Source: a virus. From it: a DNA stretch of 36,824 nt. The stretch spans positions 1 through 36,824 of the IMG/VR virus record IMGVR_UViG_3300032241_002289; one strand, given 5' to 3'. Of the stretch, positions 1 through 36,824 are shown in pieces. Every line of letters begins with the position of its first letter. Position 1 is the stretch's first letter. The notes under the pieces were generated by a model. The model ran no database searches and was not told the origin of the DNA. It saw nothing but the letters and a program-made list of their open reading frames with translations. Made by a program: the position numbers and the translations under genes.

Positions 1-55
1 GTACACATTGTTCCATATCAATTTCTGGACCGCGGCTTGCAATTCTTGGTTTCAT
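1..55 (-). CDS. 5' end of an unidentified gene (partial)
   Basis: Only the first 18 codons lie in the window; the product begins MKPRIASRGPEIDMEQCV. The start is well supported: an AGGAG Shine-Dalgarno sits 5-9 bases upstream and a consensus sigma70 promoter lies just before it. The visible residues do not identify a family. It is divergent from the oxygenase gene that starts at 123. Confidence 0.7.
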   Translation of the reverse strand, partial: MKPRIASRGPEIDMEQCV

Positions 56-75
56 GATTTCTCCTGTAAAATAGT

Positions 76-104
76 ATTATACACAATTTAACTGCGTTTG
101 TCAA
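76..104 (-). promoter_or_regulatory. Consensus sigma70 promoter
   Basis: On the minus strand the bases read TTGACA (99-104), a 17-base spacer, then TATAAT (76-81). Both hexamers match the consensus exactly. It points at the partial gene at 1-55, whose ribosome binding site follows directly. In a T4-like phage this would be an early, host-polymerase promoter. Confidence 0.85.
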
Positions 105-108
105 CACC

Positions 109-116
109 TATAAATA
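109..116 (+). promoter_or_regulatory. T4-type late promoter, TATAAATA
   Basis: The octamer TATAAATA is the T4 late promoter element recognised by the gp55 sigma factor. It ends 6 bases before the ATG at 123, so transcription would be expected to start at or next to the start codon, giving a leaderless or nearly leaderless message. No Shine-Dalgarno is visible. Confidence 0.7.
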
Positions 117-122
117 TTCCAC

Positions 123-713
123 ATGAACGTTTCTTTTGAACTACAGCGTAACTATATCTACACATTGAAATTGGATCTTCCTTGGACCAATGACCAAATC
201 GTAACCGAACTGACTCAGGAACAATGGACACCAGATGAAGCTGGGTATGCTCAAAACGCATTTCCTACCCGTTTTAGACTACGCACAGTAACACAACCTA
301 TCCTGCGACAGATTGAACAGTATGTGGAGCACGGCTCTTTCAAACGTGACCTGATTGATCTCTTATGGTCAACCAATTTTCCAGCTGTATGGGGAGTCGA
401 TGCTGATAGAATGGATGCCATGACCTTTATGTACGGAATCTTTACCAAAGATTGCCCGGGTTACTTTATACGTCCACATACCGATGATCGCATGCATGTG
501 TTACAGGGAATGATTTACTTTATTGATGGCGACGACCCGGACCAAAGTACCACAACCTACACTACTTTTGAAGGTGATAACCCCCTGCGCATACCCACAG
601 GATCTGGAGTAGGCTACTTTGCTGCCAATACCAACACAAGTTGGCACGCAGGACAAAATGCCTCCACCCTGGACCGCTACAGTATGGTATTTGGTATTAG
701 ATTGAATCTCTAA
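123..713 (+). CDS. 2OG-Fe(II) oxygenase-like protein
   Basis: The 196-residue protein shows the double-stranded beta-helix signature of 2-oxoglutarate/Fe(II) oxygenases: H119-x-D121 as the first two iron ligands, H175 as the third, and R185 as the likely 2OG-binding Arg. The family couples 2OG decarboxylation to hydroxylation of a peptide or small molecule; the substrate here is unknown. It is one of only two plus-strand genes. Its 3' end overlaps the oppositely directed hydroxylase gene by 17 bases. ATG 123 is the only plausible start, as the next Met is beyond residue 90. Confidence 0.7.
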   Translation: MNVSFELQRNYIYTLKLDLPWTNDQIVTELTQEQWTPDEAGYAQNAFPTRFRLRTVTQPILRQIEQYVEHGSFKRDLIDLLWSTNFPAVWGVDADRMDAMTFMYGIFTKDCPGYFIRPHTDDRMHVLQGMIYFIDGDDPDQSTTTYTTFEGDNPLRIPTGSGVGYFAANTNTSWHAGQNASTLDRYSMVFGIRLNL

Positions 714-1506
714 CAGGTGCGTGTGCTTGGTGTTTGGGTCTAGTAACAAAGGTCTGGCGCACGGCCTCAAATCGAGCCCATTCTTCGGGAGTGATTACAG
801 TTTCATCAATGCACTTGCGTATGCGATCACTGTGATCGATCAATTCTTGTATGTCGGCATTGTATTTGAAATACTGAGTAATTTTTTTAGTATCGTATGC
901 ATCCATGATGATATGATAACGATCTTGATCTGAGTCGTTACGAATCTGATGCCAATCATTTACCCAAACCATGTAGGCCTTGCCGGGTTCCATGTAGAGA
1001 TTTGTGCCGTTACTGATGAACACACAGGCAGGATTGGTAATTAGGGGAACATGTATGCGGGCCATGTATTCACCGTCATCAGCATCCTTGTGTACCAGGC
1101 TCTTGGCGCCAGCCCGTAAACAACTCACACGCACCCTGCGTGGATATAATCCCAGCTGTTCAAGTTGTGTGACCAGGTCAGCAATTGAACCTTGGCAGGC
1201 CTGGGTAGGGTTCTTGTGCTCCATGCTTGTGGCAATGTTAAAAAACTTCAGACTCTTGTAGTTATTGTCGTTTTTGGGAAAGTATGTTTCCATGGCTTCG
1301 CCTTCGTCGTTTTGGAAGAAGTCCCATCCGTCCTGCCAGTCGCCGGTGCGTGAAGTGATTGACCAACCACCAAAGCCATGATAAGCCGGTGTTTCATATT
1401 CCTCACCTTGTATGACCTGCGCACCCAAAGGAAACACATATTTTTGTACATCAGCCAGCAACTGCTCGTAATCAAATTTGACAAAGTCTAGTTCTTCGTA
1501 AAACAT
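697..1506 (-). CDS. Aspartyl/asparaginyl beta-hydroxylase-like oxygenase
   Basis: The 269-residue protein has the late-domain pattern of Asp/Asn beta-hydroxylase-type 2OG oxygenases: H139-x-D141 followed by a strand ending in RIHVPL, then H186 and R196 in a DWHQIRNDS...RYH context. Such enzymes hydroxylate Asp or Asn side chains or free amino acids; this substrate is unknown. The start ATG at 1506 has an AAGGTG ribosome binding site about 7 bases upstream. It sits just downstream of the desaturase gene and is convergent with the gene at 123-713. Confidence 0.7.
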   Translation of the reverse strand: MFYEELDFVKFDYEQLLADVQKYVFPLGAQVIQGEEYETPAYHGFGGWSITSRTGDWQDGWDFFQNDEGEAMETYFPKNDNNYKSLKFFNIATSMEHKNPTQACQGSIADLVTQLEQLGLYPRRVRVSCLRAGAKSLVHKDADDGEYMARIHVPLITNPACVFISNGTNLYMEPGKAYMVWVNDWHQIRNDSDQDRYHIIMDAYDTKKITQYFKYNADIQELIDHSDRIRKCIDETVITPEEWARFEAVRQTFVTRPKHQAHAPVRDSI

Positions 1507-1518
1507 CGTAACACCTTT

Positions 1519-2214
1519 TTATTTAAATTGAACCAGGTTAAATCGGTTTAGCACCTGCAGATAGAAGAATCCTAGATCGAATTCACCTTTACTTATAGCG
1601 AAGTTGCATTGCCTACTATCTTTGTGATGGTTGTTGTGTAACTCTTCTCCAGCGCACAGTACACCCATGGGCACAACATTACGAGTAAGGTCGTTGAGCT
1701 CGAAATTTTTGTAGCCAAAGGAATGTCCAAACACTGTTATGGTTGTGATCGACAACAGATTCACAACAAACAGGTGTATGAACCATATCAACACACCTAG
1801 CCCGCCAAACAGTACAGTATTGATCAACAGCAACACAACAACTCCCAATCTAGGATATCTATCAACAAAGGCATTGGTATCAACACCGCCGTAGCGTTGA
1901 CAATCCTGATCAGATACCTGTATCCGATACCACCAAAAGAAGTTGGGTACCAGGCAGTTGGCCAACAGGTTCCAAAAGCCCCATCTGGGTGTGTGCGGAT
2001 CACCGGGTGTGTCAGACAGGGCATGATGTTTTCTATGCTGCACAACAAATTCCTTAGACACTGTGCCAAACAGCAACCAATACAGGACACGCATGACCTG
2101 TTCTGTGCCCGGAGACAAATGATACTGTTGATGTATCACATAGCGGTGCATGTATATGGAAGCCAGCACACAACCAAGATGAATGGTCACAAGGGTATAG
2201 ATTAAGATCAACAT
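1519..2214 (-). CDS. Short fatty-acid desaturase, membrane di-iron type
   Basis: All three histidine boxes of membrane fatty-acid desaturases are present: H23RYVIH28, H60RKHH64 and H193NNHH197. Hydrophobic stretches near residues 1-21, 40-50 and 125-160 fit membrane helices. At 231 residues it is shorter than typical delta-9 enzymes, which are about 300 or more, and the missing part is N-terminal, yet the catalytic boxes are intact. Known family members use O2 to introduce a cis double bond into acyl chains. The gene overlaps the end of the upstream oxygenase gene by 7 bases, so it is probably cotranscribed. Confidence 0.8.
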   Translation of the reverse strand: MLILIYTLVTIHLGCVLASIYMHRYVIHQQYHLSPGTEQVMRVLYWLLFGTVSKEFVVQHRKHHALSDTPGDPHTPRWGFWNLLANCLVPNFFWWYRIQVSDQDCQRYGGVDTNAFVDRYPRLGVVVLLLINTVLFGGLGVLIWFIHLFVVNLLSITTITVFGHSFGYKNFELNDLTRNVVPMGVLCAGEELHNNHHKDSRQCNFAISKGEFDLGFFYLQVLNRFNLVQFK

Positions 2215-2756
2215 AGATGCGCTAGGATTTCCAAGACCTGTTCGTATTCTAACATGTTGGTGGATACTTGCAAAAACTTTCTTGCCTGCAGATTATCAGA
2301 ACTGACTCCGTGTATGACCTTGCCGTTGAGCACATACACATCACCTGGTTGTGCCCGAAACGACGCAATGGGTTTTAAATCGTTCATGTTGTACACATGT
2401 CCATCGCCGTGGTCAGCATAGGTCAATCTTTCACTGCCGTCTCGGCTGGTGTAGAATGTAGTGACATAGTCGCCTGTTTCTATATAAAAATTAATGTTGA
2501 CCTTGTCAACAATGTCGGTGTGTGGCGGCACATTGGCAGTTACATCAACAAAGGACGTGTAAAAATATTGACTGTAGTCGCCCAAGGCAGCTATAAAAGC
2601 GTCAGCTGATGCCGATGCCACGTCAAAGTACTGTATGCGATTGCCAGCTGTGTCCAGATCAAATTCTATCTGCTTGCCTAGAATTTCAAAATCAGTGACT
2701 ACAGCAACGGAAAGTTGTTTAAACGGAGAATGATCCATACTGGCGTAAAGATTCAT
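2208..2756 (-). CDS. 2OG-Fe(II) oxygenase-like protein
   Basis: The 182-residue protein carries H79-x-D81 in a PPHTDIVDKVNINFY context, then H149 and R159, consistent with a 2OG/Fe(II) oxygenase core. It resembles the neighbouring protein at 2719-3285 in length, in its HxD-x5-7-INxY strand and in its C-terminal YEQV motif, suggesting tandem duplication. The annotated start overlaps the upstream gene by 38 bases; an internal Met at residue 7 (position 2738) is an alternative. Substrate unknown. Confidence 0.6.
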   Translation of the reverse strand: MNLYASMDHSPFKQLSVAVVTDFEILGKQIEFDLDTAGNRIQYFDVASASADAFIAALGDYSQYFYTSFVDVTANVPPHTDIVDKVNINFYIETGDYVTTFYTSRDGSERLTYADHGDGHVYNMNDLKPIASFRAQPGDVYVLNGKVIHGVSSDNLQARKFLQVSTNMLEYEQVLEILAHLC

Positions 2757-3285
2757 ATACTTGTTCGTAGGGTAGATGGGTAGTGAAACTCAAGGCTTCT
2801 CTGTAGTTGGTCTTGGTGAGACCTTCTACGCTGTGTATCTTTCTAATATTCAAAAGATATATGTCATGCTTTCTAGCTGTAAACTGGGCCACTTCGGTCA
2901 GATTATCAATCTTAAAACTGCACTGACACTCACCAGCACAGAACTTTTCTACTGTGCAATCGGCACATGATACCGGCTTGGGCTTCTCAAACTCGGCGGC
3001 CCGCACATCGAAGAATCTGGTTGGACAGTTGTTTTCACTTAGATACAAGTTTATCCTGCAACCTATTTCCAGATCCACGTGTGGATGCGCATTGTCGCCA
3101 ATGAATGTCATGTAGCTTAGATGAAAGTCCTGTTTCAACTCGTCAGGCAACAGAATATTTCTGCTGAGATCAGTGGTGTAGTAGCGGGTCCAACCGCCGC
3201 CACACACATGTTGTTCGCCTAGGTTCTTGAAGTTTTCATACAGACTAGGACTGATGCTGTCTAGTTTGGTATAGTACGGGTTCAT
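2719..3285 (-). CDS. 2OG-Fe(II) oxygenase-like protein with Cys-rich insert
   Basis: The 188-residue paralogue of the next gene has H69-x-D71, H151 and R162 as the probable iron and 2OG ligands. Between the HxD and the distal His it carries a small Cys cluster (C107, C110, C116, C120, C122) with CxxC spacing, which could bind zinc or an Fe-S centre; the paralogue lacks it. The start ATG at 3285 overlaps the stop of the upstream gene as ATGA, indicating translational coupling. Confidence 0.6.
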   Translation of the reverse strand: MNPYYTKLDSISPSLYENFKNLGEQHVCGGGWTRYYTTDLSRNILLPDELKQDFHLSYMTFIGDNAHPHVDLEIGCRINLYLSENNCPTRFFDVRAAEFEKPKPVSCADCTVEKFCAGECQCSFKIDNLTEVAQFTARKHDIYLLNIRKIHSVEGLTKTNYREALSFTTHLPYEQVYESLRQYGSFSV

Positions 3286-3698
3286 GCCGCAGTGTTGGCC
3301 TCGGCCAACTTGGCTTGAAACTCCAACATGGGTGTGAGATCTAAACCTTCGGCTGCAACGCGATCCGCTGGCTCTGGTATGTTGTAGGCTTCGGCCCAGG
3401 TCTTGTACAGTTTTACAACTTCACTTGGCGTGTAGTCAATACCTGCATGCGGATCTTTAAGGGCTTCGTAGAACTCGTGTCCGTACACAATGTAGTTGAT
3501 CAAGGCATCGCCGGGCATGAGGAATACCTTGGCAATGACTTCTGGATACCGGTGGCACATTTCAAAGAAACTGTTGAGTTCTTCCTGATTGAGATTGTAC
3601 ACGATGCCACCGATTTCGGTATCCAAAAAGTACTTGACGTACTTGTTGTAGTCGTCGGCATTAAAATTGTCTGGTTGTTTGTTTAAAATATCACTCAT
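3282..3698 (-). CDS. Uncharacterised protein
   Basis: The 138-residue acidic, mostly helical-looking protein was not recognised. It has no signal peptide, membrane segment or obvious catalytic motif. ATGA overlaps at both ends (3283-3285 with the next oxygenase, 3695-3698 with the previous one) place it firmly inside the oxygenase operon. It might be an accessory or substrate-binding partner, but this is only contextual inference. Confidence 0.7.
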   Translation of the reverse strand: MSDILNKQPDNFNADDYNKYVKYFLDTEIGGIVYNLNQEELNSFFEMCHRYPEVIAKVFLMPGDALINYIVYGHEFYEALKDPHAGIDYTPSEVVKLYKTWAEAYNIPEPADRVAAEGLDLTPMLEFQAKLAEANTAA

Positions 3699-4333
3699 AG
3701 GTCCTTAATCCTTTTCATTGAATCTATATAGCTTTTCAGCATATAGCGATCTTTGCTGTTTTCAGTTAGTTCATGTGTGAAACTGGTAGTGAGATTCACA
3801 CGAGTCTTTCCCTGATTTGTTTCAACTCCGTGCAACATGTAGGCTGGAAAAAATATCAAGTCGCCAGTGGCTGGAGTAATCGTTTTAATTTCAGTACGGT
3901 GTTCACCTACCCGTCCTGTATCAACATAGTAAAATGCACCACCGGCATCGGGTGCTTGTATATAGTAAGTACAGGCAATGGATGCATCTGGATGCGCATG
4001 AAGTTCTATGCGTTCACCTGCTACATTCACATTCACCCAGCTCTTGGCCGCTACAACCGTAGCTTCCTGTCCTGCTGGCAAGTACTGATTGACCACGTCA
4101 GCAATGACCTGTGTCTTGTACTCGATCAATTCACGTAAACATGGTCGATCATAATCCAGTAAGGATCTAGCTTCGGAAGCCGGATCAAATGTAGCAGCAA
4201 TCTCATACAGTTCGGCCAACAGGGCCTGATTGAATTCTTGTGTAAACTTGGTTGGCCGGTGCCAGACTGGACATTCCCACAGCGACGGTTTTACAGTATT
4301 GATAAAAATACCTTCGTCTGTGACTGCCGTCAT
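3695..4333 (-). CDS. 2OG-Fe(II) oxygenase, phage PKHD-like
   Basis: The 212-residue protein resembles the putative 2OG-Fe(II) oxygenases common in marine T4-like phages. It has H114-x-D116 within HAHPDAS, a YYIQAPDAGG strand, H168 in FFPAYMLHGV and R178 ten residues later. The family hydroxylates peptides or small molecules; the phage substrates are not known. Its ATG at 4333 follows the stop of the Cys-rich virion-type gene by one base, and its own stop overlaps the next start. Confidence 0.75.
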   Translation of the reverse strand: MTAVTDEGIFINTVKPSLWECPVWHRPTKFTQEFNQALLAELYEIAATFDPASEARSLLDYDRPCLRELIEYKTQVIADVVNQYLPAGQEATVVAAKSWVNVNVAGERIELHAHPDASIACTYYIQAPDAGGAFYYVDTGRVGEHRTEIKTITPATGDLIFFPAYMLHGVETNQGKTRVNLTTSFTHELTENSKDRYMLKSYIDSMKRIKDL

Positions 4334-4334
4334 T

Positions 4335-5234
4335 TTACGCTACCCGTGACAGTAACTGTTTAAAACGCATTTGAGTTTTGTGCAACAGACGGTTAGCGCC
4401 TACAACAACATCGGCTGTCCAATGGCTGAGCCAGAACAGGCCCCACATGGTCAACAAGGTCGCAAGTCTGTGTCCCTTGCGATGTGGCAGGTGATCGATA
4501 AAGCGGCTGATAGGCACACCAATGGTCATGAGTACACGACCACGTAGGTTATCTACAGGTCTAGCACCCATCAAGTAGGCCATGTGTTCCGACCATGGAA
4601 TACCAATACGTAAACTCATGCGTGTGATGGCTTCTTTTTGTGCTGCTAGACGTTGCTCTTTTGGCAACCATACAAAGCACTCAGGCCCCTTGCCGTCCAT
4701 CCAGGCCACTACAGTGCGGGCCCAGCGGATATATCCACGATACACACGACGATCGTTTTTGCGTAGCCATTTGCCGTAGCGTTGGTCAGCGGCCCACACA
4801 TTGGGATCCATGTAACCAAATTCATACAGCTTGGCACAGATAATCTTGGAACAATTACAAGCACAGTTACAGTTGTAGCTGGTAGCGTTGACATTGCAGT
4901 TGTAGGTACAGGCAGTACAGTTGGTACCGGTCTGTAGATATTTTTGTGTTTGGCAATTGGCACAGTTGATGGCATTGCAGTTGGTACAGTTGTTGCACTG
5001 GATGTTACCGCAGTTGCAGTTGCAGTTGCTTTGGTTACCGTTGTTGCAGTTGCCCTGGTTGGTATTCTGATAGTATGTGAGTCCGTAGAACGCACTCATG
5101 TTGGGGTTGGCTGGCTGTAGCGCAGGCAAGATATAACCGTTCAAAAAGCTCAGGCTTGAGCTGTAGGTAGCAGACAACGCCAATTCTGTATTGATGTTGC
5201 TAAATGATATAGGGCCGGATGCAGGTAGTGTCAT
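4335..5234 (-). CDS. Cys/Asn-rich probable virion protein
   Basis: The 299-residue protein has three parts. Residues 1-50 (MTLPASGPISFSNINTEL and following) match the N-terminal style of many phage virion-associated proteins. Residues about 58-134 are a low-complexity Cys/Asn tract with 17 Cys in NC, NCNC and CxxC spacings. Residues about 135-299 form a charged C-terminal domain starting KLYEFGYMDPNVWAADQRYG, of a type I recall from T4-like phages with similar NCNC tracts. Function is unknown. The radical SAM/SPASM gene lies directly upstream in the same orientation, so the Cys tract is a conceivable substrate. Confidence 0.65.
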   Translation of the reverse strand: MTLPASGPISFSNINTELALSATYSSSLSFLNGYILPALQPANPNMSAFYGLTYYQNTNQGNCNNGNQSNCNCNCGNIQCNNCTNCNAINCANCQTQKYLQTGTNCTACTYNCNVNATSYNCNCACNCSKIICAKLYEFGYMDPNVWAADQRYGKWLRKNDRRVYRGYIRWARTVVAWMDGKGPECFVWLPKEQRLAAQKEAITRMSLRIGIPWSEHMAYLMGARPVDNLRGRVLMTIGVPISRFIDHLPHRKGHRLATLLTMWGLFWLSHWTADVVVGANRLLHKTQMRFKQLLSRVA

Positions 5235-5258
5235 AGTTCGCTCGTTTTGTGTGTTCTG

Positions 5259-5266
5259 TATTTATG
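5259..5266 (-). promoter_or_regulatory. Late-promoter-like octamer CATAAATA
   Basis: This is one mismatch from the T4 late consensus TATAAATA. It lies 24 bases before the ATG of the Cys/Asn-rich virion-type gene, a fitting place for late expression. The same CATAAATA variant occurs upstream of the gene starting at 30079. Confidence 0.45.
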
Positions 5267-5300
5267 CAGATTCTTGTCAGTCTAACCCAGCTGTTGCCTG

Positions 5301-6761
5301 TTATTCACTGGCAATTCTTGACTTGCCGTAAACAGCAATACCCTCAATTTCACCAATGACTTCACTGACTACCCGGATAGGAATAATCTTTTTGATAGGA
5401 GTTTCTTTGTGCTCGTAAATGGTACCCCAAATATCCTGGCGTTCCAAGGGCAAATCGTCCTGTTTGATCATGGTAGGAATATAACCAGTGAGCTTTTGGA
5501 TACTCAAGGCAAAAAGAGCCACGTTGTCGCTGTAGCTGTTGGCACAGCTAATATCCCAGAACTTCTTGTCCAGGAACATGCAGGCACCTTTACATAAATG
5601 AAGCACCGGGCAGGAGCCGCATTCTTTTCTATTAGACCAGTGTGTTGATGTTTTGATTTCGATAGCATCTACATCGTCCAAGTTACCACCCAAATGGCTT
5701 TCGCCATTTTTACCAGTTTCTAATGCACTAACATTCTGGCAAGTGATAACATTGCCACGCAGGTCCACGGCCATGACATTTTCACCGTCCATACCGCACT
5801 TTTGCCCTACATAGTCGGCCGAAGCATGACGCAACACAGCATCGGTGAAGTTATCAATCTTGGCGATCTGACCCATAAAACCTATGTTGCCACCGGTGCT
5901 GAGTATGTCACCAAACGCAGTACGGCGATAATCAAAGTGTTCTTCCAAGGTTTGTAAACTGTTGGTGATGCCGTCCTCGTCGTAGGCATCCACGATACCG
6001 CCTTCGCCCAGGGTAACCTTGGGATCACCCAGCATGTTTACAAACCATTCGTACACGGCCTTACGGCTGCGATTTTTGCTGTTCATCATGGGATTAAAGC
6101 TGATGCCCTTTTTCAAGCGAGTCATCATTCTATAAAAGCCAATCAGTCGTTTCTTTTGATCTGGGTCATCAAATGGATCCGGTCCACGTACTGCCTGTCC
6201 AGGTCCGTCGTGGCTGATACTGACAGCAAAATTGTATTTCATTAACCAGTCGATCATTTCGTCAGTCAGTATCGAACCATTTGTGATCACACTGAACTGT
6301 GGGTTCTGGCGCCAGTCGGCAAAACGATCTAGCAAGGCTTCGGCCAATGGCTTGAGAGTTTTCCAATAAACAAATGGCTCACCACCCCAGAATTCCACTT
6401 TAAGGCCCTGCGCTTCATCAAAGGTCAAGTTATCCAGCTTGGCCAAGAAAGCATCGATATCTTTTTTCGAAGTTTCTGGAGCACGCTCAACAAACTTTTG
6501 ACTGCAATAATCACAGCTATAGTTACAGCCCAGGCCCAACTGTATCTTTAAAAGAGTAATGGTACGACTCTTTTTGAGTGGATGATCTCGATCAAATGAC
6601 CTATAAGGCACAGCCGTATTAGGTTGTTCTTTTAAAACGTCTTCCAGGTTGGGATATTCATACTTGCTACCATCTTCGTCGGTCAGGACGTTGGTCATAT
6701 TGTCGTAGTAGAATATCTTTTTGTCTAAAGCGTTGCGCTCAGCGTGAATTTCAAATAGCAT
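5301..6761 (-). CDS. Radical SAM/SPASM domain enzyme
   Basis: The 486-residue protein has the radical SAM CX3CX2C motif (C79, C83, C86), a GGEP loop at 126-129 and a C-terminal SPASM domain with conserved Cys (C322, C341, C381, C384, C390, C394, C406) that would hold auxiliary Fe-S clusters. Family members mature sulfatases or install crosslinks and epimerisations in peptides. No sulfatase or obvious short precursor peptide is visible nearby; the adjacent Cys/Asn-rich protein is the best candidate partner. The start ATG has an AAGGAA ribosome binding site. About 60 residues precede the radical SAM domain, enough for a small recognition domain. Confidence 0.88.
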   Translation of the reverse strand: MLFEIHAERNALDKKIFYYDNMTNVLTDEDGSKYEYPNLEDVLKEQPNTAVPYRSFDRDHPLKKSRTITLLKIQLGLGCNYSCDYCSQKFVERAPETSKKDIDAFLAKLDNLTFDEAQGLKVEFWGGEPFVYWKTLKPLAEALLDRFADWRQNPQFSVITNGSILTDEMIDWLMKYNFAVSISHDGPGQAVRGPDPFDDPDQKKRLIGFYRMMTRLKKGISFNPMMNSKNRSRKAVYEWFVNMLGDPKVTLGEGGIVDAYDEDGITNSLQTLEEHFDYRRTAFGDILSTGGNIGFMGQIAKIDNFTDAVLRHASADYVGQKCGMDGENVMAVDLRGNVITCQNVSALETGKNGESHLGGNLDDVDAIEIKTSTHWSNRKECGSCPVLHLCKGACMFLDKKFWDISCANSYSDNVALFALSIQKLTGYIPTMIKQDDLPLERQDIWGTIYEHKETPIKKIIPIRVVSEVIGEIEGIAVYGKSRIASE

Positions 6762-6779
6762 GGGGATTCCTTGGAAAGT

Positions 6780-6896
6780 CTAATATTTAGTGTTGATTTT
6801 TACTGTGTCAGGAAAATCAACAAACCCCGCGGCAGCAGCCCATCCTCTTTTCGCCCCGGCGGATGCTGTTACTCTTGTGGAGTTGAGGTCAGCATT
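6780..6896 (-). pseudogene. Coding-like 38-codon remnant without a start codon
   Basis: Between the metallophosphoesterase stop and the SPASM gene there is an open frame of 38 codons ending FVDFPDTVKINTKY and a TAG stop. Its composition (Ala/Gly-rich stretch, then a strand-like end) looks protein-coding, but no ATG, GTG or TTG start is in frame. It follows two in-frame TAA codons after the phosphoesterase. The last residues resemble the C-terminus of the oxygenase at 16218 (RVNTKY). It is most simply the tail of a gene truncated by rearrangement. Confidence 0.35.
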
Positions 6897-6899
6897 TTA

Positions 6900-7484
6900 T
6901 TACATAGCAGGTCCGTTGCCATTTTGGAACCCTACTACACCACCTTCGGCTTCGATTCTTTTTATGACATCTTCAAAAAGAATTGGAGCAAAGTCAGTTT
7001 GTTCCACGCATACACAATGGTAACGTGGATCAATTTGATCTAGCCGTCCCGAATGCACTAGATCGCGCATGACACGATTGGCGTGTAAATGGCCATGGAT
7101 ATTGACACCAAAACGGCCCAGACTTTCGGGGTGTATGGGAATATGACTAAGGATCATTCCGTTCATGACGTGGTATGCACGTAGTTCACGGAAATACTTA
7201 CGATACTCGTCATCTCGGAAGATGTCATGGTTACCGCGAATAAGAACTTTATCCCCGTTGAGTCGATCCATTATGGGCAGGGCTCGGCGGTTGATAACAA
7301 CATCACCTAAATGATATACTTTATCCGTGGGTCTAACCCGTTCATTCCAGGCCCGGACCATGTACTCATCCATTTCTTCTGGGTCAGTCCAGGGTCTTAG
7401 CTTGGTTACTCCATCCGTACGTGTGAAGCGACATACACCTGCGTGACCAAAGTGCGTATCGCTTACTAAAAATACTGCTGGCAT
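6900..7484 (-). CDS. Calcineurin-like metallophosphoesterase
   Basis: The 194-residue protein shows the full motif set of the two-metal phosphoesterase fold: D9-x-H11, GDVV at 60-63, GNHD at 84-87 and H130GHLH134. Such small phage and bacterial enzymes hydrolyse phosphomonoesters or diesters; the substrate is not predictable. It starts at 7484 behind a GGAGG-type ribosome binding site and has its own sigma70-like promoter at 7502-7530, so it is probably an early or separately controlled gene. Confidence 0.88.
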   Translation of the reverse strand: MPAVFLVSDTHFGHAGVCRFTRTDGVTKLRPWTDPEEMDEYMVRAWNERVRPTDKVYHLGDVVINRRALPIMDRLNGDKVLIRGNHDIFRDDEYRKYFRELRAYHVMNGMILSHIPIHPESLGRFGVNIHGHLHANRVMRDLVHSGRLDQIDPRYHCVCVEQTDFAPILFEDVIKRIEAEGGVVGFQNGNGPAM

Positions 7485-7501
7485 AAGCGCCTCCTTTCTT
7501 T

Positions 7502-7530
7502 ATTATACTACCTTTTGACAAAAAAATCAA
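7502..7530 (-). promoter_or_regulatory. Sigma70-like promoter of the phosphoesterase gene
   Basis: Minus-strand TATAAT at 7502-7507 is preceded, after a 17-base spacer, by TTGATT at 7525-7530. It lies immediately upstream of the AAGGAGG ribosome binding site of the gene starting at 7484. Confidence 0.7.
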
Positions 7531-7536
7531 TCAAAT

Positions 7537-7560
7537 AAAATGGGACCTTAGCCCCATTTT
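7537..7560 (-). terminator. Terminator hairpin after the secreted-protein gene
   Basis: AAAATGGG and CCCATTTT form an 8-bp stem with an 8-base loop. On the minus strand the hairpin is followed by ATTTGATT. The hairpin contains the end of the gene at 7548, whose stop lies in its loop. Confidence 0.55.
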
Positions 7561-7955
7561 CTTGTGTATGCTTCCAGTGCCCGCTTACGGGCCAAAACAA
7601 GTCGGATCTTTATTTCATCCGAAATGTCATCAACATCGGCCGACTGATCCGTTAATTCGGGTCGTCGATATCCTACCTGTACGTCGGGCAAATCATCATA
7701 ATAATCCGGGTCATCGTCTGTGACCAGATTGGTCACTACCGGACGTTGCGATCTAGCCAGCAACAGCTTTATTTTGGCCTTTGTGATGATCACACGGACC
7801 CGACCTGCGGGTATCACAGTTGGGGCAACCCATTCGTAAGGACTGTATGCTTCCGAGATAGGCGCCAACTCCGCCTGACTTGGCTGGCTTAGTAAGACCA
7901 GGCCGGTCAGTGTTAATGCTGTTAGTAGGGTGTGTAAACATGATTGTCTCCTCAT
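7548..7955 (-). CDS. Small secreted or periplasmic protein
   Basis: Starting at ATG 7955 the product is 135 residues and begins with a signal peptide: MRRQ, a hydrophobic core rich in Leu and Thr, then SQPSQA before the mature acidic chain. The mature part is rich in Asp (DDDPDYYDDLPD) and in Lys/Arg-containing helices. I do not recognise it. An upstream in-frame Met at 7994 would put 13 residues before the signal peptide and is less likely. Export to the host envelope is inferred from the signal. Confidence 0.65.
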   Translation of the reverse strand: MRRQSCLHTLLTALTLTGLVLLSQPSQAELAPISEAYSPYEWVAPTVIPAGRVRVIITKAKIKLLLARSQRPVVTNLVTDDDPDYYDDLPDVQVGYRRPELTDQSADVDDISDEIKIRLVLARKRALEAYTRKWG

Positions 7956-8004
7956 ACTATAACAACGCCTGAGGGCAACACAAAGTTGACACATTTGGTA
8001 AAAT

Positions 8005-8078
8005 TGGAGCGGGAGAAGGGAATCGAACCCTCGACTTTAGCTTGGAAGGCTAAGGTAATACCATTTTACGACTCCCGC
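8005..8078 (-). tRNA. tRNA-Gly (UCC)
   Basis: The acceptor strands 8072-8078 and 8009-8015 pair perfectly (GCGGGAG/CTCCCGC), the T arm has GGTTCGATT and CCA is encoded at 8005-8007. The anticodon loop CTTCCAA gives anticodon UCC, reading GGA. Confidence 0.95.
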
Positions 8079-8079
8079 T

Positions 8080-8153
8080 TGGCTCCCCGGTACAGACTCG
8101 AACTGCAACGAACGGTTTTGGAGACCGCTATGCTACCATTACATCACCAGGGA
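8080..8153 (-). tRNA. tRNA-Trp (CCA)
   Basis: The 7-bp acceptor stem (8147-8153 with 8084-8090, one G-U) and encoded CCA at 8080-8082 are clear. The anticodon loop CTCCAAA gives anticodon CCA. It is separated from tRNA-Gly by one base. Confidence 0.93.
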
Positions 8154-8161
8154 ATTGTTGG

Positions 8162-8280
8162 TGAACAAGTCGTTATCACTGCCACGCCCGGATATTATTA
8201 CTCGCTCGGCAGGGGTACGTCACTGGACGGTTAGGAAAGGTAACCCGTGTGCTGTTAACACTGCTCAAACGACTTGTTCA
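8162..8280 (-). ncRNA. Stem-closed spacer RNA 1, cloverleaf-like, unknown class
   Basis: Two perfectly complementary 13-base arms (8162-8174 and 8268-8280) enclose a 93-base interior. Inside are three further stems: CTGCC/GGCAG (8179-8183 with 8208-8212), GGTTA/TAACC with a 7-base loop (8229-8233 with 8241-8245), and GTGT/ACAC (8247-8250 with 8258-8261). It fills the gap between tRNA-Trp and tRNA-Cys exactly and has no open frame of note. It lacks a T-loop sequence, so it is not a normal tRNA. T4 likewise has small stable RNAs (C and D) in its tRNA cluster. The strand is assumed from the flanking tRNAs. Confidence 0.65.
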
Positions 8281-8285
8281 TAGTA

Positions 8286-8363
8286 TGGAGCAACGGGCTG
8301 GATTTGAACCAGCGGTTTTAGGGATTTGCAGTCCCTTGCATTGGGCCGCTCTGCCACCGTTGC
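8286..8363 (-). tRNA. tRNA-Cys (GCA)
   Basis: A perfect 7-bp acceptor stem (8357-8363 with 8290-8296), encoded CCA at 8286-8288, and an anticodon loop CTGCAAA giving GCA. Confidence 0.93.
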
Positions 8364-8369
8364 ATGTGT

Positions 8370-8445
8370 TGGCTCCGGTCCCTGGAATCGAACCAGGCTT
8401 CATGGATTAACAGTCCACCGCCTACACCGTGTTTGCTTGACCGGA
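8370..8445 (-). tRNA. tRNA-Asn (GUU)
   Basis: A perfect 7-bp acceptor stem (8439-8445 with 8374-8380), encoded CCA at 8370-8372, and an anticodon loop CTGTTAA giving GUU. Confidence 0.93.
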
Positions 8446-8451
8446 ATTGTG

Positions 8452-8595
8452 CTATCTAAAAAACCTACGTACTATCCATTTGACCCAGAAATATTTGATG
8501 CTTCTGGGCATGAAATCGTCGGTCCAATTAAAAGGATCCGGCAATTCTTTAGGAGTATTTCCATAAGCGCGATTTAATGTATCTTTTGTTGACAT
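8452..8595 (-). CDS. 47-residue protein inside the tRNA array
   Basis: An ATG at 8595 with an AAGGA ribosome binding site opens a 47-codon frame, beginning MSTKDTLNRAYGNTPKELPD and ending in a Trp/Arg/Phe-rich basic tail (KWIVRRFFR). It exactly fills the interval between tRNA-Asn and tRNA-Glu. The amphipathic basic tail could contact membrane or RNA. I do not recognise a family. Confidence 0.7.
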   Translation of the reverse strand: MSTKDTLNRAYGNTPKELPDPFNWTDDFMPRSIKYFWVKWIVRRFFR

Positions 8596-8614
8596 GACCG
8601 ATCCTTTTATTAAA

Positions 8615-8689
8615 TGGTACACTGTAGGGGAATCGAACCCCTATTACTGCCGTGAAAGGGCAGTGTCCTGACCGTTAGACGAACAGTGC
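8615..8689 (-). tRNA. tRNA-Glu (UUC)
   Basis: Acceptor strands 8683-8689 and 8619-8625 pair with a terminal G-U, CCA is encoded at 8615-8617, and the anticodon loop CTTTCAC gives UUC. Confidence 0.93.
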
Positions 8690-8690
8690 A

Positions 8691-8893
8691 TTATTGTTAA
8701 GACCACTGTTGCACGTTTAAGAAGTTCGGGCCGGTGCCATTGACTGGTCCTCTGCACTGACTTCCCCTTGATTACACCTTTCATACTGCTTCAGCCAGCA
8801 GTCATCTCCAGATCATGGATGGACGCCTCAAGGGTGGTTATATTCCTCAACAGTTAGGATTGCTTATTCTTTCTCACGCAATCTTAACAATAA
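8691..8893. ncRNA. Stem-closed spacer RNA 2, unknown class
   Basis: Perfect 12-base complementary arms (8691-8702 and 8882-8893) bracket the whole gap between tRNA-Glu and tRNA-Tyr. Internal stems include an 8-bp stem with 7-base loop (8728-8735 with 8743-8750), a 6-bp stem (8785-8790 with 8797-8802), and an 11-bp hairpin (8853-8863 with 8878-8888) that shares bases with the closing arm and so forms an alternative structure. Two of these stems contain G-U pairs on the plus strand that would be A-C on the minus strand, so the transcribed strand is uncertain even though the tRNAs are on the minus strand. Confidence 0.6.
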
Positions 8894-8979
8894 TGGTGGG
8901 CCAGGAAAGATTCGAACTTTCGTACGCATAAGCGGGGAGATTTACAGTCTCCTGGTTTTAGCCACTCACCCACCGACCC
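8894..8979 (-). tRNA. tRNA-Tyr (GUA)
   Basis: An 86-base class II tRNA with a long variable arm, acceptor strands 8973-8979 and 8898-8904, encoded CCA at 8894-8896 and anticodon loop CTGTAAA giving GUA. It abuts spacer RNA 2 without a gap. Confidence 0.93.
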
Positions 8980-9004
8980 ATATACTGCTCCGGATTTTAC
9001 TAAA

Positions 9005-9067
9005 TGTGTTACCGCCACAAGTTCATCCCCGGTTCCGCCCGTTTGTGTTTGTTTATAGTGTAACACA
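9005..9067. repeat. Inverted repeat between tRNA-Tyr and the 57-residue gene
   Basis: TGTGTTAC (9005-9012) is the reverse complement of GTAACACA (9060-9067), with a nested CACAA/TTGTG pair inside. It resembles a weaker version of the stem-closed spacers at 8162 and 8691. It could be a processing stem or a third small RNA. Confidence 0.4.
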
Positions 9068-9101
9068 GGTCCTCGTTACCTGCAACCACTTGACGCTCTG
9101 T

Positions 9102-9275
9102 TTAGTCTTCTATTTGATGATAAACAGGTACTCGTTCGCGAGCTTGAATCATTTCGGCTGCGCGACGGATCTTGTTCTGAAACAGTTGGGTTTTCATTTC
9201 TTCCGTTAGAGTCAAATTACTAACGTCCCAGGCCTGCTGCACAATACGATCATTTAATCGTGTATAATCTGTCAT
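9102..9275 (-). CDS. 57-residue protein heading the tRNA array
   Basis: The ATG at 9275 with an AAAGGA ribosome binding site opens a 57-codon frame: MTDYTRLNDRIVQQAWD, then a charged helical region ending RERVPVYHQIED. The amphipathic helical look and absence of membrane segments suggest a small cytoplasmic protein. Family not recognised. It follows the terminator at 9295-9321, so its expression may need read-through from the promoter at 9453. Confidence 0.72.
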   Translation of the reverse strand: MTDYTRLNDRIVQQAWDVSNLTLTEEMKTQLFQNKIRRAAEMIQARERVPVYHQIED

Positions 9276-9294
9276 TCTTTTCCTTTCAATAAAA

Positions 9295-9321
9295 AACCCT
9301 GGAGTAGTTAATTCCAGGGTT
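9295..9321 (-). terminator. Rho-independent terminator
   Basis: AACCCTGGA (9295-9303) pairs with TCCAGGGTT (9313-9321) through 9 bp with a 9-base loop. On the minus strand it is followed by a T run (positions 9296 to 9291). It ends any RNA started at the promoter at 9453 after about 150 bases. Confidence 0.85.
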
Positions 9322-9446
9322 CGTAAATATGAATTTAAAACTTATTCTATTCAGAACCCCTTTGACCACATTCTAACAGCCATAGATTGACTGATCCAAT
9401 TGCTTGGACATTTATTGCATAGATGTGTTTAAAAGTGTTCAACATA
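9295..9446 (-). ncRNA. Promoter-to-terminator leader or small RNA
   Basis: A perfect sigma70 promoter (9453-9481) would start RNA near 9446, and the terminator at 9295-9321 would stop it, giving an RNA of about 150 bases. The only open frames inside are very short, for example a 12-codon frame beginning MSKQLDQS near 9410. It is either an independent small RNA or an attenuated leader for the tRNA array downstream. Confidence 0.6.
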
Positions 9447-9452
9447 GTAAGT

Positions 9453-9481
9453 ATTATATACGGTTATTTATCATTTGTCAA
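9453..9481 (-). promoter_or_regulatory. Perfect sigma70 promoter for the tRNA region
   Basis: Minus-strand TTGACA (9476-9481), a 17-base spacer and TATAAT (9453-9458) match consensus at all 12 positions. It lies just past the amidinotransferase stop and points into the leader RNA, the 57-residue gene and the tRNA array. Confidence 0.88.
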
Positions 9482-9487
9482 CCGGTA

Positions 9488-10645
9488 TCAAATGAATTTT
9501 CCTATATTTCCTTGCCGATTTAGGTCGTTTGTAGCACAATGCGTGCCGCAGTCCCAGAAATACTTGTGACGGAACGGCACCACATGCACTTCTATTCCGT
9601 AGCGGGCACAGGCGGCCTCCACTAGATCGTTGTGTCCTGACACCACGATGTTTTTAGGATCCACAATTAGGATATTGACGTGAAATACCGTTTCAGCCGC
9701 ATGGCCCACCCAACCGTCAAAATAATGATCTACTATGTCGATCAAATTGGGATCCTGCTCAAAACCTGGCATGAACCAGCGACCCTTGTTCTGCTTCATG
9801 CTGTGTTCAAACTGTTTCATGTGTGCATATTCGCTGGGCGGCAGGTAAACCACTTCCCAACCGGGGAAAGTGTCCTCATAAGTGGGCACATCACGTAGGC
9901 TCACAATGAGTCCTGGAGCGATAGGGCAGTAGGTAGCGTCGCCGTGACCACCAGCGTTCACAATGTGATTGCGTGTGCGTGGAAAAAGATCATTTACCTG
10001 GCTCAATATATCCTGTTGATCATCGTGATATGTTTGTGTAGCAAAATAAAGATCCTGGCCAATACGACTCACAAAGCAACCATTTATAAAGTCTAAATCC
10101 GTGGTTCGGATCTCATTGCCTTGATCGCGTATTTGTCTGTACACATGACGGTAAAAACCCAACTTAGCATCCAGGTGCTGTTGATCCACTGTTTTAAACT
10201 GTTCAAACTGTCTGAATAATTCAGCTGCTGCCGCAGGTTGTGCCAGAGCAAAATCCGCGGGGCGCACATAGTCGGGCCAAGCGGCCTGTTTGTTAGCCCG
10301 ATAAAACACCGACCATGCATGACTGGCATTGGGCACAGTTGGGACCCAGAACTGATCTTCAATCATTAGAAAGTAATCTCTGGGCGCAGTAGGCGGTTGT
10401 ACCCATTTACCACCTATGTATAATTGATCTAAATCCTCAGGTAATTCAGGGCGGACGATTTCAACGCCAAACCGACCCTGTAAAAGATTGATCAGTGCTT
10501 GATAATCCTCTTCGGTTTCTTCGGCCAACTGTTCAAAGCGGGCCCGTGTCTGTGCGTTTTGTATCCAGGCATAGAACTCAGGCGGGTACGTGCGTCCTAC
10601 AACACAGGTACGTAAGGGATCCCAGTGTTGATATACGCTGTACAT
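9488..10645 (-). CDS. Glycine amidinotransferase-like enzyme
   Basis: From ATG 10645 the product is 385 residues and begins MYSVYQHWDPLRTCVVGR, like the arginine:glycine amidinotransferase family. The C-terminal region has the family-type ending with catalytic Cys in GTHCATNDLNR (C370), a His in VFHVN and an NAGGHGDA segment. Known members move the amidino group of arginine to glycine, inosamine or lysine-type amines. The acceptor here is unknown. The start overlaps the stop of the upstream glycosyltransferase as TAATG, so the two are translationally coupled. A longer frame to 10705 lies inside that gene. Confidence 0.8.
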   Translation of the reverse strand: MYSVYQHWDPLRTCVVGRTYPPEFYAWIQNAQTRARFEQLAEETEEDYQALINLLQGRFGVEIVRPELPEDLDQLYIGGKWVQPPTAPRDYFLMIEDQFWVPTVPNASHAWSVFYRANKQAAWPDYVRPADFALAQPAAAAELFRQFEQFKTVDQQHLDAKLGFYRHVYRQIRDQGNEIRTTDLDFINGCFVSRIGQDLYFATQTYHDDQQDILSQVNDLFPRTRNHIVNAGGHGDATYCPIAPGLIVSLRDVPTYEDTFPGWEVVYLPPSEYAHMKQFEHSMKQNKGRWFMPGFEQDPNLIDIVDHYFDGWVGHAAETVFHVNILIVDPKNIVVSGHNDLVEAACARYGIEVHVVPFRHKYFWDCGTHCATNDLNRQGNIGKFI

Positions 10646-11748
10646 TACCAGCCTTTTTGCCCAGGAGGCAAGATCATAGTGGGTCTTTCCTGACCTTGAC
10701 TGCACTGGTACTGCTGATTCAACACGCCATTTCGATAGGTATGAATTATGGTCCGGATTTCGGCCTGTTCTGATTCGGTACAGTGTTGCAAGCGATCAAT
10801 GCAGATGTGCAAAAATGGATTGGTCTTTAGCAACTGTAGATTGTGTTCAAAGCGGGCCTGATTGTCGGCTACAAAACGCGATACCCGCTCATGATCTCGT
10901 AACAGCGCCAGGTTGCGTTCAATGGCATAATAGGCGCGGTCCATGGGTTCAGTCATGGTCTCGTACGAATGATCCACTAGATCGTCAAACACATCAAAAC
11001 CCATGACCCGCATAAGGCTGGCCAATTTCCAGCCACCCACCCAGATTGGTATAGTGCCGCCCCAAATGGCCATGGCAGTCTTTTCGGTATGTATGGTTTC
11101 CATTTCAAAAAAGGCCGGTTCTGTGATAAGGCTGATACAGCTGGGTTCAAACACCGTGCGTTTCAACAGTTGATCATAGGTACGACTGTTGCCGAATGAG
11201 CCATTTTTAATGCCCTTGTCCAGGGTCACTTCGGGTCCAAATCGATAATCAGTAAAGGCTATATCAACTTCGGTCCGATCAATTATGTCTAGATAATGAC
11301 TGTTGACGGTAACAGTGCGAAAATTGCCGCGACTCAGACTCAGCTCTTTCCAAGGCAAGGCATGTGTATAATTGCCAAGTCCAAAATGTTCAATAAGAAT
11401 CAGTAGAAATTCTCTGTGAATTCTAGGCTTGTTGATCATGAAATTAAAAGTATAAGGCTTGTGGCTCCAGTCAGTCACAATATTTTCTCTGGTGAATGCA
11501 TCTATTTCGGCCGCTTGAAACACAGGAAAGAAAGCACAACGATATCGTTGTGCCAATATATCTTCGCTCAGCACATGATCAAATACGATCAAGTGTTTCC
11601 TGGGATCGATTGCACTGTTTTCCATCAGATCTTCCAGATGAAAACGACGAGCTTCTTCGTCATAATGATGATCTTCCACATATATTACCGTGGGTTCTGT
11701 TAGCACTTCGCCAGACCAACGCCAGCCAGGTCCAAATATTTTGATCAT
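10645..11748 (-). CDS. GT10-like (fucosyltransferase fold) glycosyltransferase
   Basis: The 367-residue protein has features of family 10 glycosyltransferases: the FNFMINKPR strand near 101-109, an ITEPAFFE segment near 208, H-TEK at 220-223 and GGTIPIWVG at 229-237, corresponding to the nucleotide-sugar binding region. Known members transfer fucose from GDP-fucose; here only a related GDP- or other sugar donor can be guessed. It resembles the adjacent protein at 11745 (shared R-FNFM/FNCFMN-RPR, xEK and DH-YDT motifs). ATGA overlap couples it to that gene. Confidence 0.6.
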   Translation of the reverse strand: MIKIFGPGWRWSGEVLTEPTVIYVEDHHYDEEARRFHLEDLMENSAIDPRKHLIVFDHVLSEDILAQRYRCAFFPVFQAAEIDAFTRENIVTDWSHKPYTFNFMINKPRIHREFLLILIEHFGLGNYTHALPWKELSLSRGNFRTVTVNSHYLDIIDRTEVDIAFTDYRFGPEVTLDKGIKNGSFGNSRTYDQLLKRTVFEPSCISLITEPAFFEMETIHTEKTAMAIWGGTIPIWVGGWKLASLMRVMGFDVFDDLVDHSYETMTEPMDRAYYAIERNLALLRDHERVSRFVADNQARFEHNLQLLKTNPFLHICIDRLQHCTESEQAEIRTIIHTYRNGVLNQQYQCSQGQERPTMILPPGQKGW

Positions 11749-12683
11749 ATGGTTGCCAATTCTTCAATAATGGCCTGTAACCGTTGAGGCCAAGCCAGGG
11801 CCCATTTACTTAATAATTCTCTATTGTGAACAGCAGCTCGGGCCGCTCGTTCTGGATTGAATTCGATGTGTTCAATTTGATCCAGCATGGCCAGGAGTCT
11901 TGGCGTATGTTCTTTAATCGTATCATAGGCATGATCCACACAGTCGCGTAGCACGTCAAAACCGTGGCGTTCAAGCAGGGCCACAGCACCGGGACTGGTG
12001 TACACAAGCCAGGGTCTAGGCATCTGCAAGGCTCTAAAGATCTTTTCACTAAAAACAACGTGATCATCTGCGGTGTAGGTTTCTACAATTACGCTGACTT
12101 CGCTGTCGGTCATGCACTGTTCCAAGGTACCGTGTGCGTCCACTGTGTTATAAGGAACTGACGCAACCAGATGTTCTACACTGTAACGTGTTAATTCAGC
12201 TGAAAGATATTGTTCAGCCAATTCTGCAGGCGTGCAATTATAACTCACAAAGCCAGACGCTAAAAGGCCTCTGCGAATTAATTCATAAAATACTATGTTA
12301 CGATCACCACGCGGCCTATTCATAAAACAATTAAATCTTCGTGTAGGTGCGCGATCCTGGTATTCAGGATCAAAGCGCCAGATGCTCCAGAATTCCGGAA
12401 TGGTCGAAATTAGGTGTCCCGCGACCGGAACAGTTGGATAATTGTCTGTAATGAAGGTGGCCTGAGGATCGGTGATTGCCCCCGGATTGGGTAGAAACAC
12501 ACTGTCTACCAACCGGCAGTATACAGGCCCTTCATACACTGTAGGATATCCAAAGTTGTCTCGGTCGCGATGTACAACCGCACGAGTCTTTAAGGCCGTG
12601 GCCAAGGCCGCTACTACTGCTGTTTCACGCGGTTCTGAAATCCAAATACCATCGGAGTGTGTTTTTGCTGGGGTTGTGCGCAT
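11745..12683 (-). CDS. GT10-like glycosyltransferase, paralogue
   Basis: The 312-residue protein parallels its downstream neighbour: FNCFMNRPRGDR at 117-128, SEK at 212-214 in a VVFSEKIFRALQ helix, and a GFDVLRDCVDHAYDTI segment matching the neighbour's GFDVFDDLVDHSYETM. This suggests an ancient tandem duplication and a glycosyltransferase role, with donor and acceptor unknown. It is the first gene of a three-gene operon with the second GT10-like protein and the amidinotransferase. Only 16 bases separate it from the divergent gene at 12700. Confidence 0.58.
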   Translation of the reverse strand: MRTTPAKTHSDGIWISEPRETAVVAALATALKTRAVVHRDRDNFGYPTVYEGPVYCRLVDSVFLPNPGAITDPQATFITDNYPTVPVAGHLISTIPEFWSIWRFDPEYQDRAPTRRFNCFMNRPRGDRNIVFYELIRRGLLASGFVSYNCTPAELAEQYLSAELTRYSVEHLVASVPYNTVDAHGTLEQCMTDSEVSVIVETYTADDHVVFSEKIFRALQMPRPWLVYTSPGAVALLERHGFDVLRDCVDHAYDTIKEHTPRLLAMLDQIEHIEFNPERAARAAVHNRELLSKWALAWPQRLQAIIEELATI

Positions 12684-12699
12684 GTGAATAATTACTTAT

Positions 12700-13407
12700 A
12701 TGTACTGGAATAACCCTACAATCAAAGTTCACTGGCCCTCAGACCAGGACCCTATCCAGCAGAGCCAGCATGGTGGTCTACACTGTCTTTTTCATGATCC
12801 TGCTGTGCCTAGATGGAGCATACGTTATCAGCAGACTCTACAGGATATCTGTAACTGGGCCAATTCTTATATTCAGCGCAACGGTGTTGAAGCCTTTGTT
12901 AATGATCAGCGCAATCATTATGACATTGCCAATATTGTGAAATTAAACATGTGGATCGCTGACATACGTGGTCAGGGCATAGTCAAGCCAGTCATGCTGT
13001 TTTATGATGGTCAAGAGCAGTACGGAATCAACAATGGTGAAAGTCGCCTGCGTGCCTTGGAGCGAGTAGGATCCATTACAACCCTAAACGGATTTATCAG
13101 TACCACAACTGAGCACAGAGATCGTTTTGCACATTTGACCGAAGTGACTTCTTTTACACAATTTGCTGAAATATGCGGTGCTGTGCCCGGACAGGAGTTT
13201 CAATTTACTCTGACAGATCCTGCAGCACCTTACGGTATATTTTGGTATGAATATGACAGTGAGCGCACACGCCTAGTAACGCCCGGAGAAGCCACTTGTG
13301 TGGCTACCTTGGAACAGTATCTGACAGCACACCCGGGTGTGGAGTTTTCGCCCACGTGGTTTGATACTTTAGTTGCCTGGGATCAATACGGACTTTCTTT
13401 TTCGTAG
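12700..13407 (+). CDS. ParB/sulfiredoxin-like protein
   Basis: The 235-residue protein contains VKPVMLFYDGQEQYGINNGESRLRALE (written here only to show the pattern: a strand, then NGESRLRAL), which resembles the ParB/Srx fold core where a DG/NGxxRLxAL motif binds nucleotide. The N-terminal and C-terminal parts are unrecognised. It is one of two plus-strand genes in the window. Its end overlaps the convergent oxygenase gene by 25 bases. CTP-binding or nuclease activity cannot be judged from sequence alone. Confidence 0.55.
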   Translation: MYWNNPTIKVHWPSDQDPIQQSQHGGLHCLFHDPAVPRWSIRYQQTLQDICNWANSYIQRNGVEAFVNDQRNHYDIANIVKLNMWIADIRGQGIVKPVMLFYDGQEQYGINNGESRLRALERVGSITTLNGFISTTTEHRDRFAHLTEVTSFTQFAEICGAVPGQEFQFTLTDPAAPYGIFWYEYDSERTRLVTPGEATCVATLEQYLTAHPGVEFSPTWFDTLVAWDQYGLSFS

Positions 13408-13922
13408 GTCCAGTAGTTGATTTGCAAGCATCTGCGTACCGAATCAAAATGAGTACGGGGATAGTCGTGTAGGGTGTCGGGCCCTGGTACAAAAAAGAAA
13501 CAACGATTGTCGCGACTTTCTACACGGGTACCATCAGCAAAGCCAGTGCCGGGCCACAAGCAGGCATGATCAGTGTAGACCAGGGCACTTAATCGTTTTT
13601 CAAAATGATCCACGTGTGGTTCTAAATAAAAATCACCTACATCGCTGATCACTTCCAGTCTGGGGTATAGACCAGTGTAGTCCAGACCTGTGTGGGATTC
13701 AAACAGGCGTTTGTAATCACCTGACTCTAGGCTACAGTATAAAGCATACAAGTGCGGATACTGCGCACCGTTGCGATGATCAATGATCAAGCGTTCTGAA
13801 CCGTTGCGACGACCGTCAACTGTCTGTACAATAGCTGATTCAATGGCCTTGACTTCGGCTAGACACTCTGTGGTTAAAAAGTCATCAATGATCCAGTGCC
13901 GCCAGGGCTGATCAATCTGCAT
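13383..13922 (-). CDS. 2OG-Fe(II) oxygenase-like protein
   Basis: The 179-residue protein begins with a WxHWIIDDFL motif common in 2OG oxygenases of the prolyl-hydroxylase type. It has H103-x-D105 in YLEPHVDHFEK, then H152 and an Arg at 163 or 164. Its start lies inside the end of the asparagine synthetase gene (11-base overlap), so the two are cotranscribed, which makes an amino-acid or peptide substrate plausible but unproven. Confidence 0.7.
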   Translation of the reverse strand: MQIDQPWRHWIIDDFLTTECLAEVKAIESAIVQTVDGRRNGSERLIIDHRNGAQYPHLYALYCSLESGDYKRLFESHTGLDYTGLYPRLEVISDVGDFYLEPHVDHFEKRLSALVYTDHACLWPGTGFADGTRVESRDNRCFFFVPGPDTLHDYPRTHFDSVRRCLQINYWTYEKESPY

Positions 13923-15375
13923 AAAAACTCCGTTGTAGCACCTGTTGCCAGTCTAACTGGCGATCTCCGGTGGTCGCTATTTCGATGTTCATCCAAGGCA
14001 AGGCATCATTGCAGTGCCCGGTAAAACCTTTTTTGTCATGTATCTGCGCCTCGGTCCAGCGTTCCAGGAACATGCGGCGAATCAAGGGTTTACCGCGTCG
14101 CAAGGGTGTGGGCAAGTTGAGTGCCAATTGCATAATAGGACGTGCCAGGAACGGACTGCGTGGTTCTATACCATAAGCGCCATTGATCACATCGGCGGCT
14201 CTGGCATCACAGCCCACAATCTGATGCCAGTAGTCAGCCAATAAGGTAGCAGCTTCTGCATCACCTGCACAGGTTTCAACGCACTGACGCCATAAGGGAG
14301 TAGCTCGACTGTAAGGACTGGCCGAAGCATCACTTGTAAACTGCATGTCTTGATACACCGTGTAACCGCCAAACAGTTCGTCGGCACCCAAGCCGGTGAA
14401 TAAGACACGTTGTCCACACAGGGCGGCAATCAGCCACTGGCCTACAAAGCTACCAGTCTGTATGGGCATTTTTAATCGGTCAGCACAGGCTTGGAATGCC
14501 AGTGCAAAGTCTTGTTCGTCAACATCAAAGCGTGCTAGATGTGCAAGTTCGCCCGGGTTAAGGAAGCTTTCTACACGTTCACTGATGGGATCTTTGCCCT
14601 TCATGTTGACGGTGTAGAGATAGCTACCAGGCAAGTGACTTAGAATAATGCTACTGTCGAGCCCGCCTGAATAGGTCAAGGCCACATCACAGGCCGGAGT
14701 CATTTGTCGCATTACTGTTCGCCAGCGTGAACTGAATTCCTCGTAAGCTTCGTCCTCAGTCTGTGCTTGAGGAGTTTTGATCCATGACCATATCGAATCA
14801 ATGATACCAGCAGGATGTCCATCTCTGTACAGCATGCCCGGAACACAACGAGTGATGCCAGCCCAGGGTGTGGTATCCAACATGGTCCAGTTGCGTGTAG
14901 TGTAGGGCTGTGCTTGTTTTGTAGTGTTAATATAAGTCAGGATGGGTGCCACTTCCGACGACACAATCAAGATAGCATCGTCCTGGTATTGATACAAGGC
15001 ACGTTCGCCCTGCGGATCTGTAGCATACATCACAGTGGTATTATCAGTCCAAGCCCAGGCCCAAGGTCCCCAGCCAGCTTTCAATCGGCCCAGGTCCTGT
15101 TCCACGCACTCGTGTACAAATTCAGTATCGGTTGTGTACGGCCCTAGATCTCTATAGTTGTAGATCTCGCCGTTGTAGGCCAGGAAGTTACGTGGACTGT
15201 TGTCATAGTATTCTCTCGCGCCAGTGATGTGTAGCACTGTTTGTCCTATGAATATGTTTTTGTCGTAACGGTAGCGTGAGAAATCGGGTCCACGACTCTG
15301 GATCAATTTCATTGCTTCTAGGTGTTTCTTTAAGGGTATCGGATCGCGACTGCGAACCATCAGTATGCCGCACAT
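13912..15375 (-). CDS. asnB: Asparagine synthetase (glutamine-hydrolysing)
   Basis: The 487-residue protein has the catalytic Cys2 of a class II glutaminase domain (MCGI), the RGPD and YNGEIYN glutamine-binding motifs, and the synthetase PP-loop SGGLDS at 236-241, followed by GLGADELFGGY. It is shorter than E. coli AsnB (about 550) but both domains look complete. The reaction makes Asn from Asp, Gln and ATP. Relatives amidate other carboxylates, so the exact substrate is not certain. It heads an operon with an oxygenase. Confidence 0.85.
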   Translation of the reverse strand: MCGILMVRSRDPIPLKKHLEAMKLIQSRGPDFSRYRYDKNIFIGQTVLHITGAREYYDNSPRNFLAYNGEIYNYRDLGPYTTDTEFVHECVEQDLGRLKAGWGPWAWAWTDNTTVMYATDPQGERALYQYQDDAILIVSSEVAPILTYINTTKQAQPYTTRNWTMLDTTPWAGITRCVPGMLYRDGHPAGIIDSIWSWIKTPQAQTEDEAYEEFSSRWRTVMRQMTPACDVALTYSGGLDSSIILSHLPGSYLYTVNMKGKDPISERVESFLNPGELAHLARFDVDEQDFALAFQACADRLKMPIQTGSFVGQWLIAALCGQRVLFTGLGADELFGGYTVYQDMQFTSDASASPYSRATPLWRQCVETCAGDAEAATLLADYWHQIVGCDARAADVINGAYGIEPRSPFLARPIMQLALNLPTPLRRGKPLIRRMFLERWTEAQIHDKKGFTGHCNDALPWMNIEIATTGDRQLDWQQVLQRSFYAD

Positions 15376-15391
15376 GGATTACTTACCAAGA

Positions 15392-15415
15392 AAAAAGCTC
15401 CCGGAGGAGCTTTTT
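15392..15415 (-). terminator. Terminator hairpin between asnB and the porin gene
   Basis: AAAAAGCTCC (15392-15401) pairs with GGAGCTTTTT (15406-15415), a 10-bp stem with a 4-base loop and A/T flanks, so it can act in either direction. It follows the porin stop at 15434... in the minus direction it lies downstream of the porin gene. Confidence 0.8.
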
Positions 15416-15433
15416 GATCACATTCGAATTGGA

Positions 15434-16177
15434 TTATTCAAATGTCTTGGTCAAGGATGCTACCACTGCGTTACGATACAGTTTTTGTCCATTGATTGTG
15501 TCAGCTGTTTGAGCAGCAACACTCACATTGGTATTGGTATAATACTTGGCAGTAACGGTCCAATCTTTTGGCAATGCATAACCAAGGCCAACGTTGATAT
15601 CATTATAACTGAGTGTAGAATGATTAGCAACTGCGGTATGACCATAGTGAGCCAAGAAACTCAAGTCTTTCAACTTGGCACTGAGCAACTCAAATGATTG
15701 AGCAACGTCTGCCTGTGTATAGTTTGAATTTTTAGCATTAACAGTACCGAAGTAACCGTTGCCCAAAGTTTGACTATACTTGGCACTGACGGGACCGTAA
15801 CCTAGACCAGCAAAGGCTTCGTAGGTGTCAAAGTTACTACCTGTACCTGTTACAGTAGCACGTGGATAAAAGTAGTTGTGTGTACCAACATCAATGGTGA
15901 TGCCTTTGTAGATGTCTTTCTTGTATCCAGCATATAAGTCGCTTTCTACACCTGCGCCATTTGTATACATCTGACTTGAAACACTACTGTTCCAGTTGCC
16001 AATATACAAACCGCTTGAGTGAGCATAGTCGATTCCGCCTTGGACAGCAGGAGCATTTTGGGATTGACTAATGCCGCGTAAACGGTAGTCACTGGTCAAA
16101 CCTAAATTGCCAGATACCTGGGCGTGAGCCGCGGTAATGCCAGCCATTGCGAATAATGCTAATAATAATTTTTTCAT
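15434..16177 (-). CDS. TorF-family outer-membrane porin-like protein
   Basis: From ATG 16177 (AAAGGA ribosome binding site 10 bases upstream) the protein has 247 residues and a clear signal peptide, MKKLLLALFAMAGITAAHAQ. The mature part begins VSGNLGLTSDYRLRGISQS, the hallmark opening of TorF-type putative porins, followed by alternating aromatic beta strands and a C-terminal Phe-Glu end (KTFE). Such proteins form outer-membrane channels. In a phage genome this would change host permeability or receptor exposure. An upstream in-frame Met at 16216 is less likely. Confidence 0.85.
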   Translation of the reverse strand: MKKLLLALFAMAGITAAHAQVSGNLGLTSDYRLRGISQSQNAPAVQGGIDYAHSSGLYIGNWNSSVSSQMYTNGAGVESDLYAGYKKDIYKGITIDVGTHNYFYPRATVTGTGSNFDTYEAFAGLGYGPVSAKYSQTLGNGYFGTVNAKNSNYTQADVAQSFELLSAKLKDLSFLAHYGHTAVANHSTLSYNDINVGLGYALPKDWTVTAKYYTNTNVSVAAQTADTINGQKLYRNAVVASLTKTFE

Positions 16178-16217
16178 TTGTTTTATTTCCTTTAAGAATG
16201 TTGATACAAAGCTCAAC

Positions 16218-16862
16218 CTAATATTTAGTATTAACTCTGATGAGTTTACAATTTTTCTGATTTTTGAAGATATCGGGCGGCATGCCCTTTAGACTCAGTA
16301 CAGCCTGTTCATTTATCAGACTGATCTGCAGGAAAATACGGGTTGACATCATGTACTCTGCACTGTGTAGAACCTGCCCGTTGATCAAGGTCCAGGCATT
16401 TGACGGCAAGCGCAACCGGTCTACCAGTTCCAGCTGATCGCGATCAGTTTCCTGTTCGCGTGGTGGCCACAACAGGCGTTCTTGTCCACGGCGCCGCCAG
16501 TAGGCCAAATAGCTTTCAGGACCACCTGGATCAATTTCCCACATGAGCGCATAGCTTCGGGTGAAATCCGTGTGAGCTCCTGAACTGATAGGACCCGATC
16601 CTGGGTCAATGCAGTTGTAGTTGATGCCGGCATCGTTGATGCGATCGCCCAAGGTTGCTGTTACCCAGGATTCAAAGGCCGGGTAGGCCACACGAATATT
16701 GCGTGGCGCGGTAAAGTCGCGTCCGTACCAGTTGTGCAAGTGACGTATCTGTGTGCGTCCAATGTCTTTGGCCACGTCGGGTCTGAGGTTTAGATCGACT
16801 GCGGCAATGATGTCAGGGGGCGGTGCTGGTAGATCAGGCAACACCTGGAACAAAAAGGTCAT
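16218..16862 (-). CDS. 2OG-Fe(II) oxygenase-like protein
   Basis: From ATG 16862 the protein has 214 residues with H97-x-D99 in GAHTDFTRSYALMW, H166 in GQVLHSAEY and R175, fitting a 2OG/Fe(II) oxygenase. A GTG at 16871 is an alternative start that would overlap the upstream PP-loop gene by 8 bases. After the core there is a basic C-terminal extension ending in RVNTKY, an ending shared with the remnant at 6780. Its position right after a PP-loop enzyme suggests a two-gene unit. Confidence 0.62.
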   Translation of the reverse strand: MTFLFQVLPDLPAPPPDIIAAVDLNLRPDVAKDIGRTQIRHLHNWYGRDFTAPRNIRVAYPAFESWVTATLGDRINDAGINYNCIDPGSGPISSGAHTDFTRSYALMWEIDPGGPESYLAYWRRRGQERLLWPPREQETDRDQLELVDRLRLPSNAWTLINGQVLHSAEYMMSTRIFLQISLINEQAVLSLKGMPPDIFKNQKNCKLIRVNTKY

Positions 16863-16863
16863 G

Positions 16864-17967
16864 TCAGGCACCCAGACAGTAAGATTTGGACCAGATCGCT
16901 TGTTTTTTCAGCATACCGCCGCTGCGTTCCAAACGAGTCAACAAGAATTGGTACAGGCGTTGCTCGGATTGCATGTTGTAGAATCCCTTGACATAGTTTT
17001 GTGCCACAGGATTTTTTTGTTCCAGCATGATCTTCAGAGAACCTTCGATACGATCAAAGTTTACATTGTGACGCCCATACAGAAATTCGCCCTGCATGAA
17101 TTCAAATTCTATGTTGTATCTTTTCTGTGCATAGCTGACTCCAGGATTCAATTCCATATGTCGTCCCAAAATTTTGCACCAGATCCTATATTCTAAATCA
17201 GTGTTGAACTGGTCAATCTGTCGGGTCGAATCAGGATTGCGTTGCTGAAACAGTTTTGTTGCACGTTTGGCCATGTGGCTCTGTTTGATATTCAACACAG
17301 GGTCTAGGAAAAAACATTCAATATGATCAATGCCAAGCAACGGACTCAGCACGTCATCACTCTGACGAGTATACCATAGTCCCTGTTCACAGTAAACATT
17401 GGGTTTTTCACGTCCCTGTATGATGGCCCAGTTGGTTCCGGCATAGTCGTCCTGTAGACGACGATGGTTGGCATCGCCTTCTACACTGGCTGAAAATTTG
17501 TTTAGGAAAGCACGATTTTCAAATATCCAATCTTCGTTGGTCACACTAAGGCGTTTGCCATCTGGATCAAATCTTGGAGCCACTGTGATGCGTGTGGTAG
17601 GATCCCAATGATTTGTCTGCATCCATTCGGCATGACTCAGCGGCATGTGCGGTTCGAATCCAGTGGGATCATAACAGATCAAAATTTCATCCAGATGTAG
17701 ATTATTACGCTTGAACACATTGTATATGGTATGACTATCAGAACCACCAGACCAGGCCAGGCACAGTTTATCGTAGCGATTTCTCAGAGCAATCGCATGG
17801 GCATCCATCAAGATGTCAAAATCTTGTTGGGGTTCTTGAGTCCAGTCGTGCAGATCATTTTGATCGTCGTAGCAATAAAATTCTACAGGTCTGCCCGACA
17901 TCAGGCTCTCATTGTAGGCCAGATAAACATTGAAAAATATTTTATCGTTAGTGCGATAGTGTAACAT
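16864..17967 (-). CDS. PP-loop ATPase-fold enzyme (asparagine-synthase-like)
   Basis: The 367-residue protein has the PP-loop signature SGGSDS at 73-78 followed by LDEILICYDP, as in the synthetase domain of AsnB and related adenylating enzymes. The glutaminase domain is absent. Such proteins activate a substrate with ATP as an acyl-adenylate or transfer sulfur or ammonia. It resembles the second PP-loop protein at 20440 in layout. It is followed directly by an oxygenase gene, paralleling the asnB-oxygenase pair upstream. Confidence 0.68.
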   Translation of the reverse strand: MLHYRTNDKIFFNVYLAYNESLMSGRPVEFYCYDDQNDLHDWTQEPQQDFDILMDAHAIALRNRYDKLCLAWSGGSDSHTIYNVFKRNNLHLDEILICYDPTGFEPHMPLSHAEWMQTNHWDPTTRITVAPRFDPDGKRLSVTNEDWIFENRAFLNKFSASVEGDANHRRLQDDYAGTNWAIIQGREKPNVYCEQGLWYTRQSDDVLSPLLGIDHIECFFLDPVLNIKQSHMAKRATKLFQQRNPDSTRQIDQFNTDLEYRIWCKILGRHMELNPGVSYAQKRYNIEFEFMQGEFLYGRHNVNFDRIEGSLKIMLEQKNPVAQNYVKGFYNMQSEQRLYQFLLTRLERSGGMLKKQAIWSKSYCLGA

Positions 17968-17988
17968 GGAGAGCTTTATAAAGAAAGT

Positions 17989-18004
17989 AGCCCCCGGAGG
18001 GGCT
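17989..18004 (-). terminator. Terminator-like hairpin after the tmRNA
   Basis: AGCCCC (17989-17994) pairs with GGGGCT (17999-18004) with a 4-base loop. On the minus strand it is followed by ACTTTCTTT. It lies just past the coding piece of the tmRNA. Confidence 0.65.
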
Positions 18005-18325
18005 GGTTGTTTCTGTTACGAGGTATTTCCTACCCTAGGCAGTGTTTAGGCTGCCAATGCGAACTGTTCGTCGTTTGCTTTTACGGTTTTGCTTCTACGA
18101 CCGGGCTTCCCCAATCCTAAGGAGTTTCACATTCCCCTGTTGCCTTCGTTTCTAGCTCGCCATGTCGAAACCGGTCGGACCCATTAAAAAACACACTCTG
18201 AATTCGTCAACTCAGCGATACCGGTAATCCGGTCTCAATTTGCACCCTTACGGCGTGTGAGTGTATTTTTTGGTGGATCCGGAGGGAATTGAACCCTCGT
18301 CCACAGCGCCTTCAATAGGAAGGAA
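18005..18325 (-). ncRNA. ssrA: Circularly permuted (two-piece) tmRNA
   Basis: In transcription order the acceptor piece comes first: hairpin CCTTC/GAAGG (18309-18323), P2 strand (18302-18308), T arm (18282-18298), acceptor strand CGGATCC (18275-18281), U-type position then CCA at 18271-18273. An intervening loop (18183-18270) follows, with ACACTC/GAGTGT and ACCGG/CCGGT pairs. The coding piece then starts GGGTCCG at 18182, pairs with the acceptor strand over 7 bp, carries the GGTTTCGAC hallmark (18164-18172) and the P2 strand CATGGCG (18158-18164), and encodes the tag ANDEQFALAA-stop at 18046-18078. tmRNA frees stalled ribosomes and tags their products for proteolysis. Confidence 0.9.
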
Positions 18326-18337
18326 TTACAACAATAA

Positions 18338-18354
18338 CAACAGTATAACTGTTG
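18338..18354 (-). terminator. Weak hairpin after the Bug gene
   Basis: CAACAGT and ACTGTTG form a 7-bp stem with a 3-base loop, followed on the minus strand by TTATTGTTGT. It could be a weak terminator or a processing stem upstream of the tmRNA acceptor piece. Confidence 0.35.
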
Positions 18355-18371
18355 CAGAATATTTAGTCAAC

Positions 18372-19283
18372 CTATTTGAGACTGATGCCCGAAGCTATGC
18401 CCTTCCAGGTGGCATTTTGTTTGTTGAACCAAGGTTGTATCAAATCATCGGGCATCTGTGTCAACGGACTGCAATGATCCACACTGAATGCTTTTTTAGC
18501 CGCGGCAGTGTTGCCAGCACGTACCAGGATCGCACGTATTTCTTTGAACTTGTCCTCAGGCATGCTGTTGGCCACCACCAGGTGTGATGGCGCATTCATC
18601 TGGCTCAAGGTCTTGGGGAATCCTTGGCTGACCAAGGTAGCGATGCCCGAGTTTGGCGTAGATCCAGTGATGCCCAAGGCATACATGCGGAGCTTTTCGT
18701 TGGTGGAGTTTATGTATTGATCACCGTCACCCATGAAGTTCACGCTGAAATCCGTTTGTCCACCCAGGGCACTCAGTGTGCTTTCGGTAGTGCTCTTGAA
18801 CGGTACTACCAGCAACTGTGGATACTTTTTGGCCACTTCGGTAGCCACCAGATGTGTGGTGATACCCAGTCCACTGACTCCAATGGTCAAGGGACGATCT
18901 GTGGGCACTTCCTTCCAGGACTTGTAGCGTTTAGACACCACTTCGAGTGGAGCATCACAGTTGGGCATGATTTCACGGAAATCTTCCACACGATATTCAC
19001 CGGGAAAAAAGTTTGGCCTGATCCAAAATGCTGTGCTGGTCGCCAGTATGGTGTTGGGAGTCTTGGCCACGTGCTGGGCCGCGATAGAAGCGCCGGCACC
19101 AGGTTTGAAGTCCAGGATAAACAGATACTTGTTTTGACCACGATTTGCTTCTTCCACTATGGTACGACTAAAATTGGCGGCCACGTCGCTGGGACTCCAA
19201 CCGTACCAGACTGTGATGGTTTCAGCTGCTGTGGCAGATAGCACGGTCAAAGATGCCAGCAAAAATGCGAAGATTTTTTTCAT
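18372..19283 (-). CDS. Bug-family (TctC) tripartite tricarboxylate solute-binding protein
   Basis: The 303-residue protein has a signal peptide (MKKIFAFLLASLTVLSATAA) and a Bug/TctC body: a PGAGASIAAQHVAKTP segment near 62-77 and a VSGLGITTHL segment near 135-144, corresponding to the substrate loop regions. Bug proteins are periplasmic receptors for carboxylates and are especially numerous in Burkholderiales. No TctA or TctB membrane partner is in the window, so it would have to use a host transporter or act as a decoy or sensor. AGGAAA precedes the ATG. Confidence 0.87.
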   Translation of the reverse strand: MKKIFAFLLASLTVLSATAAETITVWYGWSPSDVAANFSRTIVEEANRGQNKYLFILDFKPGAGASIAAQHVAKTPNTILATSTAFWIRPNFFPGEYRVEDFREIMPNCDAPLEVVSKRYKSWKEVPTDRPLTIGVSGLGITTHLVATEVAKKYPQLLVVPFKSTTESTLSALGGQTDFSVNFMGDGDQYINSTNEKLRMYALGITGSTPNSGIATLVSQGFPKTLSQMNAPSHLVVANSMPEDKFKEIRAILVRAGNTAAAKKAFSVDHCSPLTQMPDDLIQPWFNKQNATWKGIASGISLK

Positions 19284-19327
19284 AAAGATTTCCTATTAGA
19301 TGTGTTATTGTACTACAGAAATAAGCA

Positions 19328-19350
19328 ATGGGCGACCATTAGTCGCCCAT
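19328..19350 (-). terminator. Hairpin between the DctP and Bug genes
   Basis: ATGGGCGAC and GTCGCCCAT form a 9-bp stem with a 5-base loop. On the minus strand TGCTTATTTCT follows, a weak T-rich tail. It lies just after the DctP-like gene and before the Bug gene. Confidence 0.55.
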
Positions 19351-19355
19351 CATGA

Positions 19356-20294
19356 TCAACTGCGCTGAATCTGATCAACCAATCCGGTTGTAAAAAAGTC
19401 TTGATACTTGTCATATACTACTTTGGTTGCTTGAGCAAAACGAGCCTGCTCTTCTGCACTCATTTTGACCACTTCAATGCTGTCGGCTTCACAACGAGCT
19501 TGTGTAGTAGCAATATCAGCAATGCTCATGGCACGTTCTGCACGAGCCGCTGTTTGCGCTGCATCGGCTATCACTGCTTGTAATTCAGGAGTCAGTGTGT
19601 TCCAGAAGTCTGTGCCGACCAGGATAGTGGTCAAGAACAAGCTGTGTTCGGTATGATTAATCACCTTGCTTACACGATCTTGTCCCAAGGCATACACACG
19701 TGGATATGTGCTTTCTCCCACAGTGACATCGGCTTTCTCAAGACCTGATGTCAATTCTTCTAGTTCCATGGGCACTACATCAGCACCAACAGCACGGAAC
19801 GTGTCAATGGCCACAGGACTATGACTGGTACGAATGCGCATGCCACGTAGATCTTCAATCTTGGCGACTGTTTCATTTCCTGGAATGATACGGAAACCGC
19901 CTGAATAAGTAAAGGCCAATCCTTTGACTTTCTTGGACTCTTGTAAACTATCCAACAAAGTACTGCCTACAGCGCCTTCAAACACGCGAGCAGCGTGATC
20001 GTGATCGGCAAACAAGAATGGCAAATCCAATGCAAAAAAGTCCTTGTTGATTTTACCCAGCGTGATTGTGTAGGTCTGGCTCATTTCAATACGGCCAGCA
20101 TCCAATAGATCAACCAATTCGTGCTTGTCAACTATGATACCATTGTTGTATTTTTGACTGTATTCACTCATGGTCATGACTTCGATATTGAGTTCGCCAG
20201 GTGCACGACGATTAACCTCATCAGCAAATACCTTGGCAGCACGAATAAAAAGTTCAATTGGTTCGTGGGCTAATACCCATTTAATATGTTTCAT
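19356..20294 (-). CDS. TRAP-type (DctP) solute-binding protein lacking a signal peptide
   Basis: The 312-residue protein matches the DctP family: FADEVNRRAPGELNIEV near 23-39, DLPFLFADHDHAARVF near 93-108, EDLRGMRIRT near 147-156 and PMELEEL near 175. Normal DctP proteins have an N-terminal signal for the periplasm. Here the mature fold begins almost at Met (MKHIKWVLAHEP), with no hydrophobic segment. It would therefore stay in the cytoplasm unless translation starts elsewhere. A late promoter (20432-20439) and a hairpin holding the ribosome binding site lie upstream. No TRAP membrane subunit is present. Confidence 0.82.
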   Translation of the reverse strand: MKHIKWVLAHEPIELFIRAAKVFADEVNRRAPGELNIEVMTMSEYSQKYNNGIIVDKHELVDLLDAGRIEMSQTYTITLGKINKDFFALDLPFLFADHDHAARVFEGAVGSTLLDSLQESKKVKGLAFTYSGGFRIIPGNETVAKIEDLRGMRIRTSHSPVAIDTFRAVGADVVPMELEELTSGLEKADVTVGESTYPRVYALGQDRVSKVINHTEHSLFLTTILVGTDFWNTLTPELQAVIADAAQTAARAERAMSIADIATTQARCEADSIEVVKMSAEEQARFAQATKVVYDKYQDFFTTGLVDQIQRS

Positions 20295-20301
20295 GTTATT
20301 T

Positions 20302-20320
20302 TTCCTTAAACAGTTTAAGG
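20302..20320 (-). promoter_or_regulatory. Hairpin sequestering the ribosome binding site of the DctP gene
   Basis: CCTTAAA (minus-strand from 20320) pairs with TTTAAGG (20310 to 20304) around a 3-base loop. The AAGGA Shine-Dalgarno of the gene starting at 20294 lies in the 3' arm. This would limit ribosome access unless the hairpin opens. Confidence 0.5.
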
Positions 20321-20431
20321 CTGGTAGAAGAACTCTACTTACGGAAATCGGCGTTCTGCGTGGTTAGCAGTAAAGGGTGATCCCAGGCGTCAATTGTTGT
20401 TCCGACGTCGCAGGTGCGGCGTTGCTGATAT
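20321..20431 (-). other. Leader region of the DctP gene with a short open frame
   Basis: The 110 bases between the late promoter and the hairpin hold no gene with a standard start. One frame is open for 31 codons and ends LTTQNADFRK before TAG at 20335-20337. It looks coding-like but has no ATG or GTG start. It may be a gene-end remnant carried with the promoter. Confidence 0.3.
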
Positions 20432-20439
20432 TATTTATA
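20432..20439 (-). promoter_or_regulatory. T4-type late promoter, TATAAATA
   Basis: An exact match to the T4 late octamer on the minus strand, immediately after the stop of the PP-loop gene at 20440. It would start a leader of about 130 bases before the DctP-like gene. Confidence 0.65.
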
Positions 20440-21624
20440 TTAGAACTTGTTGAAGTTGTTGATTCCGGTGTCTTGATAGTCGGCCGGACCCAGGCAGTAG
20501 AACGGACTCAAAAAACCTACAAACCCTACTGGTGCCCCCATTTGTTTGTTGAAATACTTGTCGTCAATGTGAGATACCAGCAGTTTTAATCCTGCTTGCC
20601 AGGCACGATAAGCATCGGTATCTTTGAAGTTGCTGTAGAACCAAAAGTCCATTTCGTTGTAAAAGCTGTTAGTAGGCTTGGCCACTTGGAATGTGGCCGG
20701 GTCGTAGTCCGGGTAAATTAAAGGTTTGACCATTTGCTCGTAAGCAGTCCTGTTGGCGATACTGTGGTTGGGCCAGCGTACCAGATATTGTAGAAACTTG
20801 TTCTGCGGCAACATGAACCAGTTTTTGATTATGTGAGCCTGCTTGTGTACTATTTCTGGCAGATCTGGAGTCCAGTAAAAGTATTCGTTGGTTATGTTGT
20901 CGTAGTCGCCTACTACAGAGTTTGAATGATTAGCCTGCAGATCCATAAAGTACACATACCATTTGCCATCGCGTATGCACATCTTGGGCTTGTCAATGCC
21001 GTACAGGACACAGATACGTTTGCCACGGTCGGCGTCACGACGGTGATCTATATAGCCCACGTTATCGTGTTTGAAAGCATGCCCAGGTTGAAAATAGTCC
21101 TTGCTCTTAAACACCCATGTTTCGTCTACTTCACCCTTGATCATGTTTTCGCTGTAGTCGTGCATGGTAATTTTTACAGCAGGATGATTGGCAGAAATCC
21201 AGTTAAGCAAGGGCTTGGCAGCAAATTCCCATTCGCTCAGGGTATTTTCACACTTGGTGTTGTACGGATCGTTGTGTACATTCTTTTCACCGGTTTTAGG
21301 ATAACGAAATACCACTTCATCCAGATGTATGCCGTTATTGAGAAAACTGTAGATGGCAGTGGTTGAGTCGCCTCCGCCTGATGCTTCTACACGTATCCAG
21401 TCGTATTGTTCTCTAAGCTGTTGAGCCCGCATGCGATACAGTTCGCGGAGACCGACCAGTGGTTCTGTTTCCCAGGTAATGTTATCAAATACTGTACGAT
21501 TGAATTGCCATTCTGGAAAATGTCCAGTTTTAGTGGCTTCTATCAAGGCTTCAACTTTACCGTAGAAAGTCTTGTCACCTACATGATAATAACCCAGTTT
21601 ACGATTGTTTTCTAATTTGAACAT
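20440..21624 (-). CDS. PP-loop ATPase-fold enzyme, second copy
   Basis: The 394-residue protein has SGGGDS at 82-87, followed by LDEVVFRYPKTGEKN, the PP-loop arrangement of ATP-pyrophosphatase-type enzymes such as the AsnB synthetase domain. It shares the spacing and the LDE-strand with the protein at 16864, so the two are probably distant paralogues. No glutaminase or thiolation domain is visible. Function is unknown; ATP-dependent amidation or thiolation is the family-level inference. Confidence 0.65.
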   Translation of the reverse strand: MFKLENNRKLGYYHVGDKTFYGKVEALIEATKTGHFPEWQFNRTVFDNITWETEPLVGLRELYRMRAQQLREQYDWIRVEASGGGDSTTAIYSFLNNGIHLDEVVFRYPKTGEKNVHNDPYNTKCENTLSEWEFAAKPLLNWISANHPAVKITMHDYSENMIKGEVDETWVFKSKDYFQPGHAFKHDNVGYIDHRRDADRGKRICVLYGIDKPKMCIRDGKWYVYFMDLQANHSNSVVGDYDNITNEYFYWTPDLPEIVHKQAHIIKNWFMLPQNKFLQYLVRWPNHSIANRTAYEQMVKPLIYPDYDPATFQVAKPTNSFYNEMDFWFYSNFKDTDAYRAWQAGLKLLVSHIDDKYFNKQMGAPVGFVGFLSPFYCLGPADYQDTGINNFNKF

Positions 21625-21634
21625 AGTGTAATTT

Positions 21635-21709
21635 TGGTGGGCCTTGAAAGAGTTGAACTTTCGTCAACCGATTATGAGTCGGCCGCACTAACCGTTGTGC
21701 TAAAGGCCC
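21635..21709 (-). tRNA. tRNA with anticodon CAU (Ile2 or Met)
   Basis: A perfect acceptor stem (21703-21709 with 21639-21645), encoded CCA at 21635-21637 and an anticodon loop CTCATAA. The stem-loop CGACTCATAATCG matches the E. coli minor tRNA-Ile2, whose CAU is modified by TilS to read AUA. T4 also carries such a tRNA. Elongator Met cannot be excluded from sequence alone. Confidence 0.88.
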
Positions 21710-21726
21710 TGATTCATAGTATAACA

Positions 21727-22116
21727 TTAAGTGCCGTAGTTGTCAATAAAATTTCTCAGGTCACCATACAGATTGGCCATCATGGCTTCTTTGCTACCAA
21801 AAAATACAATTTCTCTAGGATAGTGTTTGACCATTCGAATATAGTAGGGTTGTTGTAGTCTACGATCCATGTCTATGATCAAGCGTGAAGTAACAGCCAT
21901 TGGATCTACTGTAAAACGGTAGTGTTCTAATTTTAAATGTTCTAAGAATATCTTGACCCCAGCTGAGGTAAGTCGCATGCCACCACCTTCTCTGATATTG
22001 TGCCACCAGGTGGTGTAGGCCGATTCAGCGGTAAAACCCAAGGCCGGATCTAGTTGTGCTACTAGAGTGTCAGTGAGTTTTCTTTTGTTACGCACATCAA
22101 GGGTAAATTCGATCAC
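21727..22116 (-). CDS. Conserved T4-like phage hypothetical protein
   Basis: The 129-residue protein (MIEFTLDVRNKRKLTD..., with WWHNIREGGGMRLT and a C-terminal HYPREIVFFGSKEAMMANL) resembles a small protein I recall from T4-like cyanophages. No catalytic motif is evident. It overlaps the upstream gene's end by 20 bases and belongs to the compact phage replication-associated block. Confidence 0.7.
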   Translation of the reverse strand: MIEFTLDVRNKRKLTDTLVAQLDPALGFTAESAYTTWWHNIREGGGMRLTSAGVKIFLEHLKLEHYRFTVDPMAVTSRLIIDMDRRLQQPYYIRMVKHYPREIVFFGSKEAMMANLYGDLRNFIDNYGT

Positions 22117-22387
22117 CGGCCCGGAGCAACACTACACTGAACTTTTCAGTTTTGAACTGTGTGTTGAGCTTGCGTGCCAGGTTGATAGCATGTCCAGGAT
22201 TACTGAACGAAACCTTTTTGTACTTGGGACCGGGGTACTGTACCAAAAGATTTGATGTTTTGAGATTGATGGGCTTTGCATCGTAAAATACTGCCCATAC
22301 ACCTTCTGAGGCCAAGACCTGTTCGGTCTTGTAATTGCTCTTGTTGGTCAGTTCTACCAGTACGTTGGGTTTTGGTCGGCTCATCAT
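22097..22387 (-). CDS. Conserved T4-like phage hypothetical protein
   Basis: The 96-residue protein has the patterns VWAVFYDAKPINLKT and GPKYKKVSFSNPGHAINLA, which I recall from conserved proteins of T4-like cyanophages. AGGAG precedes a doubled ATG start. A late-promoter-like octamer (GATAAATA, 22402-22409) lies upstream. Function unknown. Confidence 0.75.
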   Translation of the reverse strand: MMSRPKPNVLVELTNKSNYKTEQVLASEGVWAVFYDAKPINLKTSNLLVQYPGPKYKKVSFSNPGHAINLARKLNTQFKTEKFSVVLLRAGDRIYP

Positions 22388-22401
22388 TATACTCCTACAT
22401 T

Positions 22402-22409
22402 TATTTATC
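22402..22409 (-). promoter_or_regulatory. Late-promoter-like octamer GATAAATA
   Basis: One mismatch from TATAAATA, 14 bases before the start of the gene at 22387, with an AGGAG ribosome binding site between. The predicted leader would be only a few bases long. Confidence 0.4.
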
Positions 22410-22426
22410 CCAAAATATAGGTAGTT

Positions 22427-22630
22427 TTAGAACGAGCCCCCGTCCATTTTTACTGTGATTACTTCTTGTGTAGCAGTGGGTTTCTGCTTGAGTTCTTGCA
22501 GTTCCAACAGCAAACCAGTAATATCTGCATGCAGATCCTTGGCATCAGCCATGCTCATGACAAAGTCTCGGACTCCCCTAGCTTCCTGCCCGCGAAGACG
22601 ATCTACGAAGCGTTGTATATGTAGGCTCAT
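22427..22630 (-). CDS. Conserved T4-like phage small protein
   Basis: From ATG 22630 the 67-residue protein begins MSLHIQRFVDRLRGQEARG and includes AKDLHADITGLLLELQELK, a pattern I recall from T4-like cyanophages. The start overlaps the MazG stop as ATGA. It is probably a helical, cytoplasmic protein of unknown function. A longer frame to 22675 runs back inside the MazG gene and is less likely. Confidence 0.75.
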   Translation of the reverse strand: MSLHIQRFVDRLRGQEARGVRDFVMSMADAKDLHADITGLLLELQELKQKPTATQEVITVKMDGGSF

Positions 22631-22995
22631 TGATGATTGGCGTGTAGGAATGGTTTGAGTACAGGTGGAGTCCACCCTTCTGGCTTGAGTACTTTACCAG
22701 TATTGTCCTTGTTTACGCGACCGGTATTGATGTTGATCTTGGCCATGTTGGTACGCATGACTTCTTCCCAGGCACCTTTGGGATCTGCACCCATCGAATA
22801 GATAGCACCCATGGTCACTACCATGATGTCAATCAGGGCGTCCAAGTCACCTTCGGGTGTAGTGCTGTCGCGTAGTTCCTGTACTTCTTCTTCGATCAGT
22901 CCTAGATATAATCTATATTGATCTTGATTTTCATCTGTGGTAGTTTGGCCACAGGCTTCCATGAATGTGCGTTGGTCTTGGAATGGGTTTGTCAT
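22627..22995 (-). CDS. mazG: MazG-like nucleotide pyrophosphohydrolase
   Basis: The 122-residue protein has the all-alpha NTP pyrophosphatase signature: EEEVQEL near 33-39 and DLDALIDIMVV near 50-60, giving the ExxE...ExxD metal-binding pattern. MazG-like enzymes hydrolyse NTPs or (p)ppGpp-related nucleotides and are common in T4-like phages. ATGA overlaps link it to both neighbours. Confidence 0.82.
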   Translation of the reverse strand: MTNPFQDQRTFMEACGQTTTDENQDQYRLYLGLIEEEVQELRDSTTPEGDLDALIDIMVVTMGAIYSMGADPKGAWEEVMRTNMAKININTGRVNKDNTGKVLKPEGWTPPVLKPFLHANHQ

Positions 22996-23447
22996 TGTGT
23001 GATTTCCTCTTTGTTATGATATGGGCCGTGATAGGCGTAGCGTTGTAACACTATGAGCTTGGGATCTTGTACCGCGGTCCAGGCACGACCTTTCTTTACC
23101 TGGTACCATCCGGCAGCAAACCAGCTCTTGCTTTTGCTGGTCTTGGTGTAGATTGGCAGTTTCATTTTGACATCCCACACTGGATTGTAAGCACGTCCGG
23201 CAGTGGTGTAACCGTGAACTGTGTTGGTGCTGTTGCGCCGGCGAGGCGCAGTGGCAATCATCGGTGGATCAAATCGAATGTTGCCACGTTGTTCGACCAT
23301 CTTGATAGTCTTGTATTGAGCAATCACTTGATTGTTGATCTTGATCTGATAACCACCGGCGCAGGCTTCCACGTTGCCGACCTTCTGATCGTTTTCTTGC
23401 AGAATCCAATACTGTTTATTAATTACGGGTTTTGCTATTAGGCTCAT
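22992..23447 (-). CDS. Conserved phage hypothetical protein
   Basis: The 151-residue basic protein begins MSLIAKPVINKQYWILQENDQKVGNVEA and has a Lys/Trp-rich C-terminal half (KSKSWFAAGWYQVKKGRAW). It looks beta-rich and resembles small proteins I recall from T4-like phages. No function can be assigned. It overlaps its neighbours by ATGA and 4 bases. Confidence 0.68.
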   Translation of the reverse strand: MSLIAKPVINKQYWILQENDQKVGNVEACAGGYQIKINNQVIAQYKTIKMVEQRGNIRFDPPMIATAPRRRNSTNTVHGYTTAGRAYNPVWDVKMKLPIYTKTSKSKSWFAAGWYQVKKGRAWTAVQDPKLIVLQRYAYHGPYHNKEEITQ

Positions 23448-23647
23448 TGTGCCTCCTTTTGTTTTTTTCTACACTCTTGTTTCATAGCCGGTGTGTAGTC
23501 CGGCGAAATTTCTGCTATGCTACAGTTATACTTGGCCACAGGATCAATACCAATGGCATTATTAATTCCCCATATCAAGGCAACCAAACTACCACCTAAA
23601 AAAATTAGAACAATAACCATAATCGTATGGGTTCGACGGTCACTCAC
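23444..23647 (-). CDS. Small membrane protein
   Basis: The 67-residue protein has one transmembrane helix near residues 8-30 (IMVIVLIFLGGSLVALIWGI), then a short hydrophilic domain with two Cys and a basic tail. It is sandwiched by overlapping genes in the phage replication block. Function unknown. Confidence 0.75.
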   Translation of the reverse strand: MSDRRTHTIMVIVLIFLGGSLVALIWGINNAIGIDPVAKYNCSIAEISPDYTPAMKQECRKKQKEAQ

Positions 23648-24642
23648 GCCAGTACTCCTTTGTAAGTTTCATTCATCCAGCGTCCAAACGAATCAGCTGA
23701 CTCACTGCACTTGTTTAGTTCATATTTGCCACAAAACTGCATAAAACGCACACCCACTTGGCCAATATCCTTGTGACTGATCTGCTCACGGATAGCCGTA
23801 TCTACTACTTGTTTGATTTCCTCGGGCTGTGCTGTTAAATCAATCAGTGTTCTGTTACGTTCATAATCATCTAGGACACGATGCTCAACAGCGTCTGGGT
23901 CGGTCCATCTTTGCAACATAAGGTTGTTCCAACTGTAACCTTTTTTATCCTTGTCAAGAAACGCTTCTTGTAAGCCGACTTTGTTTTTGGTACCCTTCGT
24001 CCGAACGCCAGGGAATGCCGAGAAGACATTATCACTTGAGTCGCCGCGCATACACTTCTCGAAGAGAAGCCACTGCGGATCAGGAATAGTCTTAGGCTCT
24101 TTTGTTTTCTTGTCGATAACTGGTTTACCTTTGGCATCAAAGATTCCTTCTATAGTGATTAATTCGTCTGTAATTCCGTTATATTGTTTGACATTGGGTG
24201 CTACTAATTGAACAAAGTCGGTATCACTGCTGATAATGATGTGTTCGTCTTGGGGGTGTAATGCAATCCAGCGGGCAATAATATCATCGCCTTCTGCTGT
24301 CGGACATCTAATGACTGAGCAATTAGTCCTTTCAGACAAGTATTTAGTCAAATTATCATACGTTTCCCAGAACATTTTATCTTCTTCTGCTTGCTCTTCA
24401 GTCAGAGCCGCACGGGCCACAGCACGGTTATTTTTGTAGGGTTTATACATGTCCTTGCGCCAGCTTCTGCCTTCCAGGGCAAAAACCACATGATCTGCTT
24501 CAAATCGTCTAGCGACCTTGTTGGCACTCATCAGGGTTACATGGAGGGCAAATCCAATTTTCTCCCACGTGTCGCTGGCACGAAAAGCACCATGCCTAGC
24601 ACGAAAGAACATATTAGCCGTATCTATAAGAACATATTTCAT
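23644..24642 (-). CDS. Phage 5'-3' exonuclease / flap endonuclease
   Basis: The 332-residue protein opens MKYVLIDTANMFFRA with the N-terminal Asp of the FEN/PIN-type nuclease fold and continues with ALEGRSWRKDMYKPYK, AEGDDIIARW and ISSDTDFVQL, the acidic clusters that bind two metals. It matches the T4 RNase H type that removes RNA primers and flaps. A sigma70-like promoter with TATAAT ends only 6 bases before the ATG, so the transcript may be leaderless. Confidence 0.85.
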   Translation of the reverse strand: MKYVLIDTANMFFRARHGAFRASDTWEKIGFALHVTLMSANKVARRFEADHVVFALEGRSWRKDMYKPYKNNRAVARAALTEEQAEEDKMFWETYDNLTKYLSERTNCSVIRCPTAEGDDIIARWIALHPQDEHIIISSDTDFVQLVAPNVKQYNGITDELITIEGIFDAKGKPVIDKKTKEPKTIPDPQWLLFEKCMRGDSSDNVFSAFPGVRTKGTKNKVGLQEAFLDKDKKGYSWNNLMLQRWTDPDAVEHRVLDDYERNRTLIDLTAQPEEIKQVVDTAIREQISHKDIGQVGVRFMQFCGKYELNKCSESADSFGRWMNETYKGVLA

Positions 24643-24648
24643 ACTACA

Positions 24649-24677
24649 ATTATAGCAGAAATTAAACTAAAGGTCAA
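24649..24677 (-). promoter_or_regulatory. Sigma70-like promoter of the exonuclease gene
   Basis: Minus-strand TTGACC (24672-24677), a 17-base spacer and TATAAT (24649-24654). The expected start site falls at or beside the ATG at 24642. Confidence 0.75.
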
Positions 24678-25378
24678 ATGAATTTGTTGGTCATCAAGTA
24701 GTTTAACATGTACCGAAACCATACAGCATGTCCGTCCTGTCCAAAATGCCAAGAGTTCGGGGCAACCGTTTCAATGCCTCGTGAGCGTATGATAGCATCA
24801 TAAGTTAACGCAGGATCATAAGGGCCAATATAACTGGTGCCCCAATTTTTTTGTTTTGTGATCTTGCTAAAATCATTGTTGCCATTGAAGAACACATGTG
24901 GTATTTTTTGTTTTTTTAACTCTTGATGGAATGCCCAAATTTCATCGTGTGCTTTTTTGGTTTTGGCCGCCCAATTGGTACCAATTACAAAGTTTCTATA
25001 GCGTTCGGCTGCTTCAGCAGGGACTTGATCAATGCCACTTGATCCCACTTGATAATAAGTGTCGCCGTAGAGCCATTCTTCGCGTTCCCAAGTTGACCAT
25101 TGTATAATAACCAACTTGTCTTCTACACTGTTGGCACGTTCGGCCAACCAGGCTCTAGTAGTACGCATGATACGGTCATTTGAAGCAGCACTTTCAGCAT
25201 CTAAATGCAGGCTTACTTTGAGTGTGCGGGCCAACTGTGTTGCCCAGGCCACGGCCTGATTGCTTGGGTGTGGTCTGCGGCCTAGATAAAAATAAGCAGG
25301 ATCATCCATGGCAAATGCGTGATTGTTTACTGCTTCGGCACCAGCGGCATGACTATCACCGTTCACATACAGGATCAT
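24674..25378 (-). CDS. SGNH-hydrolase-like protein, copy 2
   Basis: The 234-residue protein starts MILYVNGDSHAAGAEAV, the block I GDS motif of SGNH/GDSL hydrolases, and ends with a WHFGQDGHAVW segment where a catalytic His could lie. Family members are esterases or acetyl-transferring enzymes on sugars and lipids. It is a paralogue of the adjacent gene and coupled to it by ATGA overlap. Confidence 0.65.
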   Translation of the reverse strand: MILYVNGDSHAAGAEAVNNHAFAMDDPAYFYLGRRPHPSNQAVAWATQLARTLKVSLHLDAESAASNDRIMRTTRAWLAERANSVEDKLVIIQWSTWEREEWLYGDTYYQVGSSGIDQVPAEAAERYRNFVIGTNWAAKTKKAHDEIWAFHQELKKQKIPHVFFNGNNDFSKITKQKNWGTSYIGPYDPALTYDAIIRSRGIETVAPNSWHFGQDGHAVWFRYMLNYLMTNKFI

Positions 25379-26001
25379 AATAAATTGCTTTCTTCAATGT
25401 GTTTAATTAGTACATCAGCCCAGACTGCATGAGCTTCGGCACTGTAATGATACCAAGCATCAGTTTTCCACCCATGATTTTTTAAATACCAATAGTAACT
25501 GTATTCGTTATCGTATGGACCAACATAATTATCTTGCCAATCCACAGGCTCTGATATTTTAAAAAAATTATACATGCAGTTAAAAAACAAGTGACCTGTA
25601 CTGTGTTGAGCCAGATCAGTATGCAGTTGATAGATATCACTGTGCGCTTGTTGTGATTTTGTGTCGACCACGTCGGCAGTTTGTTCAGTAACCCATTGTT
25701 TATAACGATCATGCAGTTCTTCTGGCAAACCAGGGTGCCCACTGCTGTTGACATCATAGTAGTTGTCTTGATACAACCATTCCTCGCGTTCCCAGGTACT
25801 CCAGCCAATCAAGATCAGGGCTGGATCATTGTTAGACAAATAGTCTCGGGTGGTTCTTAGGATGCGCTGATTGCTGGCACCTGATTGCGCATGGTTTACT
25901 AGAGTCAGGCCAAAATGTCGAGCTACCAGGTTGGCAAAGGTTTGTCGATGATCAACACCCACGCCCGCGGTGTGGCTGTCACCGTTGGCATACAGAATCA
26001 T
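25375..26001 (-). CDS. SGNH-hydrolase-like protein, copy 1
   Basis: The 208-residue protein begins MILYANGDSHTAGVGVDHRQTF with the GDSH motif, has a QSGASNQRILRTTRDYL segment (GxxN-type block III) and a C-terminal WYHYSAEAHAVW. It pairs with the following paralogue. An acyl-esterase or transferase role in surface-sugar modification is possible, given the cytidylyltransferase directly upstream, but is inference. Confidence 0.68.
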   Translation of the reverse strand: MILYANGDSHTAGVGVDHRQTFANLVARHFGLTLVNHAQSGASNQRILRTTRDYLSNNDPALILIGWSTWEREEWLYQDNYYDVNSSGHPGLPEELHDRYKQWVTEQTADVVDTKSQQAHSDIYQLHTDLAQHSTGHLFFNCMYNFFKISEPVDWQDNYVGPYDNEYSYYWYLKNHGWKTDAWYHYSAEAHAVWADVLIKHIEESNLL

Positions 26002-26474
26002 TGTTTTTTGAGCAGTTTAAAGGTTTCGGCTTCTACTACACGACTGCGTAAACCAGAACTGGAGAAACTATGATCTCTAGCATTAAAAATATGTTTGATG
26101 CCACGCATGCCACCTTCGTGCTCGCCGGTAAAACCTCTGTTTTCGTATTCAACACCCAGCACACGTACATCAATAGGCAGGATTAGTAGCAAGTCAATTA
26201 GGTCTTGTTCAGTCTGGTAAACCACTACTTCGTCCACATAGCGGCAAGCAGCCAATTGGATTTGACGTTCTACAATGCTCTGTACAGGCTTATTTTTAGT
26301 GTCGGGACGATCTATAGTGGGATCTGTTTGCAAGCCTGCAATCAAGTAATCGCAATGATTCTTGGCTTCGGCCAACATGGCAATGTGTCCTGCGTGTAGC
26401 ATGTCAAAGGTACTAAAGGTAATGCCAATCTTCTTACCATCGTCTTTGAGTTTACGTATGTGATTGAATATCAT
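25998..26474 (-). CDS. Cytidylyltransferase-like protein
   Basis: The 158-residue protein has the nucleotidyltransferase HxGH motif (H27AGH30 in GITFSTFDMLHAGH) and a C-terminal SSSGLRSR in place of the usual ISSTxIR. This is typical for glycerol-3-phosphate or similar cytidylyltransferases that form CDP-activated substrates. It heads an operon with two SGNH-like genes. Confidence 0.82.
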   Translation of the reverse strand: MIFNHIRKLKDDGKKIGITFSTFDMLHAGHIAMLAEAKNHCDYLIAGLQTDPTIDRPDTKNKPVQSIVERQIQLAACRYVDEVVVYQTEQDLIDLLLILPIDVRVLGVEYENRGFTGEHEGGMRGIKHIFNARDHSFSSSGLRSRVVEAETFKLLKKQ

Positions 26475-26637
26475 AAGCTGTTATAAAGTTAAGTGCATCC
26501 GTTAAATCTCTATACCAATCTGATACAGGTTTTTTCTTTGAGTTGACCCATCGGTACAAGGTTTGATCACTGATGTCCCAACGATTATTTTCTTTATCCC
26601 ATCGTGCGACTCTGTCGTGATCTTTTTCTAAAATCAT
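26452..26637 (-). CDS. Small unknown protein
   Basis: The 61-residue charged protein (MILEKDHDRVARWDKENNRWDI...) overlaps its upstream neighbour's stop by 4 bases and the downstream gene start by 23 bases. The SDQTLYRWVNSKKKP part could be a small DNA- or RNA-binding helix-turn-helix, but this is weak. Confidence 0.6.
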   Translation of the reverse strand: MILEKDHDRVARWDKENNRWDISDQTLYRWVNSKKKPVSDWYRDLTDALNFITAYDIQSHT

Positions 26638-27035
26638 GATACTTCGCTGAGTCCGTCACCAAGATTTCTTGACTTGATCACACGATCACGCTCGGGATTC
26701 ATGGCCTGCTCTTGTTCCCAAGTTTCCAACACTACATTACGACACACAGCAGTAAACCAACGATCCACAATGTCAGCATCGGTATCATTTTTATCCATCA
26801 TGTAACCATGGCGTACCAAGTCAGCTATGAACTTTTCATTCCAATCCAGTTCAAATGCACCGGCACTGATGTTTGCAGGATCTACATCCATATTGACAAT
26901 ATTAACATAGGCCTCGCCTTTTTCTGTAGCTATTTCTTTGGCAGTTTTAACTGGAGCTTTTTCTTCCTTGGGTTTGGGTGTTTCAGTTATTTTAACTTTG
27001 TTTGGTTTTTTCTTAAATCTATCTAGGAATCCCAT
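26634..27035 (-). CDS. Conserved T4-like phage hypothetical protein
   Basis: The 133-residue protein opens MGFLDRFKKKPNKVKITE with a Lys/Pro linker and continues with KEIATEKGEAYVNIVNMDVDP and FELDWNEKFIADLVR, a pattern I recall as conserved in marine T4-like phages. Function unknown. The ATG overlaps the stop of the UDP-glucose dehydrogenase gene as TAATG. Confidence 0.78.
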   Translation of the reverse strand: MGFLDRFKKKPNKVKITETPKPKEEKAPVKTAKEIATEKGEAYVNIVNMDVDPANISAGAFELDWNEKFIADLVRHGYMMDKNDTDADIVDRWFTAVCRNVVLETWEQEQAMNPERDRVIKSRNLGDGLSEVS

Positions 27036-28267
27036 TATCTTGTATCTCCGTAGTGTATTACAGTCAAGCCGGGCGTCAACTTGTCAAACTTCCTCCAAGG
27101 ATCTACCACAACCGATCCTGGTAAAAAATCAAAATAGTTTACTTCTGTTTGTGCCTGGCCAGTGTAGCCATAAGTCACTTGTTTGTTGTGTGCTAACAGG
27201 ATCACAGCCGGTTCACCCCAGTTGGCAAATACATCAGTAGTGTCGTCAGCTAACGGATCTACATAGTTGATCTTGTGACCGGTTTGTTCTACATAGTGCC
27301 CAACTAGGGTGCTATAACTACCAATGCAGTACGGTACCTCTGGTTTATAAGTTTTTCCATGTATCACAATAGGTAAATTATGTTTCTGTGCCTGTACCAC
27401 TAGGAAATCAGCCATGTTTTTGGCTTGCCGCTCACGGGCCAACATGATGGTATCAAATAGATCATAGCCCACTTCATATTCTTCGGCCAACCAACGCAGG
27501 GCAATATTGTCTCTGGGATGGCAAGCACCTGCATCGCCCATGCCTGCGGTCATGTATTTGGGTCCCATAATACGCATGGTACTGTTAGCTAGAGCATCGG
27601 TGACCACATCCACATTGATGTGACCAATTTTCATAGCAAAATCTTGAATCATATTGGCTAGGCCAACTTTGGCACTAATAAATGTATTGTAAAAAATCTT
27701 GATAGCTTCGCACTCATCCCAGGTGCCAATTTCTATGCGTGGATCATTCTGCATGACAGGTCTATACAGTTCGACCAGCTCACGGGCTGCACCAGTCCAA
27801 GCACCGTCTTCCGTTCCAACCATGATCATTTCGGGATTGACCATGTCCCATTTGACTGATCCCATGGCAATCAAGTAAGGGTTGTATAGGAATTCGTGTA
27901 TGGCTTCCAGTGCCGGAACAAAATAGCGACGTGTAGTGCCTGGCAATACGGTACTGATCAACACTACTTTTTTAGGAGCGGTAGCATACTGGTTGATCTG
28001 TTGTATAGCATCCATGACTGCATCTCGGCCAAAGTCCTTGGGCGGCATATGGCTACTAGGTACACTTCCATCGTAACCTTGGGCATGTGGAGTCGGCACA
28101 GCAATAAAAATCCAGTCGCTCAGTTCAACAACATCTTTGATGTCACACACCTGTACGGTATCACTGGTTCTAGGAGCAATATCGTAACCACGCACAGTAT
28201 AGTGCTCGGCAAATACTTCAGCACAATCAAGTCCTAGTTTTCCTAAGCCGATAAATCCTATGTTCAT
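27035..28267 (-). CDS. ugd: UDP-glucose 6-dehydrogenase
   Basis: The 410-residue protein has the N-terminal Rossmann motif (GFIGLGKLG), a VPTPH segment and the catalytic Cys249 in AGACHPRDN, followed by a NAD-binding C-terminal domain with HGKTYKP. The family oxidises UDP-glucose to UDP-glucuronate in two steps. In a phage, the product could feed glycosylation of the virion, DNA or host surface. It is slightly remote from the main sugar operon at 30638-35043. Confidence 0.87.
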   Translation of the reverse strand: MNIGFIGLGKLGLDCAEVFAEHYTVRGYDIAPRTSDTVQVCDIKDVVELSDWIFIAVPTPHAQGYDGSVPSSHMPPKDFGRDAVMDAIQQINQYATAPKKVVLISTVLPGTTRRYFVPALEAIHEFLYNPYLIAMGSVKWDMVNPEMIMVGTEDGAWTGAARELVELYRPVMQNDPRIEIGTWDECEAIKIFYNTFISAKVGLANMIQDFAMKIGHINVDVVTDALANSTMRIMGPKYMTAGMGDAGACHPRDNIALRWLAEEYEVGYDLFDTIMLARERQAKNMADFLVVQAQKHNLPIVIHGKTYKPEVPYCIGSYSTLVGHYVEQTGHKINYVDPLADDTTDVFANWGEPAVILLAHNKQVTYGYTGQAQTEVNYFDFLPGSVVVDPWRKFDKLTPGLTVIHYGDTR

Positions 28268-28552
28268 TTAATACCCTTTTAATTTTAATACCAGCATCTC
28301 TTCACGACTGTACCAGCGAGTCCATATAGCACGGTCTCCTGGGCCAGAAATAACATACTGAGCTCGATATGCCTGAGTTAACCACAAATGTCGTCCACTA
28401 GAATGGCAACGTCTGGGCCATAAAGACCATTTAAGTTCGGGTCTGGCACGTTCTAAAAACCGTTCTTCGCTATAATTGTCTGGCATAACGATTCCGATAT
28501 TCTCTGGTATTGGCATATAAGTCGATGGCGTGTATAATCCTTGTGGAAACAT
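28268..28552 (-). CDS. Conserved phage hypothetical protein
   Basis: From ATG 28552 (SD GTAAGG about 6 bases upstream) the 94-residue protein contains WPRRCHSSGRHLWLTQAYRAQYVI and a C-terminal SREEMLVLKLKGY; I recall similar proteins (RKCxxSGKxLWxxxAY...GPGxP) in T4-like phages. The CxxxG arrangement has no clear catalytic role. An alternative start at 28591 overlaps the queE stop. Confidence 0.65.
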   Translation of the reverse strand: MFPQGLYTPSTYMPIPENIGIVMPDNYSEERFLERARPELKWSLWPRRCHSSGRHLWLTQAYRAQYVISGPGDRAIWTRWYSREEMLVLKLKGY

Positions 28553-28566
28553 TCCGTACCTTACTT

Positions 28567-29436
28567 TCACTTGCCCCAACCATTGCCCCAAAGATCCACG
28601 TGCAAGCGTGGGCTATAGTTGAATCCACGTTCACAGCAGATGTTGGCAATATTTAACTTGTTACTCTCATATGGATCAACAACACCGCCCTGTGGCATCA
28701 AGTAAACCACACCCTTGAATCCACCTGCACGGAAAGCATCTACCGCACGAACAGCCTCGTCCACATGATCCTTTGTTTCCACAACAAACTTGAGATAGGT
28801 GTGTCCTACTTCCTGATAATCAGCTACGATCTCAGGGCAGATAGCATCTTCCCACTTCTCACCACTTGCGCTTAACTTAGCACTGACACTGAATGTAACT
28901 TCACGTGGAGCGCCAATGCCGTCTAACTGCCAATTTTTTAGAAACTGTCTGAAGTCAGCGTGCAGTGGTTGAGTACCATTAGTTTCAAAAGTGATATTGC
29001 GAATATCTGCCATACCTGGATGACTTAACAATTCGCCATAGGCACGTTGCCAACCTAGCAAGGGCTCGCCACCTGTGATAACCAAGTGTACATCATTACC
29101 GTTGTTCTGTGCCCAGCGATTGTTTGGAGTTAACGCCAACATCTTGTTTACAAGTTCGTCAGTGGTGTAGTTAGGACTCAGGTGCTTGAATGCCGGATGC
29201 CAACTTGCGTAACTATCACAACCAGTTTCAACTAAAGGCAATGATAAGAATGTATCATATTTGTCTACAACCTTAGCAACTTCATCTGCTCCTGTAGACT
29301 TTTCGCCGGGCTTGCAACCAAAACCTCTACACTCAAAATTGCAACCATAAGTTCTCAAAAATACTGATGGAACTCCAACAAATTTGCCCTCTCCTTGAAG
29401 TGAATAAAATATTTCACTTACTTTAATCTTTGCCAT
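28567..29436 (-). CDS. queE: 7-carboxy-7-deazaguanine synthase (QueE-like radical SAM)
   Basis: The 289-residue protein begins KVSEIFYSLQGEGKFVGVPSVFLRTYGC like QueE and has a TGGEPLLGW motif plus a C-terminal PRLHVDLWGN typical of the family. The cluster Cys spacing is unusual: C32, C36, C41 (CX3CX4C) instead of CX3CX2C. QueE converts carboxy-tetrahydropterin to CDG, a step toward preQ0 and 7-deazaguanine DNA or tRNA modifications. With QueD at 35082 this gives two steps of that route. Confidence 0.82.
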   Translation of the reverse strand: MAKIKVSEIFYSLQGEGKFVGVPSVFLRTYGCNFECRGFGCKPGEKSTGADEVAKVVDKYDTFLSLPLVETGCDSYASWHPAFKHLSPNYTTDELVNKMLALTPNNRWAQNNGNDVHLVITGGEPLLGWQRAYGELLSHPGMADIRNITFETNGTQPLHADFRQFLKNWQLDGIGAPREVTFSVSAKLSASGEKWEDAICPEIVADYQEVGHTYLKFVVETKDHVDEAVRAVDAFRAGGFKGVVYLMPQGGVVDPYESNKLNIANICCERGFNYSPRLHVDLWGNGWGK

Positions 29437-30079
29437 TACTATCCTTTAAAATATCAAATCCAATTTCTCTCGGAGTCTTACCTCTCCATTCTTTAGGAGT
29501 TCGTCTACCTTCTAAGTTTAACATAATATCTAATGTTTGTAAATATTTTCTGAGTGTGCTTCTATCTGTAATAACCTTTGGATTTCCCAACTCTCTTTGT
29601 CGTTTGCCTTCTTCTGTTGCATCAACTACGCTCTCAAATTTGCCCCAAGGAGTTTTAATTATTCCTATAAATTGATAATTATTCTTACCGGATGATTTTC
29701 TGTATACTTCTAATCTTGCTTTGGTTTGAGTTTTTGATTTTTTCATATTACTTGTATCTTTAATCTTCCAACGCTTACCTAGTTGTCCTGTTCCTATAAG
29801 CCCACCGTCACCTTTTTCTTCTGTTAGATTAGCCCAGTTATTATCTTCTACCACATTAAACAATTTTGAATAATATTGACCTGCTATAACTAACTCTTCT
29901 TTGGTATCATAAGTTCCTATAATACAAGTGATAATTCTTGATTTGTGTTTTCTAATGTGGTTTAACCATCTAATTCCAGATCCTTGATAGAGATACGGGT
30001 TTTTAACTATGCTACTTGTTTTACACAGATAACGCAACCCAGTAGTCATACATTTTTTAATCATTAAGTGATGTTTCAT
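29423..30079 (-). CDS. GIY-YIG-like homing endonuclease candidate
   Basis: The 218-residue protein has an N-terminal region (GLRYLCKTSS...YLYQGSGIRWLNHIRKH...EELVIAGQYYSKLFNVVEDNNWANLTEEKGDGG) like GIY-YIG-type phage homing endonucleases with the YxGSG and GLYYSxLxNVV patterns, and a basic C-terminal DNA-binding-like half. The gene is visibly richer in A+T than its neighbours, as expected for an inserted mobile gene. It splits queE from the phosphoribosyltransferase gene. A CATAAATA octamer lies 5 bases before the ATG. Confidence 0.6.
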   Translation of the reverse strand: MKHHLMIKKCMTTGLRYLCKTSSIVKNPYLYQGSGIRWLNHIRKHKSRIITCIIGTYDTKEELVIAGQYYSKLFNVVEDNNWANLTEEKGDGGLIGTGQLGKRWKIKDTSNMKKSKTQTKARLEVYRKSSGKNNYQFIGIIKTPWGKFESVVDATEEGKRQRELGNPKVITDRSTLRKYLQTLDIMLNLEGRRTPKEWRGKTPREIGFDILKDSNGKD

Positions 30080-30084
30080 ACACT

Positions 30085-30092
30085 TATTTATG
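30085..30092 (-). promoter_or_regulatory. Late-promoter-like octamer CATAAATA
   Basis: One mismatch from the T4 late consensus and 5 bases before the start at 30079, which would give a leaderless message. Confidence 0.35.
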
Positions 30093-30121
30093 CGCTGGGT
30101 TTAAATCCTACACATTATCAT

Positions 30122-30616
30122 TCATTTCCACCACTCTTCCCAAGGAAAAACAATCCAAACATCTTTGTCGGCTTTGTTGACTGCCACTGCTGAATAATTC
30201 ACACTCAGGGTTGACTTGCTAGATTCGTTGTCTACCAAGGTAGCAATACGAACCGAATCACCCCATACCTTAAACCAACGATCGGACTCAGGTAAACATG
30301 ATTCTTCCCAGTCTGACTTGATATAGTTTATAGTGGCACCAGTGTCGTTGATATCATCCACTATCAAGATATTTTTGTGTCGATAAGCATCTTCGGCCAT
30401 CCATAAGTTGCTTTCGGATTCTGCTCCGTCACGCAGTTGCACTTTGAGGCATTCCATTGGACAACCTAGATACTGGCTAATGAGATTGGCCGGAACCAGA
30501 CCGCCTCTTGTGAGGCCTACTACATAGTCCGGGCGCCAGCCATCTAATTGCATTTGACGCAGGATTTCCTGCGTCTGTCGTTCAACATCTTTCCAAGTGT
30601 AATATAGTTTGTTCAT
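30122..30616 (-). CDS. Phosphoribosyltransferase
   Basis: The 164-residue protein has the PRPP-binding loop ILIVDDINDTGAT (83-95) and a GLTRGGLVPANL segment near 34-45, as in purine-type phosphoribosyltransferases. The reaction joins PRPP to a base; hypoxanthine, xanthine or guanine is likely but not proven. Its place near queE suggests a role in nucleobase salvage or deazapurine handling. Confidence 0.82.
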   Translation of the reverse strand: MNKLYYTWKDVERQTQEILRQMQLDGWRPDYVVGLTRGGLVPANLISQYLGCPMECLKVQLRDGAESESNLWMAEDAYRHKNILIVDDINDTGATINYIKSDWEESCLPESDRWFKVWGDSVRIATLVDNESSKSTLSVNYSAVAVNKADKDVWIVFPWEEWWK

Positions 30617-30637
30617 ATACTATTATACACTATGGGC

Positions 30638-31621
30638 CTAGGGTTTTGCAAGATCTTTCTGATAGATATCCATCCAATATGCAATCATTTCATCCATAAG
30701 TTGCTCGAACGTGTAGGTAGGTTCCCAATCCAACAGGCTTCTTAACTTGCTACTGTCACCACGCAGGTATGGCAACTCTTCTGGGCGCAGATATTTTTCG
30801 TTCTGTACTACATATTGGCTGTAGTCCAAATCTAATTTACCAAACACATAGTTGCACATGTCACGCACACTGCGAGTTTCACCTGTGGCTACAACCAAGT
30901 CAATAGGCTCACTATGGTTGATAATTTTGTGCATGGCACGCACATAGTCATAGCTGTGACCCCAGTCACGATAGCTGTCCATGTTGCCCATTTCTAGTTT
31001 ATCTGTAAGGCCTAACTTGATTTCTACTGCACCCTTGACCACCTTGTTGGTCACAAAGTTGGATCCACGACGTGGGCTTTCGTGATTGAACAGGATACCA
31101 TTGCTGGCATGTAGTTTGAAGGCTTCACGATAGTGACGCACAATGTTGTAGGCAAATACCTTGCTACAACCATAGGGACTGACCGGCTTCATGGGTGTGG
31201 TTTCACGTTGATATAAATCTTCGTCTACGCCTTTGCCAAACATTTCACTGGAACTGGCCTGGTAAAAACGTGCTTGGGGGCAGATGTTTTTGTAGGCTTC
31301 CAGGAGATTGAGAACACCAATACTGTTGGTCTGTGCTGTGAACTGTGGAATGTCACTGCTGATGCGCACATGACTCTGTGCACCAAGATTATAAATCTCG
31401 TCTGGTTTGAACATGCGGAGAGCACGTTCCAAACTGCTTTGGTCAGTAAGGTCACCATATTCCAATTCCAATGGAAGACCAGCCACACGATTGCGTTGAT
31501 GTTCTACTGTGCTGTTACGACGCACAATACCAGTCACACGATAGCCAAGATCCAACAGGTGCTCGGCCAGGTAACTTCCGTCTTGTCCGGCGACTCCGGT
31601 GATAAATGCAGTTTTTTTCAT
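30638..31621 (-). CDS. gmd: GDP-mannose 4,6-dehydratase
   Basis: The 327-residue protein has the extended-SDR Rossmann start GVAGQDGSYLAE, SSSEMFGK (123-130) and the Tyr150-x3-Lys154 pair. It shares motifs such as SPRRGSNFVT and GNMDSYRDWGH with Gmd enzymes. The product is GDP-4-keto-6-deoxymannose, the precursor of GDP-fucose and related sugars. It is the last gene of a sugar operon. Confidence 0.9.
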   Translation of the reverse strand: MKKTAFITGVAGQDGSYLAEHLLDLGYRVTGIVRRNSTVEHQRNRVAGLPLELEYGDLTDQSSLERALRMFKPDEIYNLGAQSHVRISSDIPQFTAQTNSIGVLNLLEAYKNICPQARFYQASSSEMFGKGVDEDLYQRETTPMKPVSPYGCSKVFAYNIVRHYREAFKLHASNGILFNHESPRRGSNFVTNKVVKGAVEIKLGLTDKLEMGNMDSYRDWGHSYDYVRAMHKIINHSEPIDLVVATGETRSVRDMCNYVFGKLDLDYSQYVVQNEKYLRPEELPYLRGDSSKLRSLLDWEPTYTFEQLMDEMIAYWMDIYQKDLAKP

Positions 31622-31635
31622 AATAGTCCTGGGGT

Positions 31636-32049
31636 TTATTTTCCGTCAAAAATGCTGTCTGTTCTAAATGTATCAGCTTCGTAGTCAGCACCGCCACGTG
31701 GGCCTTCGCTGAACACAATGAATTCACTTTCCACGTCATCCAAATAACGTAATGCATGAATCTCATTTGGTGGTGTTGAAACCAAGTCACCCACTTCGAC
31801 CATGACCATTTGGCTAGGCTCTGTAGAATCTACTGGCTTGTACCAGTATTCCATGCGACCCTTGGTCATGAGCATGTGCTGAGTTGACTCTTTGTGATAG
31901 TGATTGCCACGTAGGCTGTGTGGTTTGGTTGAAACCAAGGCCACATGATGGATCTGTGAGTTGTAAAAAATGTCGGCAATAATGCCGCGATCATCGGTAT
32001 GGCGCTCAAGGCCTTCGATGTTGTCTTTGAATATGTTTACTTTTTTCAT
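31636..32049 (-). CDS. Cupin-fold sugar-modifying-enzyme-like protein
   Basis: The 137-residue protein has cupin motifs: LRGNHYHKESTQHM (GxHxH-type) near 45-58, PPNEIHALRYL near 92-102, similar to WxcM/FdtA-like or dTDP-sugar isomerase families. The surrounding sugar genes support a role in modifying a nucleotide sugar. ATGA overlap links it to the methyltransferase gene. Confidence 0.7.
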   Translation of the reverse strand: MKKVNIFKDNIEGLERHTDDRGIIADIFYNSQIHHVALVSTKPHSLRGNHYHKESTQHMLMTKGRMEYWYKPVDSTEPSQMVMVEVGDLVSTPPNEIHALRYLDDVESEFIVFSEGPRGGADYEADTFRTDSIFDGK

Positions 32050-33275
32050 TGTGATAGGAACCTTATGTTGGGGTTGATATTTATTAGTGCTTGCTTGAGT
32101 GGCTCACTAATATTCCAGCTCAAAATCAAAGCATAGGGCTTTTCATGTTGAGCAAACTCTTGATCACTCCGCACCGGAATACGTGTGAGTGGAGTATATT
32201 TGCCTTGCTTGTGTTCGCTGGCATCAGTAACACAGTGCAGGTGTGAAGCGGTAAGTCCGTGCCAGGTCAACCAGGTATTGGCCTTGGCGGCAGCACCCAC
32301 GCCAATGAATACAGCATCAGGTTCGGCTAGACGTATTTGGTAAAAGTTGGCAAGCCAGGCATCGCGTTGTTGCTCAAACTGACGTTGTAGGTTATGATAA
32401 AAATCTACACTGAATAGTCCAATTTGAGTTTCTCTAGCAATGTAATCTTCGACCACTATGGGCATGCCTGCACCTGTGCTATGGCGAGCAATCACACGGA
32501 TACTGCCACCATGATAGTTGACAAGATCTACATCTTCAATTTCTAATCCAGCTGCTTGTAGTAAATTCCATGCACTTTTAACAGTGAAGTAGCTGACATG
32601 TTCGTGATATACTTGATCGGGCAAGCTACCGCGTTCAATAGTACTAAGCCAGTAAGGCAACTCAAATACAAATCGTCCGCCTGGTGCCAGCAATGCCGCG
32701 ACACCCTGTGCAAAGTTTACCGGATCATTGGCATGATTAAACACGTTGTTGGCAATGATCAGGCTCGCAGGGCCATTGGTAATTTCTGCGGCTTCACCTA
32801 CTGTGCGATCAAACACAGAATGTATACAGTCTACACCGCGCTCGGTTGCCAACTTGCACATGGCACCAGAACTGTCAATGCCTAACACTCGTGTAGTGTC
32901 AGACTTAAATTGGTGTACAAGATAACCATCGTTGGATCCAATCTCAACCACAAAGTCTTGATCGGGGAAACGTGCTTTCATTGTGGCAACATATTCATCC
33001 CAATGGTCTCTAGCAAATTTACTGTTGCTAGAAGTGTAACTATAGCTGTAGAGATTGTAACGATCTTCGGCATTGCTGATGTAACGTAACTGTATGCTAC
33101 CCGATTCAGCATTCATCCATACTTCCAAGGGAAATACTGGCTCGCTGAGATTTACCTGTTCGGGCTTGATAAAAGTATCAGCATAAGCATGTTGCCCAAG
33201 ATCTAAGATCTTGACAACAGGTCTTCCAGAAATTAAACAGCTATCAATTGATTGGCTGTGAGTCAAGCTGTGCGC
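32046..33275 (-). CDS. Sugar C-methyltransferase-like protein
   Basis: From ATG 33275 the 409-residue protein has an N-terminal CLISGRPVVKILDLGQHAYADTF segment, a SAM-binding VVEIGSNDGYLVHQF motif, a family-type NNVFNHANDPVNFAQG helix, PYWLSTIERGSLPDQVYHEHVSYF and a C-terminal VGAAAKANTW segment. This order matches NDP-hexose C-methyltransferases. The usual Cys zinc ligands are reduced to one in the N-terminal part. An upstream Met at 33314 is possible. Confidence 0.78.
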   Translation of the reverse strand, partial: AHSLTHSQSIDSCLISGRPVVKILDLGQHAYADTFIKPEQVNLSEPVFPLEVWMNAESGSIQLRYISNAEDRYNLYSYSYTSSNSKFARDHWDEYVATMKARFPDQDFVVEIGSNDGYLVHQFKSDTTRVLGIDSSGAMCKLATERGVDCIHSVFDRTVGEAAEITNGPASLIIANNVFNHANDPVNFAQGVAALLAPGGRFVFELPYWLSTIERGSLPDQVYHEHVSYFTVKSAWNLLQAAGLEIEDVDLVNYHGGSIRVIARHSTGAGMPIVVEDYIARETQIGLFSVDFYHNLQRQFEQQRDAWLANFYQIRLAEPDAVFIGVGAAAKANTWLTWHGLTASHLHCVTDASEHKQGKYTPLTRIPVRSDQEFAQHEKPYALILSWNISEPLKQALININPNIRFLSQ

Positions 33276-33651
33276 CATAATAAGGTCCATTTTTAATTTC
33301 AACGATGACAGCATCGTCTATAACTTCAAGCGTGTGTCCACCACGATAGGTGGTCATGCATTCACCGGCTTCTAATACAAAAGTATCAATTACTGTGTCG
33401 TTAATATCAAACAGTTGTACTTCAACCAGTCCTGAAAATACTACCCACGATTCTTGGGTACCAATAGTGTGTCTAGCAGTGTCCACATGTTTGTGTGGAT
33501 TAACACGACGTCCTTGTTTCAAGCTCATGGCCGACACCTGTAGTATTTCGTCTGCCGTGGCTGCATCTGTACGACCTGCAGTCATGTTACGGGTATCTAA
33601 CACAGATACCAATAGGGAATTGTCTACTCTGCTAAAAACTTTACGATTCAT
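33244..33651 (-). CDS. Cupin-fold protein
   Basis: The 135-residue protein has a GRRVNPHKHVDTARHTIG segment with two His, a VVFSGLVEV strand and CMTTYRGGHTLEV, the HxH...H pattern of cupin folds. It overlaps the SDR stop as ATGA, and the next methyltransferase starts within it. A nucleotide-sugar isomerase or epimerase role is possible in this operon. Confidence 0.65.
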   Translation of the reverse strand: MNRKVFSRVDNSLLVSVLDTRNMTAGRTDAATADEILQVSAMSLKQGRRVNPHKHVDTARHTIGTQESWVVFSGLVEVQLFDINDTVIDTFVLEAGECMTTYRGGHTLEVIDDAVIVEIKNGPYYGAQLDSQPIN

Positions 33652-34193
33652 CGTACCGTCACCGTTATCACGTGCATAGGGTTTTCTAACACACTGATTA
33701 CCTGTGCGGCCATTGCTTCAGCAGTAGCACCACGATTAGCACTCATGGGCGATTGGAAGGCACTGGGTTCTACCACAGTCAGTTGATTTTTACTACCACG
33801 CTGTACCAATCCCTGTACAAATTCGCTGGTGGCTCTCTTGCTCATATTGTAGGTCAATCTAGGGAGGTTAACTTCGGGCCAACTGGTCCATCTTGCAGCA
33901 TAACTGGATACCACTATAATGCGTTGATCTGTGGACACATCATTTAACTGCCCGACCAGATAGCAAGGGCCAACTGTATTGGTCATCCACATGCTCCAAG
34001 TATCTGTGCTGATTTCACCTGCGGTTATGATCACACTATCATAGGTGGCCAACTCCGGCACCAGTTGATTGCATTGCTCTCGGTCAGTGATATCAAAAGT
34101 GCTGTGTGCGTAAATTTGCACATTGCCTGTGTACTGATTGGCAATAGCCTGTGCAAGAGTGCCGCCGCCGACAATGGCTAATCTACTAGGCAT
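33648..34193 (-). CDS. Short-chain dehydrogenase/reductase-like protein
   Basis: The protein has a Rossmann start (LAIVGGGTLAQAIANQY) and the SDR active-site pair Tyr-x3-Lys in LTYNMSKRATSEF, followed by a VEPSAF segment. ATG 34193 is preferred over 34205, which lies within the upstream glycosyltransferase. NAD(P)-dependent reduction of a keto sugar is a reasonable role in this operon; the substrate is unknown. Confidence 0.68.
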   Translation of the reverse strand: MPSRLAIVGGGTLAQAIANQYTGNVQIYAHSTFDITDREQCNQLVPELATYDSVIITAGEISTDTWSMWMTNTVGPCYLVGQLNDVSTDQRIIVVSSYAARWTSWPEVNLPRLTYNMSKRATSEFVQGLVQRGSKNQLTVVEPSAFQSPMSANRGATAEAMAAQVISVLENPMHVITVTVR

Positions 34194-35043
34194 TGTCCTT
34201 GACAATACGTGTAGTGTTGGTGATAGGATCTCGAACAGTATGGAACTGAATCATCTGTTGATTGATATCGTTTTCTTTGAGTTTGGCCCAAGGATCTTGT
34301 TGATTCATTTTGACTCGTTGCCACCAGTCAATGCTCATACCTACACTCAACATGTGTTCGGCCAACTTGTCGCTGTCTTCGATGCGTCGTTGGATACGTG
34401 GCTGATGATGAAAATCTCTAGGATCTAACGGGTTTCCTTCAAAACGCATTTTGTTCTTACTGGTAGCATCTTCCTCTCCAGTAAGATCAGACTGATCATG
34501 CGTAACGTCGATTTCGATAATTTTCATTAGGTCTAACATGTAGGCAATTTGACTTGCTTCAGCGTCGATCATTTGATGTAAACTGATATAACCTAAAGTT
34601 TCTACCCAAGCAGCTGGAACAATAGGAAAAATACTGTAAGGATGATCGTTGTGTGTATGTACTTTGAGCAGTTTAAACTCACCAGTGCAGGCCGTAATAA
34701 CAGTGTCCCAATCTTGAGTATTCATTATAGCATCATCGTTCCAGACAAAAATCCAATCAGCATCAGCTGATTCAGCCAAGGTATTGTAGTAACGATTAAG
34801 CGCAGCATACCCCAATCGATCAAATCCCATGACCGAGTAGTCTACTCCGGATTCATCTAACCAGGGTTCAATTTCGTCGTTAAAATAGTTTAATCCTATT
34901 TCGTCGTCATGGTCGAAACCCATAAGCAACTGTATATCCGCTAGGTTTTTGGTCTTGCTGATAATACTGGTTACACTACGTTTGAGTGAGTCTGTGCGTC
35001 CACGTGTGGGTAAAAGTATTGCAATTTTGTATGTTTTAGTCAT
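34186..35043 (-). CDS. GT-A-fold glycosyltransferase-like protein
   Basis: The 285-residue protein starts KTYKIAILLPTRGRTDSLKRS, like the first strand of family 2 glycosyltransferases, and has a WIFVWNDDAIMN segment where NDD could be the DxD-type metal motif. It heads the sugar operon. The TATAAATA octamer at 35051-35058 lies only 7 bases before its ATG, with no Shine-Dalgarno between, so the mRNA may be leaderless. Confidence 0.68.
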   Translation of the reverse strand: MTKTYKIAILLPTRGRTDSLKRSVTSIISKTKNLADIQLLMGFDHDDEIGLNYFNDEIEPWLDESGVDYSVMGFDRLGYAALNRYYNTLAESADADWIFVWNDDAIMNTQDWDTVITACTGEFKLLKVHTHNDHPYSIFPIVPAAWVETLGYISLHQMIDAEASQIAYMLDLMKIIEIDVTHDQSDLTGEEDATSKNKMRFEGNPLDPRDFHHQPRIQRRIEDSDKLAEHMLSVGMSIDWWQRVKMNQQDPWAKLKENDINQQMIQFHTVRDPITNTTRIVKDNA

Positions 35044-35050
35044 GGTGAGA

Positions 35051-35058
35051 TATTTATA
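35051..35058 (-). promoter_or_regulatory. T4-type late promoter, TATAAATA
   Basis: Exact consensus, 7 bases before the ATG at 35043. It drives the sugar operon. Confidence 0.68.
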
Positions 35059-35081
35059 GACGTATATTATGGCTGTTAAAA

Positions 35082-35582
35082 TTATTCAAACAGCTCCTCA
35101 TTCCACTCGCGATGCCCTTCACGGAATGCCATGTTGCTTTGTGTTTCACGTACTTCAACACGATAGCACCATAAACGATCTGCTTCGGCTTGACCCCACA
35201 TGTCGGGGATATAAACACCGTTTACATATTTGTAAAGCTGATCAGCCAGACCTTCGCAACCTAGTTTGGGCAGGATAGTTAGTTTGGCCAGATTCTTTTC
35301 TTGTAATAACTTGTATGTTGCAAGCTCGGGATCATCTTCTGCTACCAATAAGGTATGGTCAAATTGGCTTTCTAATACGTTTTTAAGTTCTTTGAGTCCG
35401 CCGTAGTCGGCAGCCCAGTTACGCACATCTAAGTCGTCTGTGCCAAAGTAAAACTTCATGCTAAATGAATAGCCGTGAATTAGATTACAGTGACTATCTG
35501 CCCGCCATTGGCGATAGGCGCAGGGAAATGCGTCGTGATATTCTTTTGTGCTTGTGTACTTGTATTGTCTTGCTTGATTCAT
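35082..35582 (-). CDS. queD: 6-pyruvoyltetrahydropterin synthase / QueD
   Basis: The 166-residue protein has the QueD pattern CAYRQWRADSHCNLIHGYSFSMKFYF (Cys21; zinc-type His31 and His36) and a later EVRETQSN segment. It resembles phage QueD, producing carboxy-tetrahydropterin from dihydroneopterin triphosphate for deazaguanine synthesis. GTP cyclohydrolase is not in the window. AGGAG lies upstream of ATG 35582. Confidence 0.85.
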   Translation of the reverse strand: MNQARQYKYTSTKEYHDAFPCAYRQWRADSHCNLIHGYSFSMKFYFGTDDLDVRNWAADYGGLKELKNVLESQFDHTLLVAEDDPELATYKLLQEKNLAKLTILPKLGCEGLADQLYKYVNGVYIPDMWGQAEADRLWCYRVEVRETQSNMAFREGHREWNEELFE

Positions 35583-35600
35583 GCTGTTTCTCCTATGTTA

Positions 35601-35629
35601 ATTATAGCATAGGCGGCAGAGTTTGTATA
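35601..35629 (-). promoter_or_regulatory. Sigma70-like promoter of queD (weak -35)
   Basis: Minus-strand TATAAT at 35601-35606 is clear; the -35 at 35624-35629 reads TATACA with a 17-base spacer. Confidence 0.55.
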
Positions 35630-35659
35630 GCGGGATGACACCGAAAGGCCGCTGAACTA

Positions 35660-35830
35660 CTATTTACTTTGTTCTTGTGGTGCAGGTGGATTTGTTGGTT
35701 GATCACCTTTTCTTATTTTTTCAATCATTGGATCAAAATAGGGTTTATTGATTGTTTCGTCGGCTACATTCCATCCGATAGCACTGAAGAATCCTACTAT
35801 TAACCAAGTTCCTATTAGTTCAATGATCAT
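35660..35830 (-). CDS. 56-residue membrane-anchored small protein
   Basis: ATG 35830 overlaps the stop of the HIT gene as ATGA. The product begins MIIELIGTWLIVGFFSAIGW (one membrane helix) and ends in a Pro/Gln-rich tail. It resembles small membrane proteins of T4-like phages. Confidence 0.72.
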   Translation of the reverse strand: MIIELIGTWLIVGFFSAIGWNVADETINKPYFDPMIEKIRKGDQPTNPPAPQEQSK

Positions 35831-36195
35831 TTTTTGTAATTGCCTTTGCCCGGTATTGTATTTCGTACACCGCCCACCGGATCCGGGACATCGCCCGCTC
35901 TACGTGGAATAAGATGAATATGGGGATACATAACAGTTTGTCCAGCAACCGCGCCGCTGTTAAAACCAATGTTGAAACCATCACACTCTCCTTGCTCGAC
36001 CATATGATTGCCATCAGCTAACGCCTCTTCCATGGCTCGCACAATCCAGTTAGGATTGTCGTCCTTGGGTACATATAATCTATGTCCGGGAGTACATGGG
36101 TACCGATCCAAATATACTGCAACCAAAGGACGATCTTTTATTTTGTTGTCCCAAGGTGCTATACCTGCAGATTGTGCGTCTAGTAATGTTGTCAT
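35827..36195 (-). CDS. HIT-family protein
   Basis: From ATG 36195 the 122-residue protein has a CTPGHRLYVPK segment, a QTVMYPHIHLIPRRAGD catalytic region and a Gly/Lys tail. In common relatives the triad is HxHxH; the first His is Tyr here, while the two later His are kept. HIT proteins hydrolyse nucleotide phosphoramidates or dinucleoside polyphosphates. A GTG start at 36231 would add 12 residues in a less family-like N-terminus. Confidence 0.72.
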   Translation of the reverse strand: MTTLLDAQSAGIAPWDNKIKDRPLVAVYLDRYPCTPGHRLYVPKDDNPNWIVRAMEEALADGNHMVEQGECDGFNIGFNSGAVAGQTVMYPHIHLIPRRAGDVPDPVGGVRNTIPGKGNYKK

Positions 36196-36196
36196 A

Positions 36197-36259
36197 TTAA
36201 TCAAATGTATATCTGTATTCGGCCATTGCACTGCGTCTTAACACAACTGTTTTTTTCAT
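36197..36259 (-). CDS. 20-residue leader open frame upstream of the HIT gene
   Basis: ATG 36259 opens MKKTVVLRRSAMAEYRYTFD and a TAA stop one base before the HIT ATG. It lies right after a sigma70 promoter, so it could be a leader peptide or small coupled gene. There is no strong Shine-Dalgarno. Confidence 0.35.
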   Translation of the reverse strand: MKKTVVLRRSAMAEYRYTFD

Positions 36260-36291
36260 GGCCGTTGCCGATAATAATTGATCATACTACT

Positions 36292-36320
36292 ATTATAGCA
36301 GACCCGCTATTTTGAGTCAA
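36292..36320 (-). promoter_or_regulatory. Sigma70-like promoter upstream of the HIT gene
   Basis: Minus-strand TTGACT (36315-36320), a 17-base spacer and TATAAT (36292-36297). It lies downstream of the gene at 36353 and drives the HIT unit. Confidence 0.75.
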
Positions 36321-36352
36321 ACTGCCGGATGTGTCTTTTTTACAACAGAATT

Positions 36353-36577
36353 TTAGTCTCGTTGCCCTCGCAACCAAGTATCTACACGCTGTTCAGCTTC
36401 GGCTTGACTGATAGCCGGAACCAATAGTTCCACAGGACCGCCCATGGTGTGTGACATGGTATAAGGAATAGGATTACCATCAAACACTATGTCCGCCATG
36501 TCGCGGAATACCAAAAACTCTTGTAAGTTTTTGGCTCGTTCAATTGCTCGATTGGCTATTACGCTTACGTCGTTCAT
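36353..36577 (-). CDS. Small unknown protein
   Basis: The 74-residue protein (MNDVSVIANRAIERAKNLQEF...) has an AAGGAG ribosome binding site and a C-terminal AEQRVDTWLRGQRD. No family is recognised. Its start lies in the 3' part of the gene at 36540. Confidence 0.65.
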   Translation of the reverse strand: MNDVSVIANRAIERAKNLQEFLVFRDMADIVFDGNPIPYTMSHTMGGPVELLVPAISQAEAEQRVDTWLRGQRD

Positions 36578-36698
36578 CTTTTTTCTCCTTTACCCATTGT
36601 TCGGTATCAACCATTGTGTGATATCCCATACGATAACACGCACAGTAACGGCCCAGTATCCATCGGGCCAATCGTATGCGCCAACTCTTAGGTATCAT
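36540..36698 (-). CDS. 52-residue basic small protein
   Basis: ATG 36698 overlaps the stop of the upstream glycosylase gene as ATGA. The product begins MIPKSWRIRLARWILGRYC and ends in a charged KEKKDERRKR tail. It is Arg/Lys rich and has no recognised family. Confidence 0.6.
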   Translation of the reverse strand: MIPKSWRIRLARWILGRYCACYRMGYHTMVDTEQWVKEKKDERRKRNSQSSN

Positions 36699-36824
36699 AC
36701 AAACACTTCCTCTTGTAAATATCGCTTTAATTCTTTATCTGTGGGCTCTACTGAATAGTTGTTCTTGAAAAATATCTCGTAACTGTCCGAACCATATTTT
36801 CCTATACCGTATAACTTGGTAGCA
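36695..36824 (-). CDS. C-terminus of an MBD4-like HhH-GPD DNA glycosylase (partial)
   Basis: The last 42 codons of a gene that continues beyond the window read KLYGIGKYGSDSYEIFF...DKELKRYLQEEVFV. LYGIGKYGxDSYxIF and the following PTDKELKRYL pattern match the helix-hairpin-helix and catalytic-Asp region of the C-terminal glycosylase domain of MBD4 (LHGIGKYGNDSYRIF...PEDHKLNKY). MBD4-type enzymes remove T or U from mismatches with G. It is coupled to the small protein at 36540. Confidence 0.7.
   Translation of the reverse strand, partial: ATKLYGIGKYGSDSYEIFFKNNYSVEPTDKELKRYLQEEVFV

Follow-up and report, generated by a model that had tools for sequence, protein, structure and literature searches.

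A phage-borne circularly permuted tmRNA gene and the putatively exchangeable intervening segment of its lineage

The question raised by this locus is whether a virus fragment carries a complete, circularly permuted gene for tmRNA, by which stalled ribosomes are rescued, from which lineage such a gene derives, and what is located between its two pieces. The fragment, in the following referred to as the window (the whole stretch of DNA analysed), is an unplaced IMG/VR fragment of 36,824 bases with phage-like genes.

Anatomy and surroundings of the tmRNA gene

The minus strand from 18,383 to 17,982 comprises a circularly permuted (two-piece) tmRNA gene, as determined with ARAGORN and two Rfam models. 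ARAGORN called a permuted tmRNA at 17955-18363 (-) with the tag ANDEQFALAA. The covariance search proposed in the first-pass annotation, which had been made from the sequence alone, placed both permuted-tmRNA models above their cut-offs, with 136.6 bits for RF01850 (beta_tmRNA; cut-off 84, E 8e-42, spanning 18383-17982) and 117.5 bits for RF04321 (tmRNA_permuted; cut-off 47). The permuted tmRNA claimed in that annotation was thus confirmed by all three methods, its tag by ARAGORN, and its assignment to a betaproteobacterial gene type agrees with RF01850 being the best Rfam match. A single tmRNA gene was found in the record.

In transcription order, the acceptor piece (18271-18333, minus strand; ARAGORN, Rfam) lies upstream of the coding piece (18005-18182, minus strand; ARAGORN 5' tRNA domain 18182-18157, Rfam alignment), and pairing across the join is present. 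The acceptor piece comprises the P2 strand, the T arm, the 3' acceptor strand and an encoded CCA, with the 3' tRNA domain determined by ARAGORN at 18309-18271 and the P2a strand inside the piece. The coding piece contains the 5' acceptor strand GGGTCCG, GGTTTCGAC, the P2a strand, the resume site, the tag and a downstream region. At the join, CCA ends the acceptor piece at 18271, and the coding piece starts with G1 at 18182, with GGTTTCGAC behind the acceptor strand. The acceptor stem GGGTCCG x CGGATCC is paired at 7/7 positions, including G3.U70, and P2a, the helix joining both pieces, is likewise paired at 7/7 positions (CATGGCG 18164-18158 x CGCTGTG 18308-18302). The CCA, the 7-bp acceptor pairing and the P2 pairing across the join are thereby all located where the first-pass annotation had placed them. 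The tag frame (18046-18078, minus strand; ARAGORN) reads GCA AAC GAC GAA CAG TTC GCA TTG GCA GCC TAA from the resume codon to the stop, resulting in ANDEQFALAA with an ALAA-type degron end.

A comparison with 169 distinct relatives, in whose selection P2a played no part, showed a P2a pairing of 95.4% compared to 75.0% with shuffled partners, and complete compensatory changes across the join, for example from CAG/CTG to TTG/CAA. G3-T70 was determined in 169/169 relatives, the base being preset by the search patterns for part of the loci. G3.U70 is the alanine identity element recognized by alanyl-tRNA synthetase (AlaRS).

Just upstream of the gene, a sigma-70-like promoter (TTGACT-17-TATACT, 18342-18370, minus strand) showed 10 of 12 consensus matches; since two promoter-like sites were found and 0.9 expected, this site is weak by itself. 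On the other side, sequence scan and folding revealed an intrinsic-terminator-like hairpin AGCCCCTCCGGGGGCT, then ACTTTCTTTA (17989-18004, minus strand). The extent of 18005-18325 given before is too short, as the gene starts at about 18333 or further upstream and reaches the terminator-like hairpin at 18004-17989.

Among the phage-like genes of the window are those for a MazG-type pyrophosphohydrolase, an exonuclease, QueE, QueD and a 2OG-Fe(II) oxygenase. Since searches of the window for a large terminase and for SmpB gave no match, the phage reading is based on the IMG/VR listing, the gene content and the kin of the tmRNA. SmpB was absent across the 17 virus records searched. Seven tRNA genes were detected (8005-8979 and 21635-21709 (-)), namely a cluster of six (Gly, Trp, Cys, Asn, Glu, Tyr) and a single Met gene. 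Directly upstream of the tmRNA, genes for a TctC-like receptor and a DctP solute-binding protein are located at 18372-20294 (-), the TctC-like assignment being weak (below the Pfam cut-off). Together with a Gcw_chp-family protein at 15434-16216, they represent uptake-type genes on a virus record. The search of viral sequences gave only two relatives of the TctC-like gene, one of which shares a contig with the tmRNA locus L390 (see below), and the plasmid search gave no match. For the gene downstream of the tmRNA (16864-17967), no confirmed homologue was found in viral contigs. Among named phages, the first 25 kb of the window showed no near DNA match, and the tmRNA region gave short tRNA- or tmRNA-like matches only, with no close relative.

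Phage relatives and origin of the gene

Permuted tmRNA genes in phages are already known, and the window gene is another such gene. According to a count from 2022, phage genomes contained 53 two-piece tmRNAs, of which 50 were aquatic (PMC9004378). The first-pass annotation was thus right in ascribing such a gene to a phage, but overstated it as something new. In IMG/VR, the degenerate tag pattern ANDE-x-FALAA gave at least 120 matches, and ARAGORN called a permuted tmRNA in most of the loci listed. Permuted tmRNA genes were also found in cultured Stenotrophomonas (Menderavirus, Bosavirus), Xanthomonas (Rb1) and Alcaligenes (QDWS595) phages. Like the window gene, these comprise a long closed segment between the pieces and TGAT before G1, while their tags differ from that of the window, one for example ending in ANDDSYTVRIAA. 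Pelagiphages and the methylophage Melnitz carry a two-piece tmRNA as well, reported for Melnitz to be under a glutamine riboswitch (PMC9004378). With these the window gene shares being a permuted tmRNA of aquatic phages, but they are alphaproteobacterial in type, whereas the window gene is of the betaproteobacterial type and showed no known riboswitch match in Rfam.

The permuted tmRNA of betaproteobacteria was reportedly described by Sharkady and Williams in 2004 (cited in PMC9004378). The window gene resembles this type (RF01850) in piece order, acceptor stem, T arm, P2, GGTTTCGAC and tag type. In contrast to the genes of betaproteobacterial hosts, it is phage-borne and takes a separate place in the tree, its tag comprises Q at position 5 instead of the common host R, and its intervening segment amounts to 88 nt compared to 25-43 nt in the eight permuted host genes sampled. 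These likenesses and differences bear on the possibility that the gene is a recently captured betaproteobacterial host ssrA with nothing special in its intervening segment, as capture from such a host had been suggested before. The best Rfam match being the betaproteobacterial model is in line with such a capture, as is the TGAT end before G1 in three permuted host genes (L150-L152). The tree of 126 tmRNA cores, in which the bootstrap had not completely converged and the position of a few of the long branches (e.g. L038) is uncertain, points in the other direction. Here, the window gene groups with the phage tmRNAs L048 and L101 with a support of 100/99, apart from all sampled host genes, the search of hosts having covered a sample of Burkholderiales. 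This group is positioned inside a phage-dominated permuted clade, and the one-piece genes form one clade. The closest tmRNA is that of L048 with 84%.

The distribution in hosts also argues against a recent capture. Among 250 Burkholderiales genomes, nine matches exceeded the model cut-off, eight of which are clear permuted genes, the ninth (L153) showing no sensible tag. In 399 Burkholderiales genomes, the pattern with a segment of 93-123 nt was not found once, and the segment lengths of the host genes stand against phage medians of 74 nt for non-coding (class A) and 96 nt for coding segments (class B), part of the shorter class B assignments in the first sample having been made by eye. Since the nearest kin are phage tmRNAs and no sampled host gene, a recent host capture is not supported and appears improbable. 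It is suggested that the permuted tmRNAs of phages have followed a separate history instead of merely being taken over from the present host.

In genome contigs, 16 matches were obtained for a tag carrying Q at position 5, and 15 of these are ordinary one-piece genes. The single permuted case is L129 (CAIMTR010000195.1), which carries a permuted ANDEQFALAA tmRNA on a tRNA-rich contig of 3 kb in a gammaproteobacterial bin. A standard ANDDSYALAA gene is located on another contig of the same bin (G002:C421). L129 looks like a phage contig that was placed in this bin.

Intervening segments and nested protein genes

The segment between the two pieces of the window gene (18183-18270, minus strand) comprises 88 nt, is predicted to be cut out and, according to fold and ORF check, belongs to the non-coding type. 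An edge-to-edge nested ORF was sought and is absent, the longest ORF comprising 12 aa. In the predicted fold, a closing stem of 13 bp starts at the A of CCA with its 5' arm (18259-18271, minus strand) and pairs with the 3' arm at 18186-18198 (minus strand); such closing stems covary in relatives. Three internal hairpins (18255-18243, 18237-18216 and 18214-18199) fill the region of 18199-18255 (minus strand). Segment and acceptor stem together reached -46.7 kcal/mol with a z of -5.26 compared to shuffles, the pairing of the closing stem with its own arm amounting to -14.2 kcal/mol and the interior alone showing a z of -2.4. A search for riboswitches or other known RNAs in the segments of the window and nine relatives gave no match in Rfam at relaxed thresholds.

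The phage segments are in general long and closed by a covarying stem. In class A, the own ends of a segment gave a mean of -11.6 kcal/mol compared to -4.85 kcal/mol with ends from other phages, and in class B the values were -7.0 kcal/mol and -3.7 kcal/mol with exchanged partners. A common fold of the non-coding interiors was considered as well and rejected, since on average they showed no excess structure over shuffled sequence.

The longer segments mostly contain protein genes. Three scans, covering lengths of 121-151, 152-182 and 203-233 nt, resulted in 152 distinct segments, 139 of them with a perfect acceptor stem; pattern matches with fewer than seven acceptor pairs (e.g. L285, L319), some of which look like chance, were excluded from the statistics. 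An edge-to-edge ORF, defined by a start within the first 22 nt and an end in the last 14 nt or beyond, was determined in 120 of these 139 segments of 121-233 nt. Shuffling of the interior with start and stop regions kept gave an expectation of 8.4 and a maximum of 16, and the reverse strand comprised five such ORFs. The nested ORFs form 56 families, and several were assigned to known domains, namely DUF2061 in L071 (Pfam, E 3.5e-20), DUF6356 in L350 (Pfam, E 4e-11), a GNAT acetyltransferase in L390 (E 2e-6) and CxxCxxCC in L064 (E 1e-5). A DUF2061 relative in MW202753 showed no annotated tmRNA around it. The pN/pS in frame was 0.28, compared to 0.94 and 1.62 for the two alternative reading frames, while class A segments showed 0.84-1.17.

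These data bear on the explanation that the loop is inconsequential and its ORFs are either neutral filler or frames left open by chance. Many loops are indeed non-coding and very variable, and phage genomes are compact, so that any gap may be used. Nevertheless, the number of ORFs far above expectation, the purifying selection restricted to the ORF frame and the known domains contradict this explanation, which is regarded as highly improbable. Several of the contigs with nested genes amount to 300-364 kb and carry a large terminase, which indicates genuine large phages.

Most commonly (62 cases), the nested gene stops with the TGA of a terminal TGAT, leaving a single base up to the 5' piece; in 31 cases the stop lies 12-14 nt before the 5' piece, and the remainder mostly reads into the coding piece. 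A Shine-Dalgarno (SD)-like motif was detected in 85 of 120 leaders, and in 81 of these 85 the predicted fold shows it paired to the terminal 20 nt of the segment. The shared C-terminal ends (SL, FL, FF) of unrelated ORFs ending with TGA|T would follow from such a pairing of the SD with the last codons.

A comparison of segments and tmRNA bodies revealed 27 pairs in which segments of at least 85% identity are located on bodies of at most 75% identity (random bodies 72%), although one of these pairs (L178/L188) has a truncated body and edge effects may account for a few further very low values. Three pairs were checked by alignment: L177/L211 (segments 100%, bodies 73%), L352/L366 (96% and 66%) and L408/L064 (93% and 73%), with the similarity of L352/L366 being limited to about 500 bp around the gene. 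These identities indicate that the intervening segment was exchanged between different tmRNA bodies. In the sub-clade of the window, whose 30 loci were fetched by the 5' sequence of the window gene, one tmRNA type comprises either structured segments or several unrelated nested genes, and nested genes occur in about half of the distinct segments.

A search of the open-licence PubMed Central literature gave no description of a protein gene located between the two pieces of a permuted tmRNA. A tmRNA database from 2025 describes, in the part available, intron-form tmRNA and odd intervening sequences, including one permuted gene whose intervening sequence harbours a tRNA-Ala gene, and no mention of protein genes at this position was found in that part (PMC11915505). 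As in the intron-form tmRNA described there, extra sequence would be removed from a tmRNA precursor. An exchangeable intervening segment that bears protein genes therefore seems to be new. In the five cultured Stenotrophomonas, Xanthomonas and Alcaligenes phage tmRNAs, no nested gene was seen by eye.

Proposed maturation and use

Altogether, it is considered likely that the window holds a complete and probably working phage permuted tmRNA of betaproteobacterial type, whose segment represents an exchangeable slot of this lineage. By analogy with established tmRNA biology, the following course is proposed. In the folded transcript, the acceptor stem would run on into the 13-bp stem that closes the intervening segment. 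Host RNase P at G1 and the tRNA 3'-end pathway at CCA would then remove the segment, leaving two pieces that the acceptor stem and P2 keep connected. The host AlaRS would charge this tmRNA through G3.U70, and the host SmpB would bring it to stalled ribosomes, resulting in their release and in the addition of the ANDEQFALAA tag for proteolysis, presumably in the course of infection.

A different use would be that of a decoy, in which the phage tmRNA, instead of adding rescue capacity, competes with the host tmRNA for SmpB and for ribosomes that have stalled, or readjusts tag proteolysis in infected cells. In phages, the fifth tag residue is variable (Q, K, R, L, V, T, M), with R being the commonest in the sampled host loci, and the database paper describes a phage tmRNA without coding sequence (DS6A) that inhibits the endogenous tmRNA (PMC11915505). 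The window gene, however, retains G3.U70, the resume site, the full ALAA tag and the stop, as a working tmRNA would, and the ANDE-x-FALAA frame is kept by many phages. A role as decoy is accordingly considered unlikely.

For the working tmRNA, the slot would contain either structured non-coding RNA, as in the window, or a small protein gene, as in the closest relatives. In the coding type, the closing stem would usually include the SD in its 5' arm and the last codons in its 3' arm. Since the stop is located near the RNase P site, translation and maturation should interfere with each other. A possible interpretation, which we put forward tentatively, would be a cassette site, shared by a large phage group, at which the tmRNA stem hides the ribosome binding site and the stop is placed at the RNase P site. 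Translation and maturation would then be alternative or ordered events, as the shared stem and the stop beside the RNase P site suggest, and the window segment would be another cassette with a function of its own. If this holds true, the segment cut out would represent an mRNA of minimal size, and gene nesting would be known in a novel form, with a structural RNA gene doubling as a site for protein-gene cassettes. Such sites would also newly give access to small phage proteins possibly overlooked in annotation, and would provide an example, open to direct testing, of an RNA serving either as message or as tmRNA precursor.

Apart from these considerations, some relatives showed deviating features. 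In L045, L062, L068, L071 and L366, GGATCGATT replaces GGTTTCGAC and the T arm comprises GGGGGCAGTGCCC, the P2a changes being compensated across the join. For the near-identical permuted genes L014, L088 and L104, ARAGORN gave the tag ESYALLHL, yet the ANDE-x-FALAA pattern also matches the locus. L074 and L386, which are located on large phage contigs, comprise tRNA-Pyl-like genes with a CTA anticodon near the permuted tmRNA, which are possibly suppressor tRNAs.
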